A stretch of 64,000 bases of DNA from Bacteroidales bacterium. Lineage in GTDB: Bacteria; Bacteroidota; Bacteroidia; Bacteroidales; UBA932. The DNA lies in contig JAFUMO010000068.1 in NCBI GenBank assembly GCA_017482565.1, forward strand, positions 1-64,000, read 5' to 3'. Below are positions 1-64,000 of the stretch, in pieces. The position numbers were made by a program, and so were the translations under genes. Each line of letters begins with the position of its first letter. Position 1 is the first letter of the stretch. Under the pieces are notes generated by a model, which was not told the origin of the DNA, did no database searches, and saw only the letters and a list, made by a program, of their open reading frames with translations.

Positions 1-124
1 GCGAAGCTAGCCTCGAGATAAGATTTCCATAGAGGGTCGTGGGAGACTACCACGTAGATAGGCCGCAGATGTAAAGGCAGTAATGTCAAAGTCGAGCGGT
101 ACTAATAGCCCGACACTTCAGTTG
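1..124 (+). rRNA. 23S ribosomal RNA, 3' end (partial)
   Basis: The sequence from the left edge matches the final helices of bacterial 23S rRNA: the conserved GATAGGCCGCAGATGTAAAG segment near 57-76 and the terminal GGTACTAAT at 98-106. The rest of the gene lies outside the window. The 3' end is set by comparison with the usual ~29 nt from GGTACTAAT to the mature end, so it is good to a few bases only. It is followed by the 5S gene in the normal rRNA operon order. Confidence 0.93.
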
Positions 125-126
125 TG

Positions 127-246
127 GAGTGTGTATCACGAAGATGGTACATTAAAGTAAAATAGGCCAAAGTCTTTTTTCTCTCTTACACGATATACAG
201 TGAGAGCACACTGCCGAAAAAACTAGAAAATAGAAGAAAGATATAA
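127..246 (+). other. 23S-5S internal transcribed spacer
   Basis: About 120 bp, AT-rich, between the 23S end and the 5S start. There is no tRNA cloverleaf and no credible reading frame; the small reverse-strand frames here are chance openings. It presumably carries rRNA processing signals, but none is clear enough to name. Confidence 0.7.
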
Positions 247-356
<110 letters not shown>

Positions 357-362
357 CTTGAG

Positions 363-397
363 GACCTTCAATCAGAAATGATTGGAGGTCTTTTTTT
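363..397 (+). terminator. rRNA operon terminator (copy 1)
   Basis: A 12-bp stem, GACCTTCAATCA (363-374) with TGATTGGAGGTC (379-390), contains one G-T wobble, closes on a GAAA tetraloop and is followed by seven T. It begins 6 bases after the 5S end. A second near-identical copy lies at 487-523. Confidence 0.92.
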
Positions 398-463
398 ATG
401 CGGCTGCCTGCTCTCCCGTAGCGCCACGGGCGCGTCAAATAATTGGGCGAAGGCCTCTGAGCT

Positions 464-523
464 GTAGGTAGCCGCCAACTTTCAGAGACCTTCAGTCAGA
501 AATGATTGGAGGTCTTTTTTTTT
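464..523 (+). repeat. Duplicate of 5S rRNA tail plus terminator (copy 2)
   Basis: Bases 464-479 repeat the last 16 bases of the 5S region (341-356) exactly. They are followed by a second hairpin: GACCTTCAGTCA at 487-498, GAAA loop, TGATTGGAGGTC at 503-514, then nine T. The 107 bp between the copies (357-463) hold copy 1 of the terminator and a small GC-rich hairpin (about 415-430), but no recognisable 5S body. It looks like the scar of a second 5S gene lost by recombination, or a duplicated terminator. It still reads as a working terminator. Confidence 0.85.
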
Positions 524-536
524 GTGTTATCTTTGT
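506..536 (+). promoter_or_regulatory. Promoter of the porin gene
   Basis: A Bacteroidota-type promoter: -33 TTG at 506-508, a 20-bp gap, and -7 box TATCTTTG at 529-536, 22 bp before the ATG at 559. The -33 triplet sits inside the 3' arm of the second terminator hairpin, so terminator and promoter share bases. Confidence 0.75.
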
Positions 537-558
537 GCAGGACTTAATAATTTAACTT

Positions 559-1644
559 ATGATTAAAACTAAATCAATCATTTTGTCATTGCTTGCATCA
601 ATTGTGGCTCTTCCTCTTTTTGCACAGGATGCAACTTCTTACAAGATTACAAACAAGGGCGTTGTAAAGAGTGTAACAGATGGAGACAGGACAGAGCAAT
701 ACAATGTCCTCAAGCCTATTCTTGTCCTCAAGACCAGATATGAACTCTCAACAGAGGAGGGCTACTCAAGATTTTCAATCAAGAATGCCCGTCTGGGTGT
801 GCAGGGAGATGTTTCCAAGACTCTTTCTTACCGTTTCCTTGTTGATTTTTCGGCAGAGAACAAATTGAGTGTCCTTGATTTGTATGCAGTCTATAAGCCT
901 GTAAAGCGCCTCTCATTTACTTTGGGACAACAGGGCCTCTCATTGTTCAACCCATGGACTGTATCTCCAAACTCAGTTGATTATGTAAACAGACCTTTCA
1001 TAGGAAAATATTTCATTTCAAGCAGGGATATTGGACTCTCAATGAAATATGCGCTTAAACAGCAGGGCTTTCCTATAAATCTTGAATTGGGAGTATATAA
1101 CGGTTCCGGAATCAACAATCCAACCTGGAACAAGTCATTGGCGGTTGGGGGACGCCTGGAGTTCGGCTCTACGAGTGAGGGATTCAGAGCCTCAGGAAAG
1201 TTCTATAATGTTAAGAACACCGATGGCGATACAGACCTTTACCTTGGTGGTGATCTCAGGTATGTCTGCAGTGATTTCAAAGTGGAGGCAGAGTACATGA
1301 CAAAGAGTTATGGTGCTGAAATTGATTCTAATTACCCTGCAGACGCACATTCTGCAGCATACTTGCAGGGCATGTACAAGATTAGGGTAAACAAACCTTC
1401 AATCAGCCGCATTGAGCCTTTGGTCAGATGGGATGCAATGGGATATAATGTAGGTGACAGAGGCTTTGGTGTGAACAGGATAACAGTGGGTACAAACTTT
1501 GTATTCAGGACAGTCTCATGCACAAGCATGCTCAGGCTCAACTACGAGCACTATCTGAACAACAGTATGGACATGTCTGCCTTGTTCAAGAATGCCAGAT
1601 ATAATGAGAACAAGCTTTCAGTGGAGTATCTTCTGTATTTCTAG
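559..1644 (+). CDS. Outer-membrane porin, phosphate-selective porin O/P type
   Basis: 361 aa. An N-terminal signal peptide (hydrophobic residues 6-20, probable cleavage after LFA at about 22) is followed by a long series of alternating beta strands and a C-terminal Phe, as in outer-membrane barrels. The pattern RFSIKNARLGVQGDVSKTLSY, then a segment about a flat barrel wall (LDLYAVYKP...LGQQ), is typical of the Porin_O_P family seen in Bacteroidota. The family forms passive or anion-selective pores; the substrate cannot be read from the sequence. It is monocistronic: its own promoter lies next to the rRNA terminator and a two-way terminator follows at 1669-1702. Its A/T-ending, regular codon use suggests good expression. 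Confidence 0.8.
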   Translation: MIKTKSIILSLLASIVALPLFAQDATSYKITNKGVVKSVTDGDRTEQYNVLKPILVLKTRYELSTEEGYSRFSIKNARLGVQGDVSKTLSYRFLVDFSAENKLSVLDLYAVYKPVKRLSFTLGQQGLSLFNPWTVSPNSVDYVNRPFIGKYFISSRDIGLSMKYALKQQGFPINLELGVYNGSGINNPTWNKSLAVGGRLEFGSTSEGFRASGKFYNVKNTDGDTDLYLGGDLRYVCSDFKVEAEYMTKSYGAEIDSNYPADAHSAAYLQGMYKIRVNKPSISRIEPLVRWDAMGYNVGDRGFGVNRITVGTNFVFRTVSCTSMLRLNYEHYLNNSMDMSALFKNARYNENKLSVEYLLYF

Positions 1645-1668
1645 CATAACGTGGATTTAAGGATAAAA

Positions 1669-1706
1669 AAACTGTCGGGAAGAGTATATTTCCCGACAGT
1701 TTCTTT
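1669..1706. terminator. Bidirectional terminator between porin and DUF1015 genes
   Basis: A perfect 13-bp inverted repeat, 1669-1681 with 1690-1702, with an 8-base loop. It is preceded by A-rich and followed by T-rich DNA, so it can stop both convergent transcripts. Both arms contain the word CTGTCGGGAA, which recurs through the window (see findings). Confidence 0.9.
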
Positions 1707-1723
1707 TGTATATGGAGTACCGA

Positions 1724-2971
1724 TTATTTCTCCAATTTGTGGATTGCAAGGCCGCTCTGGAGCTTAGGCTCAAACCAAGTGGTCTTAGGAGGCATGATGT
1801 TGCCTGTATCAGCAATGTCAATGAGCTGTTTCATTGATACAGGATACAATGCGAATGCAGCTGCCATCTCGCCTGAATCAACCCTCTTCTTGAGCTCGCC
1901 GAGGCCGCGGATACCGCCAACGAAATCAATCCTCTTTGATGTCCTGAGGTCCTTGATGCCTAGAAGCTTGTCAAATACAAGGTTAGAGCATACGGTTACG
2001 TCAAGTACGCCGATAGGGTCTGCGTCATCGTATGTGCCCTCTTTAGCCTGAAGTGAGTACCACTCGCCGCCAATGTACATTGAGAAGTTGTGGAGACCTG
2101 AAGGGGTATATATCTCAGTTCCCTTCTTCTCAACAACGAAGTCCTCATTCAATTTCTCAATGAACTGCTCTTGGGTCATGCCATTAAGGTCTTTGACCAC
2201 GCGGTTGTAGTCGATAATCTTGAGGTGGCTCTCAGGGAATACAACAGCCATGAAGTAGTTGTACTCCTCCTCACCTGTATGGTTAGGGTTGTTGCGTTTC
2301 TTCTCCTCACCTACAAGTGCAGCGGCAGCTGTCCTGTGGTGGCCGTCAGCAACGTAGAATGCAGGGATTGTTGCAAAGATATTGGTGATTGCAGCAATGT
2401 CCTCCTCGTTGTCAATTACCCAGAATTTGTGGCCGAAACCGTCAACTGGGGCAATGTAGTCGTACTCAATCTCCTTGGTCTTGATGGTGCGCTCCACTAT
2501 CTCGTTGATCTGTGCGTTGTCAGGGTATGCGAAGAATACCGGCTCAAGGTTGGCATTCTGGTTCCTTACGTGGATCATCCTGTCCTCTTCCTTGTCTTTG
2601 CGGGTAAGCTCATGTTTCTTGATCTTGCCTGTCATGTAGTCCTCTACATTTGCACAGACAACAAGTCCGTACTGTGTCCTGCCGTCCATTGTCTGGGCAT
2701 AAACATAGTAGTTCTCCTTAGGGTCCTGTACAAGCCAGCCCTTCTCCTGCCACAGCTTGAAGTTCTCAACAGCCTTGTCGTACGCTGCCTGGCCGTGCTC
2801 ATCAGCGATAGGGTCAAAATCAATCTCAGGCTTGATGATATGAAGAAGCGATTTCTCGCCTGCCTCAGCCTTTGCCTCAACAGAGTTGAGTACATCGTAT
2901 GGACGTGATGCAACCTCAGCTGCAATAGCTTTTGGCGGACGGATAGCCGCAAATGGTTTTACTTTTACCAT
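1724..2971 (-). CDS. DUF1015 family protein
   Basis: 415 aa, the usual length for DUF1015 (a HipA-kinase-fold related family of unknown biochemistry). The N-terminus VKPFAAIRPP and the central segment VADGHHRTAAA (a conserved GHHR block) are the family hallmarks. Last gene of the serC-serA-DUF1015 minus-strand group, 22 bp after serA; this linkage is common in Bacteroidota and has prompted suggestions of a role in serine metabolism, which remains inference. The ATG at 2971 is well placed and no in-frame alternative is better. The long open frame on the opposite strand (2171-2908) is a shadow. Confidence 0.85.
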   Translation of the reverse strand: MVKVKPFAAIRPPKAIAAEVASRPYDVLNSVEAKAEAGEKSLLHIIKPEIDFDPIADEHGQAAYDKAVENFKLWQEKGWLVQDPKENYYVYAQTMDGRTQYGLVVCANVEDYMTGKIKKHELTRKDKEEDRMIHVRNQNANLEPVFFAYPDNAQINEIVERTIKTKEIEYDYIAPVDGFGHKFWVIDNEEDIAAITNIFATIPAFYVADGHHRTAAAALVGEEKKRNNPNHTGEEEYNYFMAVVFPESHLKIIDYNRVVKDLNGMTQEQFIEKLNEDFVVEKKGTEIYTPSGLHNFSMYIGGEWYSLQAKEGTYDDADPIGVLDVTVCSNLVFDKLLGIKDLRTSKRIDFVGGIRGLGELKKRVDSGEMAAAFALYPVSMKQLIDIADTGNIMPPKTTWFEPKLQSGLAIHKLEK

Positions 2972-2993
2972 GATTCTGTAAGTTTATAAGTTT

Positions 2994-3914
2994 CTATTTG
3001 TTTACCTGGAATCTCTTGTTGCCTGTAGTGAAGAAGTCAACAATCTGGTTTGCTGCTGCAAGACCTGCATTTACGTTAGCCTCTGCAGTCTCTGCACCCA
3101 TCTTCTTAGGTGTGCCGTAAACGCGTTTGCCGAACTCCTCTGCAATTGCCGCGTGGTTTGCAGTTGCAACGTCAGTGATGTATTTGAGATCCTCTCTCTC
3201 CCTTAACACCTTGATGAGCTCCTCCTCGTTGATAACCTCTTTTCTTGCAGTGTTTACAAGGCATCCGCCCTTAGGCATCCTTGAAAGGAGGTTGTATCCG
3301 ATAGAGTTCTTTGTCTGCTCGGTTGCAGGGATGTGGAGAGATACAAAGTGTGAGTTCTCATAAAGGTCCTCAAGTGATTTTGCTACAATTACGCCCTCTT
3401 TCTCCATTGCCTCAGCAGGAACAAACGGGTCAAATGCCATGATGTTCATGCCAAAACCTCTTGCGTGGCTTGCTACAAGCCTTCCCACGTTACCATAAGC
3501 CTGGATACCAAGGGTCTTGCCCTTAAGCTCAGAACCTGTGCCTGCTGTAAGCTGGTTCCTGCTCATGTAGATCATGAAGCAGAGGGCAAGCTCGGCAACT
3601 GCGTTTGAGTTCTGGCCAGGGGTGTTCATTGCAACGATGCCTTTCTCTGTACATGTTGCAAGATCAAGGTTGTCAAAACCTGCACCTGCCCTCACAACAA
3701 TCTTGAGGTTCTTTGCTGCCTCTACAACCTCTCTTGTAACTTTGTCTGAACGCACGATAAGTGCATCAACATCAGTTACTGCGGCAAGAAGCTCTGCAGG
3801 TGATGTGTATTTCTCAAGGGTTGCAAACTCATAGCCTGCAGCCTCAACTATTTTTCTGATACCGTCAACAGCCACTTTTGAGAATGGCTTCTCGGTTGCT
3901 ACCAAAACTTTCAT
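2994..3914 (-). CDS. serA: D-3-phosphoglycerate dehydrogenase, short form
   Basis: 306 aa, lacking the C-terminal ACT domain of longer SerA enzymes. The first step of serine synthesis oxidises 3-phosphoglycerate to 3-phosphohydroxypyruvate with NAD. Seen: substrate-binding RAGAGFDN (75-82), an NAD-binding AYGNVGR (139-145), and the catalytic Arg in NTARKE (Arg224). The usual catalytic His of the TPHIG motif is replaced: the sequence reads TPKKMG (268-273). I recall the same change in Bacteroides SerA, so it is probably lineage-typical rather than a broken gene. It is downstream of serC, separated by a hairpin at 3991-4023. Confidence 0.9.
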   Translation of the reverse strand: MKVLVATEKPFSKVAVDGIRKIVEAAGYEFATLEKYTSPAELLAAVTDVDALIVRSDKVTREVVEAAKNLKIVVRAGAGFDNLDLATCTEKGIVAMNTPGQNSNAVAELALCFMIYMSRNQLTAGTGSELKGKTLGIQAYGNVGRLVASHARGFGMNIMAFDPFVPAEAMEKEGVIVAKSLEDLYENSHFVSLHIPATEQTKNSIGYNLLSRMPKGGCLVNTARKEVINEEELIKVLREREDLKYITDVATANHAAIAEEFGKRVYGTPKKMGAETAEANVNAGLAAANQIVDFFTTGNKRFQVNK

Positions 3915-3990
3915 AATGTATTTGAGTGTTTAAGATTTATTCCATTTTTTTTCTTCCCGACAATCTCCTTTCAGGCCGGGTGTATAGAAA

Positions 3991-4023
3991 ATGGGGGCAA
4001 CTGCAATGTGCAGCTGCTCCCAT
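3991..4023 (-). terminator. Terminator- or attenuator-like hairpin between serC and serA
   Basis: A 15-bp imperfect stem, 3991-4005 with 4009-4023 (one G-T wobble, one A-C mismatch), with a 3-base loop. On the minus strand it starts 14 bp after the serC stop and is followed by only four T. No TAnnTTTG box was found between it and serA, so it may be a partial terminator or an RNA-stabilising element that sets the serC/serA ratio. Confidence 0.6.
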
Positions 4024-4036
4024 CCCATGGTTCAAA

Positions 4037-5119
4037 TTATTTGTGAAGCTTCTCGAACTCCTGCATGCATGCTACCAATGCCTCAACAGCCTCTTTTGGA
4101 CAAGCGTTGTAGATTGAAGCACGGAAACCGCCTACTGAACGGTGTCCCTTGATACCTACCATGCCGCGCTCCTTGGCAAATTTGAAGAACTCATCCTGAA
4201 GAGCCTCGTGGCCTGGAGCCATTACAAAGCATACGTTCATCAATGAGCGGTCCTCTTTGGCAGCTGTACCAACGAACAGCGGGTTCCTGTCAATCTCATT
4301 GTAAAGAAGTTCAGCCTTCTCCTTGTTGATCTTGTACATTGCCTCAAGACCACCCTGCTCCTTAACCCATTTCAAGGTCTCGTGCATTACGAAGATAGGG
4401 AATACAGGAGGAGTGTTGAACATGGACCTGTTCTTTGCCTCTTCAGTGTAGTGTGTGCGGTAGTCAACCATAGTCTGGATAGGACGGCCGGTGTTTCCGA
4501 GAAGGTCTTTGCGTACGATAACGAATGTAACGCCTGCAGGGCCCACGTTCTTCTGTGCACCACCGTAGATCATGCCATATTTGGTTACGTCTACAGGACG
4601 GCTCATGATGTCTGATGACATGTCGGCAACCAAAGTTACAGGAGAATCAATGTCCTCGTGGATCTCTGTACCGTAGATGGTGTTGTTGGTTGTGATGTGG
4701 AAGTAGTCAACATCTGTAGGGATAGTATATCCTTTTGGAATGTATGAATATGTCTTGTCCTCAGAAGATGCAACAATCTCAACCTCTCCGTAGAATTTGG
4801 CCTCTTTTGCAGCTTTCTTTGCCCATACGCCTGTCTGCAGGTATGCGGCCTTTGTCTTCATAAGGTTTGCAGGAACCTCAAAGAACTGGGTTGATGCACC
4901 GCCGCCAAGGAACATTACAGCGTAATCATCCGGAATGTTGAGGAGCTCTCTCCACAGCTGCTCTGTCTCAGCCATGATCCTCTCCCAACCTGGAGTACGG
5001 TGTGAAATCTCAAGAATACCGATACCGGTGTTGTCAAAATCCCTGATTGCCTCAATTGCAGATTCAATAGCCTGTTTTGGAAGCACGCAAGGGCCTGCGT
5101 TGAAGTTATAAGCTTTCAT
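4037..5119 (-). CDS. serC: Phosphoserine aminotransferase
   Basis: 360 aa from [11 protein letters not shown], the standard SerC start and length. The frame is open 20 codons further upstream to 5179, but that stretch covers the promoter box at 5168-5175, so I reject the longer start. The enzyme transfers an amino group from glutamate to 3-phosphohydroxypyruvate using pyridoxal phosphate. Seen: [10 protein letters not shown] near 70-80, ADMSSD (166-170), and the PLP-binding Lys in GGAQKN (Lys190). First gene of the group with serA and DUF1015. Confidence 0.93.
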
Positions 5120-5167
5120 ATTCTGTATAGATTTATTTGATTTTTTTAAAAAGTTTCTCCATTCTGT

Positions 5168-5175
5168 CAAAGATA
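5168..5175 (-). promoter_or_regulatory. -7 box of the serC promoter
   Basis: TATCTTTG on the minus strand, 48 bp upstream of the serC ATG at 5119. I see no -33 TTG at the ideal distance. It supports the shorter serC start. Confidence 0.6.
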
Positions 5176-5207
5176 GCAAATTTTAATTACAATCAGTAAT
5201 AAAAATC

Positions 5208-5681
5208 CTAATTCTCTGTTATAATCTTTAAATTGTCAGAACTGGTGTTCTTTTCACAATAATGACAGTGAAGCTTCAGGGTTGAATCTTCGTATGTGGT
5301 TGTGAACTTTGTGGTTATCGGCTGGTGGTTTGTGATGCATTTTGGATTGGCGCATTTCACTATGCCGGTAATCTCGTCGGGAACATGCAGGACCTTCTTC
5401 TCCACCACCTCAAAATCTCTGATGATGTTGATTTTTGCATCAGGGGCAACAAGTGCCACCTTGTTGATTTCAGTCTCCTCAAAGAAACGGTCCGCCACCT
5501 TTATGATAGCCTTTTTGCCCAGCAGCTTGCTGTCGAGGTTCATGCCGAAGGTCATCTGGTTGCCGCAATCCTTGAGCCCCAATATGCTTATCACCTTGAA
5601 GAGCTGGCTGGTAGGTATATGGTCCAATACAGTGCCGTTCTTGATGGCACTTACCTTTAATTCTTTTCCGCCTTTTTCCAT
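5208..5681 (-). CDS. pyrI: Aspartate carbamoyltransferase regulatory subunit
   Basis: 157 aa. It binds nucleotides and controls the PyrB catalytic trimers in the first committed step of pyrimidine synthesis. The N-terminal allosteric domain starts KVSAIKNGTVLDHIP, and the C-terminal zinc domain has four Cys ligands at 110, 115, 139 and 142. It lies 25 bp downstream of pyrB, the normal pair order. Confidence 0.95.
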   Translation of the reverse strand: MEKGGKELKVSAIKNGTVLDHIPTSQLFKVISILGLKDCGNQMTFGMNLDSKLLGKKAIIKVADRFFEETEINKVALVAPDAKINIIRDFEVVEKKVLHVPDEITGIVKCANPKCITNHQPITTKFTTTYEDSTLKLHCHYCEKNTSSDNLKIITEN

Positions 5682-5706
5682 AATTCAAAATTTTTGTTCC
5701 ATGCGA

Positions 5707-6612
5707 TTATTTGTAGCCCAACAGGTAGGCAATGATGGCCATCCTTACGTAAACTCCGTTTTCGGCCTGCTTGAAATAGTATGCGTGAGGAGTGTCATCC
5801 ACATCCTGTGCAATCTCGGTGATTCTTGGGAGCGGATGGAGTATCTTCATGTTTTCCTTGGCACTGCCCAGCATTGAGGCTGTAAGGTTGTAGGTGTTCT
5901 TCACCTTCTCGTATTCCATAGGGTCTGTGAAGCGCTCCTGCTGCACCCTTGTCATATAGAGGATATCGCAGTCATCAATGTTGCCTTCCAGTTCCCTTGT
6001 CTCCTTGAACGGAATCCCCTTGGCATTGAGGAAATCCTTGTATTCCTGAGGCATTTTGAGCTCGTCGGGGGCTGTGAATGTGAAATCGGGGTTGAAATGG
6101 GACAGCGCCTGAAGCAGGGAGTGTACCGTACGGCCATATTTGAGGTCACCCACCATGTTTATCTTTATGTCAGTGAGCCTGCCTTGTGTCTGCCTGATGG
6201 TGTAGAGGTCCAGCATGGTCTGTGACGGGTGCTGGTTTGCCCCGTCCCCTGCATTTATTACCGGAACGGAAGCCACTTCCGATGCATATCTGGCGGCTCC
6301 TTCAAGCGGGTGCCTCATCACTATAAGGTCTACATAATTTGAAACCATCTTGATGGTGTCCTTCAGTGTCTCACCTTTGCTTACGCTTGTGTTGCCGGCA
6401 TCTGAGAATCCTATCACTCTGGCTCCAAGCCTGTTTGAGGCCGTTTCAAAGCTGAGCCGTGTCCTGGTTGAAGGCTCAAAGAACAGTGTTGCTATAACCT
6501 TGTCGTGCAGGAGGGTCTGTACCTTGTTCCTTTCAAACTCCTGTGCCACATCCAGAACATGCAGCATCTCTTCCTTTGTGAAATCGTGGATGGAAATTAG
6601 ACTTTTAGGCAT
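5707..6612 (-). CDS. pyrB: Aspartate carbamoyltransferase catalytic subunit
   Basis: 301 aa. It condenses carbamoyl phosphate with aspartate. Seen: the carbamoyl-phosphate loop STRTR (48-52), HPLEGAA (101-107) and NQHPSQ (126-131), in family order and with normal length (~305 aa). It starts 12 bp after the yigZ-like stop, so it is probably read from the promoter of that gene, and pyrI follows at 25 bp. No pyrimidine attenuator or leader peptide was seen upstream. Confidence 0.96.
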
Positions 6613-6624
6613 ATCTCTTAAAAT

Positions 6625-7281
6625 TTAAATGTTTTCTTCCTCTTGTTCATCCTGCTGCGGGAGGATCTTCTCTATCCGGCACCCCTCAAGCTTGTCAAAG
6701 TTCTCCAGAAAACTCCCGATGAGCCCCAGCCTCACATCCACCCTGAGGGAACAGTTGAGGTCAAAAGCCTGGTTTGTGGGAGTGAGCCCAAGATCCTTGA
6801 GCCGTTTCATGACGGCATTCATCTGCAGGTAGTCAAAAATTATGTTGTATGGTTCAGTTGCAATCTTTTCTATGATTGTGGCATTTGCAATTGCATCTGC
6901 AGTGGAGGTCTTGTATGCCCTTATCAGACCTGGTACACCCAGCTTTATCCCTCCGAAGTATCTCACCACAACTACGAGGATATCACTGAGATTGGCGGAT
7001 AGTATCTGTCCGTAGATGGGCCTGCCGGCAGTTGACGAGGGTTCCCCGTCATCATTCATCCTCCAGGTGGCCCCTGTATGCCCCAGACGGTATGCGTAGC
7101 AGTGGTGCCTTGCATCATAATACTCTTTCTTGAGGCTCTGGATTATGGCCTTTATCTCCTCTTCCGTGGTTACAGGATATGCAAAAGCGAGAAACTTGCT
7201 CCCGTTGTCCTTGAAAAGGCCGGTGGAGAGCCCAGCGATGCTCTTGAAACAGTCAGAAACCGGTGTTGTGCTAGTACCCAT
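6625..7281 (-). CDS. YigZ/IMPACT family protein
   Basis: 218 aa from MGTSTTPVSDCFKSI. The open frame extends 20 codons further upstream, but those residues match no part of the family and overlie a likely -7 sequence (TATCTTTA at 7298-7291). The IMPACT hallmarks are present: KSKF-type KDNGSKFLA near the N-terminus, ARHHCYAYR, the NDDGEPSSTAGRP block and VVVVRYFGGIKLG. A second small ferredoxin-like domain (UPF0029 C-terminal) follows. Relatives affect translation or ribosome function, but the bacterial role is poorly defined. Head of a presumed transcript with pyrB and pyrI. Confidence 0.88.
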   Translation of the reverse strand: MGTSTTPVSDCFKSIAGLSTGLFKDNGSKFLAFAYPVTTEEEIKAIIQSLKKEYYDARHHCYAYRLGHTGATWRMNDDGEPSSTAGRPIYGQILSANLSDILVVVVRYFGGIKLGVPGLIRAYKTSTADAIANATIIEKIATEPYNIIFDYLQMNAVMKRLKDLGLTPTNQAFDLNCSLRVDVRLGLIGSFLENFDKLEGCRIEKILPQQDEQEEENI

Positions 7282-7390
7282 ACTGAGATGTAAAGATATG
7301 CAAAAAAAATGTTTTGGAGAAAGATTTTGTCTGATTGGCAAAAAGTTTTGCAGAGAGGTTTCCAGGGAGGTTTTTTTATGAAAAATATTG

Positions 7391-7398
7391 TATCTTTG
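7391..7398 (+). promoter_or_regulatory. -7 box upstream of the PRiA4-ORF3-like gene
   Basis: TATCTTTG, 33 bp before the ATG at 7432. No clear -33 TTG at 19-21 bp. Confidence 0.55.
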
Positions 7399-7431
7399 AT
7401 ACCGGCAAGTGACATTTTAAATTAATTAGAG

Positions 7432-7920
7432 ATGATATACAAGTACAGAGCATCTATCCCTGGGAGTAAAGTATTCATGAGGGAGTATGAGGTGAAGGGG
7501 GAGACAACCCTTTACAGACTGCATGATTTTCTGGTGAATGACCTTGATTTTTCTCCAGACCAGATGGTGGCTTTCAGAGGCCTTTCCCCGCAGGGCAAGG
7601 TGGTAAGCGAGTATGGCCTTTTTGATATGGGTGACGGTTCCATGGATATGGTCACAATAGAAAAGACTGTCGGGAAGGGGGAGACAGATATCCTGTATGT
7701 GTTTGACGTCCGCAAGGACAGGGTTATCAGGCTTACACTTGTAGGGGAGGTGGAGCGGGCCCCAAGGGCTTCATACCCGAGGCTTGTGGCTGAGAAGGGG
7801 AGGAATCCGGAACAGTTTGCAAACGGGTATGATGATATGGACCAGTACTCCGAGCTTCCCGATGACTCCGGCGAGGAGGGGCTCTTCATGGATGATGAAC
7901 TGCCTGAGGGGGAGGAGTAG
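7432..7920 (+). CDS. Plasmid pRiA4b ORF-3-like (PRiA4_ORF3) family protein
   Basis: 162 aa, soluble, with no signal peptide. The first ~120 residues show the family pattern: a strand starting YKYRASIPGSKVFMREYEV, then TLYRLHDFLVNDLDFSPDQM and a later YVFDVRKDRVIRLTL. The last ~40 residues are a strongly acidic tail (DDMDQ...DDSGEEG...DDELPEGEE). The family is often named from a plasmid or IS passenger gene, but here it sits in a stable housekeeping setting 8 bp before miaA, with no sign of a mobile element. The molecular function is unknown. Confidence 0.7.
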   Translation: MIYKYRASIPGSKVFMREYEVKGETTLYRLHDFLVNDLDFSPDQMVAFRGLSPQGKVVSEYGLFDMGDGSMDMVTIEKTVGKGETDILYVFDVRKDRVIRLTLVGEVERAPRASYPRLVAEKGRNPEQFANGYDDMDQYSELPDDSGEEGLFMDDELPEGEE

Positions 7921-7928
7921 CCGCACGG

Positions 7929-8792
7929 ATGCAGAAGGAACTCACCATAATTCTGGGCCCCACAGGGGTGGGGAAGACAGATTATTCCATTGAACTGGCC
8001 AGGGAGTACGGTTCCCCCATAATAAACTGTGATTCCAGGCAGATATACAGGGAGATGGACATTGGTACCGCATCACCCACTGCAGGGCAGCTGGAGATGG
8101 TGCGGCATTATTTCATCCATACCCACAGCGTAACGCAATACTATACAGCAGGGCTGTATGAACTGGAGGCAATGGCTCTGCTGGAAGAACTCTTCAAGAC
8201 ACATGACAGGCTTGTGATGGTTGGGGGGAGCGGAATGTACATTGATGCATTGTGCAACGGCCTGGATGATTTCCCGCCTGCTGACCTGCAGCTGAGGGAT
8301 TCACTGATGAAGAGGCTGGAAGAGGAGGGGCTTGAAGGGCTTAGGAACGAGCTCAGGATTCTGGACAGGGTATCGTATGATACCATAGATATTGCGAATC
8401 CCCAGAGGGTGGTGAGGGCGCTGGAGGTGACGTTGCAGACAGGGCGCAAGTTCTCGGACTGGAAAAGTGCACCCAAAAAGGTCCGTCCATTTGCAATAAG
8501 GAAAATTGGAATAAACAGGGACAGGACGGAACTCTATGGGAGGATAAACCGCAGGGTTGACATGATGATGGAGGCCGGGCTCCTTGCGGAGGTTGAATCT
8601 CTGCTTCAGTACAGGGACCTGCCGGCACTAAAGACCGTGGGATACAGGGAAATCTTTGAATATATGGACGGGAAGCACTCCCTTGAGACGGCTGTTGAAC
8701 TGATAAAGCGGAATTCAAGGCACTATGCCAAGAAGCAGCTTACCTACTGGGGGCGTGACAAGGATATTGTGTGGATGCAGATGAAAGGTTGA
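7929..8792 (+). CDS. miaA: tRNA dimethylallyltransferase
   Basis: 287 aa. It adds a dimethylallyl group to A37 of tRNAs that read U-starting codons. Seen: the P-loop GPTGVGKT (10-17), NCDSRQIYREMDIGTASP, the GGSGMYIDAL block and a C-terminal YAKKQLTYW typical of MiaA. The length is slightly below the usual ~300. It follows the PRiA4-like gene by 8 bp and ends before a two-way terminator shared with recQ. Confidence 0.95.
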   Translation: MQKELTIILGPTGVGKTDYSIELAREYGSPIINCDSRQIYREMDIGTASPTAGQLEMVRHYFIHTHSVTQYYTAGLYELEAMALLEELFKTHDRLVMVGGSGMYIDALCNGLDDFPPADLQLRDSLMKRLEEEGLEGLRNELRILDRVSYDTIDIANPQRVVRALEVTLQTGRKFSDWKSAPKKVRPFAIRKIGINRDRTELYGRINRRVDMMMEAGLLAEVESLLQYRDLPALKTVGYREIFEYMDGKHSLETAVELIKRNSRHYAKKQLTYWGRDKDIVWMQMKG

Positions 8793-8837
8793 AAAGGATG
8801 GCCTTGCCCGGAGGCGGACTGGCCAGAAAATAAATGG

Positions 8838-8864
8838 TGGCCCAAAACTGTGATTTTTGGGCCA
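8838..8864. terminator. Terminator between miaA and recQ
   Basis: A perfect 10-bp stem, TGGCCCAAAA (8838-8847) with TTTTGGGCCA (8855-8864), 7-base loop, between the two convergent stop codons. The flanking T and A runs are short, so it is moderate in strength. Confidence 0.75.
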
Positions 8865-8872
8865 TCATTGTT

Positions 8873-11074
8873 TCAGTTGCCGAGTTCTGATATGAACTTG
8901 ATCCTTATCAGCCTCACCTCTTCCTCGGTATAGTCAGGGCCGAGCGCCTTCATTGCCTCAATTACAGAATCTGAAGTGGCCTCTTCCTTGAAATATTCGT
9001 AGATGTCATCCACCTTGTCCTCATCTATGATCATTCGGATGTAGTAATCTATGTTTATCTTGGTGCCGGCGCCTACAATGGCCTCAAGTTCATCATATAC
9101 CTGCTCAAGTTCCAGCTTCCTCGCATCTGCTATCTCGTCAAGAGGGATTTTCTTGTCAATGCTCTGTATGATGTAAACCTTATTAAGGGACTTGTTTGCC
9201 ACGCTCTTTACCACAAAGTCAGTAGGGCGTTCAATCTCGTTCTCCTCCACATATTTTGCAATGAGGCTTATGAATTCCCTACCGTATTTCCTGGCCTTCC
9301 CTTCTCCTACCCCCTGGCAGTTCTTCAGTTCATCCAGGGTTATGGGGTACATGATTGACATGTCCTCAAGTGAAGGGTCCCCGAATATCACAAATGAAGG
9401 GAGCTTCAGTTTCTTGGACATTGAATGCCTTACATCCTTGAGCATTGCCAGAAGTGCAGCGTCCCCGCCACCGCCCTGGTGCTTGGATGTCCCAATTGAA
9501 ACAACATCATCGTCATCATCAGTATTCACAAATTCCCTGTCTTCAGTTATCATAACAGAGTATGGGGCCTTGAGGAACTCCTCTCCCTTTTCCGTAACTG
9601 ACACAAGCCCGTATTTTTCCACATCCTTGCGGAGGAACTGCAACACTATGGCCTGCCTTATCACTGCCAGCCAGAAGCGGTGTCCCTTGTCCGGATTGAT
9701 TCCGAACCACTCCAGTTCGTTGTGGTTATATGATTTGGTGAGGGAGTTGTTTACACCTCCAAGGATATTGGCCAGATGGTCTGCCTTGAAGTTCTCCTTC
9801 ATCCCCTTTATCAGTTCAATCACAGTTGCAAGATACTCTTTCCCCTCAAACTGCTTTTTAGGGTAGAGGCAGTTGTCGCAGTTGCCGCAATTGTCCTGTG
9901 TGTATTGTTCTCCAAAATAGTTCAGGAGCGTCTTCCTCCTGCACTGGTTGGATTCCGCATATGCTATTGTGTCGTTTATCAGCTGGCGCCCAATCTCCTG
10001 TTCTGCAAGAGGCTTGCTCTGCATGAACTTCTCCAGCTTCTGTATGTCCTTGTAGCTGTAGAAAGTGATGCATTGCCCCTCACCTCCGTCTCTTCCTGCC
10101 CTGCCGGTCTCCTGGTAGTACCCTTCAAGGCTCTTTGGTATGTTGTAGTGTATCACAAAGCGTACATCGGGCTTGTCGATTCCCATGCCGAATGCAATTG
10201 TTGCCACAATTACGTCAACCTCCTCCATAAGGAACAGGTCCTGGTTGGTGGACCTTGTGGCCGCATCAAGCCCGGCATGGTATGGTCTGGCCTTTATGCC
10301 GTTGACATTAAGCAGCTCAGCAAGCTCCTCCACCTTTTTACGGCTGAGGCAGTAGATGATGCCGGATTTGCCCGGATTCCCCTTTATGAACTTGATGATC
10401 TCCTTCTCTGTGTTAACCTTCGGCCTCATTTCATAATAGAGATTCTTCCTGTTGAAAGAAGACTTGAATACCTTGGCATCTGACATTCCCAGGTTCTTCT
10501 GTATGTCTGACTGCACCTTGGGTGTTGCGGTTGCCGTAAGGGCTATGATGGGGGCCTTCCCTATCTCGTTCACAATAGGCTGTATTTTCCTGTATTCAGG
10601 TCTGAAGTCATGCCCCCATTCAGATATGCAATGCGCCTCATCCACTGCATAGAATGAAATCCTGCATTGGCGCAGCAACTGTATGTTCTCCTCTTTGGTA
10701 AGTGATTCAGGTGCTACATACAGAAGTTTTGTGGCTCCCGACAGCAGATCGTCCTTAACCTCCTGGAGCTGTGTCTTGTTGAGGGAAGAGTTGAGGAAAT
10801 GGGCAATTCCGTCCTTGTTGGCAACAAAGCCGCGGATTGCATCAACCTGGTTTTTCATGAGCGCAATAAGTGGGGAAATGACTATTGCTGTGCCTGGCAT
10901 TACAAGGGCCGGCAGCTGGTAGCAGAGTGATTTTCCACCGCCCGTAGGCATGAGCACAAATGTATTGTTGCCTTCTATCAGATGTCTGATAACGGCCTCC
11001 TGGTCTCCCTTGAAAGAGTCAAAACCAAAGAACTCCTTCAACTTCCCGTGTAGGATTTCAGATGTTACCTGCAT
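8873..11074 (-). CDS. recQ: ATP-dependent DNA helicase RecQ
   Basis: 733 aa, longer than E. coli RecQ (~610). Seen in order: Walker A GGGKS (45-49), DEAH box (145-148) followed by CISEWGHDFRPEY, helicase motif VI QETGRAGRDG, a four-Cys zinc site (CRRKTLL...CGNCDNC), the RQC winged helix, an HRDC domain (KKLKLPSFVIFGD...GVGEGKARKYG) and a ~110-residue C-terminal helical extension. It unwinds DNA 3' to 5' in recombination and fork repair. Monocistronic and divergent from kpsF. Confidence 0.95.
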   Translation of the reverse strand: MQVTSEILHGKLKEFFGFDSFKGDQEAVIRHLIEGNNTFVLMPTGGGKSLCYQLPALVMPGTAIVISPLIALMKNQVDAIRGFVANKDGIAHFLNSSLNKTQLQEVKDDLLSGATKLLYVAPESLTKEENIQLLRQCRISFYAVDEAHCISEWGHDFRPEYRKIQPIVNEIGKAPIIALTATATPKVQSDIQKNLGMSDAKVFKSSFNRKNLYYEMRPKVNTEKEIIKFIKGNPGKSGIIYCLSRKKVEELAELLNVNGIKARPYHAGLDAATRSTNQDLFLMEEVDVIVATIAFGMGIDKPDVRFVIHYNIPKSLEGYYQETGRAGRDGGEGQCITFYSYKDIQKLEKFMQSKPLAEQEIGRQLINDTIAYAESNQCRRKTLLNYFGEQYTQDNCGNCDNCLYPKKQFEGKEYLATVIELIKGMKENFKADHLANILGGVNNSLTKSYNHNELEWFGINPDKGHRFWLAVIRQAIVLQFLRKDVEKYGLVSVTEKGEEFLKAPYSVMITEDREFVNTDDDDDVVSIGTSKHQGGGGDAALLAMLKDVRHSMSKKLKLPSFVIFGDPSLEDMSIMYPITLDELKNCQGVGEGKARKYGREFISLIAKYVEENEIERPTDFVVKSVANKSLNKVYIIQSIDKKIPLDEIADARKLELEQVYDELEAIVGAGTKINIDYYIRMIIDEDKVDDIYEYFKEEATSDSVIEAMKALGPDYTEEEVRLIRIKFISELGN

Positions 11075-11113
11075 ACAAATACAAAAAATAATGGGGTGAA
11101 CTCTCTTTTTTCT

Positions 11114-11121
11114 TACCTTTG
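11114..11121 (+). promoter_or_regulatory. -7 box of the kpsF promoter
   Basis: TACCTTTG, 45 bp before the ATG at 11167, in the 92-bp divergent spacer between recQ and kpsF. Confidence 0.55.
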
Positions 11122-11166
11122 TGGCTCTAAGTTACCTATTAGTTTATTTTCTACAAAATTTTTTTT

Positions 11167-12138
11167 ATGGAGAAGGTGCAAATGGATTTGAAGGAATTGG
11201 CCGTTAGCGTGATTGACAAGGAGGCCAGGGCAGTGGAGAAACTCAAGCCATATATTGATGATGAATTTGTGGATGTACTCAATCTTATATATGGTTCAAA
11301 AGGACGCCTCATAATAACAGGAATAGGTAAGAGCGCAATCATAGGCAGCAAGATTGTGGCAACCCTCAATTCAACCGGAACCCCTTCCATCTTCATGCAT
11401 GCGGCGGATGCAATCCACGGGGATTTGGGCATTATCCAGCCTGATGATGTGGTGATGTGCATCTCAAAGAGCGGCAATACACCGGAGATAAAGGTTCTGG
11501 TGCCGCTTATCAGGAGGATGGGAAACAAGCTTGTGGCAATGGTGTCGAATGTGGATTCATATCTCGGGCAGCATTCTGATTATATAGTGAGGGCAACAGT
11601 TGATGCCGAGGCATGTCCAAACAATCTTGCCCCTACCTCCAGTACAACCACCCAGCTTGTCATGGGTGATGCGCTCGCTGTGTGCCTGCTCAAGATGAGG
11701 GGGTTCTCTCCGGAGGATTTTGCAAGATACCATCCTGGAGGCTCCTTGGGCAAGAGGCTTTATCTGAGGGTGGAGGATGTCTATGACAAGGAACTGAGAC
11801 CTCTGGTATCTCCAGATGAGACAATCCAGAACACAATCATAAACATATCCCAGAACAGGTTGGGGGCAACTGTGGTTCTTGATGGGGACAATTCTGTACT
11901 GGGCATAATTACAGACGGTGACGTAAGGCGGATGGTGGAGAAGGGTGAGCCGCTGGGAACCCTTGCGGCAAAGGATATAATGAGCCGCAACCCAAAGGTG
12001 ATAGACAAGAAGGAGCTTGCCGTAAATGCATTCAGTATTATGGAGAAGAACAAAATAACATCAGTGATTGTTCTTGATGAAGGCAGGTATGCGGGGCTTA
12101 TACATATCCATGATGTGCTCCGTGAGGGAATAGTATAG
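11167..12138 (+). CDS. kpsF: Arabinose-5-phosphate isomerase, KpsF/GutQ family
   Basis: 323 aa, the normal length. An N-terminal SIS domain (GRLIITGIGKSAIIGSKI, CISKSGNTPEI, LAPTSSTTTQL) is followed by two CBS domains (VEDVYDKELRPL... and AAKDIMSRNPKV...). It interconverts ribulose 5-phosphate and arabinose 5-phosphate, the first step towards Kdo of lipopolysaccharide. A second in-frame ATG five codons later is possible. Confidence 0.93.
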   Translation: MEKVQMDLKELAVSVIDKEARAVEKLKPYIDDEFVDVLNLIYGSKGRLIITGIGKSAIIGSKIVATLNSTGTPSIFMHAADAIHGDLGIIQPDDVVMCISKSGNTPEIKVLVPLIRRMGNKLVAMVSNVDSYLGQHSDYIVRATVDAEACPNNLAPTSSTTTQLVMGDALAVCLLKMRGFSPEDFARYHPGGSLGKRLYLRVEDVYDKELRPLVSPDETIQNTIINISQNRLGATVVLDGDNSVLGIITDGDVRRMVEKGEPLGTLAAKDIMSRNPKVIDKKELAVNAFSIMEKNKITSVIVLDEGRYAGLIHIHDVLREGIV

Positions 12139-12156
12139 CAGTTTGCTGAAAAATGC

Positions 12157-12164
12157 TATCTTTG
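12157..12164 (+). promoter_or_regulatory. -7 box upstream of nhaA
   Basis: TATCTTTG between the kpsF stop (12138) and the nhaA ATG (12191). No -33 TTG at the expected distance. Confidence 0.5.
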
Positions 12165-12190
12165 TTTCTTTTACTTTATACTTTTAAATA

Positions 12191-13543
12191 ATGGCTCCGA
12201 GGAATCCGGTAATAGCAACCAATATCTATTTCAGGAATTTTCTGAACAGTTTCCTGCACAACGAATCAATAGGGGGGATTGTTCTCATGTTCTGCTCCCT
12301 TGTGGCGTTGTTGTGTGCAAATGTACCCCAGCTGGGATTCCTGCATGATATATGGAAAACGGATATGGGGTTCACTATAGGGAGCTTCTCCCTTGAGATG
12401 ACACTTGAACATTGGATAAATGATGCCCTCATGGCGGTGTTTTTCTTTGTTGTGGGGCTGGAGATAAAGAGGGAGATGATGGTTGGGGAACTCTCATCAA
12501 TCAAACAGGCTGCCCTCCCTATCCTTGCAGCGGTAGGAGGAATGATTGTGCCGGCTGCCATATATGCGTCTTTCAACTGGTCTGATCCGGAAAGCCTGTC
12601 GGGATGGGGAATACCTATGGCTACCGATATTGCCTTTGCGTTGGGTGTCCTTTCACTTCTTGGCAGGAGGGCTCCTCTGGGACTCAAGGTTTTCCTTACT
12701 GCATTGGCCATAGTGGATGACCTGGGGGCAATAGTGGTGCTTGCAATATTCTATCCGAGCCATGCGCTACATCTGGATATGCTCATATATGCGGCAATTG
12801 TGGTCATGTTCCTGCTGGCCCTCAACAAGGCAAGGGTGAACAGGCCCCTGCTCTATGTCCTGCCTGGAATCCTGTTGTGGTATTTCATTTTCCAGTCCGG
12901 CATACACGCCACAATCTCGGGTGTCATACTGGCCCTTACCATACCATCCAAGACTGTAATTAATGAGGTGAGGTTTTCCGTAAGCCTCAAGTATTGGCTG
13001 GCAAGGTTCAGGGAGGTGAGCAACAGCGAGGTGGAGGTGCTTGCAAATCCGGCACAGCACCATATAATACATCAGCTTCACAAGAATGTGAACAATATAA
13101 ACCCGCTCATGCACCGTTTTGAGGCGGAACTGCATCCGTGGGTCACATTCTTCATCATGCCGGTCTTTGCACTTGCAAATGCAGGGGTGGAGCTGTCGGG
13201 AGGCCTACTCCAGTTCCCTGTGTCTCCGGTTGCGGCGGGTATATTCTTCGGGCTTCTTGTGGGGAAACCTGTAGGTATATTCCTTTTCAGCTGGGTGGCT
13301 GTAAAAAGTGGAATAGCAAAGCTTCCCGGGGGGACAAAATGGAAACAGATATTTGCCCTGGGCATAATTGCCGGAATAGGATTTACCATGTCCATATTCA
13401 TTGATGGCCTGGCCTTTAGGAATGAAACACTGGTGAACATTGGCAAGGCGGCCATTCTTGGCACTTCGCTGGTGGCTGCGCTGCTTGGATGCGTTGCGGT
13501 ATATGTGACATCGGGTAATGGAAACAATAACAATAACAAATAA
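12191..13543 (+). CDS. nhaA: Na+/H+ antiporter NhaA
   Basis: 450 aa, inner-membrane protein with about 12 hydrophobic segments. Seen: MATDIAFALGVL (the Thr-Asp of the discontinuous helix) and LTALAIVDDLGAI with the paired Asp of the ion site. A soluble loop of ~50 residues near 270-325 (LKYWLARFREVSNSEVEVL...HQLHKNVNNIN) is also present in other long NhaA forms. It exports sodium in exchange for protons. The FKBP gene follows after 12 bp. Confidence 0.94.
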   Translation: MAPRNPVIATNIYFRNFLNSFLHNESIGGIVLMFCSLVALLCANVPQLGFLHDIWKTDMGFTIGSFSLEMTLEHWINDALMAVFFFVVGLEIKREMMVGELSSIKQAALPILAAVGGMIVPAAIYASFNWSDPESLSGWGIPMATDIAFALGVLSLLGRRAPLGLKVFLTALAIVDDLGAIVVLAIFYPSHALHLDMLIYAAIVVMFLLALNKARVNRPLLYVLPGILLWYFIFQSGIHATISGVILALTIPSKTVINEVRFSVSLKYWLARFREVSNSEVEVLANPAQHHIIHQLHKNVNNINPLMHRFEAELHPWVTFFIMPVFALANAGVELSGGLLQFPVSPVAAGIFFGLLVGKPVGIFLFSWVAVKSGIAKLPGGTKWKQIFALGIIAGIGFTMSIFIDGLAFRNETLVNIGKAAILGTSLVAALLGCVAVYVTSGNGNNNNNK

Positions 13544-13555
13544 AAACAAAGTGAG

Positions 13556-14263
13556 ATGAAAGTATTGAAATTTTTGGCTGCAGGAGTTCTTGCAGGAGTG
13601 ATGTTCGCTTCTTGTGGAGGTAACACACAACCTCAGATTGAGGGAATTACAAAGGCAGAGACTGACTCTGTAAGTTATGCTATCGGAGTGTCTTTTGGCC
13701 AGATGATCAAAGGCTCAGGCATTGTTGGCGTGAATTATTCTGAGGTGGTAAAGGCAATGAAGGATGTTGAAGCAGGCAAGGAGACAAAAATTACGGCACA
13801 GGAGTCAGGTATGGTAATCAATACATACATTACAAAGGTGCAGATGGCACTCCAGAGGCAGAAAGCTGAGGAGCAGGCAGATTTTATGGCAGCAAACAAG
13901 GCCAAAGAGGGCGTTGTTGAGACAGAGAGCGGCCTGCAGTACAAGATTGAGAATCCTGGTAACGATGTGAAGGCAAGCCCTACTAATACTGTTGAGGTAA
14001 ACTACAAGGGTACTTTGCTTGACGGTACAGTGTTTGATTCCTCTTATGACAGGGGTGAGAGTGCAAAATTCCCTCTCAACAGGGTTATCTCCGGCTGGAC
14101 TGAAGGTATGCAGCTTGTAGGTGAAGGCGGCAAGATTACCCTGTGGGTTCCATATGAGCTCGGTTACGGTTCAAGGCAGATGAGTGAGGATCTTCCTGCT
14201 TTCTCAACCCTCATCTTTGAGGTTGAGCTTATTAAGGTAAACAAGGCTGAGGAGAAGAAATAG
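13556..14263 (+). CDS. FKBP-type peptidyl-prolyl isomerase, lipoprotein
   Basis: 235 aa. A lipoprotein signal with lipobox FASC (Cys about 21) anchors it to the membrane, facing the periplasm. An N-terminal helical dimerisation domain (FKBP_N: SYAIGVSFGQMIKGS...) precedes the catalytic FKBP domain (VEVNYKGTLLDGTVFDSSYDRGE, FPLNRVISGWTEGMQLV, LWVPYELGYGS). Similar to FkpA/Mip chaperone-isomerases that help outer-membrane and periplasmic proteins fold. It is followed 2 bp later by the DUF3127 gene, so the two are probably co-translated although one protein is exported and the other is cytoplasmic. Confidence 0.92.
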   Translation: MKVLKFLAAGVLAGVMFASCGGNTQPQIEGITKAETDSVSYAIGVSFGQMIKGSGIVGVNYSEVVKAMKDVEAGKETKITAQESGMVINTYITKVQMALQRQKAEEQADFMAANKAKEGVVETESGLQYKIENPGNDVKASPTNTVEVNYKGTLLDGTVFDSSYDRGESAKFPLNRVISGWTEGMQLVGEGGKITLWVPYELGYGSRQMSEDLPAFSTLIFEVELIKVNKAEEKK

Positions 14264-14265
14264 AG

Positions 14266-14628
14266 ATGGCTATGGATATAAGATGCAGGCTTCTTGACAA
14301 GCTTGCCGTACAGAGCGGTACAAGTGCCAGAGGGCCTTGGAGCAAACAGGACTTCATTGTTGAGACAATAGAACAGTATCCCAGAAAGATATGTATGAAT
14401 GTATGGGGTCAGGAGAAGGTGAATGAACTTGTATCATTCAATGCCGGGGAGCAGCTTATTGTTTCTGTGAACATTGAGTCAAGAGAGTTCAACGGACGCT
14501 GGTACACAGACGTGAGGGCGTGGAGAATCCAAAGGGAAGGGACCCAGGAGGTTCCTGCCGCACCTCAGGGAGACCCGTTCATGAACATTGTCTCTGAGGA
14601 GGATGACGGCGGTGATCTGCCTTTCTAG
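14266..14628 (+). CDS. DUF3127 protein with an SSB-like acidic tail
   Basis: 120 aa, no signal peptide. Residues ~3-95 match the DUF3127 pattern (GPWSKQDFIVETIEQYPRK, then VWGQEKV, FNGRWYTDVRAWRI), a small OB-fold-like family confined largely to Bacteroidota. The end is an acidic linker closing with GGDLPF, very like the DDDLPF/DDDIPF tip through which single-stranded-DNA-binding proteins recruit RecQ, exonuclease I and PriA. The function is not known; single-strand nucleic acid binding is my inference. Start at 14266 or at the second ATG 14272. Confidence 0.75.
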   Translation: MAMDIRCRLLDKLAVQSGTSARGPWSKQDFIVETIEQYPRKICMNVWGQEKVNELVSFNAGEQLIVSVNIESREFNGRWYTDVRAWRIQREGTQEVPAAPQGDPFMNIVSEEDDGGDLPF

Positions 14629-14648
14629 TATAAAAATGTAATTTAATG

Positions 14649-14699
14649 GCCGGTTTCCATTTTGGGTATATCCCTGAATTTGGAGACCGGCTTTTTTTA
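14649..14699 (+). terminator. Terminator after the DUF3127 gene
   Basis: An 11-bp stem, GCCGGTTTCCA (about 14649-14659) with TGGAGACCGGC (14681-14691), one wobble, with a 21-base loop holding a small inner hairpin. It is followed by seven T. Confidence 0.85.
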
Positions 14700-14708
14700 G
14701 TATATTTG
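14680..14708 (+). promoter_or_regulatory. Promoter of the 762-aa protein gene
   Basis: -33 TTG at 14680-14682, an 18-bp gap and -7 box TATATTTG at 14701-14708, 26 bp before the ATG at 14735. As at the porin gene, the -33 triplet lies in the 3' arm of the upstream terminator. Confidence 0.65.
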
Positions 14709-14734
14709 CAAATTACTATGTATACTGGCGTCTG

Positions 14735-17023
14735 ATGAGCACTAACAGGAAGATATTGTTGTGGGGTACCGCTGCCGTTATGGCATTGGTTGCCGTTGTT
14801 GCATTTCTTTTTATGAACCTCTCTTCCGGCGGGGGGAAGGAGGAATTCGTGCTTTCCGATACAGATATTTCAGTATATCACGGCATTCCCAGCGATGCGG
14901 TTGCCATATTGGACTTCAAGCATCTGGGGGATTACCGTTTCCTGATGTGTGACACCCTGTCTCCCCTGTATCTCCTCCTTGATGAAAAGAGCGGCCTTGC
15001 GGGTTTCCAGGGCAGGCTGCTGGAGCAGGGCCACCTTTCGCAGCTTCCGTTTGCATATTCGCTCCACTACTCTGCAAAGAACAGTGTGTCTTTCCTGCAG
15101 ATAATTGATCTTGATGGTGTCTCAGGGGAGGAGGCGGACAACCTTTTCAAGGGGAGTGAGCCGCAGAGAAGATATAATGGAGCCACAATCCATTCTTTTC
15201 CCGACGGATTGCTGGCAGCCTGCCATAAGGGGCTCCTTCTTGCAAGTTCATCCTCTTATGTGCTGGAGAGTTCCATCAGGCATCTGGAAAACAGCACCTC
15301 CATACTCGATAACATGGAATTTGAGGATCTGTTGAGGGCCAACGGATCATTCTCGGGAGTATATATAAACCATAACCAGATAGGCAAGCTCTTCTCCGGA
15401 GTGGTTGAGAGGGATTTCCTCGGCTATTCGGACTTCTTCATGAAGTTTACCTCATGGAGCTGTTTCAGGACCGTTGCACAGCCGGGCCGGCTTACACTTG
15501 ACGGGTATCTGGAGAACGGGAAGGATGAATCAAGGTTCTCAAACATCATGGCAGGCCAGAGTGCTGCCAAAAGCCGTATGGGGGAGATTCTCCCTGCAAC
15601 CGCCGTTTTTGCAGTTTCCATACCTGCATCTGACATGAAGGGGTATCTGAGGGCCCACAGGCTTTATCTGGAGATGCAGAAGAAGTCAGGTACTTTTGCC
15701 TATCTGCAGAAGCTGGCAAAGGGGGAAAGAGGTGTGGAACCGGCAAGGTGGGTGGATTCCCTGGCAATCGAGGAGCTTGTGAGTGCCTACTGCAAGTTTG
15801 GGGAGAAGTGTGAGTGGATTACGGCTATAAGGGGAAAACAGCAGTTCGGGCTCAACAGTATGATATCGGCAGTGGTGGACAGGGACAAGGAGGCTGTTCC
15901 GCAGCCATTTGCCTATAAAGGATATCTTGCTTCTGTGTTCGGGAAGCTGTTCTCATGGTGCGATGAAGAGTACAGCTGTACCATAGGCCCGTGGACAATA
16001 CTTGGTCCCAAGAAGATTCTGGATGATTTTGCCAATGGAAGCGCGTTATATTTCAACCTTGAGGATTACCTTTCACAGACACCGGTTTCCGGGTATCTCT
16101 CTAAGGAGGCATCCGTGAAGCTGGTTGCCAATCTTAAGGAGGGTGGCGATTCTGTCCTTCAGGTCTTCAAGCCCTATGAAAGGGGATGTATGAGAAGGCA
16201 GCTGGACAGCAACAACTTTGAGTACCTTACGGCTGACATTTTTCCTGAGGGGGGCAATGTGGCGGCCGGGATAAATCTGTATGCATCAAATCTGGCTGAA
16301 CTCCCCAAGCCAAAGGAGAGGGATGAGCAGATGCAGATGAACTTTGAGATAGACAGTACGATAAATCTGCCGCAGGGGCCCTTCAAGGTGAGGGATGTGG
16401 CCAAGAAGGCGGATGCATATCTGGAGCAGCTGCCCAACATGAGGCTGCGTTATATGGATGCCAAAAGGAAGGGCGTGTGGGCCATACCTTTCAATACCCC
16501 TATATGCGGCTACGTGGAGCAGATAGACCTCTATGGGAATGGCAGGCTGCAGATGCTGTTTGCTTCAGAAGACAAGCTGTATCTGCTGGACAGGCTCGGA
16601 AGGTTTGTGTACGGATATCCTGCAAGGCTGCCCAAGAGGGTTGTCATGGGACCGCAGCTCCACAAGGACCTTAAAGGGATGAAATATTCGGTCATGCTCC
16701 TCAATGAGGACAATACCATTTCCTGGTATGATGTTTCAGGCAAGCCGGTGCCGGGATGGGAAGATATTGCTGCACTGGAGTTCGTTAAGGAGCTTCCGCA
16801 GCTCAAGGAGCTTGGCGGTACTTTATATTGGGTGCTCAGGGCTCCATCACAGCAGCTGCTCTATACAATAGACGGCAGGAGGGTTGTGATGCAGGACAAG
16901 AAAAAGAAGATAGACAGGGAACAGGAGATTGTGTTTGAGGGGAACGGGTCCCTGAGGGTAAAATGTACTGATGGCAAGGAGTATATATGGAACCTTGCCA
17001 CGGGAAAGACAAAAAAGGTTTAA
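14735..17023 (+). CDS. Unknown membrane-anchored protein with propeller-like C-terminus
   Basis: 762 aa; I do not recognise a named family. A single hydrophobic segment at about 8-29, without a lipobox, suggests an inner-membrane anchor with ~730 residues in the periplasm. Residues ~35-540 contain SDAVAILDFKHL-type and SLAIEEL-type blocks resembling long Bacteroidales proteins annotated only as hypothetical or DUF3352-like. Residues ~585-760 look like repeated short beta-hairpins (GNGRLQMLFASEDKLYLLD, NEDNTISWYD, YTIDGRRVV), as in beta-propeller blades. It is followed at 3 bp by the DUF4834 gene and then by an ABC exporter, so it probably belongs to one envelope-related transcript. Confidence 0.75.
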   Translation: MSTNRKILLWGTAAVMALVAVVAFLFMNLSSGGGKEEFVLSDTDISVYHGIPSDAVAILDFKHLGDYRFLMCDTLSPLYLLLDEKSGLAGFQGRLLEQGHLSQLPFAYSLHYSAKNSVSFLQIIDLDGVSGEEADNLFKGSEPQRRYNGATIHSFPDGLLAACHKGLLLASSSSYVLESSIRHLENSTSILDNMEFEDLLRANGSFSGVYINHNQIGKLFSGVVERDFLGYSDFFMKFTSWSCFRTVAQPGRLTLDGYLENGKDESRFSNIMAGQSAAKSRMGEILPATAVFAVSIPASDMKGYLRAHRLYLEMQKKSGTFAYLQKLAKGERGVEPARWVDSLAIEELVSAYCKFGEKCEWITAIRGKQQFGLNSMISAVVDRDKEAVPQPFAYKGYLASVFGKLFSWCDEEYSCTIGPWTILGPKKILDDFANGSALYFNLEDYLSQTPVSGYLSKEASVKLVANLKEGGDSVLQVFKPYERGCMRRQLDSNNFEYLTADIFPEGGNVAAGINLYASNLAELPKPKERDEQMQMNFEIDSTINLPQGPFKVRDVAKKADAYLEQLPNMRLRYMDAKRKGVWAIPFNTPICGYVEQIDLYGNGRLQMLFASEDKLYLLDRLGRFVYGYPARLPKRVVMGPQLHKDLKGMKYSVMLLNEDNTISWYDVSGKPVPGWEDIAALEFVKELPQLKELGGTLYWVLRAPSQQLLYTIDGRRVVMQDKKKKIDREQEIVFEGNGSLRVKCTDGKEYIWNLATGKTKKV

Positions 17024-17026
17024 AGG

Positions 17027-17344
17027 ATGGAAGGTTTCATAACGTTTTTGTTCTTCTTTATCCTCTTCATGTGGGTAATGAAGAAGCTGTTCCCGCTGCT
17101 GCTTGCATGGTTCATCAGGCGGAGGATTGAGAAGGGGGGGACACAGGGCGGAGGATTCGCAGGTCCTGGAGGATTCGGCTTCTGGAGTACAGGTTTCGGA
17201 AACGGAGGCTTCGGGAACACCGGTGCAGCACAGAAACATGAGCAGAAAAAGGAAGAGGGGAAGGTGGTGATTACAGATGTGCCCAAAAAGGAGAAGGTGA
17301 TTGACAAGGAAGTTGGGGAATATGTAGATTTTGAAGAGAAATGA
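17027..17344 (+). CDS. DUF4834 family small membrane protein
   Basis: 105 aa. One N-terminal membrane helix (about 3-26), a basic stretch RRRIEK, a Gly/Phe-rich low-complexity part (GGGFAGPGGFGFW...GFGNGGFG, about 39-65) and a charged C-terminal tail. This matches the Bacteroidota-specific DUF4834 family, whose function is unknown. It overlaps the ABC transporter start by 4 bp (ATGA at 17341), which points to translational coupling. Confidence 0.75.
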   Translation: MEGFITFLFFFILFMWVMKKLFPLLLAWFIRRRIEKGGTQGGGFAGPGGFGFWSTGFGNGGFGNTGAAQKHEQKKEEGKVVITDVPKKEKVIDKEVGEYVDFEEK

Positions 17345-19167
17345 ACGATTTTAAAAGATTATTGGCGTACGCAAAGCCGTACAGGAGATTTTGGCCTGGT
17401 TACCTGGGCCTGTCAATATTGTCGGTTATATTCGGTGTTGTGAATTATGCCCTGATAGATCCGCTCCTTACCGTCCTGTTCCAGCCTGATACCATTACAG
17501 AGCAGCTTGTAAAGCCTGTGTTTGCCATGAATCCGGCCTATTTTGAGGAACTTTTCTCCTATTATCTCACCAAGATTATGTATTCCAGCGGGATGTTGAA
17601 GGGACTGATGTTCGTGTGTGCAATCTTTGTAGTGGCATCTCTCCTTTCAAACATTACCAGATATCTTTCTCAGAGGATACTGGTTAACATGCGTACCTAT
17701 ATCATGCAGAATATCAGGAGGGATCTTTTCAAGAAGATCTCAAACCTGCATGTGGGTTATTTCCATAACCAGAAGAAGGGGGATATCCTTTCTTCAATTT
17801 CCAATGATGTCACAGAGGTGCAGAATGGTGTGGCGGACAGCTTCCATGTGATTTTCAGGGAGCCGCTCCTCGTTCTGGGATTTTTGGGGGCATTGTTCTA
17901 TATGTCTCCTAAACTTACAGTGGTAACCCTCCTTACATTGCCTTTTTCGGCATTGGTGATTGGTAAGATAAGCCGTTCACTCAAGCGCAAGGCGGCAGAT
18001 ACACAGTCACTGATGGGTAGGATTGTAAGCCATTTTGAGGAGGCTATTTCAGGGGTAAGGATAATCAAGGCCTTCAATGCCCAGAAATATGTGAATGACA
18101 ATTTTGAGGAAACAAATGCCATGCACAAGGCCAGCAGCAGGAACATGTTCAACAGGCAGGAGATGGCATCTCCCCTATCAGAGTTCCTGGGCATTTCGGT
18201 TGCGGCAGCAGTGCTCTTCTATGGGGGGTGGCTCCAGCTGACCGGACAGCTTGGTATGGATATGCCGGCTTTTGTTGTATATATAGGTTTCTACTGGAGG
18301 GTACTTGAGCCCGCCAAGGCCATGTCAAAGGCGTATGCCAGCATCCAGAGGGGTATGGTTTCCGGAAAAAGGCTTTTTGCAATCCTGGATGTGGAGAACC
18401 CTATAAAGGAGAGCCCGGATGCCGTGGAGCTTGAGGGGTTCAATGACAGGATTGAGTTCAGGAATGTCAATTTTGCATACGGGCAGGAGCCGGTGCTCAA
18501 GAATATCAATCTGGAGATAAAGAAAGGGAGGATGGTTGCAATTGTAGGACCGTCGGGAGGAGGAAAGTCCACCATGGCAGACCTGTTGCCGAGGTTCTAT
18601 GACATTGTGGATGGTGAGATACTGATGGACGGGAAGAATATTAAGGATTACAAGCTCGACAGCCTCATTTCTGTAATGGGCATTGTCACACAGGAGGCAA
18701 TCCTTTTCAATGATACTGTGTATAACAATATTATGTTTGGTATGGAGGGGGTTACAGAAGATGATGTGATAAGGGCCGCAAAGATTGCCAATGCGCATGA
18801 TTTTGTGATGCAGATGGAGCAAGGGTACCAGACCAATATAGGAGACAGGGGGGCCAAGCTGTCGGGAGGACAGAGGCAGAGGCTTTCAATTGCCCGTGCA
18901 GTGCTGAAGAATCCTCCGGTACTTATCCTGGATGAGGCTACATCAGCGCTGGATACAGAGAGTGAGAGGCTTGTGCAGGATGCCCTTACCAGGCTGATGG
19001 AGAACAGGACATCCATTGTGATTGCCCACAGGCTCTCTACCATCAGGAATGCGGATGAGATTGTTGTCCTGAAGGAGGGTGAAATTATAGAGAGGGGTAC
19101 GCATGATACCCTCATTGGTGGATGCGGGATGTATTCGCATCTGTGCCAGCTGCAGAATTATAAATGA
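17341..19167 (+). CDS. ABC exporter, fused membrane and ATPase domains (MsbA-like)
   Basis: 608 aa half-transporter. About six membrane helices lie in residues 1-330, then a nucleotide-binding domain with Walker A GPSGGGKST (about 403-411), signature LSGGQRQR (about 507) and Walker B LILDEATSALD, with the H-loop in IVIAHRLSTI. It would work as a homodimer. MsbA-type lipid A flipping is a reasonable guess in a Gram-negative but cannot be told apart from general lipid or peptide export by sequence alone. Coupled to DUF4834. Confidence 0.88.
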   Translation: MNDFKRLLAYAKPYRRFWPGYLGLSILSVIFGVVNYALIDPLLTVLFQPDTITEQLVKPVFAMNPAYFEELFSYYLTKIMYSSGMLKGLMFVCAIFVVASLLSNITRYLSQRILVNMRTYIMQNIRRDLFKKISNLHVGYFHNQKKGDILSSISNDVTEVQNGVADSFHVIFREPLLVLGFLGALFYMSPKLTVVTLLTLPFSALVIGKISRSLKRKAADTQSLMGRIVSHFEEAISGVRIIKAFNAQKYVNDNFEETNAMHKASSRNMFNRQEMASPLSEFLGISVAAAVLFYGGWLQLTGQLGMDMPAFVVYIGFYWRVLEPAKAMSKAYASIQRGMVSGKRLFAILDVENPIKESPDAVELEGFNDRIEFRNVNFAYGQEPVLKNINLEIKKGRMVAIVGPSGGGKSTMADLLPRFYDIVDGEILMDGKNIKDYKLDSLISVMGIVTQEAILFNDTVYNNIMFGMEGVTEDDVIRAAKIANAHDFVMQMEQGYQTNIGDRGAKLSGGQRQRLSIARAVLKNPPVLILDEATSALDTESERLVQDALTRLMENRTSIVIAHRLSTIRNADEIVVLKEGEIIERGTHDTLIGGCGMYSHLCQLQNYK

Positions 19168-19170
19168 TAA

Positions 19171-20847
19171 ATGCTAAAACTTGATATTATGGAAAGATCT
19201 TTGAACAAAATGCTTGAGCAGAACTTCAAGAAGAACTGGGACCGTCCGGCGCTTTCTGATTTTAAAGGTGTGACCCTGTATTACAGGGATGTTGCAAGGA
19301 GGATTGAGAAACTCCACATCATATTCAACATCTGCGGGGTGAAGAAAGGCGACAGGATTGCGATATGTTCCCGCAACCAGGCAAATTGGGGTGTGGTGTT
19401 CCTCGCTTCCCTTACATACGGGGCAGTGCCTGTACCTATCCTTCATGAGTTCAAGCCGGGCAATGTGCATCATATCGTGAACCATTCTGATTCAAGGGTA
19501 CTGTTTGTAGGAGATATGGTTTGGGAGAATCTGTCGGGAAGCGAGATGCCTGATCTTGAGGCTATAATACAGCTGAATGACTTCTCGCTCCTCATGTCAA
19601 AGAGCGAGCAGATTACAGATACAAGGGAGAGGCTGAATGAGATGTTCGGCAGAAAGTATCCGAAGAGCTTCGGCCCTGAGGATATCAACTATTATCAGGA
19701 GGAGAATGGCGAGGAGCTTGCGATGATCAACTATACCAGCGGAACTTCAGGCTTCTCAAAGGGTGTGATGATTCCCTACAGGGCGCTCCTTTCAAATGTG
19801 CTGTTTGCCAAGGAGGTGGTTCCAAGCGTAGGGAACACTTCAAACATTGTTTCAATGCTCCCTACCGCGCATATGTACGGAATGATGTTTGAGTTCCTGT
19901 TTGAGATGACAGTGGGTGCGCATGTCCATTTCCTTACAAGGATTCCGAGTCCGAGAATCATCATGGAGGCTTTTGCCACCATCAAGCCGGATGTGATCAT
20001 ATCCGTGCCGCTTATCATTGAGAAGATCTACAAGCAGAAGCTGCAGCCTATCATCAACAAGACAAGCATGAAGGTGCTTCTGAAGCTACCGGTGATTGAC
20101 CAGATGCTTCAGGCAAAGATAAAGGATGAGCTTGTGAAGACATTCGGCGGCAATTTCTACGAGATTATCATTGGTGGTGCAGCATTTAACAGGGAGGCGG
20201 ATGAGTTCTTCAACAAGATAGGTTTCCCTTATACCGTAGGGTATGGCATGACAGAGTGTGCCCCCATCATTTCATATGCTGCATGGGACCAGACCAAGCT
20301 TTTCTCTTGCGGAAAGCCTGCGCCCAGAATGGAGGTGAGGATTGCATCATCAGATCCGGGAAAGATTCCTGGTGAGATACAGGTGAGGGGTGCAAATGTG
20401 ATGTTGGGCTATTACAAGAATGAGGAGGCTACAGCGGAGTCATTTACAACTGACGGCTGGATGAGGACCGGTGATATGGGTATCATTGATGAGGACGGGT
20501 ACCTGTTCATTAAGGGAAGGTGCAAGAGTATGATTCTTGGACCTTCCGGGCAGAATATCTATCCTGAGGAGATTGAAAGTGCAATCAACAATATGCCTTA
20601 TGTGATAGAATCTCTTGTTATAGATTCTGCAGGGAAACTGGTTGCCCTTGTATATCCCGATATGGAGCTTGCAGGCAAGGACGGCCTTGACAAGGCTGCA
20701 TTGCTGAAGAAGATGGAGGAGAACATTGCGGCCGTGAATGCTGATATGCCCAATTATTCAAAGATTGCAGGGGTAAGGCTTGTCCCTGAGGAGTTTGAGA
20801 AGACCCCTAAGAAGAGCATCAAGCGTTATATGTACCAGCAGAACTGA
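19171..20847 (+). CDS. AMP-forming acyl ligase (long-chain acyl-CoA synthetase-like)
   Basis: 558 aa, or 552 if it starts at MERSLNKM (19189), which looks the more natural N-terminus. Seen: the AMP-binding signature YTSGTSGFSKGVM, the adenylation block GYGMTECAPI, and TGDMG...DGYLFIKGRCKSMI, with the C-terminal Lys in KTPKKSIKR. It activates a carboxylic acid, probably a fatty acid, as acyl-AMP and then a thioester. The acyl acceptor (CoA or carrier protein) is not evident. The dCMP deaminase overlaps by one base (TGATG). Confidence 0.85.
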   Translation: MLKLDIMERSLNKMLEQNFKKNWDRPALSDFKGVTLYYRDVARRIEKLHIIFNICGVKKGDRIAICSRNQANWGVVFLASLTYGAVPVPILHEFKPGNVHHIVNHSDSRVLFVGDMVWENLSGSEMPDLEAIIQLNDFSLLMSKSEQITDTRERLNEMFGRKYPKSFGPEDINYYQEENGEELAMINYTSGTSGFSKGVMIPYRALLSNVLFAKEVVPSVGNTSNIVSMLPTAHMYGMMFEFLFEMTVGAHVHFLTRIPSPRIIMEAFATIKPDVIISVPLIIEKIYKQKLQPIINKTSMKVLLKLPVIDQMLQAKIKDELVKTFGGNFYEIIIGGAAFNREADEFFNKIGFPYTVGYGMTECAPIISYAAWDQTKLFSCGKPAPRMEVRIASSDPGKIPGEIQVRGANVMLGYYKNEEATAESFTTDGWMRTGDMGIIDEDGYLFIKGRCKSMILGPSGQNIYPEEIESAINNMPYVIESLVIDSAGKLVALVYPDMELAGKDGLDKAALLKKMEENIAAVNADMPNYSKIAGVRLVPEEFEKTPKKSIKRYMYQQN

Positions 20848-21287
20848 TGAAGATGGACAGCAAGCAGTTGCAGTTTGACAAAAGCTATCTGAGGATGGCA
20901 GGCATCTGGGCGAAGAACTCATATTGCACCAGGCGTCAGGTTGGTGCGCTTATAGTTAAGGACAGGAGCATCATCTCCGACGGCTACAACGGAACACCGT
21001 CGGGTTTTGAGAATGTGTGTGAGGACGGGAACGGATGCACCAAGCCTTATGTGCTGCATGCGGAGGCAAATGCCATAACCAAGATGGCAAAGTCCAATAA
21101 CAGCAGCCTTGGGGCAACCCTCTATGTTACTGCAGCCCCTTGTATGGAGTGTGCAAAGCTGATAATCCAATCCGGAATTTCCAGGGTTGTCTACAGGGAT
21201 GCATACCGCCTTACCGAGGGAATTGAGCTGCTGGAGCGTGCGGGTGTAAAAGTAGAACAGATTGATGCCTCCATGTTGGAGGAATAG
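20847..21287 (+). CDS. dCMP/cytidine deaminase, ComEB family
   Basis: 146 aa. Zinc site: HAEANA (His71, Glu73) and PCMECA (Cys99, Cys102), with the additional Cys/His-bearing insert ENVCEDGNGC typical of dCMP deaminases. It makes dUMP for thymidylate synthesis. Translation probably re-initiates at the TGATG overlap with the ligase; MDSKQ at 20853 is an alternative start. Confidence 0.93.
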   Translation: MKMDSKQLQFDKSYLRMAGIWAKNSYCTRRQVGALIVKDRSIISDGYNGTPSGFENVCEDGNGCTKPYVLHAEANAITKMAKSNNSSLGATLYVTAAPCMECAKLIIQSGISRVVYRDAYRLTEGIELLERAGVKVEQIDASMLEE

Positions 21288-21307
21288 GATAATCCAAAAT
21301 CATTGAG

Positions 21308-22897
21308 ATGGACGAAAGGAAAAGGAGCCGGATTTCAATGTTTCTGTGGGTTTTCATGTTCCTGCTCATTTGCAGCATGTATGTCGGCAAGTGCAGCAGG
21401 GGACGGAAGGAACTGCAGGTAAACAGCCATAAATGGGACAAGCTGATGCTTGTGCTGGACCAGATTGACAGGAATTATGTGGATACGATAGATTATGCCG
21501 CGGTGGTGGAGAAGATTCTTCCAAACCTGATGGAGAATCTCGACCCGCATTCGGTATATCTGCCGCCAACAGAACTGGAGGCTGCCGATGAGTCCCTGGA
21601 GGGGAACTTCAGCGGTATAGGAATACAGTTCAATGTCCCTGCAGATACAGCCATTGTGATAAGTGTCATTGCCGGAGGCCCTTCAGAGAAGGCGGGACTG
21701 CTCTCGGGAGACAGGATAATCAAGGTTGACGGAAAGGTTGTTGCAGGAGTGAAGATGAACCAGGATTCACTGGTGAAGATGCTCAAGGGACCGAGGGGCT
21801 CCAAGGTGAATATTGAGGTAAAGAGGGATAATCTTGCGGAACCGGTCCCTTTTGACATTGTCCGTGACAAGATACCTGTAAAGAGCGTGGATGTGGCCCT
21901 TATGGCTCAGGACAGCCTCGGTTATGTAAAGCTCTCCAAGTTCAGCCGTACAAGCTACAAGGAGTTCCTGAAGGCCGTGCAGCCGCTTAAGGAGGCTGGA
22001 CTGAAGGCACTTGTCTTTGACCTGAGGGACAATACAGGAGGGTATCTGGACCAGGCGCTCCTCCTCTCAAACGAGTTCCTCAAGGCTGGGGAACTGGTGG
22101 TTTACATGGAGGGTAAAAACAGAGGAAGGCAGGATTTCCATGCAGATGGCAAAGGTTCCCTGAAAGATGTGGATCTGTACGTGCTTGTTAACGAGAATTC
22201 CGCTTCATCTTCAGAGATCTTTGCGGGAGCAATTCAGGACAATGACCGCGGAACCATTGTGGGACGCCGTTCATACGGCAAGGGGCTTGTGCAGGAGCCG
22301 GTGTATTTTACGGATAGATCTGGCATAAGGCTTACAGTTGCAAGATTCTATACACCTACAGGCAGATGTATACAGAAACCGTATTCGGAGGATTACCAGA
22401 TGGATATAGTTGAGAGATACAGGCATGGCGAGATGCTTTCTGCGGACAGCATAAAGAGGGTGGATTCCCTCAAGTTCCTTACCCCTAAGGGGAAGGCGGT
22501 GTATGGGGGAGGAGGCATTATCCCTGATGTCTTTGTCCCGATAGATACTGTTGGGGTTACAGATTTCCTCATTGCATGCAACAGGAAGAGCCTCATAATA
22601 AAGTACAGCAACCAGCTGGCAGACAGATACAGGGCACAGTTGAGGCAGGTGAAGGACTTTGCGGACCTTGAGAAGCTGATTGCTTCAATTGACATAGAGG
22701 GGGGATTCCTTGCATACGCCAGAGCTAACGGCATTGTTCCCAAGAAAGGGGAGTGGGAGGAGTCCAGAGAGGTGATGGTCCAGCAGCTGTGCGGACTGTT
22801 CGGAAGGTACTCTGTCCTGGACGACAACGCATTCTATCCATATATCATAAAGATAGACAATGTTATGGACAAGGTAAAGGAATTGTATAATCAATAA
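21308..22897 (+). CDS. S41 C-terminal processing protease (CtpA/Prc-like)
   Basis: 529 aa. An N-terminal membrane anchor (about 11-27) is followed by a PDZ domain (IGIQFNVPADTAIVISVI...GPSEKAGLLSGDRII) and the S41 protease core with VFDLRDNTGG, catalytic Ser in NENSASSSE (about 298-302) and catalytic Lys in GRRSYGKG (about 322). It acts in the periplasm on protein C-termini. It lies 20 bp after the deaminase and is followed by rpiB at 18 bp. Confidence 0.92.
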   Translation: MDERKRSRISMFLWVFMFLLICSMYVGKCSRGRKELQVNSHKWDKLMLVLDQIDRNYVDTIDYAAVVEKILPNLMENLDPHSVYLPPTELEAADESLEGNFSGIGIQFNVPADTAIVISVIAGGPSEKAGLLSGDRIIKVDGKVVAGVKMNQDSLVKMLKGPRGSKVNIEVKRDNLAEPVPFDIVRDKIPVKSVDVALMAQDSLGYVKLSKFSRTSYKEFLKAVQPLKEAGLKALVFDLRDNTGGYLDQALLLSNEFLKAGELVVYMEGKNRGRQDFHADGKGSLKDVDLYVLVNENSASSSEIFAGAIQDNDRGTIVGRRSYGKGLVQEPVYFTDRSGIRLTVARFYTPTGRCIQKPYSEDYQMDIVERYRHGEMLSADSIKRVDSLKFLTPKGKAVYGGGGIIPDVFVPIDTVGVTDFLIACNRKSLIIKYSNQLADRYRAQLRQVKDFADLEKLIASIDIEGGFLAYARANGIVPKKGEWEESREVMVQQLCGLFGRYSVLDDNAFYPYIIKIDNVMDKVKELYNQ

Positions 22898-22915
22898 CAC
22901 TTAAAATATTTTAAT

Positions 22916-23353
22916 ATGGCTAAGATTATCGGAATGGCTGCAGACCATGCAGGTTATGAGCTTAAAGAGGCCTTGAAGCCCCTTTTGAATGAGATGGGAT
23001 ATGAGGTTAAGGATTTTGGAACCCACTCTACAGAGAGCATGGATTATCCTGATGTTGCGCATCCTCTAGCCCTGGCAATTGAGAATGGTGAGGTTTGCTG
23101 CGGCGTGGCAATGTGCGGTTCGGCAAACGGAATCAGCATGACTTTGAACAAGCACCAGGGAATTAGGGCTGCAATCTGCTGGAAGCCTGAGCTTGCATCT
23201 CTGGCAAGGCAGCACAATGATGCCAATATCTTGTCTCTCCCGGCGCGTTTCATCTCTGAGGAGGAGGCCAGGGAGATTGTGAAGGCTTATTTTGCAGCGG
23301 AGTTTGAGGGTGGAAGGCACCAGCGCAGAGTGGAGAAAATAGCTTGCAGGTAA
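22916..23353 (+). CDS. rpiB: Ribose-5-phosphate isomerase B
   Basis: 145 aa, RpiB/LacA/LacB fold. Seen: AADHAGYELK (9-18), DYPDVA, the catalytic Cys67 in MCGSANG, and the phosphate-binding GGRHQRRVEK at the end. It interconverts ribose 5-phosphate and ribulose 5-phosphate, the substrate of the KpsF enzyme encoded about 11 kb upstream. truB follows at 5 bp. Confidence 0.94.
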   Translation: MAKIIGMAADHAGYELKEALKPLLNEMGYEVKDFGTHSTESMDYPDVAHPLALAIENGEVCCGVAMCGSANGISMTLNKHQGIRAAICWKPELASLARQHNDANILSLPARFISEEEAREIVKAYFAAEFEGGRHQRRVEKIACR

Positions 23354-23358
23354 TTTTG

Positions 23359-24099
23359 ATGGGAGATAAGTTTCTTACTATAGACAAAAGTTCCATACAG
23401 ATGCTCCAGGGTAATATTGATGATTATCCTGGCGGCATTGTGCTTCCCATAGACAAGCCGTACAGATGGACCTCGGCTGATGTGGTGAGGAAGGTGAAGT
23501 TCATTGCCCAGAAGCATTTCCACAAGAGGAACATAAAGGTGGGGCATGCAGGAACACTTGACCCTCTGGCTACGGGTATACTGCTGGTATGTCTGGGGAA
23601 GGCTACAAAGCAGGCGGAGGCGCTCCAGGCAGAGCAGAAGGAGTATATTGCCAGTATAGAACTTGGGGCAACAACACCTTGTTTTGACCTTGAGAAGGAG
23701 ATTGACAAGAGGTATCCGTATGAGCATATCACAAGGGAGATGGTGGAGGAGATGATTCCCCGCTTCATTGGTGAGCAGGACCAGATTCCTCCGATATTTT
23801 CAGCAAAGCTTATAGATGGCACCAGAGCGTACGAAATGGCACGTGCCGGGGAAGAGGTTCAGATGAAGCCTGCCAGAATCACTATATATGAACTTGAAAT
23901 TGTGGAATTTGAACTCCCAAGGCTGGTATTGCGCGTAAAATGCAGCAAGGGAACATATATACGTTCGCTGGCAAGAGATGTTGGGATGGCCCTTGGAAGC
24001 GGAGGGCACCTTACGGGGCTGCAGAGGAGCAGGTCGGGGGGCTTTTCAATAGACCAGGCCCTCAAGATGGAGGATATGGAGCTTATAATGAAAAAGTAA
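23359..24099 (+). CDS. truB: tRNA pseudouridine-55 synthase
   Basis: 246 aa from MGDKFLTIDK; the frame is open five codons earlier (23344), but that would overlap rpiB. The catalytic Asp68 is in GHAGTLDPLATG; also seen are GIVLPIDKP, TPCFDLEKEI and the KCSKGTYIRSLARDVG block. It converts U55 of the tRNA T-loop to pseudouridine. No C-terminal PUA domain. A terminator follows. Confidence 0.94.
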   Translation: MGDKFLTIDKSSIQMLQGNIDDYPGGIVLPIDKPYRWTSADVVRKVKFIAQKHFHKRNIKVGHAGTLDPLATGILLVCLGKATKQAEALQAEQKEYIASIELGATTPCFDLEKEIDKRYPYEHITREMVEEMIPRFIGEQDQIPPIFSAKLIDGTRAYEMARAGEEVQMKPARITIYELEIVEFELPRLVLRVKCSKGTYIRSLARDVGMALGSGGHLTGLQRSRSGGFSIDQALKMEDMELIMKK

Positions 24100-24104
24100 A
24101 ATAA

Positions 24105-24138
24105 ACGGGGAAAAATGAAACTTTCCCTGTTTTTTTTC
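24105..24138 (+). terminator. Terminator after truB
   Basis: A 9-bp stem, ACGGGGAAA (24105-24113) with TTTCCCTGT (24122-24130), one wobble, followed by T-rich DNA (seven T). Confidence 0.85.
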
Positions 24139-24148
24139 GTATAACTTG

Positions 24149-24156
24149 TACTTTTG
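24149..24156 (+). promoter_or_regulatory. -7 box upstream of queA
   Basis: TACTTTTG, 25 bp before the queA ATG at 24182, just after the truB terminator. No preQ1 riboswitch-like structure was seen in the short leader. Confidence 0.5.
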
Positions 24157-24181
24157 ATTTTGTTACAGAGAATTATATATC

Positions 24182-25231
24182 ATGAAATTATCACAATTTA
24201 ACTTTCCCCTCACAGTGGAGCAGGTTGCCAAGTATCCTGCAAAATTCAGGGATGAATCAAGGATGCTTGTATTGCACAAGGATACAGGTGAGATAGAGCA
24301 CAAGTATTTCAAGGACATTGTAAACTATATGGAGGCGGGCGACACATTCGTATTCAATGATACAAAGGTGTTCAAGGCAAGGCTCAACGGAAACAAGGAG
24401 AAAACCGGAGCGGAAATTGAGGTTTTCCTTCTGAGGGAGCTCAACAGGGAGCAGCGTCTTTGGGACGTGCTTGTAGATCCTGCAAGAAAAATAAGGATTG
24501 GCAACAAGTTGTATTTTGGGGAGGATGATTCTCTTGTGGCTGAGGTGATTGACAATACCACATCAAGGGGCAGGACACTCAGGTTCCTCTATGACGGCAG
24601 TTATGAGGAGTTCAGGGAGGCCCTCTTTGCTGTAGGTGAGCTTCCTGTACCAAAATGGATCAGGACAAAACCCGAGGAGATTGACAATGAGAGGTTCCAC
24701 ACCATTTATGCAAAGAATGAGGGTGCGGTTGCAACGCCTGCAGCAGGACTCCATTTCAGCAGGGAGCTCTTCAAGAGGATGGAGATAAGGGATGTGAATG
24801 CAACCTTCCTGACATTGCACATGGGACTGGGCCATTTCAGGAAAGTGGATGTTGAGGACCTGAGCAAGCACAAGATGGATTCTGAACAGATGATGATCTC
24901 TGAGGATACGGCACGCATGATAAACGATACCAAGGCAAGGGGCAACAAGGTGTTCGCGGTGGGCATCACCGTGATAAGGGCGCTGGAGACCCCTGTTACT
25001 ACAAGGAATGAGGTGAAGCCTTATGTGGGCTGGACAAACAAGTTCATTTTCCCTCCATATCAGTTTGCCGTTGCCGATGCACTTGTTACAAACTTCCACA
25101 TGCCGCTCTCAACAATGCTTATGTCTGTGGCTGCATTCGGCGGATTTGAGAATGTGATGAATGCTTATAAGGTTGCCCTAAAGGAGGGATACCAGTTTGG
25201 TACTTACGGAGATGCAATGCTCATCATCTGA
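24182..25231 (+). CDS. queA: S-adenosylmethionine:tRNA ribosyltransferase-isomerase
   Basis: 349 aa. It builds epoxyqueuosine on tRNA from preQ1 and SAM. Typical blocks: [10 protein letters not shown]-like N-terminus with [39 protein letters not shown], and near the C-terminus [19 protein letters not shown]. Flanked by its own promoter and a terminator; no other queuosine gene lies in the window. Confidence 0.95.
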
Positions 25232-25259
25232 TGGGGTGATTGCTTTCCACGGAATATGG

Positions 25260-25286
25260 GGGTGACTCAAAAGTCACCCTCTTTTT
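25260..25286 (+). terminator. Terminator after queA
   Basis: A perfect 8-bp stem, GGGTGACT (25260-25267) with AGTCACCC (25272-25279), CAAA loop, followed by TC and five T. Confidence 0.88.
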
Positions 25287-25372
25287 GTGTGTGGAAAATG
25301 CAGAAACAGAAAAAATATGGGACTGTAAGGTCCATTTTTCTTTTTCAGGTGTGGTGCGTGGGGTACAGGTGT

Positions 25373-25380
25373 TAGCTTTG
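25373..25380 (+). promoter_or_regulatory. -7 box of the dprA promoter
   Basis: TAGCTTTG ending 12 bp before the ATG at 25393. It implies a very short 5' leader and argues against the longer dprA frame that opens at 25240. Confidence 0.55.
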
Positions 25381-25392
25381 GGAGAAAAAACT

Positions 25393-26487
25393 ATGGCTGA
25401 AGAGTTGGTCTTGAGATGTGCGCTGGCAAAAGGTTTTCTGTATAATCCTGCAGCTGCAAATGCCCTTGTGGAGAGATATGAGGGCGTGGAAAATCTGTAT
25501 TGGAACAGCAGGGACAAGGGACTTGAACCATTCAAGGATGTGCTGGACAGCTCTTTTTCTGAAAGCAGCCTCAGGTGGGCGGAGGAGGAAGTTGCCTGGT
25601 GTGCCCGTAAGGGGGTGAAGCTGCTGTTCCATGGGGAGAAGGGATATCCCCGTCTGCTGGGGGAGTGCAATGATGCGCCGCATATGCTCTATTATAAGGG
25701 AAATGCCGGCTTGAACAATCCAAGATGTATTTCAATGGTGGGTACACGGCTGGCTTCCCGTTACGGGAAGGAGTGCTGCAGCAGGATAGTGGAACATCTG
25801 GCGGAGTATTCCCCTCTTATTGTTAGCGGCCTGGCCTACGGAATAGATATAGCTGTCCATAAGGCTGCCCTGTCTGCCGGACTTGAAACGGTGGCGGTGC
25901 TCCCTAACGGGATTGATTCAATTTATCCTTCTGGACATAGGGATATTGCAGCGCAGATGGTGCACCAAGGGGGCATACTCACTGAATTCCCTAGAGGGGA
26001 GGCTCCAAGGAGGCTCAATTTCATAAAGCGGAACAGGATAATTGCTGCAATGGCAAGGGCGGTGATAGTGGTGGAGAGCAGGGTCAAAGGTGGCTCAATG
26101 ATAACTGCTGAGCTTGCAGGAGGATATGGGAGGGAAATCTTTGCGGTTCCGGGGAGGATGACTGATGCAAACTCGTTCGGATGCAACTACCTTATTGCAA
26201 AGAATGTTGCTGCTGCCTATAATTGTGCTTCAGCAGTTCCTTCGGCATTGGGTTGGAATGCAGGAGAGGGGAGTGACGTGGCGCTTCAGCCCCAATTATT
26301 TTCCTTTGAAGTGGAGAAGAAGGAGAAATTATTGCTATCTTTAAAATTTGATACACCTATGGATGTGGAGAGGGTCTGTGCAGCTACGGGATTCGATTGG
26401 GGGGAGGCTTCAATGCTGCTTCTGGAGCTGGAACTGGAGGGAAAGGTGCAGGTGACGGACAATATGGAATATTGCTTGAGAAAATGA
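25393..26487 (+). CDS. dprA: DNA-processing protein DprA
   Basis: 364 aa from MAEELVLRCA. The frame is open from 25240, but the extra 51 codons cover the queA terminator and the -7 box. Rossmann-type DNA-binding core: SMVGTRLASRYG, VSGLAYGIDIAVHKAAL, TVAVLPNGIDSIYP, RNRIIAAMARAVIVVE and GGSMITAELAGGYGREIFAVPG. A C-terminal winged helix (DWGEASMLLLELELEGKV) follows. DprA loads RecA on incoming single strands during transformation, but the gene is also common in species with no shown competence. Overlaps tatD by 4 bp. Confidence 0.92.
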   Translation: MAEELVLRCALAKGFLYNPAAANALVERYEGVENLYWNSRDKGLEPFKDVLDSSFSESSLRWAEEEVAWCARKGVKLLFHGEKGYPRLLGECNDAPHMLYYKGNAGLNNPRCISMVGTRLASRYGKECCSRIVEHLAEYSPLIVSGLAYGIDIAVHKAALSAGLETVAVLPNGIDSIYPSGHRDIAAQMVHQGGILTEFPRGEAPRRLNFIKRNRIIAAMARAVIVVESRVKGGSMITAELAGGYGREIFAVPGRMTDANSFGCNYLIAKNVAAAYNCASAVPSALGWNAGEGSDVALQPQLFSFEVEKKEKLLLSLKFDTPMDVERVCAATGFDWGEASMLLLELELEGKVQVTDNMEYCLRK

Positions 26488-27257
26488 TTCAGTTTGTGGA
26501 TACGCATGCCCATCTGTATGATGAGGCCTTTGACAATGACTTTGAAGAGACTGTCGGGAGGATAAAGGGAAGCGGTGTGGTAAAATGTATCTTCCCCGGA
26601 ATAGATTCATCTTCCTATTCCCGTCAAACCTCCGCAGCCCTCAAGTGCGGGGATTTTGTGGCCCAGGCTATGGGGCTGCACCCTACCTCCGTGGGGGAGG
26701 AGTGGCAGAAGGAGCTGGAGTTTGCCCTGGATGCGCTGGAGAAGGGGGACTATGTTGCAGTGGGAGAGATAGGAATGGACGGATACTGGAGCAAGGAGTT
26801 TCTCCAGCAGCAGAAGGAGGTCTTCAGGGTACAGCTGGAGGAGGCATACAGCAAGGGGCTCCCCGTAATAATTCATGCAAGGGAGGCAACAGAAGAGATT
26901 TTTGAGGTTCTGGGCAGCCTTAAGGGCAAGGTGCCGGGCGGTGTGTTCCACGCCTTCAGCGGGAGCTATGAGACATACCGCAGGATACAGGCAAGCGGGG
27001 ACTTCATGATAGGCATAGGGGGAGTTGTAACCTACAAGAATGCGGGAGTGGCAAAGGCAATAGAGAATATTCCGCTGGAGAGGATCCTCCTTGAGACGGA
27101 CAGCCCGTATCTCACGCCAGTGCCGTTCAGGGGAAAGAGGAACGAGAGCAGCTATCTGGCCTATATTGCGGAGAAGATAGCGCAGGTGAAAGGATGCTCC
27201 CTGGAGGAGGTGGCGGCCGTAACCACGGCCAACGCGCACAAGATGTTCAGACTTTAA
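26484..27257 (+). CDS. tatD: TatD family metal-dependent hydrolase/DNase
   Basis: 257 aa from MIQFVDTHAH at the ATGA overlap with the dprA stop; the longer frame (26397) adds a Gly-rich artefact. Metal ligands: His pair in DTHAHL, Glu in GEIGMD, His in IIHARE and HAFSG, Asp in ETDSPYL. The family are 3'-5' DNases or related hydrolases. The tight dprA-tatD overlap suggests a joint DNA-related role, but the next gene (ansA) is metabolic. Confidence 0.92.
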   Translation: MIQFVDTHAHLYDEAFDNDFEETVGRIKGSGVVKCIFPGIDSSSYSRQTSAALKCGDFVAQAMGLHPTSVGEEWQKELEFALDALEKGDYVAVGEIGMDGYWSKEFLQQQKEVFRVQLEEAYSKGLPVIIHAREATEEIFEVLGSLKGKVPGGVFHAFSGSYETYRRIQASGDFMIGIGGVVTYKNAGVAKAIENIPLERILLETDSPYLTPVPFRGKRNESSYLAYIAEKIAQVKGCSLEEVAAVTTANAHKMFRL

Positions 27258-27269
27258 AACAACAGATAT

Positions 27270-28301
27270 ATGAACAGGTCTATACTGCTGATATACACAG
27301 GTGGTACAATTGGAATGAAGCAGGACCCTGATACTCTGGCCCTGAAACCGTTCAATTTCAATCAGATACTTGAGGAGGTCCCTGAGCTGAGGAAATTCGG
27401 GTGCAGGATTGATACCTACTCCTTTGATCCGGTGATAGACTCCTCGGACGTGCAGCCGGCCTTCTGGGTAAAGCTCACATCACTTATAAGGGAAAACTAT
27501 GAAAAATATGACGGTTTTGTGGTGCTTCATGGAACAGATACCATGTCCTATACGGCATCAGCGCTAAGCTTCATGTTTGAGAACCTTGCAAAGCCGGTGG
27601 TGCTTACCGGAAGCCAGCTCCCGATAGGGATGCTCCGTACCGACGGCAAGGAAAACCTCATCTCCTCAATAGAGATTGCCTCGGCTGTGGGTCCCGACGG
27701 CCATCCTATGGTCCCTGAGGTGTGCATCTACTTTGAGAGCCAGCTCTACAGGGGAAACCGTACCACCAAGTACAACGCCGAGAACTTCAGGGCATTCCGC
27801 TCTGCAAACTATCCGGTGCTGGCAGATGTGGGGATCCATATAAAGTACAACACCTCCCTGATACGCTATCCGCTGGACTGGAACGCTCCGCTGCATGTAT
27901 CGCAAAGCCTGGATACCAATGTTGCAGTACTGAAGATATTCCCGGGGATAACACCCGCTGTGGTGGATGCCGTCCTCAATATGGAGGGGCTCCGGGGAGT
28001 GGTGCTGGAGACATTCGGTTCCGGCAACGCCCCTACTGCGGAGTGGTTTGTGGGGAGGATAAAGGATGCGGTGCGCCGCGGGCTGGTAGTGCTGAACGTA
28101 ACCCAGTGCCACGCCGGCAAGGTGGATATGGATGCCTATGCTACAGGTGTGGCCCTCAAGCGGGAAGGGGTACTCAGCGGCTTTGACAGCACAACTGAGG
28201 CAGCCCTTACAAAGATGTTCTTCGTCTTTGGCCAAAGCAGAGGGAATGATAAAGTCAATAAGCTGCTGCAGAGTAACTTAAGGGGTGAAATAACAATTTA
28301 G
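27270..28301 (+). CDS. ansA: Type I (cytoplasmic) L-asparaginase
   Basis: 343 aa, no signal peptide. The catalytic Thr motifs are YTGGTIGM near the N-terminus and VLHGTDTMSYTASAL at about 85-99; TGSQLPIGMLRTDGKENL is also conserved. It hydrolyses asparagine to aspartate and ammonia. It starts 12 bp after tatD and ends the dprA-tatD-ansA run. Confidence 0.93.
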   Translation: MNRSILLIYTGGTIGMKQDPDTLALKPFNFNQILEEVPELRKFGCRIDTYSFDPVIDSSDVQPAFWVKLTSLIRENYEKYDGFVVLHGTDTMSYTASALSFMFENLAKPVVLTGSQLPIGMLRTDGKENLISSIEIASAVGPDGHPMVPEVCIYFESQLYRGNRTTKYNAENFRAFRSANYPVLADVGIHIKYNTSLIRYPLDWNAPLHVSQSLDTNVAVLKIFPGITPAVVDAVLNMEGLRGVVLETFGSGNAPTAEWFVGRIKDAVRRGLVVLNVTQCHAGKVDMDAYATGVALKREGVLSGFDSTTEAALTKMFFVFGQSRGNDKVNKLLQSNLRGEITI

Positions 28302-28417
28302 GTATAATTTAATTGCGCTGGTTTGGAAAATTTTATCTAAATTGCGCGGAAATTTATAGTGCAAACACAACTATAACTATTTAAATACATTGTTTAATTA
28401 AAATTTTAAAAAAAATT
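28302..28417 (+). promoter_or_regulatory. AT-rich leader of the exbB operon with a direct repeat
   Basis: 116 bp with no gene. The 8-base AATTGCGC occurs at 28311 and again at 28340, 29 bp apart, each followed by a G-rich step. No perfect TAnnTTTG box was found, although related sequences (TACATTGT, about 28387) exist. The repeat could be an operator; this is a guess. Confidence 0.4.
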
Positions 28418-29167
28418 ATGAAAAAATTTTTCATGTTTTTGGCAGTTATCGGCTTCATTGCTATAGCTGCTAATGATGCAGTAGCTCAGACTAACGATGC
28501 AGCAGCTCAGGAGCTTCTCGCAGGTGCTGCTACTGATGCACCAGTTTACCAGCAGCTCAAAGCTAAATTCATCGACGGTGGTGTAGGCTTTATGACCTCT
28601 ATCCTCCTCTGTCTTATCCTTGGTCTTGCAGTTGCTATTGAGAGAATCATTTACCTTTCACTTTCAACTGTTAACACTCAGAAATTGATTGCTAAAGTTG
28701 AGGAGGCTCTTAATAACGGTGGCGTTGAGGCTGCTCTTGAGGTTTGCCGTAACACCCGCGGTCCGGTTGCTTCTATCTTCTATCAGGGTCTCAGCAGAAT
28801 GGATCAGGGTCTTGAGGCTGTTGAGAAATCAGTTGTTTCTTACGGTGGTGTTCAGGCTGGTCAGCTTGAGTCTGGTCTTACTTGGTTGTCATTGTTCATC
28901 GCAATGTCTCCAAACCTCGGTTTCTTGGGTACAGTTATCGGTATGATCGGTGCATTTGACGCTATCCAGGCTGCAGGTGACATCTCTCCTATCGTTGTAG
29001 CTTCAGGTATCAAGGTTGCTTTGATTACTACAGTTGCCGGTTTGATCGTAGCTCTTATCCTTCAGGTATTCTTCAACTACATCACTTCAAAAGTTGAGGG
29101 TCTTGTTATCACTATGGAGGACGCTTCAGTATCATTGATCGACATTTTGGTAAAAGCAAAAAAATAA
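28418..29167 (+). CDS. exbB: MotA/TolQ/ExbB proton channel protein with signal peptide
   Basis: 249 aa. An N-terminal signal-like segment (about 4-24, cleavage after AVA) is followed by a periplasmic stretch, TM1 (about 55-75, FMTSILLCLILGLAVAIER), a cytoplasmic domain, then two TMs (SLFIAMSPNLGFLGTVIGMIGAF and IKVALITTVAGLIVALILQVFF) that line the pore. It pairs with ExbD to turn proton-motive force into movement of TonB-like partners. Codon use (GGT, GCT, CTT, CGT) is richer in T-ending codons than neighbours, consistent with high expression. Confidence 0.92.
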   Translation: MKKFFMFLAVIGFIAIAANDAVAQTNDAAAQELLAGAATDAPVYQQLKAKFIDGGVGFMTSILLCLILGLAVAIERIIYLSLSTVNTQKLIAKVEEALNNGGVEAALEVCRNTRGPVASIFYQGLSRMDQGLEAVEKSVVSYGGVQAGQLESGLTWLSLFIAMSPNLGFLGTVIGMIGAFDAIQAAGDISPIVVASGIKVALITTVAGLIVALILQVFFNYITSKVEGLVITMEDASVSLIDILVKAKK

Positions 29168-29173
29168 TTTAAG

Positions 29174-29584
29174 ATGAAAGTAATTAAATATCTATATTAT
29201 GCACTCTTGATTGTTTCTGCTCTTATTACCATAGTGTTCTATGCGCAGGGATGTCCGGAGTCAATGGTTCCACTTCTCTTGAATTTTGCCTATGTGCTCG
29301 TTTTCGTTGCACTTGGTGGCATGATTCTCCTCCCACTTTTCTTCAGGGACGGTAAGAAGATGGAGAAATCTACTATGTTGAGCTACGGCTTGTTCGTGGT
29401 AGTTATCCTTTGTGCTGTATTGTTCTCAACAGACGCACCTCTTGAGGGCGTTCAGACAAGTGTTGAGCCTTCAGCAGGTGACCTCAAGTTTACTGACGGT
29501 ATCGTAATGGCTTCTGCTATTCTTGTTGTTGTGGCATTTGCTGCAATCATCGTAGGTAACTTGAAAAATATGTTCAGTAAATAA
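29174..29584 (+). CDS. Unknown four-helix membrane protein in the exb operon
   Basis: 136 aa, not a family I can name. Four hydrophobic segments: about 5-25, 33-55, 67-84 and 108-130, with a short acidic periplasmic-type loop (TDAPLEGVQTSVEPSAGD). It lies 6 bp after exbB and 21 bp before the first exbD, so it is read with them and is a candidate accessory subunit of the ExbB/ExbD complex. Confidence 0.7.
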   Translation: MKVIKYLYYALLIVSALITIVFYAQGCPESMVPLLLNFAYVLVFVALGGMILLPLFFRDGKKMEKSTMLSYGLFVVVILCAVLFSTDAPLEGVQTSVEPSAGDLKFTDGIVMASAILVVVAFAAIIVGNLKNMFSK

Positions 29585-29605
29585 TAACCGCTAAGAAATA
29601 AAGAT

Positions 29606-30184
29606 ATGCCAAAACCACTTCCAGCGTTAAATACAACTTCGACTGGTGACATTGCGTTCTTGCTGCTCATCTTCTTCTTGGTGGCTACCACAATGGAGAC
29701 AGACAAGGGTATCCAGAGACGTTTGCCTCCTATGCCTGACGAGAATCAGAAACAGCAGGATATCAAGGTTAACCGTAGAAACATTGTTGTAGTTAGGATT
29801 AACGCACAAGACAGAATTCTGGCTGGTGGTGTTCCGATGGATGTAACTCAGGTTAAGGACAAGATCGTTGAGTTCATCACCAACCCAACCAACAGTGAGT
29901 CTCTTCCAGAGAAAGAGATGAAAGACATTGAGGGATTTGGCCAGTATGCCGTTTCTAAAGGTGTTGTTTCTTTGCAGAATGACCGCGGTACAAGTTACAG
30001 CGCTTATCTACGAGTTCAGAATGAGATCGTGAAGGCGTTCAACGAGATCCGTGATGACTTTGCAATGGTTAATTATGGTTCTAAATATGCAGATTTGGAT
30101 GAGGAGAAACAGAAGATCGTTCGCGAGGCTGTTCCTCAGTCAATCTCAGAGGCAGAGCCTAAAAATGTTTCAAAGAAAAGATAA
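29606..30184 (+). CDS. exbD: Biopolymer transport protein ExbD/TolR family (first copy)
   Basis: 192 aa, longer than classical ExbD (~140). An N-terminal helix (TSTGDIAFLLLIFFLVATTM, about 10-30) carries the conserved Asp that takes part in proton flow. A periplasmic domain with an inserted region (SLPEKEMKDIEGFGQYAVSKGVVSLQND) and a long polar tail follow. It is paired with a second exbD 16 bp downstream; two paralogues are common in Bacteroidota. Confidence 0.9.
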   Translation: MPKPLPALNTTSTGDIAFLLLIFFLVATTMETDKGIQRRLPPMPDENQKQQDIKVNRRNIVVVRINAQDRILAGGVPMDVTQVKDKIVEFITNPTNSESLPEKEMKDIEGFGQYAVSKGVVSLQNDRGTSYSAYLRVQNEIVKAFNEIRDDFAMVNYGSKYADLDEEKQKIVREAVPQSISEAEPKNVSKKR

Positions 30185-30200
30185 TTCAGGAGGATAGATT

Positions 30201-30674
30201 ATGTCAAAATTTACAAAAAAGGGTAAAAGGGCAATGGCCAGTTTCTCTATGGCTTCTACCTCAGATATTATCTTCATGCTTATCTTCTTCTTCATGGTGT
30301 CAACCACCATGCGTGAGACTGACAAGCTTGTAATGGTAAAATTGCCAGAGGCATCAGAGACAGCAAAATTGGAGCGTAAAGACCTGGCTTCATACATCAA
30401 TATTGGTACCCCTGTTAAAGACAAACAGGCTGAGTATGGTACTGACGCACGTATCCAGTTGAACGATTCATTCAGAAACGTTTCAGACATCCGTGACTTC
30501 ATTGCTGTAGAGCGTGAGGCTATGAGCGAGGGTGACCGTCAGTTCATGACAACTGTTATCAAGGCAGACGAGAACGTTCGTATGGGTATCATCAGTGATG
30601 TAAAACAAGAGCTCAGACGTTGTTCTGCTCTTAAGATTTCTTACTCAGCAAGAACTGTTGATAAAGTACAGTAA
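30201..30674 (+). CDS. exbD: Biopolymer transport protein ExbD/TolR family (second copy)
   Basis: 157 aa. Helix at about 14-34 (SMASTSDIIFMLIFFFMVSTT) with the conserved Asp, then a periplasmic domain ending VKQELRRCSALKISYSART. It probably forms a heterodimer with the first ExbD in the ExbB pore, which is inference. Last gene before a strong terminator. Confidence 0.9.
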   Translation: MSKFTKKGKRAMASFSMASTSDIIFMLIFFFMVSTTMRETDKLVMVKLPEASETAKLERKDLASYINIGTPVKDKQAEYGTDARIQLNDSFRNVSDIRDFIAVEREAMSEGDRQFMTTVIKADENVRMGIISDVKQELRRCSALKISYSARTVDKVQ

Positions 30675-30700
30675 TCTTTAGAGATTGAATAATAACAGGA

Positions 30701-30727
30701 AAGGGTGGCTTTTGCCACCCTTTTTTT
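30701..30727 (+). terminator. Terminator of the exb operon
   Basis: A perfect stem, AGGGTGGC with GCCACCC (30702-30709 with 30714-30720), TTTT loop, followed by seven T. Confidence 0.92.
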
Positions 30728-30750
30728 ATATAAAGTAGTCTCATTTTTAT

Positions 30751-30758
30751 TATATTTG
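30751..30758 (+). promoter_or_regulatory. -7 box of the alkaline phosphatase promoter
   Basis: TATATTTG, 21 bp before the ATG at 30780. It lies inside a longer open frame (from 30705), showing that the longer frame is not the gene start. Confidence 0.6.
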
Positions 30759-30779
30759 TCTCTCTTAAAACCAATTGTT

Positions 30780-32006
30780 ATGAGAAGACATCTTAGCTTT
30801 GTATTGCTTGCTGCAATATGTGTGTCAGTTCTGGCTTCTTGCTGCCATAATGAAAAGAAGGCCAAATATGTATTCTATTTCATAGGAGATGGTATGGGGT
30901 TCTCCCATGTTTCTCTTGCTGAGGGGTATCTGGCCACCAAGGAGGGCAAGATTGGCAATTCTCCACTCTGTTTTTCACAGTTCCCTGTGATGGGTATGGC
31001 AACAAGCTATTCGGCAAACAGATACATTACATGTTCTTCGGCTGCAGGTACTGCACTTGCAACAGGTGCAAAGACAAATAACGGAATGCTGGGTGTAACT
31101 CCCGATACAGTGGAGCTTACAGCAATTTCATACAAGATTCATAATGCGGGTTTCCCTATTGGAATAACAACTTCAGTTACCATAGACCATGCAACCCCAG
31201 CATCCTTCTATGCAAATTCAGCTGCAAGGAGTGATTACTATTCAATTGCCCGGCAGCTTTCTGAGAGCGGTTTTGAGTTCTTTGGTGGAGGCGGATTCTA
31301 CGGGGTAAAGGACAAGAGGCATGCGGAGAAATCCCTTTATGACATAGCAGTGGAAGCAGGGTATGAGTTTGCATACGGTGTTGAAGACTACAAGGCAAAG
31401 AAAGGCAATTCAGAGAAGATGATCCTGTTCCAGGCGGAAGAGGCAAAGAGAAACAATGACCTTCCATACGTTGCGGAGAGGGTTGAGGGTGACCTTCAGC
31501 TCCCGCAGGTGGTTGAGGCGGCAATTGATTTCCTCAATAATGAGAAGGGCTTCTTCCTTATGGTTGAGGGTGGCAAGATTGACTGGGCTGCCCATTCAAA
31601 TGATCTTCAGGGCACCATCCTTGAAACATTGGATTTTGACCAGGCCATCCAGGTGGCATATAATTTCTACCTGCAGCATCCGGAGGAAACCCTTATAGTT
31701 GTTACAGCAGACCATGAGACAGGAGGTGTTACTCTTGGCAGGGGCAAAGGCTATGTATATGACCTCTCGGTTGTGAATGAGGGAAACAAGGTGGCCCAGG
31801 AGGGTACAGACGTCTCAAACTACATGCAGGACATCTCAAGAGATTCACTTTCTGTTGTGGCCAAGATAGGTTGGACATCCACTTCACATACAGGGGGGGC
31901 AGTTCCTGTGTTTGCTGTTGGTGCGCAGAGCGGCCTGTTTGCAGGAAGGCAGGACAATACAGATATCCCTAAGAAGATATGCAAGGCAATGGGTGTTGAA
32001 TTTTAA
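30780..32006 (+). CDS. Alkaline phosphatase, lipoprotein
   Basis: 408 aa from MRRHLSFVLL. The lipobox LASC (Cys about 21) indicates an envelope-anchored enzyme. Metal and nucleophile motifs of the PhoA superfamily: GDGMGFSH, the Ser nucleophile in TCSSAAGTALATG, ETLIVVTADHETGG and TSHTGGAVPVFAVG. It releases phosphate from phosphomonoesters in the periplasm. The open frame starts 25 codons earlier, but that part holds the exb terminator and the promoter. The GH10-like gene follows closely (ATG 32019). Confidence 0.92.
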   Translation: MRRHLSFVLLAAICVSVLASCCHNEKKAKYVFYFIGDGMGFSHVSLAEGYLATKEGKIGNSPLCFSQFPVMGMATSYSANRYITCSSAAGTALATGAKTNNGMLGVTPDTVELTAISYKIHNAGFPIGITTSVTIDHATPASFYANSAARSDYYSIARQLSESGFEFFGGGGFYGVKDKRHAEKSLYDIAVEAGYEFAYGVEDYKAKKGNSEKMILFQAEEAKRNNDLPYVAERVEGDLQLPQVVEAAIDFLNNEKGFFLMVEGGKIDWAAHSNDLQGTILETLDFDQAIQVAYNFYLQHPEETLIVVTADHETGGVTLGRGKGYVYDLSVVNEGNKVAQEGTDVSNYMQDISRDSLSVVAKIGWTSTSHTGGAVPVFAVGAQSGLFAGRQDNTDIPKKICKAMGVEF

Positions 32007-32018
32007 TTGACTTTATAT

Positions 32019-33593
32019 ATGAGAAAGATTTTGGCTGCAGCCTTATTGGCTCTTATTTTTGTGACACAAAGCTGTGCACAACCAGAACAGGATATGCAGG
32101 GAAGGGAGTTCCGTGGCGGATGGATTCATATAGTTGGCAATACAAAGATCAAGGACATGACCCGCCAGGAGGTTCAGGACATGTTTGTGCAGGTTCTGGA
32201 TTCGATGCAGACATCGGGCTGCAATGCGGTAATCTTCCAGGTGAGGCCATGTGCAGATGCATTCTACAAATCGGATGTGGAGCCTTGGAGCCGCTACTTG
32301 AGCGGTGTTCAGGGTGTTGCCCCTAAAGAGGAGTGGGACCCTATGCAGTTCATGATTGACGAGAGCCACAAGAGGGGTATGGAGTTCCATGCCTGGTGCA
32401 ACCCTTACAGGGTTACTCTTCTGGAGACGGATACCCTTTGTGAGGACCACGTATATTTCAAGCACCCTGAGATTTTTGTGAAGCATGGCAAACAGCTTTA
32501 TTTCAACCCTGCCGAGCCGCTTTCAAGGGAACTTACCACAAAGGCGATAGCAGATATCGTAAACCGCTACGATATTGAGGCCATACATTTTGATGACTAC
32601 TTTTACCCTTATCCTATTGCAGGTGTGGAATTCAACGATACACTCGCATTTGAGAAATATGCTCCGGAGCAGGGCTTCAAAGTTGAGGGAGACCCCAATG
32701 CAACAGATTCACTGGGTCAGGCACAGTATCAACAGAGCCGCAAGCAGGCTCTGGGAGACTGGAGAAGGCACAATGTGGAGCTGCTCATTGCACAACTTAA
32801 CGATACTATAAAGGACCTAAAGCCTTGGGTAAGGTTCGGTATCAGCCCGTTCGGAATCCACAGGAACAAGAAGGATACTCCCGACAGCTCGGGCAGCAAT
32901 ACAAACGGTCTCTCAAATTATGACCAGCTCTTTGCAGATGTGCCGCGTTGGGCAGAGATTGGCATCATAGATTATTATGTGCCGCAGCTCTACTGGGAGA
33001 TAGGGCACAGGCTTGCAGATTACAAGACCCTCATTGAGTGGTGGAATGACAACTGGAAGAGGGGGCAGCTTTATATAGGGCAGAGCATCTCTTCATTCAG
33101 AAAACCGGACCTTGACAACCCTGAGGTTAACCAGACAGCAGCCAAGATGAAGCTTGTAAGGGAGCTCCCTAATGTGCATGGCAATGTATGGTGGCCTGCA
33201 TGGAGCCTGGTAGGGAACCAGGCAGGAGTACAGGAGAGCATGAGGACTACATACCAGAAGAATCCTGCCCTCATCCCTCCTTACAGTGAGCTTGACAGCA
33301 AGGCACCAGGTGCAGTTAAGGGTCTGAAGGCTGAAGGGGGCAAGCTTGTATGGAGCCAGGAACCAAAGGATGCACAGGACCAGATGCAGAAGGCCCTGTT
33401 CTATGCAGTGTATTATTTCCCTGCAGGAGTTGAGGCTGACAAGGGCAACAAGGATTGCCTGATAAAGCTGGTGCCTGAGGCAGAGTTTGATGTTGCACAG
33501 AATCCTGCACATGCTGAGGGCGGCAAATATGTTGTTACAGTGGTTGACAGGTGCTGGAATGAGAGCAGGGGCTCTGCAGCTGTAGCCTTTTAG
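32019..33593 (+). CDS. GH10-like (GHL10, DUF187) glycoside hydrolase lipoprotein
   Basis: 524 aa from MRKILAAALL; the frame opens at 32007 just after the phosphatase stop. Lipobox TQSC. TIM-barrel features of the GHL10/DUF187 family: REFRGGWIHIVGN, NAVIFQVRPCADAFY, GMEFHAWCNPYRV, IEAIHFDDYFYPYP and WVRFGISPFGIHRNK. The last ~100 residues (from about PGAVKGLK) look like a fibronectin-III-type domain. The family is thought to act on glycans; no substrate is proven here. Confidence 0.88.
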   Translation: MRKILAAALLALIFVTQSCAQPEQDMQGREFRGGWIHIVGNTKIKDMTRQEVQDMFVQVLDSMQTSGCNAVIFQVRPCADAFYKSDVEPWSRYLSGVQGVAPKEEWDPMQFMIDESHKRGMEFHAWCNPYRVTLLETDTLCEDHVYFKHPEIFVKHGKQLYFNPAEPLSRELTTKAIADIVNRYDIEAIHFDDYFYPYPIAGVEFNDTLAFEKYAPEQGFKVEGDPNATDSLGQAQYQQSRKQALGDWRRHNVELLIAQLNDTIKDLKPWVRFGISPFGIHRNKKDTPDSSGSNTNGLSNYDQLFADVPRWAEIGIIDYYVPQLYWEIGHRLADYKTLIEWWNDNWKRGQLYIGQSISSFRKPDLDNPEVNQTAAKMKLVRELPNVHGNVWWPAWSLVGNQAGVQESMRTTYQKNPALIPPYSELDSKAPGAVKGLKAEGGKLVWSQEPKDAQDQMQKALFYAVYYFPAGVEADKGNKDCLIKLVPEAEFDVAQNPAHAEGGKYVVTVVDRCWNESRGSAAVAF

Positions 33594-33624
33594 TTGTAGG
33601 GAAGAAAATAATTGATATCCATAT

Positions 33625-34317
33625 ATGAGAAGAATTTTTGTTTTGGCACTTTCATTGGCAGTTATGGCAACAAGTGCATTTGCCCAGGGGCAGAAGAAAT
33701 ACAGTGACCATTATTATAAGAGGACTGCCCAGTTTGAGCAGGAGCGTCCTATAAATTCAAATGATTTTGTTATGCTCGGTGACAGCCTTACTGAGGGCGG
33801 TGATTGGGCTTCCTATTTTGCACAGTGGCTCCCTGAGGGGATTTCTGTTGTGAACAGGGGTATCATAGGTGATGATGCTCCGGGTATCTATGACAGGCTG
33901 CACCAGATACTTCCCGGCAAGCCGGCCAAGATTTTCCTCCTTGTGGGGGTGAATGACATCAGCCATCAGATTACAGCCGACAGTGTCCTCAATGACATTG
34001 AGAAGGTTGTGGCAAGGATTGTGGAGGAGTGTCCGGATACCAGGCTTTATATCCAGTCCCTTCTGCCGTACAATTTTGAGAAGTGCAAGTACAAGACCAT
34101 GAATAAGGTTGACAAGACCATGATTATCAGAAAGGTGAACAGGGGGCTGAGGAAGATGGCCAACAAGTATGACCTTAAATATATATATCTTTTTGACCAT
34201 TTCACAGGCCGTGGTTCAATACACATGGATCCTATGTTCACCAATGACGGCCTGCACATAAACCAGGCGGCGTACCACATTTGGGCCAATGCGCTTAAGA
34301 AGTATGTAAAAAAATAG
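33625..34317 (+). CDS. SGNH/GDSL hydrolase, exported
   Basis: 230 aa with a cleavable signal peptide (cleavage after AFA, about 20). SGNH motifs: GDSLTEGG (Ser nucleophile), the Gly in NRGIIGDD, GVND, and DGLH with the catalytic Asp-His. Likely an acyl or acetyl esterase in the periplasm. Placement after the GH10-like gene suggests deacetylation of glycans, which is inference. It ends directly before the asnS promoter. Confidence 0.9.
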   Translation: MRRIFVLALSLAVMATSAFAQGQKKYSDHYYKRTAQFEQERPINSNDFVMLGDSLTEGGDWASYFAQWLPEGISVVNRGIIGDDAPGIYDRLHQILPGKPAKIFLLVGVNDISHQITADSVLNDIEKVVARIVEECPDTRLYIQSLLPYNFEKCKYKTMNKVDKTMIIRKVNRGLRKMANKYDLKYIYLFDHFTGRGSIHMDPMFTNDGLHINQAAYHIWANALKKYVKK

Positions 34318-34325
34318 TAAATTTG
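34318..34325 (+). promoter_or_regulatory. -7 box of the asnS promoter
   Basis: TAAATTTG begins on the base after the stop codon of the SGNH gene, 37 bp before the asnS ATG. No clear -33 TTG. Confidence 0.55.
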
Positions 34326-34362
34326 CAGCCCTATACTTTTAAAGGATTTAAACCATTAGAAA

Positions 34363-35757
34363 ATGAGTGAGATTAAAAGAAAGAGAATAGCCCAATTGCT
34401 CTGCGAGACTCCTGGAGTTGAGGTGCTGGCCAAAGGTTGGGTAAGGACAAAGAGAGGAAACAAAAATGTGGCTTTCATTGCTTTGAATGACGGATCTACA
34501 GTAAATAATATACAGGTTGTATGTGATGCAGCCGCTTTTTCAGAAGAACTCATGAAGAACATCACTACCGGTGCCTGCATTGGTGTGAAGGGTGATCTTG
34601 TTGAATCTATGGGAAAAGGACAGAGCGTGGAGATTCAGGCAAGGGAGATTGAGGTTTATGGTACTGCTGATGTGGAGAGCTATCCTCTGCAGAAGAAGGG
34701 CCACAGTATGGAGTTCCTAAGGGAGATTGCCCATCTGAGACCTCGTACAAACACTTTCGGTTGTGTGCTCAGAATCAGGCATGCAATGGCTTTTGCCATC
34801 CACAAATATTTCAATGACAAGGGTTTCTGCTATCTTCACACTCCGCTGATCACAGCAAGTGACTGCGAGGGTGCAGGTGCGATGTTCCAGGTTACTACAA
34901 TGGACCTCAACAACATCCCCAAAACAGAGGAGGGAGCGGTTGACTTCTCGAATGATTTCTTTGGAAGGCAGACAGCACTTACAGTGAGCGGACAGCTTGA
35001 GGGTGAGCTTGGAGCAATGGCATTGGGCCAGATATACACCTTCGGACCTACATTCCGTGCCGAGAACTCAAATACTCCGAGGCACCTGGCTGAGTTCTGG
35101 ATGATTGAGCCGGAGATGGCATTTTATGAGATTGAGGACAATATGGACCTTGCAGAGGACTTCATCAAATATTGTGTGAAGTATGCGCTTGAAAACTGCA
35201 TGGATGACCTCAAGTTCCTCAATGATATGTTTGACAAAGAGCTCATCAGCCGTCTGGAGAGCGTAATCTCTACAGAGTTTGTAAGGCTCAGCTATACTGA
35301 GGGTGTTGACATCCTCCTCAAGAGCGGTGAGAAGTTTGAGTTTCCTGTTGCGTGGGGAATTGACCTACAGAGCGAGCATGAGAGGTATCTCGTTGAGAAG
35401 CACTTCAAGAAGCCTGTTATCCTTACAGACTATCCTAAGGACATAAAGGCGTTTTACATGAAGCAGAATGATGACGGCAAGACCGTAAGGGCAATGGATG
35501 TGCTCTTCCCTAAGATTGGTGAGATCATTGGAGGTTCACAGAGGGAGGAGAGCTTTGAGAAGCTGAGTGCACGCATTGCAGAGCTTGGCATGGATACAAC
35601 TAACTTGTGGTGGTATATGGATACCCGCAGGTTCGGTACAGCACCTCACAGCGGCTTTGGTCTCGGTTTTGAGAGGCTGCTGCTCTTTGTTACCGGAATG
35701 CAGAACATCAGGGATGTGATTCCATTCCCAAGAACCCCTAAATCAGCTGAGTTCTAA
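34363..35757 (+). CDS. asnS: Asparaginyl-tRNA synthetase
   Basis: 464 aa class II synthetase. An N-terminal OB-fold anticodon domain ([25 protein letters not shown]) precedes the catalytic core with motif 2 ([25 protein letters not shown]) and motif 3 ([15 protein letters not shown]). Its presence means that Asn-tRNA is charged directly. The TonB-like gene starts 13 bp later, so the two may share a transcript. Confidence 0.96.
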
Positions 35758-35770
35758 GAAAGGCTCGCCT

Positions 35771-36499
35771 ATGGGTTTCCTGGAGTCCAAAGAGAAGAAA
35801 GTAGGTTTCTACACCACCATCATTTTCCATCTGGTGGTACTTATCATATTTCTCCTCACTGCAATTCATGGAGTTGTGAGTGAGGAGACTTCTTTTGTGT
35901 TGGATTTTTCCAAACTGGAGGAACTGGAGCGGATAGAGAAGCAGGAGGAACTGAAGGCCCAGGCCAGCAAGGAGCTGGATGACCTTCTCAGCGGCAGGGC
36001 AGACATGAGCCAATACCGCAATGTGGCGGTTGACCGCAGCAGCCAGCCCCTCAGGGATGACCGTTCCAAGAACCCGAACCAGGTATACGAGGAGGCAAGG
36101 GAGCTGCAGCGCAAGCTTGATGCATCCAGGGCGGCGGCCCTCAGGGAGCAGGGGAATGATGAGGATGTAAATGTAGGGAACAATGACAATCTTCCCAACA
36201 GTGATGCCCCACAATACAAGGGCCCTTCCGTTGTGTCATATTCGCTGGACGGAAGGAAGGCTATTTCACTGCCTGTACCGGCATACAAGTGCCAGGGAGG
36301 GGGAGACGTGAGTGTACAGGTTACGGTAAACAGAAAAGGCTACGTTACCGCAGCCTCTGTAATTGAAAATGTATCTTCTTCAGACCAGTGCCTTATCCGT
36401 TCTGCAGTTGCTGCGGCCAGGAGAAGCCGTTTCAGGGCTTCAGCCACCTCTCCGGAGAAGCATGTGGGAGAAATAGTGTACAGGTTTATCGCACAATAA
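35771..36499 (+). CDS. TonB-like energy transducer
   Basis: 242 aa. An N-terminal membrane helix (about 12-34) with a short cytoplasmic start, an extended charged periplasmic region (35-165, partly helical: LEELERIEKQEELKAQ) and a C-terminal TonB-type domain (GGGDVSVQVTVNRKGYVTAASVIEN...QCLIRSAVAAARRSRF...GEIVYRF). It lacks the Pro-rich linker of classical TonB. A plausible partner of the ExbB/ExbD set 5 kb upstream, driving outer-membrane uptake, though more than one TonB usually exists. Confidence 0.82.
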   Translation: MGFLESKEKKVGFYTTIIFHLVVLIIFLLTAIHGVVSEETSFVLDFSKLEELERIEKQEELKAQASKELDDLLSGRADMSQYRNVAVDRSSQPLRDDRSKNPNQVYEEARELQRKLDASRAAALREQGNDEDVNVGNNDNLPNSDAPQYKGPSVVSYSLDGRKAISLPVPAYKCQGGGDVSVQVTVNRKGYVTAASVIENVSSSDQCLIRSAVAAARRSRFRASATSPEKHVGEIVYRFIAQ

Positions 36500-36500
36500 A

Positions 36501-36524
36501 AAAGGCTATTTTATAATAGCCTTT
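36501..36524. terminator. Bidirectional terminator overlapping the thioredoxin gene end
   Basis: A perfect 10-bp stem, AAAGGCTATT (36501-36510) with AATAGCCTTT (36515-36524), TTAT loop, preceded by A-run and followed by a short T-rich stretch. The 3' end of the minus-strand thioredoxin gene lies within it. Confidence 0.8.
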
Positions 36525-36967
36525 ACCTTTTCTATGAACTGCCCTATTGGGGCTCCTCCAACTATCCTACCTATCTCCTTGCCGTTTGAGTTCATGATTA
36601 TGAAGGTAGGGTACCCCTGGAGCCTGAGTTCCCTTGCAAGGTTTATCCCTTCCCCTTTTTCCATGTCAATCTTTATGTTCACAAAGTTGCTGTTGAAGTA
36701 GTCACCTGCCTCCTTTGTGGTGAACACCTGTGTTGCCATATATTTGCATGGGCCGCACCAAGTTGCATAGCAGTCCAGGAACAGCAGCTTCTTATCCTTT
36801 CCGGCTTTATTGAGGGCCTGCATCAGGGTTCCGTCTTCCCAAATGATTCCCTTGTAAGAATTGCCGGCAGAGGCTCCCCCCGCAGCTATGTTTTTGGTTG
36901 TGCTGCCCTGTGCACATGCTGAAAGTGCAATAGTGATGGCCGTAGCCAGAAACAACAATCTTTTCAT
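36506..36967 (-). CDS. Thioredoxin-like lipoprotein
   Basis: 153 aa from MKRLLFLATA (the frame opens four codons earlier). Lipobox LSAC (Cys about 17). The thioredoxin fold has the redox motif CYATWCGPCKYM, with the cis-Pro in LQGYPTFIIM. An envelope disulfide reductase or isomerase of the DUF255/TlpA-like kind. It starts 1 bp after the phosphoesterase stop, so the two lipoproteins are co-expressed. Confidence 0.88.
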   Translation of the reverse strand: MKRLLFLATAITIALSACAQGSTTKNIAAGGASAGNSYKGIIWEDGTLMQALNKAGKDKKLLFLDCYATWCGPCKYMATQVFTTKEAGDYFNSNFVNIKIDMEKGEGINLARELRLQGYPTFIIMNSNGKEIGRIVGGAPIGQFIEKVKAIIK

Positions 36968-36968
36968 A

Positions 36969-38891
36969 TCAGAATACAAGTTTTACAATTTTACCATCCA
37001 TTGTCATTGCAATTGCCCCGTCATCTGCAGTTGCACAGAATGAAGTTACGGCGCAATTGGAGATCTTGTACTGCCAAAGCAGGCCCTCTCCCTGCGAACC
37101 TACTGCACATACTGTACCAAAAGTGTCAGCTGCCAGAACTGCACCCTTGCCCTGTATCTCAACAGGGCGGGTAGGGATGTAGTTGAATGCGTATGGCATG
37201 TTGCACTCCCATTTTACCGGATAACCCTCCCGGGTAAGGTCAAATGCGGTGAAGAAGTCCGCAGTACCCTTCACATAAAGGGTGTTCCCGTCTGCGGAGA
37301 TGCCAATTGATTCCCTTCCCTGTGCTGATGTGTTTTCCCATGCCACCTCACCCGAAGGAGTATAGGCCCTCAGCACCTTGTCTGAACTCTGTACGAACAC
37401 TTTCCCGTCTGCCAGGATTGGCCAGCAGGCACCTGGTGAGAAATATCTCCCCTTCCCGATATTATATTCCCAGGCCATATCTCCGGTGGTGCGGTCAATG
37501 GCCCAGAAGCGTCCTTCCCATCCGCCGGTGTAGATGTATCTGCCATCTGTGCATGGGCGGGATTCCATATACCCCTCAAACCCTTCAGATACCCATATCA
37601 CATTGCCGTCTGTGGCATCAACTGCGTGGAACTTCCCGTTGGATGAGCCTATGTACAGGGTGTCCCCAACAACAAGAGGGCATGCCACAACGGGATAGCC
37701 TGTCCCATATTTCCAAACCTGTTGCCCTGTGTGGCGGTCCAAGGCATACACATTGCCGTCTGTTGAGGAAATATACACCTTTTCTGCCGTAATGAACGGT
37801 GCAGAGAAGATTTTGTTCTCTGTCTGGTATTCCCATAATGTACTGCCGGTTGAAGCCTCCAGAGCGGCTGCTTTGCCCCCTGTAGTGGTATATACATAAA
37901 AGTTCCCGTCAATTGCGGCCTGGGAGGCAATGTCTGATTTCTCCTCTATCCTCCATTGCTCCCTTACCTGAGGATATTCCCCGTTTATGGCAAAGGAAAC
38001 CTCAATCTTGTCACCTTTATGGATGAAGCCCTCATGTATGCCTCCCCTGAACCATACCGGATGGAGAGGACCTTTTACAGTACGTTCTGCCACAAGCATT
38101 GAATCTGCTGTGAGGGTTACAATATTATACCCTCCCATAGGGTCTGTACGGCGGAGGAGCGAGCGCCCCAATACGCTTGTAAGGCCGTTGTATTCTTTGG
38201 TTGAGTTTACGTGGAAGTGGCCGCACAGAATGTACTGTACATTATACTCCTTGAGTATGTTTGTAACCTCCCAGCTGTTTGCTATCTCCTCAAACTGCGG
38301 AAAATGGTTCACAAATATGATTGGCTGGTCCTTGTGGGTGGCGGCGAGGATATCCTTCAGCCAGTTTATCTCCTCGCGGGGGATATGCGGAGCTCCCATC
38401 CTCAGCATGGGGCCGCTTCCGCACCCTATGAAGCGGATGCCGTGGGCATCAAAGCAGAAGCGGGGGGCATTCCCCTTGAAATAGTTCTCAAATGTGGTGG
38501 TGCCGTTCTCGCTCCAGTTCACATCATGGTTGCCGTCAACCATATAATATGGCTTGTTGAGGGAATCCAGCATCTGCCTCAGCAGGGCAAACTCAGATGT
38601 GGCGCCAAACTCGGTAAGGTCTCCGCTGAGGATTACAAATTCCAGCGAGTCTATGCCGTTGATATCCTCTATGGCCTGCCTGAGGTCATCTTCCGCATAT
38701 GCGAATGCCCCCAGGTGGTTGTCTGAAATCCATGCGAATGAGAATGTCTCATCTGCACCCTTTCCATCGGGAGCCCATACGGTCCCACTGCTGCAGGCTG
38801 CCATGCAGCCCAAAAAAACAAAGCAGAGAGCCACAAGAAATGGCTTTCTGCTTGTTGCAACACTCTCTATGAATTTATGTCTATATTGCAT
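36969..38891 (-). CDS. Metallophosphoesterase fused to a PQQ-like beta-propeller, lipoprotein
   Basis: 640 aa. A hydrophobic signal with lipobox MAAC (Cys33) follows a long basic n-region. Residues ~50-270 form a calcineurin-like phosphoesterase with all metal motifs: DNH (57-59), GD (90-91), GNHD (120-123), NHFP and GHFH. Residues ~320-640 are repeated propeller blades (GSTLWEYQT, STDGNVYALDRHTGQQVWKY, SSNGKFHAVDATDGNVIW, GGWEGRFWAIDRTTGDMAWEY). The substrate is unknown. It overlaps the gltX stop by 11 bp and precedes the thioredoxin gene, so the envelope pair is tied to a tRNA synthetase transcript. Confidence 0.85.
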   Translation of the reverse strand: MQYRHKFIESVATSRKPFLVALCFVFLGCMAACSSGTVWAPDGKGADETFSFAWISDNHLGAFAYAEDDLRQAIEDINGIDSLEFVILSGDLTEFGATSEFALLRQMLDSLNKPYYMVDGNHDVNWSENGTTTFENYFKGNAPRFCFDAHGIRFIGCGSGPMLRMGAPHIPREEINWLKDILAATHKDQPIIFVNHFPQFEEIANSWEVTNILKEYNVQYILCGHFHVNSTKEYNGLTSVLGRSLLRRTDPMGGYNIVTLTADSMLVAERTVKGPLHPVWFRGGIHEGFIHKGDKIEVSFAINGEYPQVREQWRIEEKSDIASQAAIDGNFYVYTTTGGKAAALEASTGSTLWEYQTENKIFSAPFITAEKVYISSTDGNVYALDRHTGQQVWKYGTGYPVVACPLVVGDTLYIGSSNGKFHAVDATDGNVIWVSEGFEGYMESRPCTDGRYIYTGGWEGRFWAIDRTTGDMAWEYNIGKGRYFSPGACWPILADGKVFVQSSDKVLRAYTPSGEVAWENTSAQGRESIGISADGNTLYVKGTADFFTAFDLTREGYPVKWECNMPYAFNYIPTRPVEIQGKGAVLAADTFGTVCAVGSQGEGLLWQYKISNCAVTSFCATADDGAIAMTMDGKIVKLVF

Positions 38892-40479
38892 TTTCTCCTG
38901 CTGTTATCCTCTTTAGTGCCTCTTCTTTTCCTACAAAGTAGATGATGTCTGCAATGCCCAGGCCCTTGGCCTGCCCCACAAAGAACAGACGTAGGGTATT
39001 CATCACAGCACCCATCTTCCACTCATTCTCCCTGATATAGCCTGTAAGCTTCTCTTCAATTTCCTGTACGCATTCAGTCTTAGGGGTACCCTCTGCAGTT
39101 GCAAACTCCTTTATCTGCATGTCTGCAATGAACTGTTTCACCTTCCCAATAATCTCCATTGTCTCAGGGGTACAGAACTTCTTCACGTCATTCTCTGCAT
39201 ATTCAGTTGGGGCAATGAAGAAATAGCTGCATATATCCCAGAAGTCAGCTACAAAATGGGCCCTCTCCTTTATGAGGCCGCAGAGCTGTTCCACAAATGC
39301 AAAAGGGTATCTGGAAGTATCCACACCGTTGGCTGCAAGGATTGGAATGAACTGCTCTGCAAGCTGTGCATCTGTCTGTTTTCTCAGGTACTCCTGGTTG
39401 AACCATTTTGCCTTGTCTGCATTGAACCTTGCACCTGATTTGATTACCCTCTCCAGGGAGAAAGCCTTCACAAGTTCATCCATGGTGAAAAGTTCCTGCT
39501 CGGTGCCCGGGTTCCAGCCCAGGAGGGCAAGGAGGTTCACGAAAGCCTCCGGATAATATCCGTCCTCCCTGTAGCCGCGGCTCACTTCACCCTCTGCATT
39601 CACCCATTTGAGCGGGAATACAGGGAAGCCGAGGCGGTCTCCGTCCCTCTTGCTCAGCTTGCCCTTGCCGTCAGGCTTGAGCAGCAGTGACAGGTGTGCG
39701 AAGCGTGGCTGTGTATCTGACCACCCGAACGCCTTGTAAAGCATATAGTGGAGCGGGAGTGAAGGGAGCCACTCCTCACCACGGATCACCTCGGTAATCT
39801 CCATCAGATGGTCGTCCACAATGTTTGCAAGGTGGTATGTAGGGAGCTCGTCAGCCCTCTTCCAGAGCACCTTGTCATCAATTGTATTTGTGTTTACCTC
39901 AATGTGCCCCCTTATGAGGTCATCCATCTTCACAATCTCATCCTCAGGGTTCTTGAAGCGGATAGTCCAGTTTGTAGTGGTTTCAAGAAGCCTCTTCACC
40001 TCATCCTCAGGAAGGGTAAGGGAGTTCTTCAGCTCCTTGCGGGTCTGGTAATTGTAGATGAAGTTCTGCTTGCTGGCCTCAGCCTCCTTCCTTTTGGCAT
40101 CCAGTTCCTCAGCGGTGTCAAAAGCGTAGTAGGCATATCCGTTGGCTATCAGCTGCTCTGCGTAGGCCCTGTAGATAGGCTTGCGCTGTGACTGCCTGTA
40201 AGGGGCATGCGGGTGCCTCTCACTTGGGGTCTCAACTACATTGCCCTGTGCATCAACTCCTTCGTCGGGAATAATGCCGCACCAGTTCAATGAATCAATT
40301 ATATATTTTTCCGCACTTGGTACAAACCTCTGCGAGTCTGTATCTTCAATGCGGATTATGAAGTCTCCTCCTCCCTGTTTTGCATACAGGTAGTTGTACA
40401 ATGCTGTCCTTACGCCACCCATATGGAGCGGACCTGTTGGGCTCGGTGCAAACCTTACCCTTCTTTTTCTCTCACCCAT
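38881..40479 (-). CDS. gltX: Glutamyl-tRNA synthetase
   Basis: 532 aa from MGERKRRVRFAPSPTG. The open frame reaches 40533, but the extra 18 codons cover the promoter boxes. Class I motifs: the HIGH equivalent in PTGPLHMGG and the KMSKS equivalent GKLSKRDG. The C-terminal helical anticodon domain ends at 38881. It attaches Glu to tRNA-Glu. It follows ftsZ but has its own promoter. Confidence 0.95.
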   Translation of the reverse strand: MGERKRRVRFAPSPTGPLHMGGVRTALYNYLYAKQGGGDFIIRIEDTDSQRFVPSAEKYIIDSLNWCGIIPDEGVDAQGNVVETPSERHPHAPYRQSQRKPIYRAYAEQLIANGYAYYAFDTAEELDAKRKEAEASKQNFIYNYQTRKELKNSLTLPEDEVKRLLETTTNWTIRFKNPEDEIVKMDDLIRGHIEVNTNTIDDKVLWKRADELPTYHLANIVDDHLMEITEVIRGEEWLPSLPLHYMLYKAFGWSDTQPRFAHLSLLLKPDGKGKLSKRDGDRLGFPVFPLKWVNAEGEVSRGYREDGYYPEAFVNLLALLGWNPGTEQELFTMDELVKAFSLERVIKSGARFNADKAKWFNQEYLRKQTDAQLAEQFIPILAANGVDTSRYPFAFVEQLCGLIKERAHFVADFWDICSYFFIAPTEYAENDVKKFCTPETMEIIGKVKQFIADMQIKEFATAEGTPKTECVQEIEEKLTGYIRENEWKMGAVMNTLRLFFVGQAKGLGIADIIYFVGKEEALKRITAGENAI

Positions 40480-40503
40480 AGTATTTTCCTTTTTATTTGA
40501 GTG

Positions 40504-40533
40504 CAAACTTAATAATTTTTTGCTGTGGGGCAA
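40504..40533 (-). promoter_or_regulatory. Promoter of gltX
   Basis: On the minus strand: -33 TTG at 40533-40531, a 19-bp gap and -7 box TAAGTTTG at 40511-40504, 24 bp before the gltX ATG. The -33 triplet abuts the ftsZ stop codon. It would let gltX be read independently of the dcw operon. Confidence 0.7.
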
Positions 40534-41949
40534 CTAGTCCTGTGTCTGGTGCAGGTATGAGTTGTCGCCCAGCTGCTGCCTGCCGTTCACCTCGTCAAGC
40601 CTCATCCTTCCCCCAGGCTGTGCCGGAGCAGTCTCGGAATCAGTTATTATTCCCGACAGTTTTCTCTGTTTCCTGATATATGCAGGGATCCTCTCCAGCT
40701 CATTGATGTCATCCCCTGCCTCAATGATGAGGGCAGGTTTCCCCTCAGGCCTCACATATCTCTGTGCCTGCTGCTGTGTCTGCTGCTGTGGTTCAGGATT
40801 CCTCATCCGTGCAGGAGCCTCCTCCTGCTTCGGCTCCTGATCCACCTCATTTATGATGATGGTGTTCTGGCCGTATGATGAACCTCTGGATGTATCATAT
40901 ATGCCGCTTGTGCCAAGCGGGAATGCACCCTCCTCATTCTCGTCAGTATCAATCTGAGGGAGGTTGTTCACATCAAATCCGGTTGCTACAATGGTAACGC
41001 TTATCTTCTTTCCTATAGACGGGTCATAAACCACACCCCTCTTGAACTTGTTGGCCGAACCTCCGGTGTAGCTCCTTACCTGGTCCATGATCTGTGAAAG
41101 CTCCGCCATTGTAAGGCCTCCGTCCTCCTTGCTGGAGGTTATGTTCACAAGGACACCCTTGGCGGTTGTGAGGTCGCAGTCGTTCAGCAGAGGTGAGTCC
41201 AGAGCCTTCTGCACGGCATCTATTGCCCTGTCGGGACCCTCAGCCTCACCCATACCCATTATTGCCATCCCGCTGTTGTTCATTACCATCCTCACATCCG
41301 CAAAATCCACATTGATGAAGCCGGGGCGGTTGATAATGTCTGCAATGCTCCTCACAGCGGTGCTGAGCACCTCATCTGCCCTTGGGAAGGCGTCAAATAT
41401 GGTAAGCTCTCCAAATACCTTGTAGAGTTTCTGGTTGTCAATGATAAGGAGGCTGTCCACATGCTTCTTCAGCTCGCGGATACCCAATACGGCACGCTTG
41501 ATGAACTCGGGCCCTTCATCCCTGAACGGGAGGGTTACAACAGCAACGGTAAGCTTGCCCATCTCCTTGGCCACCTGTGCAATCACAGGAGCTGCACCTG
41601 TACCTGTACCGCCGCCCATTCCTGCGGTGATGAATACCATCTCGGTATTTCCCTGCAGTGACTTGCGGATGTCATCTATGGATTCTGTTGCCGCCTTGCG
41701 CCCTTTTTCCGGGTCGCATCCTGCTCCGAGACCCCTTGTGAGGTCAGAGCCCAATCTGAGGACCTCAGGAACCTGGGAGGTTTTGAGTGACTGGATATCG
41801 GTGTTGTAAACCATGAATTCCACATCCTTTATTCCCTGACGGTGCATCTCAGATACCGCATTGCATCCGCCGCCGCCAACACCAATTACCTTGATGATGC
41901 TCTGGCTCATGTTCCATCCTTCCGGAATGAGGAAATTAGTATCTTCCAT
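40534..41949 (-). CDS. ftsZ: Cell division GTPase FtsZ
   Basis: 471 aa. The tubulin-like GTPase polymerises into the Z ring. The nucleotide site is GGGGCN (about 25-30) and GGGTGTGAAP (112-121), with the catalytic T7 loop NVDFADVR. A variable Gln-rich linker (about 360-410, QQQTQQQAQ) leads to the FtsA-binding peptide IPAYIRKQRKL (421-431), which here is followed by another 40 residues rather than ending the protein. Three bp after ftsA. Confidence 0.97.
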   Translation of the reverse strand: MEDTNFLIPEGWNMSQSIIKVIGVGGGGCNAVSEMHRQGIKDVEFMVYNTDIQSLKTSQVPEVLRLGSDLTRGLGAGCDPEKGRKAATESIDDIRKSLQGNTEMVFITAGMGGGTGTGAAPVIAQVAKEMGKLTVAVVTLPFRDEGPEFIKRAVLGIRELKKHVDSLLIIDNQKLYKVFGELTIFDAFPRADEVLSTAVRSIADIINRPGFINVDFADVRMVMNNSGMAIMGMGEAEGPDRAIDAVQKALDSPLLNDCDLTTAKGVLVNITSSKEDGGLTMAELSQIMDQVRSYTGGSANKFKRGVVYDPSIGKKISVTIVATGFDVNNLPQIDTDENEEGAFPLGTSGIYDTSRGSSYGQNTIIINEVDQEPKQEEAPARMRNPEPQQQTQQQAQRYVRPEGKPALIIEAGDDINELERIPAYIRKQRKLSGIITDSETAPAQPGGRMRLDEVNGRQQLGDNSYLHQTQD

Positions 41950-41951
41950 AA

Positions 41952-43280
41952 TTAAGCCTCGTTATTGTTGAACATTGATTCATCCTTGAACTGCTTGAAG
42001 AAATCGCCGAACTTGAATCCGCTCTTCTTCTTCTCCTCCCTTGCAGGTGCCTGTGCAGGTGCGGCCTCCACTACGGCTTCTGCATAAGCCTCGTTATAGT
42101 TGATGGCAGTGGTGGTGTTGTATCTTTTCCCTTCCTGCTCCATCTTCTCAAATCCCATAACAATGAGACCCACTGCTGTAGAGAGGGTAGGCCTGCATAC
42201 CTGTACATCGCTGTCGCAGAACTCGCGTCCCGGATATGCCAGCCTTGTCTCAAGTCCTGTAACCAGGTTGGCGAACTGCCTGAGGTTTGCAATTTGTGAG
42301 CTTCCGCCTGTAATTACAAGTCCTGCACGGATCTTGTTCTTGTAGCCCGATTTCTCAATCTCATATACTGCAGCCTCAAGTATCTCCTCAACCCTCGCCT
42401 CAATTATTCCTGCAATGTGCTTGAGTGAAATCTCCTTGTTCTCCCTGCCGCCTACACCGGGGATTATCACCCTCTTGTTCTCCTGTGCAAGGGAGCTCAT
42501 GCATGAGCCGTGCTCTGTCTTGAGCTGCTCGGCAACCCTTGAGGATACGCCGCAGCCCTGCTTTACATCCTCAGTTATGCAGTTTCCTCCAAATGGGATA
42601 ACTGCGGTATGCCTTATGATGTTGTCCTGAATTATGAGAAGGTCTGATGTGCCGCCGCCAATGTCAAGCATTGCAACTCCAAGCTCCATCTCATCCTCAT
42701 AGAGGACAGCCTTTGCAGAGGCAAGAGGCTCAAGAACCAGCTCCTTGAGCTTGAGGTTGGCCCTTGTAATCACATTGTTGCTCAGCTGTGCGGAGTTCTT
42801 CCTGCCTATGAAGAGCTTGAAGTTTGAGAAGATCTGCTTGCCGGTCATTCCAATAGGGTTGGTCTCTCCCATGAAGTCATCAATGATGTATGACTGAGGG
42901 ATTGCATGCAGAACCTCCTCGCCACCCTGGCAGAATGTGCCGTACATCTTTCTGGTTATCTCATTTATCTCTTCAGCTGTAATGAGGTCATCAGGGTTTA
43001 CCCTTATTGTCTGGTCTGTACCCTGCTCACACCTGATGTTCTGCCCTGCTATACCCACAAACACCTCATTTATCCTCTCCCCAATGGCATTCTCCACATT
43101 ACGGATGGTAGGCATCATGGAATCCAGTACAGACTGGATGTTCACAACTTCACCCCTGTTTACACCTTTTGAAGGGGCTTCACTGAGGGCAATGATTTTA
43201 ATTCCTGCGTCTGTCTTTTCCCCTACAAGACAAACAACCTTGGTAGTTCCCAAGTCGATGGCTGCAATCAAGTTTCTCAT
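41952..43280 (-). CDS. ftsA: Cell division protein FtsA
   Basis: 442 aa actin-like ATPase that tethers FtsZ to the membrane. Seen: phosphate-1 motif IDLGTTKVVCLVGE, phosphate-2 MLDIGGGTSDLLI and the adenosine motif VITGGSSQIANL. It ends in an amphipathic, Lys/Phe-rich segment (KKKSGFKFGDFFKQFKD) followed by a polar tail, consistent with membrane binding. Between ftsQ (14 bp) and ftsZ (2 bp). Confidence 0.96.
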   Translation of the reverse strand: MRNLIAAIDLGTTKVVCLVGEKTDAGIKIIALSEAPSKGVNRGEVVNIQSVLDSMMPTIRNVENAIGERINEVFVGIAGQNIRCEQGTDQTIRVNPDDLITAEEINEITRKMYGTFCQGGEEVLHAIPQSYIIDDFMGETNPIGMTGKQIFSNFKLFIGRKNSAQLSNNVITRANLKLKELVLEPLASAKAVLYEDEMELGVAMLDIGGGTSDLLIIQDNIIRHTAVIPFGGNCITEDVKQGCGVSSRVAEQLKTEHGSCMSSLAQENKRVIIPGVGGRENKEISLKHIAGIIEARVEEILEAAVYEIEKSGYKNKIRAGLVITGGSSQIANLRQFANLVTGLETRLAYPGREFCDSDVQVCRPTLSTAVGLIVMGFEKMEQEGKRYNTTTAINYNEAYAEAVVEAAPAQAPAREEKKKSGFKFGDFFKQFKDESMFNNNEA

Positions 43281-43294
43281 AACTCAAAGAGATT

Positions 43295-44095
43295 TTATTT
43301 TTTTCTGTTTTTCTTTAGTTTGCAAATTATCTGGTCCCTGTACTTCAAGTTTATGGAGCTGTATTTGTCCCACCCCTCTGCCGGTACAATGTTCTTGTAG
43401 AAAGTGTACAGCTTGTCAAACTTTGTGTCTATATCTTTCAGGTTACCGAATATTATCTTGTGTTCCCCAACACGCGGAGATAGTATCACATCTCCCCCTT
43501 CCTCCACATAAATCTGTTCAATCTGGGCGTTCCAGAACGGGTCATTGCTCATGTAGTTACCCAGCTCAAGAATCCCCTGCATCCAGTCCCCGTCATCCTC
43601 CAGGGCCATTCCCCTGTGGTCTGAATTGAGGGTGAACGGTATATGTCCGCTTACAATGGGCACGTATGAGGTGAAGCTTGTCACAAGTGGGAAGATGTAT
43701 TTTGTCTCATCCACATAAAAGCCCCCGTTCTCTGTCTGTATCCTCAGCACAGGTTTCCTCTGGGTAATCTCAACCGTAAGCCTGCCGTCCCTGGTGATGC
43801 TTGCCTGTGACTTCCTTATTGCGCTCCTCTGGTCCAGCAGCTTCTCAATGAGGTGGAGGTTTATCTCATTTACCGCCTTCCCCTCGCATGGCCCCATGAA
43901 GCTCTCCATTATCTCCACCACCTCCGCTTTGGTTACAAAGCGGTTCTGTGCGCTGTCCAGCAGCACGATATCCACATTGCGGCACAGCTGTGACGGCATA
44001 CGCCCCGCATACAGCTTCCCCACAAGGAAGAAGTATGCACCTGCGGCACCTAATGCCAGCACTACAACGGCCGATATGAGTATCTTTCTGAGCAT
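43295..44095 (-). CDS. ftsQ: Cell division protein FtsQ
   Basis: 266 aa. One N-terminal membrane helix (about 5-25), a POTRA-like region (CRNVDIVLLDSAQNRFVTKAEVVEIM) and a beta domain, which is the bitopic FtsQ layout. Sequence conservation in the family is low; position between murC and ftsA is strong support. It links early and late division proteins in the periplasm. Confidence 0.85.
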   Translation of the reverse strand: MLRKILISAVVVLALGAAGAYFFLVGKLYAGRMPSQLCRNVDIVLLDSAQNRFVTKAEVVEIMESFMGPCEGKAVNEINLHLIEKLLDQRSAIRKSQASITRDGRLTVEITQRKPVLRIQTENGGFYVDETKYIFPLVTSFTSYVPIVSGHIPFTLNSDHRGMALEDDGDWMQGILELGNYMSNDPFWNAQIEQIYVEEGGDVILSPRVGEHKIIFGNLKDIDTKFDKLYTFYKNIVPAEGWDKYSSINLKYRDQIICKLKKNRKK

Positions 44096-44100
44096 CTTTT

Positions 44101-45486
44101 TTATATCCTTTCTCCCAACATTCCGGCAATAGGGGGTATGAGCCTGTCAATGTCCCCTGCACCAAAGGTTACAAGTATGTCAATTTCCTTGTCTTCAAGC
44201 CATCCCAGCACCTCTTCCTTCTTCATCATAATCTTCTGGTCCAGGTTTACCCTGTTGAATATGATTTCAGAGGTCACCCCCTCTATAGGGAGCTCCCTTG
44301 CAGGGTATATGTCCAGCAGCACAAGCTCGTCGGCGAGGCTGAGGCTTGCTGCAAATTCCTCTGCAAAATCCCTTGTCCTCGTATAGAGGTGGGGCTGGAA
44401 TATGGCTGTAAGCTTCCTTCCCGGGAAAATGTTCCTCATGGAGCTTATTGCGGAACTTATCTCTTTAGGGTGGTGGGCATAGTCATCTATATATGCCACC
44501 TTAGGGGTGTTGAGGTGTATGTCAAAACGCCTCTCTACACCCTGGAATGCTGCAAGGGCATCCTTTACCTTTCCAGGCTCAAGTCCGCCAAGCAGTGCGG
44601 CTGCTGCAGCGGCTATGCCGTTCTCCACATTCACCCAACCGGGTATCCCTACGGTACACCCTTCAATTACGCCGGCAGGAACCTCCTTGCCGCCGATGGT
44701 ACGGTATGCGGGGTGCCTGAGGCTGAAGCGGAAGTATCCCCCTTCCAGCAGCTCCACATTGCAAGGAGAGAAGTCAGCCTCCTCCTTGAACGAGTAGCTG
44801 TATACTGTTGCCTTTACATTTGTAAGGTCTATCTCCACACCCTTCTTCAGGATAAGGGCACCTCCTGCCTTTATCTGCCCGGCAAACTCTGCAAAGGCCC
44901 CCTTTATGGTTGATTCATCACCGTAGATGTCCAGATGGTCTGCATCGGTGGAGGTGATGATTGCAACATCAGGGAAGAGCTGAAGGAATGAACGGTCAAA
45001 TTCATCCGCCTCCGCTACGAGTACGGGGTTCTTGCTCAACAGCAGGTTGGTATGGTAGTTCTTTGAGATTCCTCCAAGGAATGCAGAGCATCCCTCCCCG
45101 CTGTGGGTATATATGTGTGCCAGCAATGTGCTGGTTGTTGTCTTTCCGTGTGTCCCTGCCACACCTATGCACTTCTGCTCCTGTGCAATCTCTCCCAGGG
45201 CCCTTGAACGCTTTATGAGCCTGTAGCCGTTTTCCTGCACATATACAAGCTCCTCCATATCCTTTGGAATGGCGGGGGTATATATTACAAGGGTATTCTC
45301 CACATCCTTGGGGATGAATGAGACATCGCTTGTGAAGTGGATCTCTATCCCCTCCTTCTCAAGGTTTGCGGTGAGCTTGCTCGGAGTCTTGTCGTATCCG
45401 CTTACCTTATACCCGGCATGGTTGTAGTAACGGGCTATTGCGCTCATCCCTATACCGCCTATTCCTATGAAATATACATTCTTCAT
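44101..45486 (-). CDS. murC: UDP-N-acetylmuramate--L-alanine ligase
   Basis: 461 aa from MKNVYFIGIGGIGMS; the frame opens nine codons earlier, inside murG. Rossmann start GIGGIGMSAIA, ATP-binding GVAGTHGKTTTSTLL, and the Mur ligase C-terminal domain (VERRFDIHLN, YIDDYAHHPKEI). It adds the first amino acid of the peptidoglycan stem. Two bp after murG. Confidence 0.96.
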   Translation of the reverse strand: MKNVYFIGIGGIGMSAIARYYNHAGYKVSGYDKTPSKLTANLEKEGIEIHFTSDVSFIPKDVENTLVIYTPAIPKDMEELVYVQENGYRLIKRSRALGEIAQEQKCIGVAGTHGKTTTSTLLAHIYTHSGEGCSAFLGGISKNYHTNLLLSKNPVLVAEADEFDRSFLQLFPDVAIITSTDADHLDIYGDESTIKGAFAEFAGQIKAGGALILKKGVEIDLTNVKATVYSYSFKEEADFSPCNVELLEGGYFRFSLRHPAYRTIGGKEVPAGVIEGCTVGIPGWVNVENGIAAAAAALLGGLEPGKVKDALAAFQGVERRFDIHLNTPKVAYIDDYAHHPKEISSAISSMRNIFPGRKLTAIFQPHLYTRTRDFAEEFAASLSLADELVLLDIYPARELPIEGVTSEIIFNRVNLDQKIMMKKEEVLGWLEDKEIDILVTFGAGDIDRLIPPIAGMLGERI

Positions 45487-45488
45487 TG

Positions 45489-46625
45489 TCATTTCTCCGC
45501 AAGTTTGAGGCATTCCTGTGCAATTACTGCTGCAGCATCAGGCTTAGCCAGCTTCTGTATGTTCTCCTCCAGCCTTGAAATCTTCCCTTCATCTTCCAGC
45601 AGCCCGGCAAGGCACGGTACAAATTCATTTACGGCCTCCGCATCCTTTATCATAAGTGCGGCATCCTTCTCCACAAGGGCCATTGCATTGTGTGTCTGGT
45701 GGTCCTCAGCAACAACCGGTGACGGTACAAATACAGTGCATTTTCCGGCAACGCAAAGCTCTGAGATTGTTCCCGCTCCGGCACGGCTCACAACAACATC
45801 TGCAGCTGCATATGCCAGGTCCATCCTCTGTATGAAATCAGAGCAATATACGCTTGGGGCAGGGTTTTCCTGCAGGAAGCGCATCACCTCCTCCCTGTAT
45901 ATCTTTCCGCACTGCCAGATTGCCTGGTATCCCTTGCCTCCCTCTTCAACCGGCTTGAAAAGGTCTGAGGATGTTATGGCTTTCTTCATGCACTCGTTCA
46001 GGGTGCGGCAGCCGAGGCTTCCTCCAACCACAAATATTGTCTTTTTCTGTGGGGAGAGGCTGTAGAATGTGAATCCTTCCTCCTTCTGCTCCTGAGTTGC
46101 TTTCCTTATGTCCTTCCTTATGGGGTTTCCTGTAAGGATGATCTTTTCTGCAGGGAAGAAGCGCTCCATGCCGTCATACGCAACGCATATCCTGCTTGCA
46201 CTGGCACCGTTCTTCCTGTTCACCAGCCCTGCAAATGAGTTCTGCTCCTGCAGGAGTACCGGAACACCGCAGCCTGCACCCATCCCTACAATTGCAGCAC
46301 TTGCATAACCGCCCACACCTACAATGAGGTCCGGCCTGAACCCCTTTATTATCTTCTTGGCAATGGAGCGGCATTTGAGGTAATCAATTGCCACGGATAT
46401 GTTGGACAGAGAGTAGAGAGGCCTTTTCAAGCCCCTTGCAGGTATCCCCTTTATTTCATATCCGGCTGCCGGCACCTTTTCCATCTCCATCTTTCCCTCT
46501 GCCCCCACAAAAAGGATTTTGGCCTGTGGCCTTGCCTCCATTATTGCATTTGCAATGGATATGGCAGGGAAGATGTGTCCTCCTGTGCCGCCTCCGCTTA
46601 TTATTACTCTCAATTCCTTTTCCAT
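45489..46625 (-). CDS. murG: UDP-GlcNAc:lipid I N-acetylglucosaminyltransferase
   Basis: 378 aa, GT28 family. Seen: the lipid-side loop SGGGTGGHIFPA near the N-terminus and the UDP-binding domain with VVVSRAGAGTISELCVAGK and PSPVVAEDHQTHNA. It converts lipid I to lipid II on the inner face of the membrane. 9 bp after ftsW. Confidence 0.96.
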   Translation of the reverse strand: MEKELRVIISGGGTGGHIFPAISIANAIMEARPQAKILFVGAEGKMEMEKVPAAGYEIKGIPARGLKRPLYSLSNISVAIDYLKCRSIAKKIIKGFRPDLIVGVGGYASAAIVGMGAGCGVPVLLQEQNSFAGLVNRKNGASASRICVAYDGMERFFPAEKIILTGNPIRKDIRKATQEQKEEGFTFYSLSPQKKTIFVVGGSLGCRTLNECMKKAITSSDLFKPVEEGGKGYQAIWQCGKIYREEVMRFLQENPAPSVYCSDFIQRMDLAYAAADVVVSRAGAGTISELCVAGKCTVFVPSPVVAEDHQTHNAMALVEKDAALMIKDAEAVNEFVPCLAGLLEDEGKISRLEENIQKLAKPDAAAVIAQECLKLAEK

Positions 46626-46634
46626 TGTCCAGTT

Positions 46635-47924
46635 TTATTTGAATTCCCCGTCGGGACCAATAATTTCATGTTCTTCTTCCTCTTCCGTCTTTGCCGGAGC
46701 AACTGCTGCTGCCTCTGCTGCCGCAGCCTCCTTCAGCTTCTTCTGGGATGTCACATCAATTGTACGGCTCACCGACAATATTATTCCGAAAGCGCAGCTG
46801 AGGATTACCAGTGATGTTCCTCCAAGGCTCAGCAGCGGTAGGGTATGTCCTGTAACCGGCAGGTATCCCACATTTACCAGAATGTGCAGGGAGGCCTGTA
46901 CCGTTATGAGGAGACCCAGGCCGGCCACTACAAGTGCCGTAAAGATCTTGGTGCAGTTCTTTACCAGAATGATGCACCGGAACAGGAACCACAGGTAGAG
47001 CATCAGTACGAACATTCCGCCAAGAAGCCCGTATTCCTCAATTATGATGGTGTATATGTAATCTGAGTAAGGGTGGGGGAGGAAGTAGCGCTGCGTACTC
47101 TTGCCCGGTCCCTTGCCGAATACTCCTACGGATGATATGGCAACCTTGGCCATATCTGCCTGGTATGTCTTGTCGGCTTCCCTCTGTTTCTCCTCCAGGG
47201 TCATCTCTTCTGCTATCTCAGTCTTTGTAAAGAACTTGGAGAGTCTGCTGAATGCAGTGTCGAGTCTGGAGAAGAGAGTTATGTTGCAAAGGTGCAGTAT
47301 GATTATGACAACTGCCATAACTCCCACAATCCCGCCGGCCTTGAATATGTAGTTCCATTTTACCCCTGCAATTATGAGCATGAGGAGGCATATCAGACCT
47401 ACAAACAGTGCGGATGAAACGCTTCCCACAAGGATTAGGATACAGGTGATGCCTACCGGTACCATTATCTTTGTAAGGAACTCCTTGAAAGTCTCAAGAC
47501 GGCATACCTCCAGAGCCCTTGCCAGGTAGAGCACCACGGCAATCTTGGCCATCTCGGTGGGCTGGAACTTGAGCCCGCCTATGGAGAGCCACCTGTTGGC
47601 CCCGTTTACCTCCTTCCCGAACACGGCAGTTGCCAGCAGCAGCCCTATGCTTACCAGCAAGGCAATGTTGGCAAGGCCCCTGTACCATCCGAGGGGAATC
47701 TTGTAGCAGATGAAAAGTGCAGCAAGTCCCATGAGGACAAACTGTACCTGCTTTATGAGGTAGGCGAAGTTGGTTGTGTCTTCCCTATATGCCAGAGCGC
47801 TGCTTGCAGAGTAGATGAGGGCAATGGAAATCAGTGACAACAGGAATACTATTGTCCATATTACCTTGTCTCCATTAAGCCTGCTCAGCATGGATCCCCT
47901 GTTATTTGCAGTTCCGCTCTCCAT
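46635..47924 (-). CDS. ftsW: SEDS glycosyltransferase FtsW
   Basis: 429 aa with about 10 membrane helices. SEDS features: VNGANRWLSIGGLKFQPTEMAKIAVVLYLAR, and near the C-terminus HILVNVGYLPVTGHTLPLLSLGGTSLV. It polymerises lipid II at the septum with the FtsI transpeptidase. A cytoplasmic tail of ~45 residues rich in Ala and Glu follows the last helix. Between murD and murG in the dcw order. Confidence 0.94.
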   Translation of the reverse strand: MESGTANNRGSMLSRLNGDKVIWTIVFLLSLISIALIYSASSALAYREDTTNFAYLIKQVQFVLMGLAALFICYKIPLGWYRGLANIALLVSIGLLLATAVFGKEVNGANRWLSIGGLKFQPTEMAKIAVVLYLARALEVCRLETFKEFLTKIMVPVGITCILILVGSVSSALFVGLICLLMLIIAGVKWNYIFKAGGIVGVMAVVIIILHLCNITLFSRLDTAFSRLSKFFTKTEIAEEMTLEEKQREADKTYQADMAKVAISSVGVFGKGPGKSTQRYFLPHPYSDYIYTIIIEEYGLLGGMFVLMLYLWFLFRCIILVKNCTKIFTALVVAGLGLLITVQASLHILVNVGYLPVTGHTLPLLSLGGTSLVILSCAFGIILSVSRTIDVTSQKKLKEAAAAEAAAVAPAKTEEEEEHEIIGPDGEFK

Positions 47925-47930
47925 ATTGTG

Positions 47931-49265
47931 TTAAAGTTCCCTTATTGCATCCTTGAATTGCCTGCCCCTGTCCTCGTAGCTCTTGAAGAGGTCGAAGCTG
48001 GCGCAGCATGGCGAGAGAAGCACTGTCTCTCCCGGCTGGGCCACCTCGTATGCCTTTGCAACGGCATCCTTGGCAGACTGTACGTCAAATATCATGTCAA
48101 CCTTGTCTGCAAAGTTCTCATGCAGCTTTTCATTGTGCAGGCCCATGCAGATGAGTACCCTTACCTTATCCTTTACCAGGTCATAAAGCGGAGCGTAGTC
48201 ATTTCCCTTGTCCTTCCCGCCGGCAATCCATACCACAGGGGTTGTCATGCTGTCCAGGGCATACCATGCGGAATCCACATTGGTGGCCTTGGAATCGTTG
48301 ATGTAGAGTACATTCTTTATCTTCATCACCTTCTCCATCCTGTGCTCCACGCCGCTGAATGTCATGAGGCTCTCCCTTATCACCTTCTTGTCTATCTTTA
48401 TGGCCTTGGCCGCAATGGCAGCTGCCATAGAGTTGTATACATTGTGTTTTCCCTGCAGGGCAAGCTCCTTGAGGTAGATGAAGTCAACATCCCCGTTCAC
48501 GTTCACGAACATCTTGCCGTCATCAATCCAGGCACCTTCCCCAACCTCTTCCTTCTGTGTGAAAGGAAGCATCTTGGCTCTTGTAACTATCTTCTCCAGC
48601 TCACCTATTGTAACCGGATCATCCTTGCAGAAGATGAAGCAGTCCTCCTCCTTCATGTTCTGGGTAATCCTGAACTTGGAGTTGATGTAGTTCTGCATCT
48701 TGAAGTCGTAGCGGTCCAAATGGTCCGGGGTGATGTTCATGAGGATGGCAATATCTGCCTTGAACTCATACATCCCGTCCAGCTGGAAACTGCTCAGCTC
48801 CAATACGTAGTAGTCATACCTCTCGGTTGCCACCTGATAGGCGTAGCTCTGCCCTATGTTTCCACCCAGTCCCACATTCAGCCCTGCGTTCTTGAGCATG
48901 AAGTAGATGAGGGAAGTTGTGGTTGTTTTACCGTTGCTTCCTGTAATGCAGATCTTCTTGGCGTTGCAGTATCTCCCTGCAAATTCAATCTCGGAGATAA
49001 TCTTTATCCCTTTCTCCCTTATTGCAACAATAAGGGGTGCAGTCTCAGGAATGCCCGGGCTCTTTATCACCTCATCAGCGTTGAGGATTTTTTCAATTGT
49101 ATGTCCCCCCTCCTCAAAATCAATGTCCCACTTGCGGAGAAGCTCCTTTGCATCCTCCTTGAGTTTCCCGCTGTCGCTGAGAAATACATCCAGCCCCTTA
49201 ACTTTGGCCAGAACTGCAGAACCTGTTCCGCTCTCACCGCCTCCAAGAACAACAACTCTTTGCAT
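47931..49265 (-). CDS. murD: UDP-N-acetylmuramoyl-L-alanine--D-glutamate ligase
   Basis: 444 aa from MQRVVVLGGGESGTG; the frame opens 13 codons earlier, inside mraY. ATP-binding CITGSNGKTTTTSLI, and GVEHRMEKV and NDSKATNVDSAW in the Mur ligase domains. It adds D-Glu. A 478-residue open frame on the opposite strand is a shadow of this gene. Two bp after mraY. Confidence 0.96.
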   Translation of the reverse strand: MQRVVVLGGGESGTGSAVLAKVKGLDVFLSDSGKLKEDAKELLRKWDIDFEEGGHTIEKILNADEVIKSPGIPETAPLIVAIREKGIKIISEIEFAGRYCNAKKICITGSNGKTTTTSLIYFMLKNAGLNVGLGGNIGQSYAYQVATERYDYYVLELSSFQLDGMYEFKADIAILMNITPDHLDRYDFKMQNYINSKFRITQNMKEEDCFIFCKDDPVTIGELEKIVTRAKMLPFTQKEEVGEGAWIDDGKMFVNVNGDVDFIYLKELALQGKHNVYNSMAAAIAAKAIKIDKKVIRESLMTFSGVEHRMEKVMKIKNVLYINDSKATNVDSAWYALDSMTTPVVWIAGGKDKGNDYAPLYDLVKDKVRVLICMGLHNEKLHENFADKVDMIFDVQSAKDAVAKAYEVAQPGETVLLSPCCASFDLFKSYEDRGRQFKDAIREL

Positions 49266-49267
49266 GA

Positions 49268-50458
49268 CTATCTGATTTTTAGTGTTATTATGGTTATTGC
49301 ACAAAGCAAAATGGTAATGATCCAGAATCTCACAACAATCTTGGCCTCAGGGAGCGCCTTCTGAGGTGACTGTATAATTGCAGGAATCCCCTCCTTCTGG
49401 AAATGGTGGTGCAGGGTGCTCAACTTGAAGATTCTACTTCCCTCACCGTATTTCTTCCTGGTATATTTGAAATAATACCTCTGCATAATAACTGAAAGGC
49501 TCTCCACAAGGAATATTCCGCACATCACAGGGATAAGGAGCTCCTTCTTGAGGATGATGGCAGCCACGGCAATGATGCCTCCCAGGGCAAGGCTTCCGGT
49601 ATCACCCATGAATACCTGTGCAGGGTAGGTGTTGTACCAGAGGAACCCCACCAGGGCACCTATGAATGCAGACATGAAGATTACCACCTCACCGCTGTAA
49701 GGGATGTACATTATATCCAGATAAGAGGCATATATTGTGTTTCCCGACAGATATGCGAGGATTGCAATGGTAATGCCTATGAAGGCCGAAACCCCTGTGG
49801 CAAGGCCATCCATGCCGTCTGTAAGGTTGGAGCCGTTTGAAACTGCTGTAATCACAAAAATTATCACAATCACATAGATTATCCTTGCGAATATCTCACC
49901 GAATCCGCCACCGAACGGGCTGAGCCAAGCATAATCGAACTGGTTGTCCTTTACGAACGGAATGGTTGTAAGGGTGCTCTGTATGTCTACCTGGTTGCTG
50001 AAGCAGAGTGCAAGCCCCACCACAAGGCCCAGTGTAACCTGCCCTATGATCTTGTATTTTCCGCTCAACCCGTCCTTGTTCTTCTTGAATACCTTTATTG
50101 AATCATCAAGAAATCCTATAAGCCCGAGCCAGATTGCAGAAACAATGAGCAGCTGCACATAAATGTTGGTAAGGTTGCCAAACAGCAGTGCCGGAACCAG
50201 AATGGAGAGGATGATTATTATACCTCCCATTGTTGGGGTTCCCTTCTTCTGCATCTGCCCTTCAAGGCCCAGGTCCCTGATCTCCTCCCCAATCTGCCTT
50301 TTCTGGAGCTTCCTGATGATTCTCGGGCCTGCATACAATGCAACAAGCAATGCTGTCATAAGAGCCAGCAGTGCCCTGAATGAGATATATTGCATCAGTC
50401 CTATTCCGGGAAAATCAATCCCGGCATTGCTCAAATAGTCAAACAGATGGTATAACAT
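49268..50458 (-). CDS. mraY: Phospho-MurNAc-pentapeptide transferase
   Basis: 396 aa with about 10 membrane helices. Conserved cytoplasmic loops: [27 protein letters not shown] (paired Asp), [14 protein letters not shown] and [19 protein letters not shown]. It makes lipid I on undecaprenyl phosphate. Between murE (14 bp) and murD. Confidence 0.97.
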
Positions 50459-50472
50459 TATTATTGTCTCCT

Positions 50473-51930
50473 TTATTTTGCCTCTTTCTGCATCCGGAAG
50501 GCCTCCTTTATAATTTCTTTATCATCAAGGTGATGTTTTACACCGTTTATTATCTGGTAATCTTCGTGCCCCTTCCCTGCAACCAGTATGATGGAGCCCG
50601 GTCTGGCAGTGAGGATTGCTGTACGGATAGCCTCGGACCTGTCGGGAATAAAGAGGGATTTTGCTTTCCCCTTTATGTCCATTCCTGCCTTTATGTCTGC
50701 AATTATCTCATTGGGGTCCTCAAACCTCGGATTGTCTGATGTTACAACCACCCTCCCAGAGTATTTTGTGGCAATTGCCCCCATTTTGGGGCGTTTGGTC
50801 TTGTCCCTGTTGCCTCCGCACCCGAACACGCAGATGAGGTCTCCGCAAGGTTCCAGCTCCTTGAGGGTCTTGAGGACATTCTCAAGTGCATCAGGTGTAT
50901 GGGCATAATCCACGGCAGCAATTATGTCATCCTCCCCCTTGAAGTACTCAAGCCTTCCGGCAACCGAGGTGAGGGTACTCATGGCAGTAACCACCTCTTC
51001 CTCCTTTGCCCCAAGCAGCATTGCGGTCCCATACACAGCGGTAAGGTTTGCGGCATTGTGCATCCCTATGAACCTGCACCACACCTCCCTGCCGTTTATG
51101 TTCAGGAGCATCCCCTCAATTGTCTTCTCCAGAATCCTGGTCTTGAAGTCTGCCCAGTTGCGGCATGAGTAGGTGCTCACCTGAGCCTTTGTATTCTGTA
51201 CCATCACCTCACCATTGCGGTCATCAGCATTTGTAAGGGCGAATGCCTCTTTGGGAAGGTTGTCAAACAGCGCCTTCTTGCATGCAAGGTAGTTGGCGAA
51301 TGTCTTGTGGTAATCCAGGTGGTCGTGGGTGAGGTTTGTAAAGACAGCACCTGCAAACCTTATCCCCTCTATCCTCTGCTGGTGGATTGCATGCGAGCTT
51401 GCCTCCATAAAGCAGAACTCACATCCGGCTCCTGCCATCTGTGCCAGCAGGGCGTTGAGTTCCACAGGCCCGGGTGTAGTGTTTTCTGTCTCATATCTTT
51501 TCTCCCCAACATAGTTTGCAATTGTTGAGAGGAGACCGCAGCAATAGCCAAGCCTTGTAAAGAGGTCATATAGCAGCGTTGCTATGGAGGTCTTTCCGTT
51601 GGTGCCTGTAACCGCCACTACCCTCAGCTTATGTGAAGGGTTGTCATGGAAATTGGCTGCTATCCTTGCAACTGCCTTACGGCTCTCCTTTACCATTATG
51701 TAGCTGGCGGTGGCAGGAGCATCCTGCGGAATCTCCTCACAAACCACATAGGCCGCACCGTTCGCCACAGCCTTTGCCACGTAGTTGTGGCCGTCGGCCT
51801 CAGCGCCTCTCACGGCAACAAAGAGCGATCCCGGAGTACATTTCCTGGAATCGCAGCATATATCCTCCACATTCCCTGCAGGAACGTTGCCTATGGTTTC
51901 CACACCTGTAAGTATTGCACTAATCTCCAT
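50473..51930 (-). CDS. murE: UDP-MurNAc-tripeptide synthetase, meso-DAP type
   Basis: 485 aa. ATP-binding [15 protein letters not shown]; the specificity motif reads DNPR ([12 protein letters not shown]), which in this family marks meso-diaminopimelate as substrate rather than lysine, so the organism should have DAP-type peptidoglycan. The start overlaps the end of ftsI by 11 bp. Confidence 0.96.
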
Positions 51931-54037
51931 TTTCAGACAAGATTAAATTTACAACTGTATCCTTATCTACCTTGCTGCCGGCCTCTGGTATCTGTTTCAC
52001 CACTTTGCCATATCCCTGGAATGTCACCCTGTAGCCGCTGTTCTCCAGCAGATAGATGGCATCTTTCAGGCCCATATCCACAACATTCGCAAGAGAATCG
52101 CTTTCTGCATACCAGTTACTTGCAATCAGCCTCCCGGTGGTGTCCTTGCTGAACTTTGCCCAACCGGACCTGTTGTTCTCCCGTATATCGCTCTTCTCAA
52201 ATCCTACACCAAGTTCAGAGAGCACCTTGCTCTGGGCATCCAGCCTCCCCACGGCAACTTTTGGAACTGCATTTTTCTCACCCTTTCCATCCAGGACCGG
52301 AACCCAGTCTGAACTTGTTGAATAAATATGGTCTGCAATCTGCCTGAATACGGGGCCTGCCCAGCTTCCTCCATAGAAGTTTCCCCTTGTATCTCCCGAG
52401 TAGAGGATTACAATGGCGGAATATTTGGGATTGTCGGCAGGGTAGAAACCTGCAAAGGAAGCCTGATATCTTCTGTATCCGTTCTTCTCATAACCTATCT
52501 TGCCTCCGTATGCTATCCTGGCAGTACCTGTCTTGCCGGCTATCTGGAACTTGGCATTGTTCAGGAACCTTCCTGTACCCACTTCAACAACGTGCCTGAG
52601 GGCCTGCCTTGCTTTTGCGGCTGTCTCCTTGGAGCAGATGGATCCACTTATCTCCTTAGGCCCGAAGTTCTTTACAATCTCCCCGTTCTCCTGGTAGTTT
52701 TCTATAAAGTACGGCTTCATCATCTTGCCGTCGTTTGCAATTGCATTATAGAATGTAAGGGTATGGAGCGGCGTAAGCAGCGTTGAATACCCAATGGCCA
52801 TTGATGAAAGGCTTGAACGGCTCCACATGGCGTCGCCCGGGCCATAGATGGCACCCCTTGCCTCCCCCTGTATGTCAAGGTTGAACCTTTCGCCTACCTT
52901 CATGCTGTTGAGCCTGTCTACAAACCTCTGCTCCTGCCCTTCATAGTAGCGTACTGCAAGTTTTGCAAATGCCACATTTGAGGATTTTGCAAGGGCTGTC
53001 TTCACATCCATCATCCCGTATGCATGGGTATCCGAATATGTATGCCCTCCGTAGCTCCATTTACCGTTGCCTCCGTCAATAGGATCCTCAAGGGTTACAT
53101 ATCCGTCCTCAAGGAGTGATACCAGTGTCATCAGCTTGAATACGGAACCAGGCTCGGTGGCGTCACCAATGGCGTAGTTGTATGACTCGTCATAGCCGTC
53201 ACCCATCTTTTTCATGTTGGCAATTGCCCTTATGGCACCGGTCTCCACCTCCATCACTATTGCAGTTCCTCCCTCAATGTTCATTCCCTTGGCAAGCTGC
53301 TCCCTGAGCGCCTTCTCGGCTGCCTCCTGGATTTCTATGTCTATGGTTGTCTGGATGTCATATCCGTCCTTTGGAGCAATTCCTTCAACACCGGTTACAG
53401 GCCTCCATTCGCCTCCCAGCATCTTCTGTATGGTCTGCTTCCCGGGTGTTCCCTTAAGGTAATAGTCGCAGCTGCCCTCAATGCCTACACCCACCCCCTC
53501 GGTATTGATGAAGCCTATTGTCCTGTAGGCAAGCCTGCCGTAAGGATTGTTCCTCTTGTACTGCTGCTCCACAATGAGGCCGCCTCTGTTGGCCCCGAGC
53601 CTGAGGATGGGGAACTGCTTCACCTGTGCCAGCTCTGCGTAATCAACCAGTCTGTTTCCAAGGGCCTTATATCTCTTCTTCTCCTTTCTGGCCTTCTCAA
53701 GGTCCTTCTTGTACTCCCTTGCACTCTTGTCCTTGAAGAAGCCCGCAAGTGAACTGCTCAGCTCATCAATGTACTTCTTGAATGTATCCTCATTTGCCAC
53801 AACGCAATCCAGCCTTACCCTGTAGTAAGGTACTGATGTGGCCATTGGTCTGCCGTCGCTGGAGAGGATATCACCCCTTATGGCTTCAATCACCTCTTCC
53901 CTGTAGGCAATCTCCACGGCTGTGGTATCTGTAGGATTTATGAACTGCATATACGCAATCTTTCCCATTATGGCCAGTGCCATAATGACGAAAAGCTTGT
54001 AGATGAAAGCCATCTTCTTGAATATGCCTGTTATCAT
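51920..54037 (-). CDS. ftsI: Septal penicillin-binding protein 3 with C-terminal PASTA domain
   Basis: 705 aa class B PBP. A short cytoplasmic start, one membrane helix (about 11-31), a dimerisation domain (VEIAYREEVIEAIRGDILSSDGRPMA), and a transpeptidase domain with catalytic SVFK (298-301), SSN (352-354) and KTG (502-504). The last ~65 residues form a PASTA-like domain (DAIYLLENSGYRVTFQGYGKV...IPEAGSKVDKDTVV). It crosslinks septal peptidoglycan with FtsW. The start could also be the second Met (residue 9). Five bp after the FtsL-like gene. Confidence 0.94.
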   Translation of the reverse strand: MITGIFKKMAFIYKLFVIMALAIMGKIAYMQFINPTDTTAVEIAYREEVIEAIRGDILSSDGRPMATSVPYYRVRLDCVVANEDTFKKYIDELSSSLAGFFKDKSAREYKKDLEKARKEKKRYKALGNRLVDYAELAQVKQFPILRLGANRGGLIVEQQYKRNNPYGRLAYRTIGFINTEGVGVGIEGSCDYYLKGTPGKQTIQKMLGGEWRPVTGVEGIAPKDGYDIQTTIDIEIQEAAEKALREQLAKGMNIEGGTAIVMEVETGAIRAIANMKKMGDGYDESYNYAIGDATEPGSVFKLMTLVSLLEDGYVTLEDPIDGGNGKWSYGGHTYSDTHAYGMMDVKTALAKSSNVAFAKLAVRYYEGQEQRFVDRLNSMKVGERFNLDIQGEARGAIYGPGDAMWSRSSLSSMAIGYSTLLTPLHTLTFYNAIANDGKMMKPYFIENYQENGEIVKNFGPKEISGSICSKETAAKARQALRHVVEVGTGRFLNNAKFQIAGKTGTARIAYGGKIGYEKNGYRRYQASFAGFYPADNPKYSAIVILYSGDTRGNFYGGSWAGPVFRQIADHIYSTSSDWVPVLDGKGEKNAVPKVAVGRLDAQSKVLSELGVGFEKSDIRENNRSGWAKFSKDTTGRLIASNWYAESDSLANVVDMGLKDAIYLLENSGYRVTFQGYGKVVKQIPEAGSKVDKDTVVNLILSENGD

Positions 54038-54042
54038 AATCC

Positions 54043-54423
54043 TCAGTACCTTTCAATAAGTTTTACCGCCTTTGCCGGGTCTTTTGGCTTTGAAAGCCTC
54101 GATCCCTGTTCAATGAGCCGTGTCTCCACCTCGTTCCTCTTGCTCAGATACTGCAGCCTTGCCGCCTTTGCGGTGTAATCTGCCTTAAGGTTCTTTAGCT
54201 CCTTCTGGTTGCGCCTCATCTGCATCTGGGTGTTCTCCACGCTCAGGTTTATTGAGATGAATGCAATGATGAGGGCAAACAGATACAAAATGAAATATTG
54301 GTCAACCGTCTTCAGTCTTGAAAGAATGCGGCCGCCCAATATGTCACTCGCAAAATTGAATCTGTCCTGCCCTTGTCCGTTGCCCATATCAAACCTTATA
54401 AAATCATTTCCCTTTAGTGTCAA
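54043..54423 (-). CDS. FtsL-like bitopic division protein
   Basis: 126 aa (114 if it starts at MGNGQGQD, 54387). One membrane helix (about 44-63), then a periplasmic coiled coil (NTQMQMRRNQKELKNLKADYTAKAARLQYL), the layout of FtsL. The cytoplasmic motif SDILGGRILS resembles FtsL-like proteins of other Bacteroidota. Identity rests on topology and position between rsmH and ftsI. The longer start overlaps rsmH by 20 bp. Confidence 0.8.
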   Translation of the reverse strand: MTLKGNDFIRFDMGNGQGQDRFNFASDILGGRILSRLKTVDQYFILYLFALIIAFISINLSVENTQMQMRRNQKELKNLKADYTAKAARLQYLSKRNEVETRLIEQGSRLSKPKDPAKAVKLIERY

Positions 54424-55330
54424 TCATCTGTGCAACCCTCAGCTTTGCGCTCCTGCTCCTTGTGTTTGTTGCTATCTCCTCCTCGGCCGGAAGCACCGGT
54501 TTCCTTGTCACAAGCTCAAAAGGTGAGAGGCTCCTGCCGTAAAAATCTTTTCCGTTGTTCCCCTGTGGATTGCCTGTCTTCATGAAGTTCTTCACCATCC
54601 TGTCCTCAAGCGAGTGGTAGGTGATTACGGAAAGCCTTCCTCCCGGCCTGAGGGCTGCCAGTGTACCCTGCAGGAAGTCCTCCAGCGACCTCATCTCCAT
54701 ATTCACCTCAATGCGGAGCGCCTGGTACAGCTTTGCCAGGAACTTGTGCCCTGTGTGGCTGTTGTACAGTTTGGCTACCGCCCTGCTCAAATCTCCTGTA
54801 GTCTCTATTGGGGCAGCTTCCCTGGCCCTGCATATCAGCTCTGCAGCCTTCCACGGCTTCTCCAGTTCCCCGTATATCCTGAAAATGTCTGCAAGCTCCT
54901 CCTGGGTGCATTCATTCACCACATCTGCGGCACTTCTTCCCGACATCCGGTTCATCCTCATGTCCAACGGGGCGTCAAACCTGAATGAGAAGCCTCTTTC
55001 CCCTGTATCAAACTGGTGGGAAGAGACCCCGAGATCTGCAAGTATGCCATCCACCTTCCCGGCATAGCCCAGGGCTCTGGTGAAATTATGGACAAACCTG
55101 AAGTTGTTGTGGATAAGTATCAGCCTGTCATCCTCAGGGGCGTTGGCAATTGCATCACTATCGCGGTCAAAAGCAATGAGCTTTCCCCTTTTGCCCAACC
55201 TGCGCAATATCTCACGGCTGTGCCCGCCTCCCCCAAAGGTTGCATCTATGAATATGCCATTGCTGTTTTCCTCTATATTGAGGGCGGAAATGCTCTCATT
55301 GAGCAGAACCGGAACATGATACTCAGACAT
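54404..55330 (-). CDS. rsmH: 16S rRNA (cytosine-1402-N4)-methyltransferase
   Basis: 308 aa (formerly mraW). The start EYHVPVLLNESISAL, SAM site DATFGGGGHSREIL, GILADLGVSSHQFD, RGFSFRFDAPLDMRMN and ALRPGGRLSVITYHSLEDR are all classical. It methylates the ribosomal P site. Second gene of the dcw cluster, 20 bp after mraZ. Confidence 0.97.
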   Translation of the reverse strand: MSEYHVPVLLNESISALNIEENSNGIFIDATFGGGGHSREILRRLGKRGKLIAFDRDSDAIANAPEDDRLILIHNNFRFVHNFTRALGYAGKVDGILADLGVSSHQFDTGERGFSFRFDAPLDMRMNRMSGRSAADVVNECTQEELADIFRIYGELEKPWKAAELICRAREAAPIETTGDLSRAVAKLYNSHTGHKFLAKLYQALRIEVNMEMRSLEDFLQGTLAALRPGGRLSVITYHSLEDRMVKNFMKTGNPQGNNGKDFYGRSLSPFELVTRKPVLPAEEEIATNTRSRSAKLRVAQMIDTKGK

Positions 55331-55350
55331 CCCTGCAAGTTTTTATGGAG

Positions 55351-55797
55351 TTAACCTAAAATGCTCTGGGCAAGTGCAACGAACTCATCGGAGCCCATCT
55401 GCCTGCTGTTGTACTTCTCCTTGGCCCAGATTTCAATCTTATGGTCACTGCCTACAAAGATCATCTCCTTCTCTGCCCCTATGCTCTCAAGGATCTTTTT
55501 AGGGATGGTAATCCTGCCAAGCTTTTCATCAGGCTCAACAACCGCCCTGTTCCTCATGTACTCCCTCCAGAATTCGGCATGGTCTTTCCTGAAGAAATTG
55601 AGCTTGGATTTCACTTCATTGGATTCAATCTCCCATTGGCTGTAGGTGTACATTTCAAGGCACTCTTCAAACATATCCTTCTTCACCACAAGAGATATCT
55701 TCTCTTCAGGGGCAAACACACCCTTGAAGGCAGAGGGAAAAATCATTCTCCCCTTGTCATCAATCTTAACACTGTATTCGCCTATGAATTTTGCCAT
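55351..55797 (-). CDS. mraZ: Transcriptional regulator MraZ
   Basis: 148 aa from MAKFIGEYSVKIDDKGR. The open frame reaches 55896, but those 33 codons cover the promoter and operator. Two AbrB-like half domains: IDDKGRMIFPSAFKG near the N-terminus and PDEKLGRITIPKKILESIG in the second half. First gene of the dcw cluster; in studied species MraZ represses or tunes its own operon by binding TGGG[A/G]-type repeats, which are matched upstream here. Confidence 0.94.
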   Translation of the reverse strand: MAKFIGEYSVKIDDKGRMIFPSAFKGVFAPEEKISLVVKKDMFEECLEMYTYSQWEIESNEVKSKLNFFRKDHAEFWREYMRNRAVVEPDEKLGRITIPKKILESIGAEKEMIFVGSDHKIEIWAKEKYNSRQMGSDEFVALAQSILG

Positions 55798-55829
55798 TTT
55801 CTCTCTTTGCCGTGTAATGACGGTTGATG

Positions 55830-55881
55830 CAAAATTACAACTCTTTTTACATTTTTTTCCAAAAATTTCCACATTTTTCCA
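55830..55881 (-). promoter_or_regulatory. mraZ/dcw promoter with three MraZ-box-like repeats
   Basis: On the minus strand, TGGAA occurs at 55881-55877, 55871-55867 and 55861-55857, starts exactly 10 bp apart (N5 spacers); a degenerate fourth unit (TGTAA) follows at 55851-55847. The -7 box TAATTTTG is at 55837-55830, 32 bp before the ATG, and the only nearby -33-like TTG (55862-55860) lies inside the third repeat. Known MraZ operators are TGGGN repeats with N5 spacers, so binding here would cover the -33 region and repress. Confidence 0.75.
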
Positions 55882-55916
55882 CAAACTTATCAACAATTAA
55901 AAAATGAGGTTTATCT

Positions 55917-55939
55917 TTACACCGCAAAAGGGGGTGTAA
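55917..55939 (+). other. Small hairpin upstream of the M23 peptidase gene
   Basis: TTACACC (55917-55923) pairs with GGTGTAA (55933-55939) in the divergent spacer, 36 bp before the ATG. A near -7 sequence TATCTTTA (55912-55919) overlaps its left arm. Function unknown. Confidence 0.4.
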
Positions 55940-55975
55940 GCCTTTTTGCCAGATGATGTTTTAAACAGTTTTGTT

Positions 55976-57232
55976 ATGAGGATTTTTGTATGCTTCATAT
56001 TGTCCCTGATATTGTGGGGATGCTCTTCACATGGAAAAGAAAATGTTGAGGTTCAAGAGAATGTGGAGGCACAGCCTGTGCTCAAGTATGGTCTGGAGAT
56101 TGAGAAGTATGACATTGAGCCCGGTGAGATAGGAAAGGGGGATTATTTTGGCTCCATAATGGACAGGGCAGGTGTAGATCCCAACATGGTGCAGAGGATC
56201 CTTGCAGCTTCCAGGGAGGTTTTTGATGTCAGGAAAGTGAAGCTGGGGAGCCCGTATGAGATTCTCAGGGAAAAGGATTCTCTTGGCAGGGCGGCCTATT
56301 TCGTTTACGAGCTGGATAACCTCACACATGTGGTGGTCTCATTGAAGGATTCCCTCTACGCAAGGCTGTATGTAAAGGAGGTGGTGCCCGTAAAGAAACA
56401 GGCGGAGGTTACAATAAATACCTCCCTGTGGAATGATGTGCAGAAGGCTGGTATTCCGGTAATGATGGCGCTCAAGCTCTCGGATGTATATGACTGTACA
56501 ATAGATTTCTTTGGGCTTCAGGGCGGGGATTCGTTCAAGGTTATGTATGATGAACTCCAATATGAGGGGGAGTATATGGGATTGGGCAAGATATATTATG
56601 CTGAGTTCATACATGCAGGGAAGCAGTATAATGCAATAAGGTTCAATGCAGGGGAGAACAGCAGCACTTTCTGGAACGAGAAGGGTGAGAGCCTTAAGAA
56701 GGCGTTCCTGAAGGCCCCTCTGAATTTTACAAGGATAAGTTCAAGGTTCACATACGCCCGCAAACATCCGGTGCTGAAGATTGTGAGGCCTCATACGGGT
56801 GTGGATTATGCCGCTCCGAGCGGTACGCCTGTGGTTGCCCTGGGTGACGGTGTGGTTACCCACAGGGGTTGGGCCGGTGGCGGCGGCAATACAATCAAGA
56901 TAAAGCATCCGGGGAATTATGTGACATCTTACATGCACCTTAAGGGGTATGCCAAGGGAATTTCTGTAGGAACCAGGGTATCAAGGGGGCAGCTGATAGG
57001 TTATGTGGGAAGTACCGGTCTCTCTACCGGCCCTCATCTGGATTTCAGGGTGTACAAGAACGGCAAGCCCATTGACCCTCTGAAGATGGAGAGCCCGAGC
57101 GTTGAGCCGGTTTCAAAGGAGAAGATGCCCGAATTTGAGGCGCAGATGCAGAAATACAGGTATCAGCTGGACAGCCTCAACTCTGCCGGATATGTGCAGG
57201 AATATCTCCGCATCCTTGGCGGCAACTCATAA
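55976..57232 (+). CDS. M23 metallopeptidase lipoprotein
   Basis: 418 aa from MRIFVCFILS; the frame opens ten codons earlier. Lipobox LWGC (Cys about 16). The N-terminal part (GDYFGSIMDRAGVDPNMVQRIL) resembles the OapA/LysM-like domains of Csd3-type proteins, followed by a mid domain and a C-terminal LytM (M23) domain with zinc motif RPHTGVDYAAPSGTP and HLDFRVY. Likely a DD-endopeptidase that cuts peptidoglycan crosslinks in the envelope, divergent from the dcw operon. Its TAA is part of the 13-bp inverted repeat bounding the next segment. Confidence 0.9.
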   Translation: MRIFVCFILSLILWGCSSHGKENVEVQENVEAQPVLKYGLEIEKYDIEPGEIGKGDYFGSIMDRAGVDPNMVQRILAASREVFDVRKVKLGSPYEILREKDSLGRAAYFVYELDNLTHVVVSLKDSLYARLYVKEVVPVKKQAEVTINTSLWNDVQKAGIPVMMALKLSDVYDCTIDFFGLQGGDSFKVMYDELQYEGEYMGLGKIYYAEFIHAGKQYNAIRFNAGENSSTFWNEKGESLKKAFLKAPLNFTRISSRFTYARKHPVLKIVRPHTGVDYAAPSGTPVVALGDGVVTHRGWAGGGGNTIKIKHPGNYVTSYMHLKGYAKGISVGTRVSRGQLIGYVGSTGLSTGPHLDFRVYKNGKPIDPLKMESPSVEPVSKEKMPEFEAQMQKYRYQLDSLNSAGYVQEYLRILGGNS

Positions 57233-57748
57233 GGAACCTTTCAATCATCCATCTGCACTCTGCAGCATACAATTGACAAAAGGCATTGTATGGCCGGGTA
57301 TGCAGCTGATTGCAAGAAAGGGGGAGACGACGAAGTCTCCTCTGCTGCGTCATTGCCTTTGGCAATAACTTGCAACCGTCGAATTAGGTCCCCCCTTTCT
57401 TCAATGCATCTGCCAATACCATACAAGTACTTTGATATTTGATTATATGCTGCAGAATGCATTTGTAAGGGAAAACATGAGCCTGAGCGAATGGAGGGTG
57501 AGGCGGTAAGAGAGGGGAGAAAATTCATCGCCTTGTGACGGCACATGTCTGACGACGTTAGGCCCCGTTAGGGGCTAAAAGGAGGAGTTTGCCGTCAAGA
57601 TGAATTTTATTCCCTCTCAGCCTCAGCCGAGACTGAGCGAAGGTTCTTTGTTTTCCTGAGGCAGAATGCATTCCGGCATTTGTAAGCCATGTCAAAGGAT
57701 ATCCATGTGCCTTGCCTAAGAATGAGGTACAACTTAAAGGTTCCTTAT
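57229..57748. repeat. Non-coding palindromic segment bounded by 13-bp inverted repeats
   Basis: A 512-bp gap between convergent genes. ATAAGGAACCTTT (57229-57241) and its exact reverse complement (57736-57748) bound it and include both neighbouring stop codons. Inside are two long imperfect inverted repeats: 57283-57325 with 57389-57430 (11-bp core AAGAAAGGGGG, 8-bp TTGTATGG), and 57455-57560 with 57585-57672 (shared GAATGCATT, GGAAAACA, AAAATTCATC, GACGGCA). The first encloses small hairpins at 57323-57340 and 57352-57366. Small open frames here conflict with the palindromes and are not credible genes. It may be a MITE-like insertion, a structured RNA or a repeat family. Confidence 0.7.
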
Positions 57749-58380
57749 TTTTTTCTGATGAGGTTGAGGCCGTCACGCAGGGGGATGATTACGTTTTCCA
57801 CGCGGGGGTCATCCTTTACCATCCGGTTGAACTTGAGGATTCCCTGTGTCTGGGCATCCTGAGGCACGTTTTCCTGATATACCTTTCCGTCCCAGAGGAC
57901 ATTGTCTGCCAGGATGTATCCTCCCGGGCGTACCATGTCAAATACCAGCTCATAGTAGGTGGGGTATTCCCTCTTGTTGGCATCTATGAATACCAGGTCA
58001 TACATTTTCCCCTCTTCCCTGAGGCGCAGCAGGGTCTCCTTTGCGTCCCCTATGTGGAGGGTTATCCTGTCTGAAAGGCCGGCCTTTTCATGGGCCTGGA
58101 GGATAAGGTCTTCCAGTTCGTCATTGAGCTCCAGGGAATCCATGTGTCCCCCTTCCTTCAATCCTCTGGCGAGGCATATTGCGGAATAGCCTGTAAAGGC
58201 ACCGAGTTCCAGAATGTTTTCCGGCTGGATCATACTGGCAATGAACTCCATGAGCTTCCCTTCAACCGGGCCGCACAGCATCCTTGCATGGTTGGTCCTC
58301 AGGTTAGTCTGTTTCTGCAGCCATTTAAGTACAGGGTCCTGTTCCTGTGAGTATCCGGTTATGTATCCGTTCAAGTCCAT
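57745..58380 (-). CDS. SAM-dependent O-methyltransferase, family 3
   Basis: 211 aa, CCoAOMT-like. SAM site ILELGAFTGYSAICLARGL, metal-binding FIDANKREY and ADNVLWDGKV. No signal peptide; cytoplasmic. Relatives methylate catechols or, in some bacteria, 23S-type RNA or small molecules; the substrate is not readable. It starts 1 bp after the M16 protease stop. Confidence 0.88.
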   Translation of the reverse strand: MDLNGYITGYSQEQDPVLKWLQKQTNLRTNHARMLCGPVEGKLMEFIASMIQPENILELGAFTGYSAICLARGLKEGGHMDSLELNDELEDLILQAHEKAGLSDRITLHIGDAKETLLRLREEGKMYDLVFIDANKREYPTYYELVFDMVRPGGYILADNVLWDGKVYQENVPQDAQTQGILKFNRMVKDDPRVENVIIPLRDGLNLIRKK

Positions 58381-58381
58381 A

Positions 58382-59641
58382 TCAGTTGTATATAAGGGTG
58401 CTCATCCTTTCCCAGCCCAGGACTTCGGCAGCTGTCTGCTGAAGCTCCTCAGCCGTAATGGATTCAATTCTTTGTCTCATCTGCTCAAAGGTGCTTATCT
58501 TGCCGTACATCAGGAGCGACTTGCCCATTGAAAGGCACTGGGCCTCGGCGTTGTCCTGTGCAATGGAGAGCTGCCCTATGAGCTGTTTCCTGGCTGCCTT
58601 CAGGGCGGCAGGGGTGAGCCTGTTCTCCACAATCCTGTCAAGCTCCTTCTTTATGAGGGAGAGGCATTTGTCCACATCCTCCCTGTCGCATCCGAAGTAG
58701 ACGCTGAAGATGCCGGTATCGGCATAAGGGGTATATACAGCTTCCACACTGTATACCAGCCCGTTCTTCTCCCTCAGGGCCATGTTCAGCCTTGAACCTG
58801 ATGCCGGGCCTCCAAGGATGTTTGTGAGGATGGAGAGGGCTATCCTCCTGGAGTCATATGCCGTGTAGGCGGTCGTCCCCACCATGCAGTGTGCCTGGTG
58901 GCTCTTTTTGGAGAGGGATTTGTGGAATATTTTGTTGGGAAGAGGCTGGGGGAGACTTTCATTCCTTTTTCCTGAATCTCCTGTGTCCCCTTCAGTGATT
59001 ATTTCAATCCCAATTTCCCTGCCCAGATATTTTTCTGCGGATTTCTTTATCAGAGACATGGCTTTTGCCTGAGGGCAGTCCGCAACAATGGTGAATGCCA
59101 TGTTTGATGGAATGAAGTTGCGGGAGTTGTACTCCTTCATCACCTCTGAATTTATCTTCATAAGGCTCTTCTTCTCTCCCAGAATCTGCATCTGCAGGGG
59201 GTGCCCTTCAAACAGGAGCTGCTCAAAATGCTCGTAAATGGCATCAGCGGGAACATCCTTGTAGGAGACAATCTCCTCCAGGATTACGTCCCTCTCCTTC
59301 TCCAGTTCCTTCTGCGGGAAAACGGAGGTGAAGGCCAGTTCCATGAGGAGATCAATGGCCTTTGGAAGGTCTTCCTTCAGGACTGTTGAATGAAGTACGG
59401 TCTCCTCCTTGGTGGTGTATGCATTCAGCTCGCCTCCAACGCTTTCAAGTACATTGTTTATGCTGTTTGCCCTCCTCTTGGCTGTCCCTTTGAAGAACAT
59501 GTGTTCTGTAAAATGGGCCAGCCCGTTGTATGCGGGGGCCTCATCCCTTGTGCCGCATTTGGTGGACAACGCGCAGTAGGCCACCGGTGATGCGCTGTGC
59601 TTGAATGAGAATCTCAATATATCTTCTTTGCGGGTATCCAT
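58382..59641 (-). CDS. M16 family zinc peptidase
   Basis: 419 aa. Zinc motif HFTEH (HxxEH) in NGLAHFTEHMFFKGT, with the third ligand Glu in the EKERDVILEEI segment. Two ferredoxin-like halves typical of the processing-peptidase/PqqL group (second half: CMVGTTAYTAYDS...GGPASGSRLNMALREKNGLVYSVEA). No signal peptide. Divergent from dnaX with a 53-bp spacer. Confidence 0.92.
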   Translation of the reverse strand: MDTRKEDILRFSFKHSASPVAYCALSTKCGTRDEAPAYNGLAHFTEHMFFKGTAKRRANSINNVLESVGGELNAYTTKEETVLHSTVLKEDLPKAIDLLMELAFTSVFPQKELEKERDVILEEIVSYKDVPADAIYEHFEQLLFEGHPLQMQILGEKKSLMKINSEVMKEYNSRNFIPSNMAFTIVADCPQAKAMSLIKKSAEKYLGREIGIEIITEGDTGDSGKRNESLPQPLPNKIFHKSLSKKSHQAHCMVGTTAYTAYDSRRIALSILTNILGGPASGSRLNMALREKNGLVYSVEAVYTPYADTGIFSVYFGCDREDVDKCLSLIKKELDRIVENRLTPAALKAARKQLIGQLSIAQDNAEAQCLSMGKSLLMYGKISTFEQMRQRIESITAEELQQTAAEVLGWERMSTLIYN

Positions 59642-59660
59642 AGGTTCTTAAAAAACTCTG

Positions 59661-59688
59661 CAAAATTAGAATAAAATAGTTATTTTTG
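59661..59688. promoter_or_regulatory. Divergent -7 boxes for the M16 gene and dnaX
   Basis: Minus strand: TAATTTTG at 59668-59661, 19 bp before the M16 ATG. Plus strand: TATTTTTG at 59681-59688, only 6 bp before the dnaX ATG at 59695, which would place the dnaX transcript start at or next to its start codon. Neither has a clear -33 TTG. Confidence 0.55.
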
Positions 59689-59694
59689 TGGATT

Positions 59695-61443
59695 ATGGAG
59701 AAATTTATAGTATCGGCACGCAAGTACAGGCCCAACAACTTCCTGAGCCTCGTGGGGCAGGACAGTATTGCTGTAACCCTCAAGAACTCAATACAGAGGG
59801 GACAGCTGGCCCATGCATATCTTTTCTGCGGCCCGCGTGGAGTGGGCAAGACGTCCACCGCCAGGATTTTTGCAAAGACAATCAACTGCATGAATCCGGG
59901 GGCAGACCTGGAGCCTTGCGGCGAGTGCGAATCGTGCATCTCCTTTGCACAGGGGCGCTCATACTGCATTCATGAGCTGGATGCGGCATCCAACAACTCT
60001 GTGGATGACATCAGGCTCCTCACCGAGAAGGTGATGATACCGCCACAGATAGGAAAGTACAGCGTGTATATCATAGATGAGGTGCATATGCTTTCATCTG
60101 CAGCGTTCAATGCCTTCCTCAAGACCCTTGAGGAACCCCCTGCACATGCGATATTTATCCTTGCAACAACGGAGAAGCACAAGATACTCCCTACAATCCT
60201 GAGCCGTTGCCAGACCTACGACTTCAACCGCATCTCCATAGAGGATATAGTGAAGAACCTCGCCTCCATTGCAAAGAAGGAGGAGATAACCATAGATACC
60301 GATTCATTGCACGTGATAGCCCAGAAGGCAGACGGTGCAATGCGTGACGCCCTCACACTGTTTGACCAGTGTGTGGCATTCTGCGGAACACAGATAGAGT
60401 ACAGCGCGGTAATCAGGAACCTGAATGTGCTGGACCATGAGTATTATTTCAACATAGTGGAAAGTGCCCTTGCAGGGAATTTTTCCCGACAGCTTCTCCT
60501 CTTTGATGAGGTGCTTTCAAAAGGTTTCAATGCACTTTACTTCATAGGGGGGCTGGGGAACCACCTGAGAAATCTCCTTGTATGCAAGGATACTTCAACA
60601 TTGAAGCTGCTGGAGATGGCTCCGGCAGTGGCGGAGCGTTACAAGGCACAGAGTGCAAAATGCTCCGTGAAGTTCCTTTACGAGGCTCTCGGCAATACCA
60701 CAAAATGTGAAAGCGAGTACCGCCAGAGCAGCAACCAGAGGCTTCTTGTGGAATTCCTGCTTGTAAAGCTCGCACAATTGGCAGGACAGCCGCAGGCCCT
60801 GATGGCAGAACCGCTGCAGCAGCCGGCATTCGCAGCCCAGGCACAGAAATTGCCGGCAGCGGAGGAGACCAGGCCGCAGCAGGTGACACCGGCCCAGGAG
60901 AAAATTCCTGTACAGCAGCCTGCCCCGCCGCAACCGGCAGTGGAGCACCCGCATCAGAAGGAGCCTGCACCACAGCGGCCTAAGGCAGTGGCGGGCGGAC
61001 TCTCAATAAAGAATATAATGAAGCAGGCCCAGAGCGCACCTAAAGCGGCGGAGCAGGAACTTGTGGATGCAACTGAGCCGGTTACCATAGAGAAGCTGAA
61101 TGCAGTATGGGGCAAGATGGCTGACACCCAGAGCCAGTATCCGAGACTGGCATCGGCCATAAGGCAGACGGCTCCTGAACTGAGGGATAACAATACAACC
61201 GTTGTTTTCAAGGTGGGCAACAGTGCCCAGCAGAGCTGGATAGAGAAGAACTCCCTGCCTGTACTTACAGGATTCCTGCAGAGAGAGCTCAGGAACGGGG
61301 GGATAAAGCTGGTTGTTGAGGTTATTGAGGTGGCGCAGCAGGAGAGAAAGCCATACACACCATACGAGAAGGCAGACCGTCTCCGTAAGAACTATCCGGA
61401 ACTGGTGAATCTGGAGAAAGATTTGGATTTGGACATTAAGTAG
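59695..61443 (+). CDS. dnaX: DNA polymerase III subunits gamma/tau
   Basis: 582 aa from MEKFIVSARKYRP (the frame opens three codons earlier, within the -7 box). Clamp-loader ATPase: P-loop GPRGVGKT (46-53), zinc Cys65, 75, 78 and 81, DEVHML, and SRC in LSRCQTYDF. Domain III is followed by a Gln/Pro/Ala-rich linker (about 365-440) and a C-terminal tau-like domain. I saw no A-run slippery site for a programmed frameshift, so a separate gamma form is not indicated. lptB follows at 7 bp. Confidence 0.95.
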   Translation: MEKFIVSARKYRPNNFLSLVGQDSIAVTLKNSIQRGQLAHAYLFCGPRGVGKTSTARIFAKTINCMNPGADLEPCGECESCISFAQGRSYCIHELDAASNNSVDDIRLLTEKVMIPPQIGKYSVYIIDEVHMLSSAAFNAFLKTLEEPPAHAIFILATTEKHKILPTILSRCQTYDFNRISIEDIVKNLASIAKKEEITIDTDSLHVIAQKADGAMRDALTLFDQCVAFCGTQIEYSAVIRNLNVLDHEYYFNIVESALAGNFSRQLLLFDEVLSKGFNALYFIGGLGNHLRNLLVCKDTSTLKLLEMAPAVAERYKAQSAKCSVKFLYEALGNTTKCESEYRQSSNQRLLVEFLLVKLAQLAGQPQALMAEPLQQPAFAAQAQKLPAAEETRPQQVTPAQEKIPVQQPAPPQPAVEHPHQKEPAPQRPKAVAGGLSIKNIMKQAQSAPKAAEQELVDATEPVTIEKLNAVWGKMADTQSQYPRLASAIRQTAPELRDNNTTVVFKVGNSAQQSWIEKNSLPVLTGFLQRELRNGGIKLVVEVIEVAQQERKPYTPYEKADRLRKNYPELVNLEKDLDLDIK

Positions 61444-61450
61444 TAGTGAT

Positions 61451-62224
61451 ATGCGTTTATATTGTACCGATCTTATAAAGAGATATGGAAAGAGGACAGT
61501 AGTAAAAGGGGTCTCTTTTGATGTGGAACAGGGGGAGATTGTAGGACTGCTCGGCCCCAACGGAGCCGGAAAGACCACAAGCTTCTATATGATTACCGGG
61601 CTTATCAAGCCTAATGGAGGGCGTATCTTCCTTGATGATGAGGAGATTACGGATCTTCCTATGTACAAGCGCTCACAGAAGGGCCTTGGATATCTTGCCC
61701 AGGAGGCATCTGTCTTCAGGAAGTTGAGCGTGGAGGACAACATAATGTCGGTTATGGAGCTGAGTGACCTTACCAGGGAGGAGCGCAAGGAGAGGCTGGA
61801 GAGCCTTATCCAGGAGTTCAGGCTTGAAAAGGTACGCAAGAGCTATGGTATACAGCTGTCGGGAGGAGAAAGGAGAAGATGTGAAATTGCCAGGGCACTT
61901 GCCAAGGACCCTAAATTCATCCTTCTGGATGAGCCTTTTGCCGGTGTTGACCCGATTGCGGTGGAGGACATCCAGCATATAATTGCAAAGCTCAAGACAA
62001 AAAACATAGGCATCATCATCACAGATCACAATGTGCATGAGACACTGGCCATTACAGACAGGGCTTACCTCCTCTATGACGGAAATATCCTGGAGAGCGG
62101 CACACCTGAGCAGCTTGCAAACAACCCTGAGGTGAGGAAAAGGTACCTCGGGCAGAACTTTGAGCTCAGGAAGGCAGTGCTCCGCAAAAGGGACGAGGAT
62201 GAGGAACTTCCCTGCGGTAAATGA
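61451..62224 (+). CDS. lptB: Lipopolysaccharide export ATPase LptB
   Basis: 257 aa stand-alone ABC ATPase. Walker A GPNGAGKTT (35-43), the LptB-typical YLAQEASVFRKLSVEDNIM, signature LSGGERRRCEIARAL, Walker B FILLDEPFAGVDPIAV and H-loop ITDHNVHETL. It powers LPS extraction by LptF/G, which are not in the window. It follows dnaX by 7 bp. Confidence 0.95.
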   Translation: MRLYCTDLIKRYGKRTVVKGVSFDVEQGEIVGLLGPNGAGKTTSFYMITGLIKPNGGRIFLDDEEITDLPMYKRSQKGLGYLAQEASVFRKLSVEDNIMSVMELSDLTREERKERLESLIQEFRLEKVRKSYGIQLSGGERRRCEIARALAKDPKFILLDEPFAGVDPIAVEDIQHIIAKLKTKNIGIIITDHNVHETLAITDRAYLLYDGNILESGTPEQLANNPEVRKRYLGQNFELRKAVLRKRDEDEELPCGK

Positions 62225-62290
62225 TATGATTGGCAGCTCCCCTGCAAAAATTGAAAGCATGTGAAGTTTCCAGGCAACAAACTACAAGGC

Positions 62291-63289
62291 ATGAAGAGAC
62301 ATTTCATAATATTGGCAGCTGCACTCCTTGCAGCAATTGCAGTATCCTGCGGAACAAGAGGGCAGGAGCAGGTATATCCTGCAAGGCCTGCATACCTCCA
62401 GCCGGGAGATACTGTGGGCATTATGACAGTATCATCCCCTGTGACAGACCGTCCGGGAGAGACTGATACCCTTATAGACATAGTAAAGTCTTGGGGCGTG
62501 AACGTGAAGCTTGGGGAGAATGTATTCAAGCTGGAAGCTCCTCCTTTCTCGGTAACGGACAAGGAGAGGGCAGAGGAGTTCATGCGCATGATAAAGGATG
62601 ACAACATAAAGGCCATAGTATTCTACAGGGGCGGTTATGGGGCCATAAGGACTTTGGAATATCTTGATTTTGAAGAGATAAAGAAGCATCCCAAATGGAT
62701 TGTTGGCTTCAGTGACGTCACTACTTACCACCTGGCCCTCCAGGGGGCGGGACTGGAGTCCATCCACGGCCCTATGCTCAGTTCATACTGGCTCAAGAAG
62801 CGCCCGGATACCGCGGCACTCTCGGTAGGGGATGCCCTTTTTGGAAGGGTTGACGGATACCACATAAAGCCGCACCCTTACAATAGGCTGGGAGAGGCAT
62901 CAGGCAAGATTGTGGGCGGCAACATGACCTTGATATCAATAGCTGAGGGCACACCATACGACATGCCTGTAGATGACAACACCATCATCTTCATTGAGGA
63001 GATAGGGGAGAGCATGAATGCCATAGACGGCATGATGCAGCAGCTTAAGAAATCCGGCAAGCTGGCCAAGGCCAAGGCAGTGCTCGTAGGTAACTTCACC
63101 AACATAGATGACAAGGAAGACCCTTGGAACGTAACCCCTCAGGATCTCATCAAGAGGTATACAGACGAACTGCAGGTGCCTGTAGTGTTCGGCTTCCCTG
63201 CCGGCCACGGAAGGCCTCATCTTGCTATCTACATGGGACGCGAGGTGAAACTCTCCGTAAGGGCAGACGGAGTGGACATCACTTTCTGA
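62291..63289 (+). CDS. S66 LD-carboxypeptidase, lipoprotein form
   Basis: 332 aa from MKRHFIILAA (the frame opens ten codons earlier). Lipobox AVSC (Cys about 19). S66 family blocks: RPAYLQPGDTVGIMTVSSPV, IVFYRGGYGAIRTLEYLD, the catalytic Ser in IVGFSDVTTYHLAL, HGPMLS, and GKIVGGNMTLIS. Classical LdcA recycles murein tetrapeptides in the cytoplasm; the lipoprotein signal here points to the periplasm. Confidence 0.88.
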   Translation: MKRHFIILAAALLAAIAVSCGTRGQEQVYPARPAYLQPGDTVGIMTVSSPVTDRPGETDTLIDIVKSWGVNVKLGENVFKLEAPPFSVTDKERAEEFMRMIKDDNIKAIVFYRGGYGAIRTLEYLDFEEIKKHPKWIVGFSDVTTYHLALQGAGLESIHGPMLSSYWLKKRPDTAALSVGDALFGRVDGYHIKPHPYNRLGEASGKIVGGNMTLISIAEGTPYDMPVDDNTIIFIEEIGESMNAIDGMMQQLKKSGKLAKAKAVLVGNFTNIDDKEDPWNVTPQDLIKRYTDELQVPVVFGFPAGHGRPHLAIYMGREVKLSVRADGVDITF

Positions 63290-63306
63290 AAATAAGGTTA
63301 CCGCTT

Positions 63307-64000
63307 TTACATCTTCTTCAGATATTCAGCGGCGCCTTCCAGCTGCCATTTTGGGGTGGAGGTTGCACCGCATATACCAACTGAATCCTCTTCGTTGAAC
63401 CACGCAGGGTCTATCTGGCTGCGTGTCTGTATGTGATATGACCTTGGGTTTACAGATTTGCACAAATCATAGAGCACCTTGCCGTTGGAACTCTCCTTTC
63501 CGCTGATGAACACAATTACAGAGTGCCTTTTTGCAAATGCCTCCAGGTTGGCATGTCTCTGGGCTACCTGCCTGCAGATAGAGTTATGCGCGGTAAAGTT
63601 TTCCAGTGATCCGCCTGCAGCAACAATCCTTTCACGGATGGCATCACAGATCTCCTCATATTCTTTAGGGTCTTTGGTTGTCTGTGAGAAAATCTGTATA
63701 GGCTTGGTGAAATCTATCTTTTCAAGGCTTCCAAAGCCATCTACAACTACGGCATCTCCGTTTACCTGCCCTACAAGGCCGTTTACCTCTGCATGTCCTA
63801 TCTTTCCAAAAATTACAATCTGGCCGTTGTGCTTTGCGTATGTCTCCCTTATCCTGGCCTGCAGCTTGAGTACCACAGGGCAGGTGCAGTCTATAAGGGT
63901 AATGTTGTTCGCTTTGGCAATGTAATAGGTTTGAGGCGGCTCGCCGTGGGCCCTTATGAGCACAGTTGTATCCGAGAGCTGCTTCATCCTCTCTATATCT
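63307..64000 (-). CDS. ispH: 4-hydroxy-3-methylbut-2-enyl diphosphate reductase (partial)
   Basis: The frame runs off the right edge, so the N-terminus with the first cluster Cys is missing; about 231 residues are present. Typical IspH blocks: VLIRAHGEPP, LIDCTCPVVLKLQ (second Cys), GHAEVNGLVGQ, FSQTTKDPKEY, and a third Cys in SICRQVAQRH. The end VGICGATSTPKWQLEGA matches the family's C-terminal GASTP block. An iron-sulfur enzyme making IPP and DMAPP in the non-mevalonate pathway. Confidence 0.93.
   Translation of the reverse strand, partial: DIERMKQLSDTTVLIRAHGEPPQTYYIAKANNITLIDCTCPVVLKLQARIRETYAKHNGQIVIFGKIGHAEVNGLVGQVNGDAVVVDGFGSLEKIDFTKPIQIFSQTTKDPKEYEEICDAIRERIVAAGGSLENFTAHNSICRQVAQRHANLEAFAKRHSVIVFISGKESSNGKVLYDLCKSVNPRSYHIQTRSQIDPAWFNEEDSVGICGATSTPKWQLEGAAEYLKKM

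Follow-up and report, generated by a model that had tools for sequence, protein, structure and literature searches.

REP and REPIN elements are dispersed extragenic hairpins that are moved by RAYTs, and in the Bacillus cereus group, the dispersed bcr1 repeats measure about 150 bp and are predicted to fold as RNA. GOLLD, ROOL, and OLE, large structured RNAs whose function is poorly known, are present as families in Rfam. In the sections of Di Nocera et al. (2013; PMC3733652) used here, CGTC-tagged REPs have a stem that begins with AT beside a CGTC (or TGTC/CCTC) tag; this stem is 8–9 bp long, the loop 4–5 nt, and the tail close to CCA. In the same sections, these REPs lie between convergent or tandem genes, near stop codons, head-to-head dimers predominate, and Bacteroidetes are among the phyla listed.

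Here, we describe S and L, a real, multi-copy pair of structured elements in genomes of gut-dwelling Bacteroidales, most simply RNA, with REP-like placement and conservation turned inside out. Like REPs and REPINs, S and L are dispersed extragenic hairpins thought to be mobile; unlike them, they have no copy beside the RAYT-like (PF01797) genes at the 16 loci compared here, and they combine variable stems with a conserved core. They share with bcr1 the status of dispersed repeats with a predicted fold, a likeness of description rather than sequence, in unrelated organisms. Similarly, they resemble GOLLD, ROOL, and OLE in being long and structured, with a function that is poorly known, but, unlike those families, have no match at or above the gathering threshold in Rfam 15, which in the window returned only 5S and LSU rRNA.

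The window is the 64,000-nucleotide stretch of contig JAFUMO010000068.1, from a Bacteroidales bacterium, that was analyzed. As originally predicted, it contains a 512-bp gap (57233–57744) between two convergent genes: an M23-family peptidase (55946–57232, plus strand, stop codon at 57230–57232; PF01551, E = 2e-32) and an O-methyltransferase (57745–58380, minus strand, stop codon at 57745–57747; PF01596, E = 1.7e-50). A perfect 13-bp inverted repeat spanning both stop codons, also predicted, lies at 57229–57241 and 57736–57748, with a T-run after the right arm. The long imperfect inverted repeats described inside the gap are likewise present; they are not nested, S and L being neighbors enclosed only by the 13-bp repeat. 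The plus strand of the gap folds at −210 kcal/mol (z = −7.9, with none of 100 dinucleotide shuffles equally good) and the minus strand at −203.7 kcal/mol. The gap is thus no single-copy, unconserved stretch with a shuffle-like fold, the outcome against which the original prediction was to be judged: it is multi-copy, and the suggestion of a structured RNA is supported. By eye, several composite copies have left ends like that of the window element; in a rough scan of 23 L copies, whose pattern missed the 13-bp repeat of the window itself, only locus L029 carried a perfect repeat of at least 8 bp at its ends. The 13-bp repeat may be the element's own end. On balance, we give an even chance to the reading in which two dispersed elements of structured RNA, S and L, together make up the gap between the convergent genes.

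The S hairpin occupies 57254–57461, with the minus strand as the family's favored, RNA-like strand in the window, and its arms pair at 57254–57273/57442–57461, 57279–57293/57419–57433, and 57302–57324/57391–57413. Its core of ~70 nt (57322–57391, minus strand, from model R1 and the family alignment) is near-fixed, and variable arms start directly at the core edge. Within the core lies a CGTC-tagged small hairpin (57348–57369, plus strand). Set against the CGTC-tagged REPs as they appear in the sections of PMC3733652 used here, S has CG(T/C)C-AT at this hairpin in 42/42 copies (exactly CGTC-AT in 35), sits near stops in convergent or tandem-sense gaps in 35/40 cases, and is likewise without an associated transposase among our findings. 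Relative to the same sections, it differs in stem length (5 bp in 29 of the 42 copies, 7 in six, 6 in four, and 4 in three, against 8–9), in loop size (3 nt in 27/42, and 4 or 5 in only 6/42), in its tail (AAC in 35/42, AGC in 7/42), and in keeping a further ~50 nt of core with long copy-specific arms around it.

In most S copies, the arms are unrelated between copies and complementary within each copy, and in 39/42 copies the score for pairing of a copy's own arms lies beyond the 99th percentile of the cross-copy values. Near-identical left arms occur in just four pairs among the 42 copies, all of them orthologues, and by eye, the arms at L060 and L104 in G007 resemble each other, some of their changes being matched. 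Conserved terminal inverted repeats, a feature of MITEs, are not found in S, whose arms differ among most copies. Two subtypes, A and B, can be distinguished. In type B (18 of 21 listed copies), 97.9% of cells are paired versus 79.2% in shuffled and at most 49.1% in slid alignments, with two-sided changes in 21/35 pairs; in type A (20 of 21 copies), the figures are 90.1% versus 75.3% shuffled and 22/34 pairs. Because the structures were written by hand from the aligned sequences, which biases the percentage paired towards them, two-sided changes are the stronger evidence.

The L hairpin (about 57469–57657) is favored on the plus strand, and its core (57532–57603, plus strand, model R3) contains TGACGACGTTAG at 57550–57561 and CTAAAAGGAGGAGTT at 57575–57589, both on the plus strand. 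For L, 98.5% of cells are paired versus 91.7% shuffled, with two-sided changes in 13/37 pairs (the window plus 23 of 24 listed rows). The observed pair counts exceed every shuffle for both S types and for L, except for further pair types in L, which 5/500 shuffles reach. Across genera, the L core has two-sided changes in 11/19 pairs; the pattern UGUYUGAYGAC(C)GUUAG-hairpin-CUAAAAGG(G)ARGAGUU is constant, and flanking helices vary. Upstream of many L copies is a hairpin of a third type, M, which occurs alone in G016 (L024, L085, L149, L151, L217).

Both families prefer one strand. Summed over 42 S copies, the folding energy is −2501 kcal/mol on the favored strand versus −1991 on the other, with 211 versus 64 G-U pairs; for 22/23 L copies, the sums are −2310 versus −1912 kcal/mol and 153 versus 47 G-U pairs. 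The favored strand of S is opposite to the core as drawn, and that of L is the drawn strand. The outer S arms alone contain 31 A-C against 14 G-T oppositions on the drawn strand, the former corresponding to G-U on the other strand. The strand bias of type M is weak (nine copies). From these family preferences, it follows that in the window the S RNA would be read on the minus strand and the L RNA on the plus strand, each in sense with its upstream gene. A preferred strand alone does not discriminate between RNA and single-stranded DNA. Taken together, the two-sided changes and the strand bias of G-U pairs point to a single strand, most simply RNA, as the target of selection.

A BLAST search with the 520 bp found four further places in the same genome, three for S and one for L, and a covariance model added a fifth further place, for S. 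Among 41 genomes (this one and 40 relatives), six match the gap, all within the genus; the five genomes closest to our own at the right-hand gene (76–79% identity) are exactly the other carriers, the next-closest having 71% identity. Model R1 of the S core, built from 34 copies, finds multi-copy S in 5/39 genus genomes (partial copies included, G000 5, G007 20, G009 12, G016 8, and G024 12) and none in G006. The larger searches, of the family and the order, used stricter filters with few candidates scored per genome, making their counts lower bounds: S occurs in at least 10/299 family genomes, of which five, in genus g30, match model positions 22–54 or 22–58 only. Model R2 finds L in at least 40/299 family genomes and 5/25 genera, counting a weak partial match in one more genus-mate, G048. 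With model R3, the 74-nt L core is found in at least 7/393 order genomes, our own included, in families f1, f20, f49, f74, and f99, with the G455 match being partial and weak. An exact-pattern scan of a genome collection yielded 20 loci in four uncultured ‘Bacteroidales bacterium’ isolates, two of which are labeled yak cecum and water deer cecum. Two exact L-core patterns had no match in viral contigs (divergent copies would escape), nor did one L element of another genus in plasmids. Relaxed Rfam searches across 28 loci yielded no match that reached the threshold; one of the weaker matches, to the cspA thermoregulator at L337 2636–2985 (minus strand; E = 2e-9; 48.3 bits, gathering score 78), is outside the L core. 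Searches of mostly open-access literature found no description of S or L, and four exact core strings retrieved one unrelated paper only. The two families thus appear, from these searches, to be uncatalogued.

Relative to genes, 40 S copies could be classified with a required 400 bp of flank and ORFs called by a simple rule: 18 are convergent, 17 tandem-sense, 5 tandem-antisense, and none divergent. The S stem starts a median of 11.5 nt from the stop codon (32/42 copies with an ORF end found). A T-run directly after the stem is absent in 35/42 copies (7/42 have at least five Ts in the first 8 nt), and S is therefore no usual intrinsic terminator. In the genus, 17/23 L copies were classified as 12 convergent, 3 tandem-antisense, and 2 tandem-sense, the window copy being scored tandem-antisense owing to a spurious ORF in the gap. 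In other genera, rough ORF calls placed 25 of 26 listed copies as 10 convergent, 9 tandem-antisense, 4 divergent, and 2 tandem-sense. The 3′-end rule is good for S and fair for L in the genus; beyond the genus, the classified L copies are not mainly at 3′ ends. Three side observations concern the neighborhoods. In two genomes, 3′ halves of S adjoin repeated Rhs-like coding tracts (L210 in G007:C25; L046/L090 in G007:C11; L075 in G009:C56), where by eye the gene stop may fall within an S remnant. A copy of the L core from another family of the order is situated ~35 bp past an Rhs-like ORF (L341, G641:C36, about 1048–2545). TTCTTCCCGACA or a similar string is found repeatedly close to gaps that bear elements (L003, L005, L042, L052, L056, L072) and is perhaps, as a guess, a promoter-start motif read backwards.

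Several comparisons bear on mobility. A 129-bp S unit, arms included, is present at two unrelated G009 loci with different flanks at 99.2% identity, so the whole hairpin can be moved or copied. At orthologous gene ends, one hairpin may stand in for another: the L061 site has S in G007 versus M plus L in G024, and the L072 site has S in G024 versus L in G007 versus M plus L in G006. At the L060 site, only the left arm and the first core bases remain in G024. In the pairs L070/L137 and L073/L102, the element bin is 99% identical and most flanking bins 60–93%, which fits selection or local exchange; such orthologues would not be predicted by drift of free arms alone. No obvious target-site duplication was seen by eye at aligned empty sites. 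At L053 (G007:C36:30600–35000, about 2040–2414), the right S half is tandemly repeated with an 86-bp period, and one stretch reads N.

We regard S and L, with about even confidence, as mobile, REP-like 3′-end RNA elements with a putative 3′-end stabilizer or terminator function and a putative mover. Each element would form the 3′ end of a transcript from the gene that lies upstream of it on the favored strand, so that in the window S would go with the minus-strand gene and L with the plus-strand gene. It would fold into a long rod ending or protecting the message, and a putative factor would bind the conserved loops within it (AGAGGAGAC in S; UGACGAC together with AAGGAGGAGUU in L). Arms that need only pair could drift jointly, with the core being held. 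The elements would spread as non-autonomous units via a putative enzyme. Weighing against this reading are the missing T-runs in S, the placement of L beyond the genus, the weak strand bias of M, and the orthologues with 99% identical element bins; moreover, no transposase was found beside the elements.

The strongest competing explanation, although only about half as probable in our judgment, places all of this at the DNA level: REP/REPIN-like palindromes would form single-stranded DNA hairpins for a tyrosine (HUH) transposase without any RNA role, and the strand bias would mark the cut strand. Dispersed palindromes in convergent or tandem gaps are what is described for REPs in the sections of PMC3733652 used here, and DNA hairpins also tolerate G-T pairs. 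PF01797 proteins occur in 21/39 genus genomes, including 6/6 BLAST carriers of S or L but also 15 of the other 33, and none of the 16 PF01797 loci fetched, eight of them from carriers, has an S or L copy detectable by BLAST nearby. Moreover, the variable part is the stem and not the core, the reverse of REPs.

Less probable still is that L is a free-standing, trans-acting small RNA gene of Bacteroidales, duplicated in some lineages, with S as a separate 3′-end repeat. Such a gene would agree with the one to four L core copies in most carrier genomes beyond the family (nine in G474), with whole folds of three distant copies at z = −2.2, −5.6, and −6.6, and with neighboring genes that by eye differ from locus to locus and that we take to be unrelated housekeeping, Rhs-like, and other genes. 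Against it, L is multi-copy in several genera of its own family, and its outer stems are unrelated from genus to genus. L units in the other genera of the family are dispersed repeats whose flanks are unrelated. The G474 copies are clustered (L334–L336), several within a few kb.

The original prediction also proposed insertion into the loop of a pre-existing terminator, suggested by the outer 13-bp repeat with its T-run. Inserted elements of a repeat family are indeed present; the pre-existing terminator fares poorly, and we consider this version very improbable. In G009, the two stop codons at the window site are separated by 13 bp, with neither elements nor outer stem; in G016, the site holds about 0.54 kb with M-type hairpins replacing S and L. 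The L053 site has S in G007 and G009 and is empty in G006, G024, and G000; the L070 site carries S of type B in G007 and G024 and, on the opposite strand, of type A in G009 (L067), and is empty in G000 and G006. Arms are also absent from the empty relatives at L053 and L070. A terminator pre-dating the insertion is thus rejected at all three sites, and since empty sites are without arms, the stem either arrives with the element or arises at the site. By eye, short terminator-like hairpins do occur in some relatives at the L050, L055, L065, and L069 sites, without the element arms, which in any case are complementary within a copy and unrelated between most copies. Orthologous to the L069 site, L136 and L140 (G024, G006) have tandem hairpin tracts of another kind at the same gene end. 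Equally improbable is that replication template switching made the palindromes and kept them perfect without selection on pairing: the S core stem as drawn, in which one-sided changes are very few beside the two-sided ones, and the partly rewritten arms at the orthologous site L062/L063 agree with it, but it predicts neither strand-biased G-U pairs, nor cores conserved across genera and families, nor post-stop placement.

More speculatively, L may be an ancient Bacteroidales structured RNA turned self-spreading 3′-end element in several lineages, with S, L, and M competing for the same gene ends (sister species have different hairpins at one site) and one host RNA-binding factor reading AGGAG-containing loops, a motif common to S and L as judged by eye; we hold this proposal as tentative.

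The dispersed palindromes compared here repeat the stem, whereas S keeps the core and rewrites both arms of the stem, and the core of L extends to five families within one order. If transcribed, S and L would represent a new RNA class at gene ends, one whose structure itself is what spreads, and the identity of a factor reading the conserved loops would become testable.
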